23,964 bases of DNA. Source: a virus. A program made the position numbers and the translations under genes. The stretch spans positions 1 to 23,964 of IMG/VR virus record IMGVR_UViG_3300032093_000835. One strand, 5' to 3'. Under the pieces are notes generated by a model. It searched no databases. It worked only from the letters and a program-made list of their open reading frames with translations, and was not told the origin of the DNA. Shown in pieces: positions 1-23,964 of the stretch; positions within the stretch are counted from its first letter, which is position 1, and the number at the start of each line of letters is the position of its first letter.

Positions 1-110
1 GTATCCCCCGTAGCAGGTTGGACTAAATATTTCGGAGGCACATAATTAACGGTATCCGCTAACCCACCTTCGAATTCTTTAAACTTTAGGGTTTTTTTCT
101 GTTTGCTCAT
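1..110 (-). CDS. Unknown protein, N-terminal fragment (runs off the left edge)
   Basis: An ATG at 108-110 opens a reading frame that stays open for all 36 codons to the window edge, beginning MSKQKKTLKF and passing through VNYVPPKYLVQPATGD. It overlaps the end of the upstream coiled-coil gene by 32 bp in another frame, the tight packing seen elsewhere in this cluster. The start is lysine-rich and then turns into ordinary mixed sequence. I do not recognise it. Its place after the tape measure suggests another tail or baseplate component, which is inference only. Confidence 0.5.
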   Translation of the reverse strand, partial: MSKQKKTLKFKEFEGGLADTVNYVPPKYLVQPATGD

Positions 111-489
111 CTTTCTTTGGTTTTTTTTCCACGGGTAATTCCACTTCAATTTCCTTATCGCCCTCATCCTCGTTAGGGACTCTCCCCTCTTTCCGAGTTT
201 TCTTGGCTATTTCTATGGCTTGTTTTAGTTTCCCCCTTTTTTCTTCTAATTCTATTTTTTCCATATCATTTCTCGTTAGTTGGATATCAATGTCCAATAA
301 CTGAGCCTCTAATTTATGAGAATCTTTCATCAGTTTTCTCCTTTGGGCTTGCAAATCGTCTAATTTGGCAATCAATTTTGCCAATTCTTCTGAAGTGTCG
401 GCATTTATTTGCGCATCAACCTCTTCGGGTATCATCGCATCTTGGTGTCGATTTTGTTTCCACTGTTCAAATTTTATCATTTGTGGCAT
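79..489 (-). CDS. Hypothetical coiled-coil protein downstream of the tape measure
   Basis: This is a 136-residue, highly charged protein. Residues about 33-95 read as a continuous heptad-like coiled coil (LAKLIAKLDDLQAQRRKL and onward), followed by an acidic then lysine-rich tail (EDEGDKEIEVELPVEKKPKK). There is no signal peptide or membrane segment. It has its own late-type promoter motif about 20 nt upstream and begins 38 nt after the tape measure stop, so it probably belongs to the tail/baseplate module. I recognise no family. A short structural or scaffolding role would fit the coiled coil and position, but the sequence does not show it. Confidence 0.75.
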   Translation of the reverse strand: MPQMIKFEQWKQNRHQDAMIPEEVDAQINADTSEELAKLIAKLDDLQAQRRKLMKDSHKLEAQLLDIDIQLTRNDMEKIELEEKRGKLKQAIEIAKKTRKEGRVPNEDEGDKEIEVELPVEKKPKKDEQTEKNPKV

Positions 490-504
490 ATTATGTGTTT
501 TTCT

Positions 505-521
505 TTTTACTATATATATTC
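505..521 (-). promoter_or_regulatory. Putative late promoter
   Basis: On the minus strand this reads GAATATATATAGTAAAA and lies about 16-32 nt upstream of the start codon at 489. It shares the TATATA core plus downstream AAAA run with six other leaders in the window. It sits in the short gap after the tape measure gene. Confidence 0.5.
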
Positions 522-527
522 TCTAAT

Positions 528-3500
528 TTAAAAGCTGTTTTTCATTTTTAGTACCGTCATTTGCTCTACAGTAATACTCGAAAACCCTTGTTGGATAGCG
601 GATATAATAGCTTCAGTATCCACTTGGGCGGGCTGTTGGTTTTGAGCTGTAGCTGCGGTTTCGCCTGGTTTTGACATGGATGCCGCTTGGTTTTTCTTGT
701 CCGTTTCTGAGTACTGTTGTGGTGATTTATCCCCAACCTTCTCACTAGAACCACCTCCAAATGCGGCACTAACCGAGTCATTGATAAAGCTAATAATACC
801 CCCACTCTTTCCAATATCCACTTTAGATATTTGAACCATGGAATCTGTCCAATCTTTGAATGCCTTAATACTTATTGGGTCCATGACCTTAAAGTTGGTG
901 GCGAAGACCCCCATGTGTTTTGCCATATCCCCAAAGGATTTGACAAATCGCTCAAATGGAGTAGCTATGTTAGATAATCTTTCCGTAATCGATACAAAAT
1001 TATCATACTTTAGAACAAGCATTGGACTTAAATTCATATCGAGATTTTTAAATTGTGAGGACAAATCTTTAGTATTGGTAATATAACGTTCAAATTGCGT
1101 ATTAAACATCAACATTTGCATTGTTTTTTCAATCTGTAAGGGTTCAAATAATTTTTCGAAGAAATATTTAAAATTACCCATCACAACCGCAAGATTTTTA
1201 CCATCGGAAAAAATCTTCCGAATTCCGTCATACACCCTACCAAAAGAGTTGGTCATATTTGTTACTTTTATTAAAGTATCGGTAAACCCTCCAAATAACC
1301 CACCACTGCCTGTTTGTACCTCAAAGTCCATAACCGCACGAGCACCCGCAGATAGGACTAAACCAATATTTTCTACCGCAGTCTTGATTATCGACTCATC
1401 AACTTTTATAATTCCTTTAGGGACTAATTCATTCTTGCCATTAACTTTTTGAACATCCCATTCGATAAATTGCATACTTGCAAATTTAAGCACGCCATCA
1501 GCGACGGAAGCTATGGATTTGCCCATATTCCCAATCGCCTCAATTCCCTTTTCGATGGGGTTTTTACTCAAACCCAACATAGCTAAAGGTCCTCCAGCGA
1601 TGTTTCCACCCGCCATCATTGCTCCGAATGCCGCTACGGGTATCATCATCGCCGACATTACCTTTGCTATATTAGCAATAGCGGTATTGATTTCATCGGG
1701 GGTTAATTTCTTTTTGGCTGTGGGTAGTAACTCATTCATTCCCGTTTTCGGGTTGAACACCAACCCATATTCCCAATAAGACATAGTTGCCCAATCTCGA
1801 ACCCCCGTAGCCAAGGACACGATACTTTTACCTAAAGAGGATAGACCGTCTAAACCCTTTTCGATGGGGTTCTTGGTTAGACCCAACATAGCTAAAGGTC
1901 CTCCAGCGATGTTTCCACCCGCCATCATTACTCCAAACGCAGACACGGGAACAACCATGGCGGTGATGGTGGTTGCGATGTTTTTCACCGCCTCTTCAAT
2001 TTCCGCTGGGGTGATTTTTCTTTTCTTAACGGGTCTAAGTTCATTCATCCCCGATTTAGGGTTAAATACTAAGTCGTATTCCCAATAAGACATAGATGCC
2101 CAATCTTGCACCCCCGAAGCGAGGGAGACTAAACCCGTACCCAAAGAACCCAACGCCCTAATACCCTTTTCTATGCTGTTGCCCCCAATTCCAAAAAAGT
2201 CTGAGGATGCTGATGCACCTGCAATTACATCTCCGAATTTAGCTAGGGGTTGAGCTAATACGCTGATTACATATCCAGCGTTATCTGCTGCCATTTTGAC
2301 ATCGGCAGGTGTGAGTTTTACTTTACGCTTTGGTTCTAATCGCTTAGTAGTCTCATCCCACTCATATTCGGTAAAGGTCATATTTGCCATGGCTTGGATA
2401 CCCGCAGCGAGCGAGGCGAGTGTTCCCCCCACATCCCTCATACCAAAAATACCCAACATGGTCTTAAACCACTTATCACCCTCAGCCACGGATGCAAATG
2501 CATTGGCTATGCCCGTCAAGGCAAACTGTAAGTTTAGACTATCTGCCATATTCCACTTAGTTGATTTGAATATGGAGAGGGCTATAGAAAGGGGTAGCAT
2601 AGCGGCGGCGGCGACCACAAAGGCAGCAGATGTCATTAAAAGAAAACCAGCAAGTGATGGAATCCAAACAGCTGCGGTTAAACCAATATCGCTCAATTTT
2701 TCATAGCCAAACATACCTAATATGATACTGTGGAAAGCATTCTTTAACCCCTCACCATTCTCCTTGTTCCATTTTGCTCTAGAGAATATAAGCAATCCCG
2801 TTGATACTGGTATTAGTGCCACACCCGCCACAGCCATAGCCGCAGAGCCTAATATGACAAATGGCGCAATAGCACCCACGATGGCAAGCGACCCACCCAA
2901 AGTAACAAGTGTCGCCCCCATCATCAAAACCTTTTCCATTGTGTCGAATTTACTAACTGCCATAGCAAAAATAGCAAACCCCGTACTGAATATTAAAAAT
3001 GCCGAACCTAATACAACTAAAACACCCGCACCAGCATAGGCAAACCCCACAATGGGTGGAATACCTAAGACCGTTCCAATCAGAGCCATAACCCCAATAA
3101 CCGCTCCAAGCATTCCGAGACTTGCCCAAGTTAATTTAGGGGCGGCTAATTGAGCATAAATTGCTAATCCAGTAGCAAAAACTATCAGTGCCCCACCCAA
3201 AACAATTAAAGACCCAGCACCAGCTTTAACCCAACCATCAATCGGGGGCATCCCCAAAATCGTCCCCACAAGACCCATAACCCCAATGGCTGCCCCTAAC
3301 ATACCGAGACCCTCCCAAGTCAGTTTTGGTTGCACCAATAATGTGTACGCCAAAAGAGCGGCGACAAAAATACCTAACGAAAGGGATACGTGTCTTAAAT
3401 TAGACGAGCCTTGTAAAACTTTATCTGAACCATATACTTTATCCACCACGATACCCACAGCGGTTAAACCTATGGCGATTGCCACTGACCCAATAATAAA

Positions 3501-4706
3501 TTCTTTCGCAAAATATCCAACACCAATAGCGGTTAATGAAAAAATGAAAACCGCCTTGCTTAATTTGAGTACGTCGGCGAGCGGTCCAGATGAATCACCC
3601 CCCGTAACGGAGTCTTTCACATCAAATTGTCCCTTTGTACTGAGTGGCTTATCTCCCGTTCTAAGCATTTTTGATAAACCGACTAAGACCAAACCGAAAG
3701 CCGCAATTGCTAATAACATTACGAGTGCCCCTAAGACAAACCTTTCTTTGACAAAGGAAATTAAAACAAAGGTTACGGCAAACAAAGCCACACCCATACC
3801 CAATTTGGCTAAATCACCTAAAGGTCCTTTATCCGTAGGATTAACACCCCCACCCGCAATAACAGAAACTATTCTTAAAACAACGGCAATCCCCATTATA
3901 ACTAAGGCAAACACCAAGAACCCCGTGGCGATTATAGGTGCTGTGAGGGTTAAGAGAATCAAGGTAAGTGTGAATAACGCTATCCCTCGTGCTAATTTAG
4001 CTAACGCCCCAAGGGGGCTTTCATCTAAAGGGTCGAATCCTTTTTTACCCGCAATCATATCTACCACCCTTAATGTGAGGGCAATACCCATGACCACCAT
4101 AGCAAACACTAAGAAACCTGCGGCAACTAACGGGGCAACAAAGGTCAACCCCACCATTACCAACATAAATATGGCAATGCCCCTACCCACCCCCATTAGT
4201 GCGGCAATTCCCTTCATGGTTTCTTTATCTACTTTACTAGCGAAGGCCAGTATTTTTGTTAAGGTGACTATCATAACACCGAACCCCATAACTCCAATCA
4301 TTGCTATGGGTGTGACTACTGCGGCAATAGCCATCTGAAAAACGAACGTAGCCGTGCCCTTCATCAAGACCTCCACTAACTTTGTAAATTCTTTGGTCTT
4401 CTCCGCATCAATTTTTTTAATTGCCTCCTCAATTCCCTCAGCAAAATTTACTACGAACTTCGCTAACTGTGCTCCTTTTTTGGGGTCGGGGAGTTTAGCC
4501 GTAGATAGGACATTGACCAACTCTGCCATGGATGTGGATAAGGATGCTATTTTTTCAATATCTTCCGCACCTTTAGATTTGACATCTTTCGTTTTACCCT
4601 CTTTTCCATCACCACCTTTGTCCTTTTTCTCTAAGATTTTTTCCATTCTTAGATTGACATTTAGGAGTTGGTCGAGTTTTTGTACTACCCTATCAGTATT
4701 TGACAT
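528..4706 (-). CDS. Tail tape measure protein (gp29 role), repeat-rich and very hydrophobic
   Basis: At 1392 residues this is the longest gene in the window. Residues 1-110 are charged and helical. Residues about 115-750 carry many long hydrophobic helices, as expected of a tape measure that can insert into the host membrane. Internal repetition is obvious. Two ~64-residue blocks share GFLVFAxVxMGIA followed by a PLGxLAK end. Two 63-residue blocks start PKLTW and contain LGMLGAxIGVM. Four ~100-residue blocks at about 755-1130 carry xMSYWEYxLVFNP-type and NPIEKG motifs. The C-terminus (1280-1392) is polar with a Gln/Ala/Pro linker. It lies directly downstream of the gp26/gp51-like chaperone genes, the usual place for a tape measure. 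T4 gp29 is much shorter (about 590 residues), so a longer tail or inserted domains are possible. The start is fixed by ATG, with a promoter motif 17-34 nt upstream. Confidence 0.75.
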   Translation of the reverse strand: MSNTDRVVQKLDQLLNVNLRMEKILEKKDKGGDGKEGKTKDVKSKGAEDIEKIASLSTSMAELVNVLSTAKLPDPKKGAQLAKFVVNFAEGIEEAIKKIDAEKTKEFTKLVEVLMKGTATFVFQMAIAAVVTPIAMIGVMGFGVMIVTLTKILAFASKVDKETMKGIAALMGVGRGIAIFMLVMVGLTFVAPLVAAGFLVFAMVVMGIALTLRVVDMIAGKKGFDPLDESPLGALAKLARGIALFTLTLILLTLTAPIIATGFLVFALVIMGIAVVLRIVSVIAGGGVNPTDKGPLGDLAKLGMGVALFAVTFVLISFVKERFVLGALVMLLAIAAFGLVLVGLSKMLRTGDKPLSTKGQFDVKDSVTGGDSSGPLADVLKLSKAVFIFSLTAIGVGYFAKEFIIGSVAIAIGLTAVGIVVDKVYGSDKVLQGSSNLRHVSLSLGIFVAALLAYTLLVQPKLTWEGLGMLGAAIGVMGLVGTILGMPPIDGWVKAGAGSLIVLGGALIVFATGLAIYAQLAAPKLTWASLGMLGAVIGVMALIGTVLGIPPIVGFAYAGAGVLVVLGSAFLIFSTGFAIFAMAVSKFDTMEKVLMMGATLVTLGGSLAIVGAIAPFVILGSAAMAVAGVALIPVSTGLLIFSRAKWNKENGEGLKNAFHSIILGMFGYEKLSDIGLTAAVWIPSLAGFLLMTSAAFVVAAAAMLPLSIALSIFKSTKWNMADSLNLQFALTGIANAFASVAEGDKWFKTMLGIFGMRDVGGTLASLAAGIQAMANMTFTEYEWDETTKRLEPKRKVKLTPADVKMAADNAGYVISVLAQPLAKFGDVIAGASASSDFFGIGGNSIEKGIRALGSLGTGLVSLASGVQDWASMSYWEYDLVFNPKSGMNELRPVKKRKITPAEIEEAVKNIATTITAMVVPVSAFGVMMAGGNIAGGPLAMLGLTKNPIEKGLDGLSSLGKSIVSLATGVRDWATMSYWEYGLVFNPKTGMNELLPTAKKKLTPDEINTAIANIAKVMSAMMIPVAAFGAMMAGGNIAGGPLAMLGLSKNPIEKGIEAIGNMGKSIASVADGVLKFASMQFIEWDVQKVNGKNELVPKGIIKVDESIIKTAVENIGLVLSAGARAVMDFEVQTGSGGLFGGFTDTLIKVTNMTNSFGRVYDGIRKIFSDGKNLAVVMGNFKYFFEKLFEPLQIEKTMQMLMFNTQFERYITNTKDLSSQFKNLDMNLSPMLVLKYDNFVSITERLSNIATPFERFVKSFGDMAKHMGVFATNFKVMDPISIKAFKDWTDSMVQISKVDIGKSGGIISFINDSVSAAFGGGSSEKVGDKSPQQYSETDKKNQAASMSKPGETAATAQNQQPAQVDTEAIISAIQQGFSSITVEQMTVLKMKNSF
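1572..1929. repeat. Direct DNA repeat inside the tape measure gene
   Basis: A 49-nt stretch at 1572-1620 recurs without mismatch at 1881-1929, a spacing of 309 nt or 103 codons. The flanking sequence is similar but diverged. It encodes the AGGNIAGGPLAMLGL segment of two adjacent ~100-residue protein repeats. The identity at silent positions suggests recent duplication or gene conversion. Confidence 0.9.
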
Positions 4707-4722
4707 TTTATATGAGATGGTA

Positions 4723-4740
4723 TTTTTATGTATATATCAA
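4723..4740 (-). promoter_or_regulatory. Putative late promoter for the tape measure gene
   Basis: On the minus strand it reads TTGATATATACATAAAAA and ends 17 nt before the start codon at 4706. It directly follows the terminator hairpin at 4739-4768, so transcription appears to stop and restart here. Confidence 0.6.
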
Positions 4741-4768
4741 AAAAGGGCTTCCTAAGAAGCCCCCTTTG
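4739..4768 (-). terminator. Rho-independent terminator after the gp51-like gene
   Basis: On the minus strand a GGGCTTC/GAAGCCC stem (4745-4751 with 4756-4762) with a 4-nt loop is followed by TTTTTT. It sits just after the stop codon at 4770-4772. Confidence 0.8.
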
Positions 4769-4769
4769 A

Positions 4770-5120
4770 TTACATTTTGAAAGAACCCATTTTGGGCATA
4801 GACGGCATGGTGGGAGTTGAATTTTTCATCATCTGATTGGCGTTCCGTTGCATAGAGCCCATATCATAACCATTCATGGATGATGTTTGGTTTTCCTCTT
4901 CTTTTTTACGTTGTTTTTGTTCCTTTTCTGACCAATCCTTCAAATGCTCCATCAGAATCTCGGCACGATAGAACTCCATTCGGTCAAGCTCGCTTGGCTG
5001 AAGGCGTAAAAGTTTTAAAAGAAGAAACTCAACCTCAAACCAATTCTCCAAAGATATCTGAAATAAGGAAAATAGATTTGACTCCTCCTTGAAAGTTAAG
5101 TGGGGCGGTGACCTCCGCAC
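4770..5120 (-). CDS. Tail-assembly protein, gp51-like; probable frameshift extension of the gp26-like gene
   Basis: The open frame is 116 codons from a GTG at 5120, but the first 86 nt overlap the gp26-like gene in the +1 frame and there is no ATG until codon 48. The core (about residues 24-75: ENWFEVEFLLLKLLRLQPSE, then LDRMEFYRAEILMEHL) has the look of the second-frame part of tail-assembly chaperones: short helices, an SELD-xx-FY motif and a charged EKEQKQRKKEEE tail, ending in a Met/Asn/Pro-rich segment. In T4, gene 51 directly follows gene 26, and both act in hub/tape-measure assembly. Two readings are possible: independent translation from GTG or TTG, or a C-terminal extension made by a +1 (or -2) ribosomal frameshift from the gene above. 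I favour the frameshift. The true start is therefore uncertain. Confidence 0.65.
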   Translation of the reverse strand: MRRSPPHLTFKEESNLFSLFQISLENWFEVEFLLLKLLRLQPSELDRMEFYRAEILMEHLKDWSEKEQKQRKKEEENQTSSMNGYDMGSMQRNANQMMKNSTPTMPSMPKMGSFKM

Positions 5121-6015
5121 CGCTTGGTGTTACGTACTTTACTTGTGGGTTTACCGAAGCCGATAAGATTTCTACTAATTTATCTAATGCCGAAATACGG
5201 GTAACCGACCAACCATAAGAATCTTGAACTGCTTTATCGTATGTGGCTTGAGTTAACGACCGCCAGTCATTAAACAAGAATGGTGCATATTTGATAAAGG
5301 CTTTATCAAAGTTTTGACCTTGTTGTTGTTTGGTTTTGATGTAGTTTTTAATAAAAGCCATTACACCTAAACCTGGGAAGTACATATTAAATTTTTCCCC
5401 GTTTTTCATTTCGAGTTTGAAACAGCGTTCTTCGTGACTAAAATACTTCATCATCCTTTCATCGGGATTAAAGTAATCAATCACATCTTTGGTCACCTCT
5501 ACTTTATCAGTAACACCATCGGTATCAGTTGCATTGACATAAAGTTTATTCTCCCCATTTTTGAAAGTAAAATCTCTGATAGCAAAAATTAAATAAAAGC
5601 GGTCGATTTCTTTTATGTCTTTGAAGGATGCCGCACGACCTGGGATTTTAATTTTACAGCATTTTTCGATAATAAAATTAAGCATATCATCTACGCCTAT
5701 CAAGTCATTTTCATCAATAGTTGACCAATGACGTATCTCAGCGACAGTTGCCGCACGGATAGCCACTTGTGTCCCCGAATCATAAAACATACCTTGTGAC
5801 GGTAAATAATCAATCGGGATGTTTTTCCACCCAAGCTCAGCCGCTAGAGGGTCATCCACTTCATGAACTTTAAATTTTTCCGCAGTCCCTAATGTAGTAA
5901 TTTTAGCTGCTTCTGGCTGCTTGTTTTGATTGTTTTCTCTCTCTACAAGTAATTGTGCCTCCTTTTCGATTTTTTCTTTTAGGCTTTCGGAGTCCAAATT
6001 TTGTTCGTTTTGCAT
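5035..6015 (-). CDS. Baseplate hub/tail-assembly chaperone, gp26-like (T4_baseplate family)
   Basis: This is a 326-residue protein. After a charged, Gln/Asn-rich N-terminus (1-60), residues about 66-160 show the pattern of the T4 gp26 baseplate family: IDYLPSQGMFYDSG, an 'IRAATVAEIRHWS' segment, a helix with IIEKCCKIKIPG, and a DRFYLIFAIRDFTF segment. T4 gp26 is about 208 residues, so this version is extended at both ends. It is not expected to stay in the finished virion in quantity; family knowledge points to hub/tape-measure assembly. It is immediately followed, with an 86-nt overlap, by the gp51-like frame and then the tape measure, the G/GT/H-like order. The last residues (GELV) precede a TGA at 5035-5037. 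It has its own promoter motif at 6048-6064. Confidence 0.75.
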   Translation of the reverse strand: MQNEQNLDSESLKEKIEKEAQLLVERENNQNKQPEAAKITTLGTAEKFKVHEVDDPLAAELGWKNIPIDYLPSQGMFYDSGTQVAIRAATVAEIRHWSTIDENDLIGVDDMLNFIIEKCCKIKIPGRAASFKDIKEIDRFYLIFAIRDFTFKNGENKLYVNATDTDGVTDKVEVTKDVIDYFNPDERMMKYFSHEERCFKLEMKNGEKFNMYFPGLGVMAFIKNYIKTKQQQGQNFDKAFIKYAPFLFNDWRSLTQATYDKAVQDSYGWSVTRISALDKLVEILSASVNPQVKYVTPSGAEVTAPLNFQGGVKSIFLISDIFGELV

Positions 6016-6047
6016 ATTTATAATTTAAAGGTTAAAAAAATATTCTT

Positions 6048-6064
6048 CTTAGTATATATATCTT
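6048..6064 (-). promoter_or_regulatory. Putative late promoter for the gp26/gp51-like genes
   Basis: The minus strand reads AAGATATATATACTAAG, 33-49 nt upstream of the start codon at 6015. The remaining gap to 6228 shows no ORF. It contains only short inverted repeats, without a T-run on the transcribed strand. Confidence 0.5.
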
Positions 6065-6228
6065 AGGTTGAAAAATAAACCCACCCCAACCATAAAAAAC
6101 CATCTTTCGATAGCTTTTATGATAAAAGTCCAAATGTTTTAGGTTTATTTATGATTTTTAAGTTTGGGATGTGTCTACCTTACCATTGCTTAGCTTATAG
6201 GTAGTCTTTTTTTGTAGCTGTGTATACT

Positions 6229-6819
6229 TTAGGTTAGGCGAGTTATATCGATACCAACCCACTCATCAAAGGAGCTCATTGTTATTTGTACCTTACCCCC
6301 ATATTGATTTTGGAGAACCCCATACACATCTCGAATTTTTTTAACTAATTGATTATAGTCTGCGCCATCAGTGACCGAGGGTGATACCCTATCCGCAATC
6401 GACACACACCCGTCTTCCATATCATACTCGGCATCATAGCCCCGTCTTTCTAATTGATTTTGGATTTGGCGCAATAGTTTATGGTCATCCTCTACTTGGG
6501 ATAACAACTCATTGTAAAACATCTCACTCGTGTACCCAGCATCGTCCAATACCCCCATGAACATTTTTTTAAAATTGGTATCCTTGATATCGTTCGATAG
6601 GTATCTACTGTTTCCTATATTTCTTTTGATTTCTTGAAGCGCATTTTGTATTCCATCTCGCTCATCAACACTCATGGTTTTGAAAGAATTTATATACCCC
6701 TTTTCTATTTCCGCTAAATAGCGAAAAAGAACATCCCTATGGATATTTTGAAATATATCCTCATGTGACGACTCGTATATTTTTTGGCGGTATTCCTCAA
6801 ATAATGCAATATGTTTCAT
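6229..6819 (-). CDS. Hypothetical protein with a capsid-targeting-like N-terminus
   Basis: This is a 196-residue protein lying between tail tube and tail chaperone genes. The N-terminus MKHIALFEEYRQKIYESS resembles the targeting peptide of T4 internal proteins (MKTYQEFIAE): Met-Lys, hydrophobic, Phe-Glu-rich, then a possible prohead-protease site IYE|S at 14-17, matching the (L/I)xE rule. Residues 30-125 are mostly helical and charged; 130-196 look like a small alpha/beta domain (YDAEYDMEDGCVSI, KVQITMSSFDEWVGIDI). There are no membrane segments or known catalytic motifs. No late promoter motif is visible directly upstream, so it may depend on readthrough of the terminator at 6958-6989. I do not recognise the family, and the targeting idea is inference from one short motif. 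Confidence 0.75.
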   Translation of the reverse strand: MKHIALFEEYRQKIYESSHEDIFQNIHRDVLFRYLAEIEKGYINSFKTMSVDERDGIQNALQEIKRNIGNSRYLSNDIKDTNFKKMFMGVLDDAGYTSEMFYNELLSQVEDDHKLLRQIQNQLERRGYDAEYDMEDGCVSIADRVSPSVTDGADYNQLVKKIRDVYGVLQNQYGGKVQITMSSFDEWVGIDITRLT

Positions 6820-6834
6820 GTATGGCTGTGTTTT

Positions 6835-6939
6835 TTATAAGCTCTTTAAAACTTCGTTATTGTGTTGGATTCTTTTTAAATTTTTCAATTTATTTTTTCG
6901 ATTACCCTCTCTTTTTCGGGTTTTTTTGGTTTTTGCCAT
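6835..6939 (-). CDS. Small, very basic ORF (34 residues)
   Basis: An ATG at 6937-6939 opens a 34-codon frame, MAKTKKTRKREGNRKNKLKN and onward, ending ...NEVLKSL at a TAA at 6835-6837. Well over a third of residues are Lys or Arg, so a nucleic-acid-binding peptide is conceivable. It fills the gap between the tube-gene terminator and the next gene, which starts 15 nt after its stop. The A/T-rich composition alone could also yield Lys codons by chance, so the call is tentative. Confidence 0.35.
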   Translation of the reverse strand: MAKTKKTRKREGNRKNKLKNLKRIQHNNEVLKSL

Positions 6940-6957
6940 TTCACTTTTAACTTTTTT

Positions 6958-6989
6958 AAAAAAAAGTGGAATCCCGAGGGATTCCACTT
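6958..6989 (-). terminator. Strong rho-independent terminator after the tail tube gene
   Basis: On the minus strand an 11-bp stem, AAGTGGAATCC pairing with GGATTCCACTT (6964-6974 with 6979-6989), with a 4-nt loop is followed by a run of eight T. It begins 8 nt past the tube stop codon. Confidence 0.9.
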
Positions 6990-6996
6990 CTCATTT

Positions 6997-7554
6997 CTAG
7001 AGGATGGTTTCTTCAAAGTAGTCGCAACGGAAAGTGAAGCCAGTGATACGATAAATGTCATTATTACTGTAATCAGTTTCGATTTTGGGTAGGGGTGAGG
7101 TGGGGAAACAAATAGGGTATTTTACTTGACGGAAAATATCACCGTTTTTGTTAAAGAAGTTGATAATCATCGGTCCGCCTACATAATCACGCTTCAAACC
7201 CATGCGACCAGTTAAGGGGTCGTAAATCAAATCTGTCCACTGACGAAGTGCTTTATACACATACATTGAGTTGGCATCATCCAAGTTCACCTCGAAGTCA
7301 ATAGCCACATCGTTTGTAGTGTCATCAACCATACCGCCCGCAAATGAACGTTTGGCGGATTTGTATTTTTGTTCAATAACACCAGGTTGTTTGTTAGTTT
7401 CGATACCATCGACCTTTAGTACTTGTTCCATTACTAAAGACCAAGCAGATACCGCTGGTGGGGGCGTTAACTGTATTTCGAATTGAGCGTTGTATATCGG
7501 CTCATAGCGATTCATCGCCGCTTTGGAATTCCTATAATGTGGTAAACCTGCCAT
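6997..7554 (-). CDS. 19: Tail tube protein (gp19)
   Basis: This is a 185-residue protein, slightly longer than T4 gp19 (163). It forms the hexameric rings of the inner tail tube through which DNA passes. The sequence has the tube-fold pattern: a short N-terminal arm (to about 20), beta strands around YNAQFEIQLTPP, a VDGIETNKQPGV loop, a long middle with AIDFEVNLDD and YVYKALRQWTDLIYDPLTG, then PMIINFFNKNGDIFRQVKYP and a final RITGFTFRCDYFEETIL strand pair. It lies directly downstream of the sheath gene, with its own promoter motif 13-31 nt upstream and a strong terminator right behind, as expected for a protein needed in high copy. ATG start, no Shine-Dalgarno. Confidence 0.9.
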   Translation of the reverse strand: MAGLPHYRNSKAAMNRYEPIYNAQFEIQLTPPPAVSAWSLVMEQVLKVDGIETNKQPGVIEQKYKSAKRSFAGGMVDDTTNDVAIDFEVNLDDANSMYVYKALRQWTDLIYDPLTGRMGLKRDYVGGPMIINFFNKNGDIFRQVKYPICFPTSPLPKIETDYSNNDIYRITGFTFRCDYFEETIL

Positions 7555-7566
7555 AATTTGTTTTTA

Positions 7567-7585
7567 TTTTTTTAATATATATCAA
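7567..7585 (-). promoter_or_regulatory. Putative late promoter for the tail tube gene
   Basis: The minus strand reads TTGATATATATTAAAAAAA, ending 13 nt before the start codon at 7554. It lies between sheath and tube genes, so the tube can be transcribed separately up to the terminator at 6958-6989. Confidence 0.6.
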
Positions 7586-7587
7586 TT

Positions 7588-10500
7588 TTAAATAGCGGCG
7601 AAACCACCCGAAGCAATCCCACCCGTTTTGAGCACCGTAATACGATTGATAAACTTTTGTAAACCTCTCGCTGGCTCAATTCCTATATCAATAATACCAA
7701 AGTTTTGGTCAATGATTTCAGCAGTATTGTTGGTTTCATCCATAATCACCGAGTAAGTATAGATACCCGCCCCGTTTCGTACACCATCCAAGTAAGTCTC
7801 TACGATTGTTCTAATTTGAAGACGAGTTGTGGCATCGTTAAACTCAAACAAGTAATTTTGTAGAATATCAATCACCGCATCTTCAATGGTAATCAACAAA
7901 TCACGGACGTGTAGATTATTAAAGGCAGAGATGGTTCTTTGATAACCCGTTTGGTTAGCGTAAATCATCGGTCCGACATTCTTCACTACGGTAATTGGAT
8001 TCAAACCAATGGGCTCTAAGAACTCACGGTCACGCAACAAGAAGTCATACTCTAAGCCATTAAACTTGGCATCGGAAATCACACCTCGTCTCGGTCCAGC
8101 TACAATCGCATAAGGCTCACCATTGATGAATTTGCGAACAAAGTTGTTGGAAACGTGAGCCGCTGGTGGGATACTCTTATTTTTACCATCCTCACGAAGA
8201 ATGATATTTGGCGTAAAGACCCCAACAAATTTTGCTCCGTTTTCCTCATCGGGCAAACTCCAAGTAAAGGACGGTCCTAAAGATAAATTACCACCCGTAG
8301 AGATATACTCTGTGTTCAAAACGGGTTTAGGATTTCCCGTAGCCGCATCAGGCAACTCCGTAAAACGAGGGTCGGTGCTAGCTTGGAACTCTGCCATAGA
8401 TGGAGCATTTAAAATTGCCATACACTGCATTCTATTCTTCGCCAAACGACTCAAGTATTGTTTCGACCCCATACCAGGTTCTAATCCTCCGTTAAACGTG
8501 TCGATAATATAACGGTATTGGATGATGTCTTTAGATTGTAAAGTCACACCAATGTTAGTTGTTTCAATCACACTTAGGATTTTTTCCAATTGAGCGGGCG
8601 TGCCAGGCATATGGAACTCAGTCATTTTGAAACCCGATAAGGCTGTGAATTGGAAACGGTCAACAAATTTCTGTATTGGTGTAAATTTAGTAATATAGTC
8701 AATACCGCTGATTGATGTAATGCCAGGTATTTGAATAGCTGTGTACTCAAAATAAGGCACACCCGTAGCTGGGTCGAATTTCTTGACCTTAGAGGTGATT
8801 CGAGTTAGCTTAGGGTTGTTAGCATCATTGTTAACTACAAAATCTCCAATCTCCAATGCCGCTGCATTAGTGGAATTCAGTTTGAATTTTTTTCCACCCG
8901 CAAACAAACCAGGACTTTCTACTGCAATATTTGAACTAATGTTCTTGGCTGTTGATGAATAAACGGCAAATACCGTTTCCCCAACCACAGCTGGTGTTTG
9001 TATAGTAGAATCAATATAAGTATTGTTCAAAGAAGCGTAGGTTGCATCAGCCCTTGTTAATAACTGGGTATCTGTGTATTGACGGACACGAGTTCCATTC
9101 AAACCATAAGCCACTTTAGAATAAGTATATCCGCTTTTGCCCCATTGTAAGTCAACATTTAAATAATTGAATTGTGAGATACCGATACCATTTTTTACAC
9201 GGTCGCCATCCACTACAATACTTCCTTTAATATTGGTACTCAATTTAGCATTTGGATATGCCTCGACATAAGCAAGTTCAGTTACATCCGCATTTTCTAT
9301 GTTGTAACCCGCTAAAGGACCAGCAGCGTTGTCTAAAACCTCACCTCGGAAGAATGTACCGCCAGGTAAATCCACTCTGATGATACCACCCAACACTAAA
9401 CCATTCAATGGGTTGTCCCCAATAGAATCCACAATGCGAACTTTTCTGAAATCCGCAATATTACTCGAATCTAAAACAATCGCCTCACCGCCCACTGGGT
9501 TCTCCACATAGAACGGTGCACCCGCTGTGATAAGTGAAGCAGGGAATACCGACTCATCATAAATAAGCACCTCATTCTCTGAACCATTAATTATGGTTTG
9601 TCCTAAACCCTCTACGCTATTGATTTGCGCACTTGGATTGAGAATATAACCAAAGGTAGGTGTGAGGGAGAAGCCCGCACTTTGAAGGTTCGGTACTAAG
9701 TAACTCGCCGCCGCTGTTGGTTTAAATAAAGTAACTTTAATGCCACTTGGTTGTACATAAGCCAAAAATTCATCCGCTGCGAAACCACTCAAACACCATT
9801 TTTCAAAATAAAAGGTGGTGCTTGGTAGGGGAGTTCCCACGATTAGTTCCGTGGTTGCCCCTAAGGAATTAACTGCGGTGATGTAAAAATATTTACTATA
9901 CCCCGCTGCCTCTACCAAAATAACATCGTTGGGTGTGGGTGTTAAATTAGTAAAATTAGACACCTCAATAGTATTAGCCGCCGTAGGCACTAAGGCTGCT
10001 AAGGTCTCCTCGATATAATTGGACTCGGGGGTAGTAGAAAAGCTGTTCTGGTAATTGGTATCCGTGTGGTTCGGGGTAGATAATTGTAATAAAATCTCAG
10101 TGCCCGTATCAATCACATTTGCCACTTTCACGAAATCATAAGGGGTTGGTGAACCATTAATACCACTATTGGCAATAGCCGCTCCATAAGTTTCGATTAA
10201 GGAGTTGTTATTAAACCCATTCAATAACGCTTCCCATTGTGCGGGAGTGAAAGTCACATCGCTTGGGATAGGTTTAGGTATAGCTAATACATTACAGAAT
10301 TTACCACTTGTGTTTCCATAAGCTACCGATTTCATATAAGGCATCACCGAACCACTAAGTGGGTCGTATGATTTTAATGTTACCTCATTGGATAGGATAG
10401 AGTTTCGACCCGTGTGTGACAGAACGTTTTTAATCGGGGTGTTATAAGAAAGAAAATCAATAGTATCATCTGTTGTATTGATAAGGGTATTACCTACCAT

Positions 10501-11442
10501 ATCTACTTTATAAACACTATTTTCATAATCACTTAAAGCATCCTCATTAATGTTTATGAAAAAGCCCGTCACCGCAACGTTAGAATTGATAATGGTATCG
10601 ATAGATTGGTTTGAACCGTTATTATCAATAAAATTAGGAATAATACAACCCGTGAACGAGCCTAAAAGAGTGATACCATCTAAAGACACGAATTGGTCTA
10701 AACGGTCAGCCTTAATCCCTCGCAAATCAAAGTATTTGCTATACGTTGGGTCTTGAGATAAAAGTGGAAGGTTCGTCCAATCACCTTTAACGATGTATAA
10801 GTCCACAAAATAATCGGAAAGATAATCTTGGGGATTAACATAAGGTGGGATTTCATCCGCCCCATAATATTCCTCTGCGGTAACATTATATTGGGTAACT
10901 GTGCTAGATTTGCGCACAATAAAACTAGCTACTTGTTGCCCCAAGTTTACCACATTAAATAATCGCCCTCTATTTGTAGGTTTGCTATCCACTGTGGCTT
11001 GGAGGTAATCCGTATCGGGAAACCAAAAACGTTCCTTGTTGTAAAAGGAAGAGTATAAAGCTCGAGTAACGCTTCCGTTTTCCTCGTCTGCCGCTAATGC
11101 CATAGAACGATAATCCACGGCATCGCCACCCTCATTAACGGGTACGTTATTTAAAGGGAGTAGATTCAATGCAAAAATTGGTCCTGCCGATAAACAAGTT
11201 TCGATAGAGCGGTGGAAAAAAGAACCACGAGCTTCCAAGATGGAATCAATTCGCCCGAAAATTCTGCGAGCGGTTGCCACGTCCCTTAGGAAAACGGGGG
11301 CATTGAACGGTCCGATTCGAGAAAACCCAACCACTAAACGAATTGTTTGGGTAGACACCACCAATCTCTCGGAAGCGTCAAATTCAATGGTATAGACACC
11401 TGATGCTTTGAACCGATTCAGGTCCAATGTAATTTTTGCCAT
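7588..11442 (-). CDS. 18: Tail sheath protein (gp18), unusually long
   Basis: This is a 1284-residue contractile sheath subunit; T4 gp18 has 659. The C-terminal core is diagnostic (about 1088-1284): SIPPAAHVSNNFVRKFINGE, then GPRRGVIS, REFLEPIGLNPI, YANQTGY, the NLHVRDLLITIEDA helix and the terminal RGLQKFINRITVLKTGG arm that joins neighbouring subunits. The N-terminus (about 1-110) also fits: FSRIGPFNAPVFLRD, then the LNLLPLNN segment. The extra ~600 residues lie in the middle (roughly 200-900) and are Ser/Thr/Gly/Asn-rich beta sequence, likely domains decorating the sheath surface. It sits between terminase and tail tube, exactly as 17-18-19 in T4. ATG start; a promoter motif lies 41-57 nt upstream. 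Confidence 0.93.
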   Translation of the reverse strand: MAKITLDLNRFKASGVYTIEFDASERLVVSTQTIRLVVGFSRIGPFNAPVFLRDVATARRIFGRIDSILEARGSFFHRSIETCLSAGPIFALNLLPLNNVPVNEGGDAVDYRSMALAADEENGSVTRALYSSFYNKERFWFPDTDYLQATVDSKPTNRGRLFNVVNLGQQVASFIVRKSSTVTQYNVTAEEYYGADEIPPYVNPQDYLSDYFVDLYIVKGDWTNLPLLSQDPTYSKYFDLRGIKADRLDQFVSLDGITLLGSFTGCIIPNFIDNNGSNQSIDTIINSNVAVTGFFININEDALSDYENSVYKVDMVGNTLINTTDDTIDFLSYNTPIKNVLSHTGRNSILSNEVTLKSYDPLSGSVMPYMKSVAYGNTSGKFCNVLAIPKPIPSDVTFTPAQWEALLNGFNNNSLIETYGAAIANSGINGSPTPYDFVKVANVIDTGTEILLQLSTPNHTDTNYQNSFSTTPESNYIEETLAALVPTAANTIEVSNFTNLTPTPNDVILVEAAGYSKYFYITAVNSLGATTELIVGTPLPSTTFYFEKWCLSGFAADEFLAYVQPSGIKVTLFKPTAAASYLVPNLQSAGFSLTPTFGYILNPSAQINSVEGLGQTIINGSENEVLIYDESVFPASLITAGAPFYVENPVGGEAIVLDSSNIADFRKVRIVDSIGDNPLNGLVLGGIIRVDLPGGTFFRGEVLDNAAGPLAGYNIENADVTELAYVEAYPNAKLSTNIKGSIVVDGDRVKNGIGISQFNYLNVDLQWGKSGYTYSKVAYGLNGTRVRQYTDTQLLTRADATYASLNNTYIDSTIQTPAVVGETVFAVYSSTAKNISSNIAVESPGLFAGGKKFKLNSTNAAALEIGDFVVNNDANNPKLTRITSKVKKFDPATGVPYFEYTAIQIPGITSISGIDYITKFTPIQKFVDRFQFTALSGFKMTEFHMPGTPAQLEKILSVIETTNIGVTLQSKDIIQYRYIIDTFNGGLEPGMGSKQYLSRLAKNRMQCMAILNAPSMAEFQASTDPRFTELPDAATGNPKPVLNTEYISTGGNLSLGPSFTWSLPDEENGAKFVGVFTPNIILREDGKNKSIPPAAHVSNNFVRKFINGEPYAIVAGPRRGVISDAKFNGLEYDFLLRDREFLEPIGLNPITVVKNVGPMIYANQTGYQRTISAFNNLHVRDLLITIEDAVIDILQNYLFEFNDATTRLQIRTIVETYLDGVRNGAGIYTYSVIMDETNNTAEIIDQNFGIIDIGIEPARGLQKFINRITVLKTGGIASGGFAAI

Positions 11443-11482
11443 TCGTTGTAATATTTTATTTTAATTCTTGATAGTACTCTTT

Positions 11483-11499
11483 GTTTTATATATATTCAT
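11483..11499 (-). promoter_or_regulatory. Putative late promoter for the tail sheath gene
   Basis: The minus strand reads ATGAATATATATAAAAC, 41-57 nt upstream of the sheath start, with the same TATATA core plus AAAA as other leaders here. It lies in the 81-nt gap after the terminase C-half. Confidence 0.5.
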
Positions 11500-11523
11500 T
11501 TTGAAAACCCAAAAAAATGAAAT

Positions 11524-13401
11524 TTACATATCTTTAATAATTCGATAAAAACTCATCATATCATCGGAATTGTTGATGTCGCTATTAATTTTTTGAGCAA
11601 TCACACCCTTATCTTGATAGCTGATGTTATCGTATATATTTTCCACCATTTCATGAAAATCGGTCGAAGAGAAAAAGGGAACTAAATCCACACAAGTCAT
11701 GGCAATATCATCGTGACCTGTTTGGGATTCATACCTCCCTTGGGCATTCAACCCAAAGGCGGTTAATTCATCCACGGTTTTTTTCTCGGTAATAATGATT
11801 CTTTTTTGATGAATTAAACTTCTCAGTTCTCGAGAATAGGATTCTTTGTTGTCTTTTTGTAGTTTGACCCCTATTTTCATGGTGTCGTTTGAAATACTAT
11901 GTTTGGTGTGTAAAAACAGTTCGGGAAAATAGTTTCTATTTTTGGAAAGCTTCTCAACAATAATATTTCCTTTAAAATTGATTTCCAAAACCACCGAACA
12001 GTTTTCGTGATGGAATACTTGAAACACCAATATTTCTAAAACCTTAGCCACCTCTTCCACCGAAGTATTGTTGGAGTGAAAAATACCTATTTGGCGCAAG
12101 CGGAAAAAACTAGATTCATCATTCCAATCTCGCACCGCCCGAATACCCACTTGAGATTGCACCTCCAATTTAAAAATATTGATAACGGAATAATCTCGAC
12201 CCACACCATCCCCAATATCTAAAACAAAAACAATTTGGTCGTTTTTCACGGCTCGGCTCGTGGGGGTATATTCGGGATGCCACGTTAAATGGGTGGAAAA
12301 ATCGGGGTAGTCTAAAAAATCATCCATTTCTACCCATGTGTAGTTTTTACTAATTCTGTTTAAAAATTGCAAAGTTTGGCTCGATAAAAGTAAGCGAGAA
12401 GAGGCTAAGAATTGGTTGCCGTATTCTTGATTAAATAGTTCTTCATTCCCCAAGTTCGCAATTTCTCGTTTTTTCCACTCCTCATCTCTCCCTGGCACCT
12501 CCCACCAATCCACTCGAATAGGGTTATAGGCATTGGATTTAGTTAAAGCCCCTTGATAAATGTGATAAAAAAGGTTCATTCCATTCGGGGTGGAGGAAAT
12601 AATCATTCGAGATATTTTGGAGGAAGATAGGGTAGGATAAATAGAGCGATAAAAAGGCTCTAAAAAGTTAGGGTGGATATGGGCAAACTCATCCGCATAT
12701 AACAAGTGAATGGTAAAACCGATAGCGGCAGTTTTAGTGGTGGCTTGGGAATATAAGCGATTACCGTTATCAAATTTCATTGAGGTAACCGCACTATTTA
12801 CAATACCTGGTTTCATAAAGAAAGGCAAGTTTTGTAAAACGGTTTTAATTTTATCCACGATTTCTGTCGTGGTCGCTAATTTGTTAGCCACTACCATGGC
12901 ATTTCGGTCAAAATGAAAACAAACATACCAAGCAATAAAAATACTACTCGTGACAGTATTGTGTGATAAAATATCGTTTGTGTAAAATCGATGGTTTGGG
13001 TGGTTGACCGTTAAATCAAACATCGAGTATTTATTACTATTCTTTATTATTTTAACTACTCGCTCCGCACCATCTTTTGTGTAGATATAATCACCGATTT
13101 CTAATTCATCGATAAAAACTTGTTGTAATGTATCGGTAAAGAGAATGTGTTGGTCAGCAGCACATATTTTTTTACCAGATTCTGTCTCCACAATCCATTC
13201 CGTGAATGGTTGGGTTATATGGATATCACCAACACCAACCCATGTAGTGTCAGACATTACTTGTATGTCTGTATTTACAGCAACAGTATTGATAATTTTT
13301 TTAGTTGGGTCGGATGGGTTTAATTGTAAATGGCGATACTCAAACCATTCAACTAATTGAACGGCTTTTAGGATTGCTATTTTAAGTAGCTTTTTTATCA
13401 T
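11524..13401 (-). CDS. 17: Large terminase C-terminal part fused to an intein C-fragment (split TerL)
   Basis: This is a 625-residue protein. Residues 1-148 are an intein C-fragment (described separately); from Thr149 on it is the phage packaging motor gp17. The terminase part holds Walker B with catalytic Glu (LLYADE, 233-238), the ATPase coupling motif ISSTPNG (268-274), and a nuclease domain with acidic residues Asp395 (FVLDIGDG), Glu473 (VVLEIN) and Asp564-565 (TGHDDIA). It lacks the N-terminal region and Walker A, which are encoded at 14565-15059. After trans-splicing the product would be 110 + 477 = 587 residues, close to T4 gp17 (610). The start ATG overlaps the stop of the endonuclease gene by 20 bp, suggesting coupled translation. 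The intein joins inside Walker A (SRQIGK|T), so this half alone cannot hydrolyse ATP. Confidence 0.92.
   Translation of the reverse strand: MIKKLLKIAILKAVQLVEWFEYRHLQLNPSDPTKKIINTVAVNTDIQVMSDTTWVGVGDIHITQPFTEWIVETESGKKICAADQHILFTDTLQQVFIDELEIGDYIYTKDGAERVVKIIKNSNKYSMFDLTVNHPNHRFYTNDILSHNTVTSSIFIAWYVCFHFDRNAMVVANKLATTTEIVDKIKTVLQNLPFFMKPGIVNSAVTSMKFDNGNRLYSQATTKTAAIGFTIHLLYADEFAHIHPNFLEPFYRSIYPTLSSSKISRMIISSTPNGMNLFYHIYQGALTKSNAYNPIRVDWWEVPGRDEEWKKREIANLGNEELFNQEYGNQFLASSRLLLSSQTLQFLNRISKNYTWVEMDDFLDYPDFSTHLTWHPEYTPTSRAVKNDQIVFVLDIGDGVGRDYSVINIFKLEVQSQVGIRAVRDWNDESSFFRLRQIGIFHSNNTSVEEVAKVLEILVFQVFHHENCSVVLEINFKGNIIVEKLSKNRNYFPELFLHTKHSISNDTMKIGVKLQKDNKESYSRELRSLIHQKRIIITEKKTVDELTAFGLNAQGRYESQTGHDDIAMTCVDLVPFFSSTDFHEMVENIYDNISYQDKGVIAQKINSDINNSDDMMSFYRIIKDM
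12958..13401 (-). other. Split-intein C-fragment (IntC, 148 residues)
   Basis: The fragment opens with an amphipathic, aromatic-rich helix (IKKLLKIAILKAVQLVEWF). It then carries the rest of the Hint fold: a DIQVMSDTTWVGVGDI region, block B with His85 (CAADQHILFTD, where the usual Thr at His-3 is Ala), IDELEIGDYIYTKDG, block F (NHPNHRFYTNDIL) and block G ending Ser-His147-Asn148 before Thr149. Because block B is on this piece, the break lies unusually near the intein N-terminus. There is no endonuclease domain within it. Thr149 would be the +1 nucleophile. Confidence 0.92.
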
Positions 13402-14509
13402 ATATGAAGTTTATGCATTTTTCTATTGTTTTTATTGGATTTGATTTGTACTCTGATTCCCACACCACCATAACCAAAAAACCTTCTTGTTCTATTAATT
13501 TTTTTTTATTGTTATCAGCTTCCCATATATCTTTTGCTGATAGCCCTATTACTTTATGTGTGTATGTTGGTTGATAGATATTTGGGTTACAGTGCCAGTA
13601 ATCACCATTAAATTCTATTATTTTGTTACCAATAACAAAGTCATAGGAATGTGTTATTTTTTGGCTTGGGAAATATCTAAAAAATTGTACCCCGTTTAAC
13701 GCACTATAATACTTATTGTTGCATTTTAAATTATCTACTATTTTTCCGATAAATTCTAATTCTAAAGTTGAATGATTATTTTTCGAGAACTTGACAAATT
13801 CTCCGTTTTTATACATATCATTTATTTTACAACCCCATTCCTTATTTCTTTTTTTCCAAACTTCTGTACCCTTATCCTTCTTGTACTTTTCAATACATTT
13901 AGCAAGTGTAAATGTTCTTTGTCTTTCTCTATATTTACATATTGCCGTCTCATTATCCCCATACTTATTTTTCCAATATTCGAGATTGGTTTCCGTTAAG
14001 CGATTGGATAATGCTTTTTTTGCAAAATCAGAAACAGCCCTTTCTTTGTCTTTGATATTTATATACCCCTTAAAACTTTTTGAAAATGGTGATAATGTTT
14101 TTCGATATTCTTCGGTTGTTTTTGATTTGTGATTTGGGTTATTGATTCCTTTGACTTTTTCACTCATCATAGTTCGATACCTATAATCTTTCATATGGAT
14201 TCCCGAATTCTTAGACGTGTTTTTTTTATCTGTTAAACAAGTCAAATTTTCATTTGGGAACTCAGTACGATAATCATTGATATTTTTGTCTTTGTGGTGC
14301 TTTTTAATATGTGTCCCATATATTCTCTTTACTCGACATTCACACCATTTACAAGTAATGTAATCAATACCCTCAGTGCCTTTAAGGTTTTTTGATTTTT
14401 CGATTAATGCCTTTTGTTTTTTTAACTCTTGACCTTTCTCTTTGCAAATGGGTGAGCAGTATTTGACACCAGCGCCTCTGACTTCTGTTTCGCAAATTAA
14501 ACAATTCAT
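13382..14509 (-). CDS. Free-standing Vsr-like homing endonuclease with zinc fingers, inside the split terminase gene
   Basis: This is a 375-residue protein. Two Cys clusters come first: C3/C6/C18/C22, a zinc-ribbon-like finger, and C53-xx-C56...H67-xxx-H71, a C2H2/MucR-like finger followed by NDYRTEFP. A linker at about 105-165 has MKDYRYRTMMSEK and GINNPNHKS motifs typical of homing-enzyme DNA-contact regions. The C-terminus (245-375) is a PD-(D/E)xK nuclease of the Vsr-like type: STLELEF with Glu250, SYDF with Asp290, IIEFNGDYWHCNP (Glu299, W305, H306), KDIWEADNNK and VVWESEY. It begins 55 nt downstream of the terminase N-half and overlaps the start of the C-half. Family knowledge: such enzymes occur as stand-alone genes between the halves of 'fractured' split-intein genes, where they spread the insertion to uninterrupted copies. 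Composition is more AT-rich than the terminase around it. Confidence 0.88.
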   Translation of the reverse strand: MNCLICETEVRGAGVKYCSPICKEKGQELKKQKALIEKSKNLKGTEGIDYITCKWCECRVKRIYGTHIKKHHKDKNINDYRTEFPNENLTCLTDKKNTSKNSGIHMKDYRYRTMMSEKVKGINNPNHKSKTTEEYRKTLSPFSKSFKGYINIKDKERAVSDFAKKALSNRLTETNLEYWKNKYGDNETAICKYRERQRTFTLAKCIEKYKKDKGTEVWKKRNKEWGCKINDMYKNGEFVKFSKNNHSTLELEFIGKIVDNLKCNNKYYSALNGVQFFRYFPSQKITHSYDFVIGNKIIEFNGDYWHCNPNIYQPTYTHKVIGLSAKDIWEADNNKKKLIEQEGFLVMVVWESEYKSNPIKTIEKCINFIYDKKAT

Positions 14510-14520
14510 GTGTATACCAT

Positions 14521-14540
14521 TTTTTATAGTATATATTTAA
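14521..14540 (-). promoter_or_regulatory. Putative promoter for the homing endonuclease and terminase C-half
   Basis: The minus strand reads TTAAATATATACTATAAAAA, ending 11 nt before the endonuclease start codon, in the 55-nt gap after the terminase N-half. It matches the late-type motif, so the inserted segment may drive its own transcription and that of the C-half. Confidence 0.5.
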
Positions 14541-14564
14541 AACATCACCTTGCTTTTTGACAAA

Positions 14565-15059
14565 TCACCCTAGCCAGTCATAAAATTTCCAAAGCCCCCA
14601 CTTTAATTTTTCAAATGGGGATAATTTTCGTTCCTTTTGGAGTAACATAAAGTAAAGATTGCCTAATGATATTTCCATGATATTTTGGTTTTTAATCATT
14701 ATTTTTATTTTAGTAGAATACGAAGAACATTTTCCAATTTGTCTACTTGCGACCATTACGTTGAAGCGGTTGTCTTGGAAATCCCGTAACATTTTTTTCT
14801 GATAACCTCGAAGCTTAATTCGAGAAATACCCTCATCCGTCATGGAATAGCAATAATTCTCCCCAAAATAAGCTACATCATCGGCACACTTAGCCAATTC
14901 TTGTAGTTCACTTTCTGTATAATCAAAAACAATATCAGGCGCACGGTACTCTATTTTACCATCCCAAAAGGGGGCATAATCAGCCGTCAGACCTTGTTCT
15001 ATTTTATTGATTTCTTCTTGTATTTTTTTGGAAGACCAAACTTTACCTCTATTCGACAT
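14565..15059 (-). CDS. 17: Large terminase N-terminal part fused to an intein N-fragment (split TerL)
   Basis: This is a 164-residue protein. Residues 1-110 are the terminase N-terminus: YAPFWDGKIEYRAPD, the RIKLRGYQKKMLRDFQDNRF adenine-binding-type region (RGYQ), then Walker A up to Lys (VMVASRQIGK, 101-110). Residue 111 is Cys, the first intein residue, and the last 54 residues are intein N-fragment ending DWLG at a TGA. In T4 gp17 the motif reads SRQLGKT, so the intein splits Lys from Thr of the P-loop. The gene starts within the end of the small terminase gene (11-bp overlap), the normal 16-17 arrangement. Without trans-splicing to the product of 11524-13401 it has no Walker B, coupling motif or nuclease. 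The short length is not a sequencing error: the new C-terminus is intein sequence, not terminase. Confidence 0.9.
   Translation of the reverse strand: MSNRGKVWSSKKIQEEINKIEQGLTADYAPFWDGKIEYRAPDIVFDYTESELQELAKCADDVAYFGENYCYSMTDEGISRIKLRGYQKKMLRDFQDNRFNVMVASRQIGKCSSYSTKIKIMIKNQNIMEISLGNLYFMLLQKERKLSPFEKLKWGLWKFYDWLG
14568..14729 (-). other. Split-intein N-fragment (IntN, 54 residues)
   Basis: It starts with Cys111 (TGT at 14727-14729) immediately after the Walker A Lys. Block A is CSSYSTKIKIMIKN, then MEISLGNLYFMLL, the usual first beta strands and helix of a Hint domain. It ends before block B with a Lys/aromatic segment, LSPFEKLKWGLWKFYDWLG. That segment has no counterpart in short atypical N-fragments and may pair with the similar amphipathic start of the C-fragment. 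Confidence 0.9.
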
Positions 15060-15708
15060 TATCTATATCTTTTTTAATTGACCCCTCTGCTTTATGTTCG
15101 GGAATGGCTTGACGAAGGGTTTCAATCAATTTTCGAGTTCCACGAATTTGATTACCAGCGGCTTCTTCCACTTCATACTCTCCGCTTTTTAATTCTTGAG
15201 GACCTTCCGCTTTCTTGATACGATAATCCTCTTTCAAGGACTTATAGTTATTTTCCATAATAACCATAAATTGAGCCATGTGCTTCACAATATCCATTTT
15301 GGCTTTTTGGAGGGAAGATAAAACCTCAAAGGCTCTTGGGTGCACACCCCCATTATCTATCTCCTCTAATAATTTAATGATAGCGTGTTCGGCAGTCTTC
15401 ATTTGAAATAACAAACTCGATACCGTCAACTTATCCACCGTATTTTTTTCTCGAATATAGGCGACCTCGGCAATGATATCCCTATCTAAATAAAACTCGG
15501 CAATGGAATCGACAATTTTTTCGGCTTCGTTGTCCGCCAACTCCTTCACCGACATATAGTTCAGAAACCCGACCGTGGGTCTTTCGGGTAGGATACTCTC
15601 GGCTAATTTTAAAGAACTGACTAAATTATCATCACCGTTAATTAATTTTTCTAAATCGTCCTTTTCGTTTAGGACTTCTACCCTTTTGGGGTTTGGTTTT
15701 CTAGCCAT
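15049..15708 (-). CDS. 16: Small terminase subunit (gp16-like)
   Basis: This is a 219-residue, mostly helical and charged protein directly upstream of the terminase N-half (11-bp overlap), where gene 16 lies in T4. The middle (about 95-155) matches the layout of T4 gp16: a helix leading to HPRAFEVLSSLQKAKMDIVK, comparable to the PRHMEVFATLM segment of gp16, then a second long helix. These two helices form the oligomerising ring core in the family. The N-terminus (1-60) is charged and the C-terminus (165-219) looks flexible, with EVEEAAGNQIRGTRKLIETL. The role is to recognise phage DNA and stimulate the packaging ATPase. The protein is longer than T4 gp16 (164). It starts 7 nt downstream of the preceding gene's stop, so it is in the same transcript. 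Confidence 0.78.
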   Translation of the reverse strand: MARKPNPKRVEVLNEKDDLEKLINGDDNLVSSLKLAESILPERPTVGFLNYMSVKELADNEAEKIVDSIAEFYLDRDIIAEVAYIREKNTVDKLTVSSLLFQMKTAEHAIIKLLEEIDNGGVHPRAFEVLSSLQKAKMDIVKHMAQFMVIMENNYKSLKEDYRIKKAEGPQELKSGEYEVEEAAGNQIRGTRKLIETLRQAIPEHKAEGSIKKDIDNVE

Positions 15709-15714
15709 AAAATA

Positions 15715-17730
15715 TTATTTTGTTTGTCCAATCCAAGGTAATTCGAGGCGTTGAATTGCATTATCTATAATGATAGAATACTGCGCATCTTGGACAATAG
15801 TTTGGTTTAAAATTATGATTTGTTTATTTAAGTCGTTTTCGGATTTGGAAAAAACTCGAATATTAGTATACACCATATTACTCGCAGGCAATCTATACTG
15901 ATACCCACCCGTGGCACTACGATTCACATTAGTAGTGAGTACCGCTTTAGAGTATATATTCTCCAAATCTGTTGTTAGTTCGGGGGTGGCGGAGGTTTCA
16001 TTCCACTTACGAACCCAAACATCTAAAGAAATTTGTTGGAAACAGTTATTAATATTAAAATAATAAGCATACCAATTATTTTCTACAATATTGTTCGGTA
16101 GGATAAAAACAACATCCTCTGTTTGGCTCAAGTAACGAAAATAACGACTCGCATACAAAGAGAGTTTCCAACCCGAATTATCCTCGGTGTTGTATCCGTC
16201 CATCATTACCGTTTCGTACGTAACCTCCACAATATATCCACTCGTTACCGAACCCGAAGCCCAATTTTGGTAATAGGTGTTTAAAAATTGCACCACCTCG
16301 TTGCGAACCGCTATCGTAATCACGAATCCACCCACTATAGGTGTTTTGGTGATAAATTCCCCCCAAAGAGAGAGACCATTAAAGCGAGTAATTTTCAGTA
16401 GGGCGTTGGGTTGATAGTTTCTATTAGGGGTGATAGTGAAACTTAAAGGGGTGGTGGTTGTGCCCGCTGTCCCCAAAACCAACTGTCCCTTAACGGTATC
16501 TTTAGGGGTCGTTAATTTAGGACTCAGCTCTTTAAACCAACCACAAACCCCCAATTCATTTTGGTCGGCTTCCGAGAACTCCACAGTTGCTCGATACTGA
16601 ACGGCAATCGGGTTATCGGTTGGGTTGAAAATAGACCGTAAATCATATTGGCTTTCCGAGAGTATATTACTCCAATTCATCAGCCGAGAATCCACAATTA
16701 CCAAGTCATCGTTGATACGCAAACGAGTTGGGTCGTATTTCCGACTACCTATTTTAGGGTCGTATTGTTCGGGCTTGGTGATTTTTTCTTCCTCCATGGT
16801 AACCTCTTCCCCGAAACGCTCTATACTATCCCAAGATATGGTATCCAACTGCCCCCGAAGTTCTTGGGGTTCGTAACGATTAGATTTGGGTGCATATTTT
16901 TTCAGAGAAACTTTCCAATATACGGGTTGTTGCATAAAGTCCCGAAAAAGGTACGAACTTTCTATCTCATAGATACGATTGGTTAAGGGAAAGTAAATAA
17001 TATCTCTTTTCTGAGGAGCGATACCAATACCCCATATGGACTCAAAATAATTTTTATCGATATGTACCTCAAAAGGCACTTCAAAATCCAACCCAAAGGG
17101 GTTGAAATTAATTTTGGAGTCGGGAAACTCGTTATTCGGAACAATAACTTTAACTGTACAAGGCTCATCCACATCATACAATGTCCACTCGTGTAAAATC
17201 ACATCCTTCCCCACAGCCATAGGCACAGCACGGGCATACATCACATCGTGACCAAACATTCGGTTAATGGTGGTGCTCAAATCTTTGTATAGGACAACCG
17301 CTGGGTTGACTTGATATGGTCGAAACGTAAAATTCTCAAGCTTGGATAGGTTTGTAATAGAACCCTTTTCCGCAACGGTTAATATAGGTCGGAAACCATA
17401 GTACGGGTCGTCCGCATCCACTGACTGTTCATATAAAAGGGTGATGTCATGAATGGTTATCGGTCCGCCCCCGATGAGCGTGTATCGAAAATCGACATAC
17501 AAATCCAAATTCGGGTCTAAATTACAAATAGCCGTTAGGTTTTCCACGGTTAAGTCCATCCACGAAGCCCGTACTCGATTGGTGATACCCCATCGGAATT
17601 CTCGACGTAACACCCCTATGCCCGAGATGTCTTCTTCCCAACCCGTCATTTTGGTCACCCACTTGTAGGGTTTTTGCTGAACGATTTTAGCAAAATCCCC
17701 AATATTTGTTAGAACAGTAGTACAACTCAC
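15715..17730 (-). CDS. Large virion protein in the neck-gene position (possible gp14-like segment)
   Basis: This is a 671-residue, beta-rich protein without membrane segments. It lies immediately upstream of the small terminase, the place of T4 neck genes 13-15. Residues about 230-300 (GIAPQKRDIIYFPLTNRIYE, then FRDFMQQPVYWKVSLKKY) resemble the 'write-to-size' part of gp14-type neck proteins, where a RDI-xx-P, FEI/YEI and YxWKL pattern recurs. The second half (about 340-640) is Asn/Thr/Tyr-rich with repeated beta strands (GWKLSLYASRYFRYL, ISLDVWVRKWNE) and could be a lectin/LamG-like appendage, which is my inference. The start is GTG at 17728-17730: no in-frame ATG lies near, and a promoter motif ends 8 nt upstream. 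I am confident it is a structural protein, less so of the gp14 link. Confidence 0.65.
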   Translation of the reverse strand: MSCTTVLTNIGDFAKIVQQKPYKWVTKMTGWEEDISGIGVLRREFRWGITNRVRASWMDLTVENLTAICNLDPNLDLYVDFRYTLIGGGPITIHDITLLYEQSVDADDPYYGFRPILTVAEKGSITNLSKLENFTFRPYQVNPAVVLYKDLSTTINRMFGHDVMYARAVPMAVGKDVILHEWTLYDVDEPCTVKVIVPNNEFPDSKINFNPFGLDFEVPFEVHIDKNYFESIWGIGIAPQKRDIIYFPLTNRIYEIESSYLFRDFMQQPVYWKVSLKKYAPKSNRYEPQELRGQLDTISWDSIERFGEEVTMEEEKITKPEQYDPKIGSRKYDPTRLRINDDLVIVDSRLMNWSNILSESQYDLRSIFNPTDNPIAVQYRATVEFSEADQNELGVCGWFKELSPKLTTPKDTVKGQLVLGTAGTTTTPLSFTITPNRNYQPNALLKITRFNGLSLWGEFITKTPIVGGFVITIAVRNEVVQFLNTYYQNWASGSVTSGYIVEVTYETVMMDGYNTEDNSGWKLSLYASRYFRYLSQTEDVVFILPNNIVENNWYAYYFNINNCFQQISLDVWVRKWNETSATPELTTDLENIYSKAVLTTNVNRSATGGYQYRLPASNMVYTNIRVFSKSENDLNKQIIILNQTIVQDAQYSIIIDNAIQRLELPWIGQTK

Positions 17731-17738
17731 TGAATAGA

Positions 17739-17757
17739 CTTTTTATCTATATATCAA
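17739..17757 (-). promoter_or_regulatory. Putative late promoter for the neck-terminase-tail cluster
   Basis: The minus strand reads TTGATATATAGATAAAAAG, ending 8 nt before the GTG start at 17730. It directly abuts the terminator at 17757-17790, so it marks the switch from the replication block to the structural block. Confidence 0.6.
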
Positions 17758-17790
17758 AAAGAAAAAAGCACACTCATACGAGTGTGCTTT
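17757..17790 (-). terminator. Rho-independent terminator closing the replication block
   Basis: An 11-bp perfect stem, AAAGCACACTC pairing with GAGTGTGCTTT (17765-17775 with 17780-17790), with a 4-nt loop is followed on the minus strand by TTTTTTC and more T. It lies 27 nt past the stop of the membrane protein gene. Confidence 0.88.
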
Positions 17791-17792
17791 AG

Positions 17793-18200
17793 GTGCGCCG
17801 TGAATTTTTTTTGAAAATTAGATATTCATATCCGTTACTTTAAGAGTGTTTCCATTCTCTTCAAGTGCTTTGATTAACTTGTCAATTCGAACATTGGTCT
17901 TATCAACTCGAGAGTCAATCATTTTTTTAACATGGTGGATGTCTTCATCTCGGTGATGCAACTCTTGGTATATACCATTTCGAAGTTCGTTTGATGATTC
18001 AGACATATCCCTACAAACATTATCTATACGAGAATAAATGTGTTCAACTTCCTTATTAAAATGTTCCTTTGTTAACCGTTTACCCAATTTGTAATATACA
18101 ACCGCAATTGAAGTTATCAATCCGACCATAACTAAAGTTGAACAAGCAGTTATAATAATTGTTTCTATCATAATATAAAGTGTTTTTTAAAACGGCGCAC
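17793..18200. repeat. 9-bp inverted repeat around the small membrane protein gene
   Basis: GTGCGCCGT at 17793-17801 is mirrored by ACGGCGCAC at 18192-18200. The two copies bracket the 117-residue gene. They are GC-rich islands in AT-rich gaps. This could be chance, or the ends of an inserted unit. Confidence 0.3.
17818..18171 (-). CDS. Small membrane-anchored coiled-coil protein
   Basis: This is a 117-residue protein. Residues 4-27 form one clear membrane helix (ETIIITACSTLVMVGLITSI and onward), followed by a basic stop (YKLGKRLTKEH), giving an N-out/C-in anchor. The remainder (about 35-117) is a charged helix with NxxRxD-type repeats (SRIDNVCRDM, SRVDKTNVRIDKL), typical of a coiled coil. 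There is no lipobox. It is the last gene before the strong terminator, separated by 36 nt from the gp62-like gene. It could be a spanin- or holin-accessory protein or a membrane tether, but I see no specific motif for lysis. Confidence 0.7.
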   Translation of the reverse strand: MIETIIITACSTLVMVGLITSIAVVYYKLGKRLTKEHFNKEVEHIYSRIDNVCRDMSESSNELRNGIYQELHHRDEDIHHVKKMIDSRVDKTNVRIDKLIKALEENGNTLKVTDMNI

Positions 18201-18207
18201 TTTATCT

Positions 18208-18618
18208 TTACCCAATCAAGGATTTGAAATTTTCAAGTTCATCCCACACCTTATCGCCGAGCAAAGTAACCGCATCATCAAAATCTCGACGAGACCACTG
18301 ATGCACTTCACACCATTTTTGGATAATAGCATCCTCAACGGGTTGGACGGCTTTTTTCTTGTCTTTCTCCTTTTTGGTTTTCACATACATCCATTTCGGT
18401 GTCTGGCTATACTTAGAGGATAATAGGGATTGCCAAAAAGTTACCGCCTCCGATGGGTTGATTTTTAAATGATTCATGTATGCGGCTTGAATAGGGTAGC
18501 GGATACTACACAAGCGATTGACCATAAAAAAATGCTTCCCTCGTTCGTGAGGACTTACGGATTTGAATTCCGAGGGTTTGGAAATCATGTCATTGATAAA
18601 ATCAAATAAATCTGCCAT
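18208..18618 (-). CDS. 62: Probable clamp-loader small subunit, gp62-like
   Basis: This is a 136-residue helical protein. Aligned by eye to T4 gp62, it shares the order of features: a FFMVNRLCSIRYP helix where gp62 has KFMVENALSQFP, then AAYMNHL against AVYAMNL, SEAVTFWQSLLSSKYS with a KW pair, and a late helix IIQKWCEVHQWSRRDFDDAV against the IIKLLAKRYQVNTNDA region. Identity is low, and the protein lacks the ~50-residue C-terminus of gp62 (187 residues). In T4 gp62 joins four gp44 subunits to load the sliding clamp, and a gp44-like gene lies 2.7 kb upstream in the same direction. It begins 9 nt after the RNase H gene. An unrelated small replication protein remains possible. Confidence 0.5.
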   Translation of the reverse strand: MADLFDFINDMISKPSEFKSVSPHERGKHFFMVNRLCSIRYPIQAAYMNHLKINPSEAVTFWQSLLSSKYSQTPKWMYVKTKKEKDKKKAVQPVEDAIIQKWCEVHQWSRRDFDDAVTLLGDKVWDELENFKSLIG

Positions 18619-18627
18619 ATGATGTCT

Positions 18628-19728
18628 TTATTCAAAGTTAGAGAAAAAATCCGAACTAAAAGATTTGGGCTCGGATAAATATTTGCTACCACTCAATAAC
18701 GTTTGGAGGTCATACTTAGTTATTTTTAAACGTTGGCTTCCAAAAATTCGATACGTTGCTCGAAAATCCCGTTGTATGGTTTCGGGAATGACCGATTTAT
18801 CCAAATATATCAATTGCAAATTTCTTTTGATGTGTTCCTCCAATAAGGGCACGTCCGCCGTTTGTTTGCAGTATTTTTCAATACCTAAGGCAATAGTTCC
18901 CGTACAAAGAGGTAAATCCCCAATCGGCATCCCCAAGGGTAGGTCGGCGTATATCATTTCCGCTTTAGATTGGGTCACTCTATATTTTTTTTCGCCCTTT
19001 TTCCAAGTCCAAATAGAGGGTATCGAATCCCCACCATCGCCCAAAATAATTTTTTCCAATAAAAATTTATGGGTGTTCAATTCCTCCACCTCTATCTTGG
19101 ACATTAAACTTACGATGATATCTTTGTTCGTGTTGATAAAAGTATTGGCATCAAAAAGGTCGAAGTGAGAGGATGCGGAAGCAATCCATTCTCCAAATCC
19201 TTGAGGTGTGATTAACTTTTTGGATTTGGAGTTCGGGTTAAACACCACGACAAAATTTTTATGGTTGTATTGGGCACATTGTTTCATATCCCCATCTCCC
19301 GTGATGATAACACTATCTTCCCCATCTTGAAGAAATTGCTCTGACCAAAGATACAGCAAGTCATCACACTCCGCCCCCTTTTCTTTAGAAACAATGAAGC
19401 CTTTTTCTTGAATGATTTGAGCAAACTCCTCAATAGAATGATAAAAGTTATCCCAATGCACCCCCTCATCCCTAACACGGTCACCTTTGTATTCCACTTC
19501 ACCCGAACCCATCGGAATTTCTTTGCGCCAACTCCGAGAATCTAAGGTAAATACTACTTTATCGGGGTGTTCGAAATGTCTAATGGCATGAGAAACATCG
19601 GTTGCCACTTTGCGAACAAACATTTCTTGTTCCTTTTTAGATTGGAGCAACTTTTTGGATTTAGATTGCCCCCCAAACGCAAAAAGGGTTTTGTAAAAAA
19701 AGTGATGCCCGTCAAATATCAGATTCAT
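18628..19728 (-). CDS. rnh: RNase H / 5'-3' flap exonuclease (T4 rnh type)
   Basis: This is a 366-residue FEN-family nuclease that removes RNA primers and flaps during lagging-strand synthesis. The metal-binding acids are in the expected order: Asp6 in MNLIFDGHHFFYK, Asp63 in VVFTLDSRSWRKE, Glu120/Asp122/Asp123 in KGAECDDLLYLW, and Asp145/Asp147 in SVIITGDGDMKQC. A helix-hairpin-helix region with GDGGDSIPSIW (about 230-243) follows, which in this family contacts duplex DNA. It is somewhat longer than T4 RNase H (305). It lies between the MazG-like and gp62-like genes with gaps of about 10 nt, so it belongs to one replication operon. ATG start in an AT-rich leader, without a Shine-Dalgarno. 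Confidence 0.87.
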   Translation of the reverse strand: MNLIFDGHHFFYKTLFAFGGQSKSKKLLQSKKEQEMFVRKVATDVSHAIRHFEHPDKVVFTLDSRSWRKEIPMGSGEVEYKGDRVRDEGVHWDNFYHSIEEFAQIIQEKGFIVSKEKGAECDDLLYLWSEQFLQDGEDSVIITGDGDMKQCAQYNHKNFVVVFNPNSKSKKLITPQGFGEWIASASSHFDLFDANTFINTNKDIIVSLMSKIEVEELNTHKFLLEKIILGDGGDSIPSIWTWKKGEKKYRVTQSKAEMIYADLPLGMPIGDLPLCTGTIALGIEKYCKQTADVPLLEEHIKRNLQLIYLDKSVIPETIQRDFRATYRIFGSQRLKITKYDLQTLLSGSKYLSEPKSFSSDFFSNFE

Positions 19729-19738
19729 ATTGTATTAT

Positions 19739-20026
19739 TTATTCGTTTTTGATAAATATTCCGTCTATAGTCTGCCCAGTTCTATTTTTAATCACCTCGT
19801 AGGCTTTTTGTAAACACTCCTCACTATCCAACTCGTATAGGGCAGATAATATAATCAAAACCACTTGGACATCCCCAATACTATCCACAATCTGCTCGAG
19901 GTCATTCTTGGCGATTCCTTGTGCCAACTCACCCACTTCTTCAATTAGCTTGATGAATTGTTTCTGTTTATTTTCGGGCTTTAGTAAATCCCTATCTTGT
20001 GCCCATTTCAAAATTTTGTCTTTCAT
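19739..20026 (-). CDS. MazG-like nucleotide pyrophosphohydrolase
   Basis: This is a 95-residue all-alpha NTP-PPase. It hydrolyses (d)NTPs to monophosphate and pyrophosphate. The metal-binding pattern is intact: FIKLIEEVGELAQG (Glu29, Glu30, Glu33) and, one helix later, DSIGDVQVVLIIL (Asp48, Asp52), the EExxE...DxxxD signature of the MazG/RS21-C6 superfamily. It is a single compact domain, as in many phages, where it may adjust nucleotide pools or remove modified or non-canonical dNTPs. It sits between the glycosyltransferase and RNase H genes with short gaps of 29 and 10 nt. The C-terminal part (KNRTGQTIDGIFIKNE) is usual for the family. Confidence 0.85.
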   Translation of the reverse strand: MKDKILKWAQDRDLLKPENKQKQFIKLIEEVGELAQGIAKNDLEQIVDSIGDVQVVLIILSALYELDSEECLQKAYEVIKNRTGQTIDGIFIKNE

Positions 20027-20055
20027 AAATAATTATTAGCAAGTTTGATAAAAAA

Positions 20056-20925
20056 TTAGTTTGTTTTTTGATATTTTTTGCTGATTATCATGGGGGTGGT
20101 ATTATTCCAAGAAATGGAGTGATGTAACCTTGGGTTATTAGCTCGCATCATGGAAACTTTAACCCCACTTGGGTGCATCATAGTTGTTGTGAAGGCTTTG
20201 CAATATGTCCCATATTTTAAATACATATCCGTAATCCCACCCTTTTGGGTTTGGCTATCTTTTTGATTGATGGCAAATACGGGTATCGTCAAGAATAACT
20301 CGCCCCTATGGGCTAAAGTAGTGTACGTGTTCACATCTTCATTCATTGCCCCGATAAATTGGAAAGGTCTTTCCGTACTACAAAAAAAGCTATTCATACA
20401 CTTCCGCTTACTGAATCGATAAGTACCCTTACCGTTATCTATCCCGCCAATGAAGTCGCCCGTTTGGGCGAAAGCTATGCTTAGGCAATTTGTTTTTTTA
20501 TAGAAAGAAATAACCGTGTCAAACAGTTTGTCAATATCTTTAGGCATTTTCGCCCCCTTAATCCCTAGGAATTTATAAATAAATTCATAGTAATCATCAT
20601 CTAGTTGTAGAAAATAAGTTATGCCTAATTTTTCGGCGATTTTAAAACAAGCATTTCGGGCGTGGGTTATGGTTCTCCTCTCATCAAAATTATTACCCTC
20701 ATCCACGGAGTCTGCCATTTCCTTTTTGTTAAAAACAATGATATTTTCTTTCCCGAAATTTTTTTGATACTGAGGTAGTGTTTTGTCTTCATCATCTAAG
20801 ACGAAATACAACAAGCCCTTATACCCACACTTATCAAGAGTTTTTTTAGTCCAAACATTATCGGGTCTGCCGTGCGTAAGGATAAAAACAGCAAAGTCCT
20901 TATTTTCCGAATGGTCAATCTTCAT
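20056..20925 (-). CDS. Glycosyltransferase of the TET-associated (TAGT/GREB1-like) type
   Basis: I chose the second ATG (20925), giving 289 residues and an 11-bp overlap with the upstream gene; an earlier ATG at 20958 would add 11 residues. The N-terminus shows a GT-A nucleotide-sugar fold: FAVFILTHGRPDNVWTKKTL (11-30), LLYFVLDDEDKTLPQY with an acidic DDED, FNKKEMADSVDEG, THARNACFKIAEK, and the metal-binding FLQLDDDY (Asp109-111). This order matches the phage family named for its association with TET/JBP oxygenases, which adds sugars to hydroxylated pyrimidines in DNA. The C-terminal half has FIGAMNEDVNTYTTLAHRGE, a likely acceptor region. No TET/JBP or thymidylate-modifying gene is visible in the window, so the DNA substrate is inferred from the family; a different acceptor is possible. 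Confidence 0.72.
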   Translation of the reverse strand: MKIDHSENKDFAVFILTHGRPDNVWTKKTLDKCGYKGLLYFVLDDEDKTLPQYQKNFGKENIIVFNKKEMADSVDEGNNFDERRTITHARNACFKIAEKLGITYFLQLDDDYYEFIYKFLGIKGAKMPKDIDKLFDTVISFYKKTNCLSIAFAQTGDFIGGIDNGKGTYRFSKRKCMNSFFCSTERPFQFIGAMNEDVNTYTTLAHRGELFLTIPVFAINQKDSQTQKGGITDMYLKYGTYCKAFTTTMMHPSGVKVSMMRANNPRLHHSISWNNTTPMIISKKYQKTN

Positions 20926-21322
20926 AATCTTCCAAGTATTGTTTTTTGATATCTTCACACAATTTTACATAACCCAATTCTATAGCCTCATTAAAATCAA
21001 TAATGACTAAGGCACTTTTTTCCATCAAGCTTTGCATTTCGGGCGTGGCGTGAGCATAGTAGTCCGCTATTTTCTCGTAATGAAACACAGTGTGTCTTTG
21101 TGCCGCTTTGAGTAGGAATTTTTTTTCGGAGGGGGTGACATTGGACTGATTTATATCATAAATTAAGGCTTTGGTTTTATCATCTTGATACAAATCAAAT
21201 ATATCGGGTTGTTCGTTTTTGGGTTCGTAGATAGGGGCATCTATCTTCATCGTATATTTTTGGTCGTTTGGAGACCTCTCATTACTTATGATTTCCTCCC
21301 CGAATAAATTAAACTTCTTCAT
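20915..21322 (-). CDS. Conserved-looking phage protein of unknown function
   Basis: This is a 135-residue protein. The N-terminus is short and polar with a proline turn (KIDAPIYEPKNEQPDIFDLY), followed by a helical domain with strong, specific-looking motifs: VTPSEKKFLLKAAQRHTVFH, YEKIADYYAHATPEMQSLME and SALVIIDFNEAIELGYVKL. Regular acidic and His residues could form an active or metal site, but I cannot name one. The pattern looks like a family seen near DNA-modification genes in large phages, which I recall only weakly. It sits 8 nt downstream of the clamp loader and overlaps the glycosyltransferase start, so it is co-transcribed and possibly coupled with it. Confidence 0.75.
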   Translation of the reverse strand: MKKFNLFGEEIISNERSPNDQKYTMKIDAPIYEPKNEQPDIFDLYQDDKTKALIYDINQSNVTPSEKKFLLKAAQRHTVFHYEKIADYYAHATPEMQSLMEKSALVIIDFNEAIELGYVKLCEDIKKQYLEDYED

Positions 21323-21330
21323 GAGCTTTT

Positions 21331-22284
21331 TTAATTAGACAAAATCATTTGACATTCATACACCGCAGCCAACATAGAAATTGCTGGGTCAATCACTTGA
21401 GTCCTCTGTGACTGATAATGAGCAGCCTTAATGACAATTTGAGGAATTTTGGCGATAAATTTCGGATGGTTTTCCCTAATATATTCGGGCAACTCTGAGC
21501 CTAGAGCCGCCAATACATCATCTACCTTAGAGCCATAATTCACCATTAGAAATTGATAGGTTTCGGTCGGGTCGATTTTATCCCCACACACCTTCTGAAA
21601 AATGTCGGCAAATGAATAGTTTAGTTTTTTAATATCTTCCACCTTAATTTCGGTCACGCCTTGAATTACAAAACTCTGAACTTTATTAAGGATGGTTCGC
21701 ATATCGGGGAAGTTCCTTTTAACAAATTCAATCACCGCCTCTTTTTCTATTTTAATTTCAGCCGCCTTTAGAATAGACCACGTTCTTTTAATAAACTCTA
21801 CCATCACTTCCTTTTCCTCTTCGATAGAAATAAAATCGAAAGAGATGCAGTTAAAACGAGATTGGACGGGCTCGGGGACTTTGTTAATATAGTTACAAGT
21901 AGCAACGAACCGAGCGGTGTGGGCGAATTTTTCAATCGTAGCCCTCAATGCCTTGTTGAACTGGTCAGAAGCACCATCAATCTCATCCAAAATAACCACT
22001 TTGTATTTTTCCGCCCCATCCATCAAAGAAATGGTTGAGCACCAATTAGTGATTTTTTCTCGGATAACATCCACCGAACTCTCATCGGACACATTAATAT
22101 ACAGAGTCGGGTAATTGGCAGCAAGCACTTTAGCAGAACTTGTTTTACCTAACCCAGGCGAACCGTAGAGTAAAAAGTTTTGATGCAATTCACCCTCACC
22201 AAATGCCTTGCGGATACGTGTGGGTAGAATGAGTTGGTCGAGATTCTTAGGACGGTACTTTTCGGTAAATAATTCTTGAATCAT
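21331..22284 (-). CDS. 44: Sliding-clamp loader ATPase subunit (gp44)
   Basis: This is a 317-residue AAA+ protein, the same size as T4 gp44 (319). It opens the ring-shaped clamp and places it on primer-template DNA. Visible motifs are TEKYRPKNLDQLILP at the start, Walker A GSPGLGKT (41-48), Walker B VVILDEID (96-103), sensor 1 around VATCNYINKV, and the arginine-finger SRF motif at 142-144 (PEPVQSRFNCISFDF). The lid and collar helices follow (about 160-317). It heads the leftward replication block. Its start is preceded by a TATATAAG motif at 22317-22324. The matching small subunit is probably the gene at 18208-18618. Confidence 0.92.
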   Translation of the reverse strand: MIQELFTEKYRPKNLDQLILPTRIRKAFGEGELHQNFLLYGSPGLGKTSSAKVLAANYPTLYINVSDESSVDVIREKITNWCSTISLMDGAEKYKVVILDEIDGASDQFNKALRATIEKFAHTARFVATCNYINKVPEPVQSRFNCISFDFISIEEEKEVMVEFIKRTWSILKAAEIKIEKEAVIEFVKRNFPDMRTILNKVQSFVIQGVTEIKVEDIKKLNYSFADIFQKVCGDKIDPTETYQFLMVNYGSKVDDVLAALGSELPEYIRENHPKFIAKIPQIVIKAAHYQSQRTQVIDPAISMLAAVYECQMILSN

Positions 22285-22312
22285 ATAGTTATTTTTAGAA
22301 ATGACATTTTTT

Positions 22313-22326
22313 CTATCTTATATACA
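22313..22326 (-). promoter_or_regulatory. Possible promoter of the replication block
   Basis: The minus strand contains TGTATATAAGATAG, about 29-42 nt upstream of the clamp loader start. It differs from the structural-gene motif (no AAAA run after the TATA core), which would suit an earlier promoter class. Weak evidence. Confidence 0.35.
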
Positions 22327-22334
22327 GATACACA

Positions 22335-22664
22335 TTAAAGGTTTTGATTAGGTAAGTTATTAACCAATTTAACCAAAATTTCCCCATGGCAACTTTTGGG
22401 GACACACCAACAGCCTAGAATTTTACCTTGTAAATCCTTTAAGTCTTGGAGTAAATGCTGCCCACCCCCATGTAAAATCCATTGTTCATAGGCATCCACT
22501 GCCTCCTTTCGAGAGTTTACTAGAAATTCAGCTCGGGTTTTTTTATCTTGGATGTGCGAAAAGGGGTTACCCCATTTAGAGGGTCGACCGATATAAACAT
22601 CATAATCATCTTTTTGACAATGCACCACTCGACAAGTGGGTTTTTGGGGGTCGATTAAGTTCAT
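22335..22664 (-). CDS. DUF4326 family protein
   Basis: This is a 109-residue protein matching the DUF4326 pattern: CRVVHCQKDDYDVYIGRPSK (11-30), then WGNPFS, a helical middle with AVDAYEQWILHGG, and LQGKILGCWCVPKSCHGEIL near the C-terminus. The Cys/His cluster in GCWC...SCHG and the YIGRPSKWGNPF signature are the family hallmarks. The biochemical role is not known to me. Such genes are common in phages and bacteria that handle DNA/RNA metabolism. The leader right before ATG contains CACCTCCTT, the opposite of a Shine-Dalgarno. It lies between the clamp loader and the AT-rich cassette array. Confidence 0.85.
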   Translation of the reverse strand: MNLIDPQKPTCRVVHCQKDDYDVYIGRPSKWGNPFSHIQDKKTRAEFLVNSRKEAVDAYEQWILHGGGQHLLQDLKDLQGKILGCWCVPKSCHGEILVKLVNNLPNQNL

Positions 22665-22781
22665 AAGGAGGTGATGGGCTATATGTTTTACTATTATTTA
22701 TTTTGGAGTTTGAAACCTTATAGTGTCTGCTTACCAGAAGTTGATAGTTAACTATTTAGATGCCATTGCGTATATATTATA

Positions 22782-22817
22782 GTTATAAGTAATATTTCTT
22801 AACACATTTATTTTATT
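22782..22817 (+). repeat. Left arm of the inverted repeat around the 131-residue gene
   Basis: It starts GTTATAAGTAATATTTC and continues TTAACACATTTATTTTATT. The complement of 23201-23232 (GTTATAAGTAGTATTT, then TAACATTTATTTTATG) matches it with one substitution and two 2-nt gaps. The left arm covers the gene's stop codon, and the right arm ends at its start codon. This is also the array's left edge: only a half-site, with no hairpin next to it. Confidence 0.85.
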
Positions 22818-23203
22818 ATCTTTTTCTTAAAATCAAGTGTGTGGTTTATCAATGGATGGTTAAAATCAATTTCATTAAATTTATTCTTATCAATATCAAT
22901 TCTAATACAACATTTCATAACATCAACATCATTTAACACACGTTCTTCCATTTCATCATTTTTAGGAATAAATTTAATATTATTTAATAAATTCCATCCT
23001 TTTAAACAAAATGGTTTTACTTTATAATTGTGTTTCAATTTATCATATTCAAAAACCATTCTTATACCTCTATCCATTAAATAATAATAATCCCTAGTCA
23101 TATAAACACAGGGTTCAATTATTCTATTATCCTTCAAAATAAAACCATTATCCAAAATTGATTTTAATCTTTTTAAGTTTAAGACATTATGATATATTTC
23201 CAT
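22808..23203 (-). CDS. Unknown protein of cassette Z (possible ADP-ribosyltransferase-like fold)
   Basis: This is a 131-residue protein with very AT-rich coding. The opening YHNVLNLKRLKSILDNGFIL followed by VYMTRDYYYLMDRGIRMVFE has the 'H-xx-N-L-xx-IL-xx-GF' and YxTxD layout seen in several small ADP-ribosyltransferase/RNA-phosphotransferase-like families, and a late NDEMEERVLN segment offers a possible catalytic Glu. This is pattern resemblance only. The start codon lies directly at the right arm of the gene's inverted repeat and the stop codon inside the left arm. Hairpin unit C lies 24 nt upstream. Composition and context suggest acquisition separate from the phage backbone. Confidence 0.65.
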   Translation of the reverse strand: MEIYHNVLNLKRLKSILDNGFILKDNRIIEPCVYMTRDYYYLMDRGIRMVFEYDKLKHNYKVKPFCLKGWNLLNNIKFIPKNDEMEERVLNDVDVMKCCIRIDIDKNKFNEIDFNHPLINHTLDFKKKIIK

Positions 23204-23227
23204 AAAATAAATGTTAAAATACTACTT

Positions 23228-23277
23228 ATAACAAATGATAAACAACATTAAAACGATTGTTTATCATCAGACGTTAT
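23228..23277. repeat. 50-bp hairpin unit C
   Basis: In order it contains ATAAC, AA, stem ATGATAAACAA, loop CATTAAAACGA, stem TTGTTTATCAT, CAGAC, GTTAT. The 11-bp stem is perfect. It begins 24 nt upstream of the cassette Z start and lies 15 nt past the stop of the next gene. Confidence 0.95.
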
Positions 23278-23533
23278 GTTTAATTAAAAATATTAACTAA
23301 ACAACTTTATTCTATTTTCAACAGCTATTTTTTCTTCTTCTGTTAAATTACTAAACTTATCTAATAATTTTTTTCTACTCAATGCTTTTTTATCAAACAA
23401 TATCATAAAAGAAAATACTTGTGGGTCAAATCCCATTTTACTAATAGCTGTTGAAAACACTTCAAATTCAGCTTCACATATTTTACTAATTTCTTTTTTA
23501 TCCATAATATAATATTTTTAACTAAAACATAAC
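23273..23533. repeat. Inverted repeat enclosing cassette Y
   Basis: The arms are 23273-23295 and 23510-23533. Both start GTTATGTTT (read inward) and share TTAAAAATATTA. The sequence differs from the arms of the neighbouring cassettes, so it is gene-specific rather than a common transposon end. Confidence 0.85.
23293..23505 (-). CDS. Unknown protein of cassette Y
   Basis: This is a 70-residue helical protein (MDKKEISKICEAEFEVFSTA, FDPQVFSFMILFDKKALSRK, then a NLTEEEKIAVENRIKLF end). There are no membrane segments or recognisable catalytic motifs; the size suits a small regulator, antitoxin-like or inhibitor protein, but nothing in the sequence proves it. Its inverted repeat is 23273-23295 (GTTATGTTTAATTAAAAATA...) against the complement of 23510-23533 (GTTATGTTTTAGTTAAAAAT...), one substitution and a 1-nt gap in about 24 positions. 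The stop codon is in the left arm. Hairpin B begins 24 nt upstream of the start. Confidence 0.6.
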   Translation of the reverse strand: MDKKEISKICEAEFEVFSTAISKMGFDPQVFSFMILFDKKALSRKKLLDKFSNLTEEEKIAVENRIKLFS

Positions 23534-23578
23534 AACAAATAAAACACATTAAAACGATGTTTTATTTGCAACCGTTAT
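23529..23578. repeat. 50-bp hairpin unit B (different stem, same loop)
   Basis: It contains ATAAC, AA, stem CAAATAAAACA, loop CATTAAAACGA, stem TGTTTTATTTG, CAACC, GTTAT. The lengths of all parts equal those of units A and C, but the stem sequence is different and still perfectly paired. Confidence 0.95.
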
Positions 23579-23804
23579 AAGCAATAAAACAAAAATTATT
23601 TATTTTCTAATTTGTCTTTTACTCCATTTATCACATCAAGTACATTCGTCAATCCTTGCAGATTTTGTTTATTCATTAAAAACACCTTTTCGTAAATTTC
23701 ACGTTCTTTTTCTGTCATAGCATCAAGTTCTTCTTTGCTAACAAAATCTTCTATTTTCACTTCTTTTTTCATATTGTATAATTTTTGTTTTACATACTTA
23801 TAAC
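23574..23804. repeat. Inverted repeat enclosing cassette X
   Basis: The left arm 23574-23599 starts GTTATAAGCAATAAAAC. The complement of 23778-23804 starts GTTATAAGTATGTAAAAC. Both continue AAAAATTAT, with about 24 of 27 positions identical. The left arm contains the gene's stop codon. Confidence 0.85.
23596..23772 (-). CDS. Unknown small acidic/basic protein of cassette X
   Basis: I chose the ATG at 23770-23772, giving 58 residues (MKKEVKIEDFVSKEELDAMT, then EKEREIYEKVFLMNKQNLQG and NVLDVINGVKDKLENK). A longer frame reaches 23820, but it would read into the inverted repeat arm and hairpin A and has the AT-rich, hydrophobic look of untranslated leader. The protein is charged and helical, with no recognised motif. 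The start lies 28 nt from hairpin A, in line with the 24-nt spacing of the other two cassettes. Confidence 0.6.
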   Translation of the reverse strand: MKKEVKIEDFVSKEELDAMTEKEREIYEKVFLMNKQNLQGLTNVLDVINGVKDKLENK

Positions 23805-23849
23805 AAATGATAAACAACATTAAAACGATTGTTTATCATCGGACGTTAT
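23800..23849. repeat. 50-bp hairpin unit A
   Basis: It contains ATAAC, AA, stem ATGATAAACAA, loop CATTAAAACGA, stem TTGTTTATCAT, CGGAC, GTTAT. It differs from unit C by a single base (CGGAC versus CAGAC). Confidence 0.95.
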
Positions 23850-23873
23850 GGCACATTAAAACGATGCCATAAC
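23845..23873. repeat. Shortened hairpin A' sharing its GTTAT with unit A
   Basis: Stem GTTATGGCA, loop CATTAAAACGA, stem TGCCATAAC form a 9-bp perfect stem with the same invariant loop. The first five bases are the end of unit A, so the two hairpins are fused with no gene between them. Confidence 0.9.
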
Positions 23874-23890
23874 ACGGTATAGGCGCAAAA

Positions 23891-23964
23891 CTACTGCTTC
23901 ACATCAAAGTAATTTCCCCAATACTGCGGTTCATTTTCATTCAAATCAAATAAATGATTTTTGT
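23891..23964 (-). CDS. Unknown protein, C-terminal fragment (runs off the right edge)
   Basis: An open frame enters from the right edge and ends at a TAG at 23891-23893; the visible end reads KNHLFDLNENEPQYWGNYFD followed by VKQ. Composition is less AT-rich than cassettes X-Z. Its stop lies 17 nt before hairpin A', the same spacing as stops of the other cassette genes, so it may be either the first cassette or the last backbone gene. Only 23 residues are visible, too few to name a family. Confidence 0.5.
   Translation of the reverse strand, partial: KNHLFDLNENEPQYWGNYFDVKQ

What the first reader, a model, noticed from the sequence alone, without database searches (positions are those of the whole stretch)
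11524..15059. Phage large terminase is fractured inside Walker A by a split intein, with a Vsr-like homing endonuclease gene between the halves
Seen: the N-half ends ...SRQIGK followed by Cys111 and 53 further intein residues. The C-half starts with 148 intein residues ending His-Asn, then Thr and the rest of gp17 (Walker B, coupling motif, nuclease acids). A separate 375-residue zinc-finger/Vsr-like nuclease gene fills the gap. Known: fractured genes with split inteins and free-standing Vsr-like endonucleases were described from metagenomes, and AceL-TerL is a split intein in a phage terminase. Inference: DNA packaging depends on protein trans-splicing. The endonuclease targets the uninterrupted P-loop codons of related phages.
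Basis: partly seen in the sequence, partly recalled or inferred. Interest (0 to 1): 0.92.

Follow-up and report, generated by a model that had tools for sequence, protein, structure and literature searches.

The report
Phage packaging motor made from halves
In this large phage the DNA-packaging motor is encoded as two half-genes whose protein products are predicted to splice themselves together at the motor's ATP-binding loop, with a DNA-cutting "homing" gene between them; relatives show the same cassette spreading, decaying, re-fusing and even scattering its halves, so it is a real and widespread new variant of a known kind of mobile element.

Summary
Confirmed. The window encodes a T4-type large terminase (TerL) in two genes, broken exactly between the Walker A Lys and Thr. 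Each half carries part of a class 1 split intein (Cys111 in the N-half; His147-Asn148|Thr149 in the C-half), and a 375-aa zinc-finger/Vsr-like endonuclease gene lies between. The ligated exteins (110+477=587 aa) equal the uninterrupted 587-aa TerL of the closest relative (L020). Four independent assemblies carry the arrangement. I found 77 non-redundant split TerLs of this P-loop kind (65 of the window's "tailed" type), 5 single-ORF fused versions and about 46 empty sites, interleaved on the TerL tree: a homing cycle with endonuclease decay, loss and replacement. AlphaFold on a fused relative gives an intein (nearest VidaL) with a helical hairpin exactly at the fracture point. In the complete 735-kb phage the halves lie 12.4 kb apart with no endonuclease and no other intact terminase. 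Known relatives are fractured genes with Vsr-like endonucleases and AceL/GOS-TerL; new are the P-loop site, the tailed halves, the re-fused and scattered states, and a three-piece TerL. Splicing and cleavage are inferred, not shown. Verdict: new variant of a known kind.

The parts
14730..15059 (-). TerL N-extein (residues 1-110), ends in Walker A ..ASRQIGK
   Evidence: aligns to residues 1-110 of the uninterrupted 587-aa TerL L020
14568..14729 (-). IntN: Cys1 (codon 111, 14727-14729), about 28-residue core, then about 26-residue C-terminal tail predicted helical
   Evidence: tail helix from AlphaFold of fused relative L235
14565..15059 (-). N-half gene, 164 aa, overlaps the upstream gene by 11 bp
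13382..14509 (-). Homing endonuclease, 375 aa: two N-terminal Cys/His zinc-finger-like motifs, C-terminal Vsr-like nuclease (D290, E299, H306)
   Evidence: phrog_22677 3e-20; relatives in Aes508, Cr30
12958..13401 (-). IntC, 148 aa: helical head (1-37), block B CAADQH, block F MFDLTVNHPNHRFYTN, block G SHN
13291..13401 (-). IntC N-terminal helical head, conserved in 23 relatives, absent from short atypical TerL inteins
11527..12957 (-). TerL C-extein: Thr149 (+1, Walker A Thr), Walker B YADEFA, STPNG, nuclease acids (VLDIGDG, LEIN, HDD)
11524..13401 (-). C-half gene, 625 aa; first 20 bp overlap the endonuclease gene

Best explanation
The essential terminase gene has been invaded at its P-loop by a mobile cassette: a class 1 split intein with an unusually early break, plus a free-standing Vsr-like homing endonuclease. 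The two halves are translated separately. The IntN tail helix and the IntC head helix pair as a hairpin and bring the fragments together; Cys111 and Thr149 act as nucleophiles, His147/Asn148 release the intein, and Lys110 is joined to Thr149, giving an intact 587-aa TerL. Neither half alone has a complete Walker A motif. The endonuclease cuts empty terL alleles of co-infecting relatives near the GK|T codons, and repair copies the cassette in. Once a site is filled the endonuclease decays, is lost or is replaced; the split can then persist (halves drifting apart), or deletion of the endonuclease re-fuses the intein. Shown: anatomy, motifs, predicted fold, empty sites, all stages of the cycle, intein more similar than host gene. 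Inferred: splicing, pairing of tails, cut site, need for packaging.
For: Ligated exteins match uninterrupted TerL residue for residue. IntC profile finds gp41-1, VidaL, CatC. Fused relative L235 models as an intein (pLDDT 91.5, pTM 0.85) with helices 40-58 and 61-81 meeting at the fracture point; best PDB match VidaL, TM 0.86 by target. Among 65 non-redundant tailed splits: Cys1 in 62, HN|T or HN|S in 62; 39 with a full endonuclease, 6 remnants, 1 inverted, 17 with none detected, 2 scrambled. On the TerL tree empty and occupied sites need 18 changes, 15 forced by well-supported branches. L229 (split + endonuclease) and L205 (fused): IntN 91%, IntC 82%, flanking exteins 66-70%; L205 lacks exactly the endonuclease, stop and start, with 5 nt at the join. 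L115/L205: TerL 44%, IntC 78%. Substitutions in IntN, IntC core and endonuclease are mainly synonymous against L016 (dN/dS 0.11-0.18). No other TerL in related records of 109, 218 and 597 kb.
Against: No biochemical or proteomic data. Block B has Ala where inteins usually have Thr (A82-D-x-H), though this is invariant in the family. Pfam's intein model matches only weakly (E 0.007). A few relatives lack the penultimate His or terminal Asn (L004 SQ, L005 LN, L217 SN). The tails do not beat composition shuffles for hydrophobic moment, so their pairing rests on the model. Similarity of endonuclease to Vsr folds is modest (Foldseek E 0.02-0.1, prob 0.98-1.00). The window is a 24-kb fragment.
Confidence: 0.9

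Rival explanations
1. The halves are joined at RNA level: the gap is a group I or II intron carrying the endonuclease, as in the ICP1 terminase.
For: Phage terL genes with introns and nearby endonucleases exist (PMC10448857).
Against: No Rfam intron match in the window. The coding sequence flanking the gap encodes conserved intein residues under purifying selection. Fused relatives keep all of it as one reading frame. In L005 and L244 the halves lie in separate, partly opposite-strand units.
Confidence: 0.03
2. The fracture is degenerate: a broken pseudogene, with packaging done by another terminase.
For: Two huge phages carry extra TerL-like ORFs (L004:7937-8749, L263:2355-3527). The window is a fragment.
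Against: Those ORFs have Ile for the Walker A Lys and no nuclease domain. All TerL catalytic motifs are intact in the window halves; amino acid changes are strongly suppressed (pN/pS 0.10-0.13 in the exteins). Related records up to 597 kb hold only the halves.
Confidence: 0.04
3. The halves work as a non-covalent two-chain TerL; the intein residues only dock the chains.
For: A few relatives have lost the His or Asn of block G.
Against: Cys1 and HN|T/S are kept in 62 of 65 non-redundant tailed splits. An intein left inside a P-loop should abolish ATP binding (established ATPase knowledge).
Confidence: 0.03
4. Assembly artefact joining unrelated pieces.
For: Metagenomic contig.
Against: Three further assemblies (L002, L003, L123) and 76 other non-redundant split loci.
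Confidence: 0.005

Closest known systems
Fractured genes with split inteins and Vsr-like endonucleases (Dassa et al. 2009, paper not held; example Aeromonas phage Aes508 polB, L012)
   Same: Two gene halves, each with intein half, Vsr-like endonuclease between; the window's endonuclease is homologous to the Aes508 one.
   Different: Different host gene and site (TerL Walker A), early break in the intein, helical tails; here decayed, re-fused and dispersed stages are documented.
AceL-TerL / GOS-TerL / Cat atypical split inteins (PMC11766414; PDB 6dsl)
   Same: Natural phage TerL split inteins with short IntN and long IntC; IntC profile matches CatC.
   Different: IntN 25-37 aa there versus 54 here; IntC about 104 versus 148; site before ...CEFLG (recalled; seen in L146, L257) versus GK|T; +1 Cys versus Thr.
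VidaL intein (PDB 6vgv)
   Same: Best fold match of the fused relative (TM 0.86 by target) and strong profile match.
   Different: No long helical hairpin at the break in the matched 145-aa structure (inferred from the unaligned query segment).
Contiguous LAGLIDADG intein in TerL of Klebsiella phages RaK2 and K64-1 (PMC5259590; L009)
   Same: Same GK|T insertion point.
   Different: Single ORF, LAGLIDADG endonuclease inside, Leu at position 1, so probably a class 3 intein; separate origin.
I-Bth0305I / Vsr endonuclease fold (PDB 3r3p, 1cw0)
   Same: Top Foldseek matches to the C-terminal domain of the window's endonuclease.
   Different: Full protein is 375 aa with zinc-finger-like N-terminus and is tied to a split intein, not an intron or mismatch repair.

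Membership tests
Class 1 split intein | Cys/Ser at position 1 and His-Asn followed by Cys/Ser/Thr | tested here: met
   Cys111; His147-Asn148|Thr149; conserved in relatives
Class 1 split intein | Block B TxxH | tested here: inconclusive
   His invariant but Thr replaced by Ala in all 23 aligned (ADxH)
Class 1 split intein | HINT fold | tested here: met
   Profile match to solved inteins; AlphaFold of natural fused relative L235, Foldseek VidaL; window halves not co-folded
Class 1 split intein | Trans-splicing activity | not testable with these tools
   needs expression
AceL/GOS-TerL inteins | Insertion before the conserved Cys of ..CEFLG | tested here: not met
   Window site is GK|T in Walker A; AceL site recalled, its counterpart seen in L146 and L257
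AceL/GOS-TerL inteins | IntN of 25-37 residues | tested here: not met
   54 residues; median 55 in 65 relatives
Fractured gene with split intein and free-standing endonuclease | Extein halves with intein halves in separate genes, endonuclease gene between | tested here: met
Vsr-like (EDxHD) homing endonuclease | Vsr-type nuclease core with conserved acidic and His residues | tested here: met
   Foldseek I-Bth0305I prob 1.00 (E 0.019), Vsr prob 0.99; D290 and E299 invariant, H306 at least 90% conserved
Vsr-like (EDxHD) homing endonuclease | Cleaves the empty allele | not testable with these tools
   only distribution evidence
T4-type large terminase | Walker A, Walker B, nuclease acids in ligated protein | tested here: met
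Intron-split terL (ICP1-like) | Group I/II intron RNA in the gap | tested here: not met
   no Rfam intron match

The most novel reading that the evidence does not exclude
In a broad lineage of large and huge phages the packaging ATPase has become lastingly dependent on protein trans-splicing. After the endonuclease is lost the halves disperse into separate transcription units (12.4 kb apart in the complete 735-kb genome, opposite strands in L244), and in other phages TerL is made from three chains by two different split inteins (L257, L258). This would be essential natural trans-splicing kept without its homing partner, and a caught-in-the-act route back (L205) by re-fusion.
Probability: 0.45. 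Interest if true: 0.82.

Novelty: new variant of a known kind. Interest (0 to 1): 0.68.

Why it matters
The largest complete phage genome described in Al-Shayeb et al. 2020 (735 kb) appears to build its packaging motor by trans-splicing products of genes 12 kb apart, unnoticed because no contiguous terL exists. The series from empty site to endonuclease-bearing split, decayed, lost, re-fused and dispersed states makes the origin and fate of split inteins directly testable. The tailed halves are a natural docking device that could give new protein-ligation tools. Terminase-based phage phylogenies and annotation pipelines will mis-handle such genes.

Tried and rejected
Group I/II intron: rejected. 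Assembly error: rejected. Amphipathic tails: hydrophobic moments not above shuffles (median p 0.27 tail, 0.12 head), so only helicity from the model is claimed. Conserved endonuclease target at DNA level: third codon positions around GK|T are not unusually conserved, so no target sequence is proposed. Lower synonymous divergence of the endonuclease (0.51 against 0.45-0.91 in other genes) is suggestive only; one other gene is as low against L016. Aligning split IntN fragments with fused inteins failed at the tails; the model uses three fused proteins plus IntC rows. Two TerLs first scored empty (L009, L045) turned out to hold contiguous LAGLIDADG inteins, so empty counts are about 46 and tree counts may be high by two. 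Dassa 2009 is not in the library. Numbers of split and empty loci reflect capped searches and are not prevalences.
Full report
OBSERVATION. On the - strand of the window lie three adjacent genes: a 164-aa N-half of TerL (15059-14565), a 375-aa nuclease (14509-13382) and a 625-aa C-half (13401-11524). The N-half runs through Walker A to ...ASRQIGK (residue 110), then Cys111 and 53 more residues. The C-half begins with 148 non-terminase residues ending SHN, then Thr149 and the rest of TerL. PHROGs and Pfam identify both TerL parts. Joining the exteins gives 110+477=587 residues; the closest uninterrupted relative, L020, is 587 aa, reads ASRQIGK-TVTSS straight through and is followed by the same tail-sheath gene. 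The arrangement recurs in near-identical contigs from three other metagenomes (L002, L003, L123).

THE INTEIN. A profile of 23 IntC sequences finds solved inteins gp41-1, VidaL and CatC. Cys1, the block B His, block F and HN|T are in place; the usual block B Thr is Ala throughout. Some relatives encode the same intein as one reading frame (L205, L235, L204, L252, L255). AlphaFold of the L235 intein shows an intein fold with a two-helix hairpin (residues 40-58 and 61-81); Foldseek ranks VidaL first. The hairpin loop is where the split proteins are broken: the IntN tail is helix 1 and the conserved IntC head (MxKxLKxIILxLIQLIEKxEYRN) is helix 2. The window's intein is therefore an early-break class 1 split intein with a docking pair of helices; the docking role is inferred.

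THE ENDONUCLEASE. It has N-terminal Cys/His zinc-finger-like motifs and a C-terminal domain whose model matches I-Bth0305I and Vsr. Sequence relatives include the nuclease between split polB halves of Aeromonas phage Aes508 and one beside an intact TerL in Caulobacter phage Cr30.

CENSUS. Viral-contig scans with N-half, endonuclease and IntC alignments, plus one genome scan, gave after 97% de-duplication 77 split TerLs, 5 fused and about 46 empty. Sixty-five splits are of the window's tailed type: 39 with a full endonuclease, 1 inverted, 6 with remnants, 12 with none and a short gap, 5 with none detected and a longer gap, 2 scrambled. In several of the longer gaps a different, larger nuclease has moved in (L196, L233, L224; inverted in L200). 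Twelve are a short, tail-less type at the same site. These counts come from capped searches and are not prevalences.

EVIDENCE OF A HOMING CYCLE. On a TerL tree (125 rows) empty and occupied alleles are interleaved: 18 changes, 15 forced by well-supported branches, and endonuclease status changes at least 24 times. The window's endonuclease is sister to that of L095 (support 100) although empty-site TerLs lie between them on the TerL tree. L115 and L205 share 78% of IntC but 44% of TerL. L229 (split with endonuclease) and L205 (fused) have IntN 91% and IntC 82% identical but exteins 66-70%; at DNA level L205 equals L229 with the endonuclease, stop and start codon removed and five bases at the join: a re-fusion event. 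Fused forms sit in five separate places on the tree. Against sister L016, IntN, IntC core and endonuclease show dN/dS 0.11-0.18, so splicing and nuclease functions are selected.

DISPERSED HALVES. In LR756501 (735 kb), one of the genomes described as complete, curated and circularized in PMC7162821 (the match to the accession is by length), the N-half lies 12.4 kb from the C-half with about a dozen genes on both strands between and no endonuclease. The only other TerL-like ORF there has Walker A Lys changed to Ile and no nuclease domain. L244 has the N-half on the opposite strand. Sister loci L237 (endonuclease plus other genes) and L239 (2.1 kb of ordinary genes) look like intermediate steps. 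Related records of 109, 218 and 597 kb hold only the halves. If TerL is essential, these phages need trans-splicing.

COMPARISON. The paper that described fractured genes with Vsr-like nucleases (Dassa 2009) was not available; MIJ3 polB (PMC6892783) and Aes508 are examples. Known atypical TerL split inteins (AceL, GOS, Cat; PMC11766414) have 25-37-aa IntN. By recollection they sit before ..CEFLG, the arrangement seen here in L146 and L257. The window fails those membership tests but works like them. RaK2/K64-1 TerL inteins are contiguous with LAGLIDADG domains (PMC5259590). I found no description of the tailed P-loop variant or of dispersed TerL halves in the library searched, which lacks most subscription papers.

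VERDICT. What works like a known system is a new variant: P-loop site, early break with helical tails, and a documented cycle including re-fusion and dispersal. Splicing, tail pairing and the cut site await experiment.

Noticed in passing
L257:7543-10221 and L258:459-2541: TerL in three pieces: a short P-loop split intein plus a second split intein at the AceL-like site (..QEFE|S or C ... SHN|CEF), no endonuclease. L258 lacks the N piece in the contig.
   Followed up: partly
L263:2355-3527 (LR756501) and L004:7937-8749 (LR756500): Two huge phages with fractured TerL also carry an uninterrupted TerL ATPase-domain paralogue whose Walker A Lys is Ile (SRQMGI[TS]) and which lacks the nuclease domain; possible decoy or regulator.
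   Followed up: partly
L121, L253, L254 (Thr1); L252 (Ser1): Related TerL inteins with Thr or Ser instead of Cys at position 1; Thr1 is very unusual.
   Followed up: no
L004 C-half, L005 C-half, L217 C-half: Block G variants SQ|T, LN|T and SN|T instead of HN|T in otherwise intact split inteins.
   Followed up: no
L127/L128, L120, L131, L157, L166, L125, L168, L156: The same endonuclease/short split-intein family also breaks P-loops (GK|C..HN|S/T) of DnaB-like helicase, SbcC-like and other ATPase genes; three such genes in one contig (L127).
   Followed up: partly
L009:4944-7613 (K64-1) and L045:9935-13783: Contiguous LAGLIDADG inteins with Leu1 or Ala1 at the same TerL P-loop site, probably class 3, an independent colonisation.
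   Followed up: partly
L196:7308-9014, L233:7326-9014, L224:7017-9017, L200:7251-8978(-): The endonuclease slot between the halves is occupied by a different, larger nuclease family (about 560-670 aa), once in inverse orientation.
   Followed up: partly
L117:3971-5833 and L118: C-half of a fractured TerL carries a second, contiguous intein further downstream in the ATPase domain.
   Followed up: no
L011:3989-5011 (Caulobacter phage Cr30): Free-standing relative of the window's endonuclease directly upstream of an uninterrupted terL.
   Followed up: no
window 20056-20958 (-): Strong PHROG match (2e-62) to phage DNA-glucosyltransferase family, hinting at modified phage DNA.
   Followed up: no
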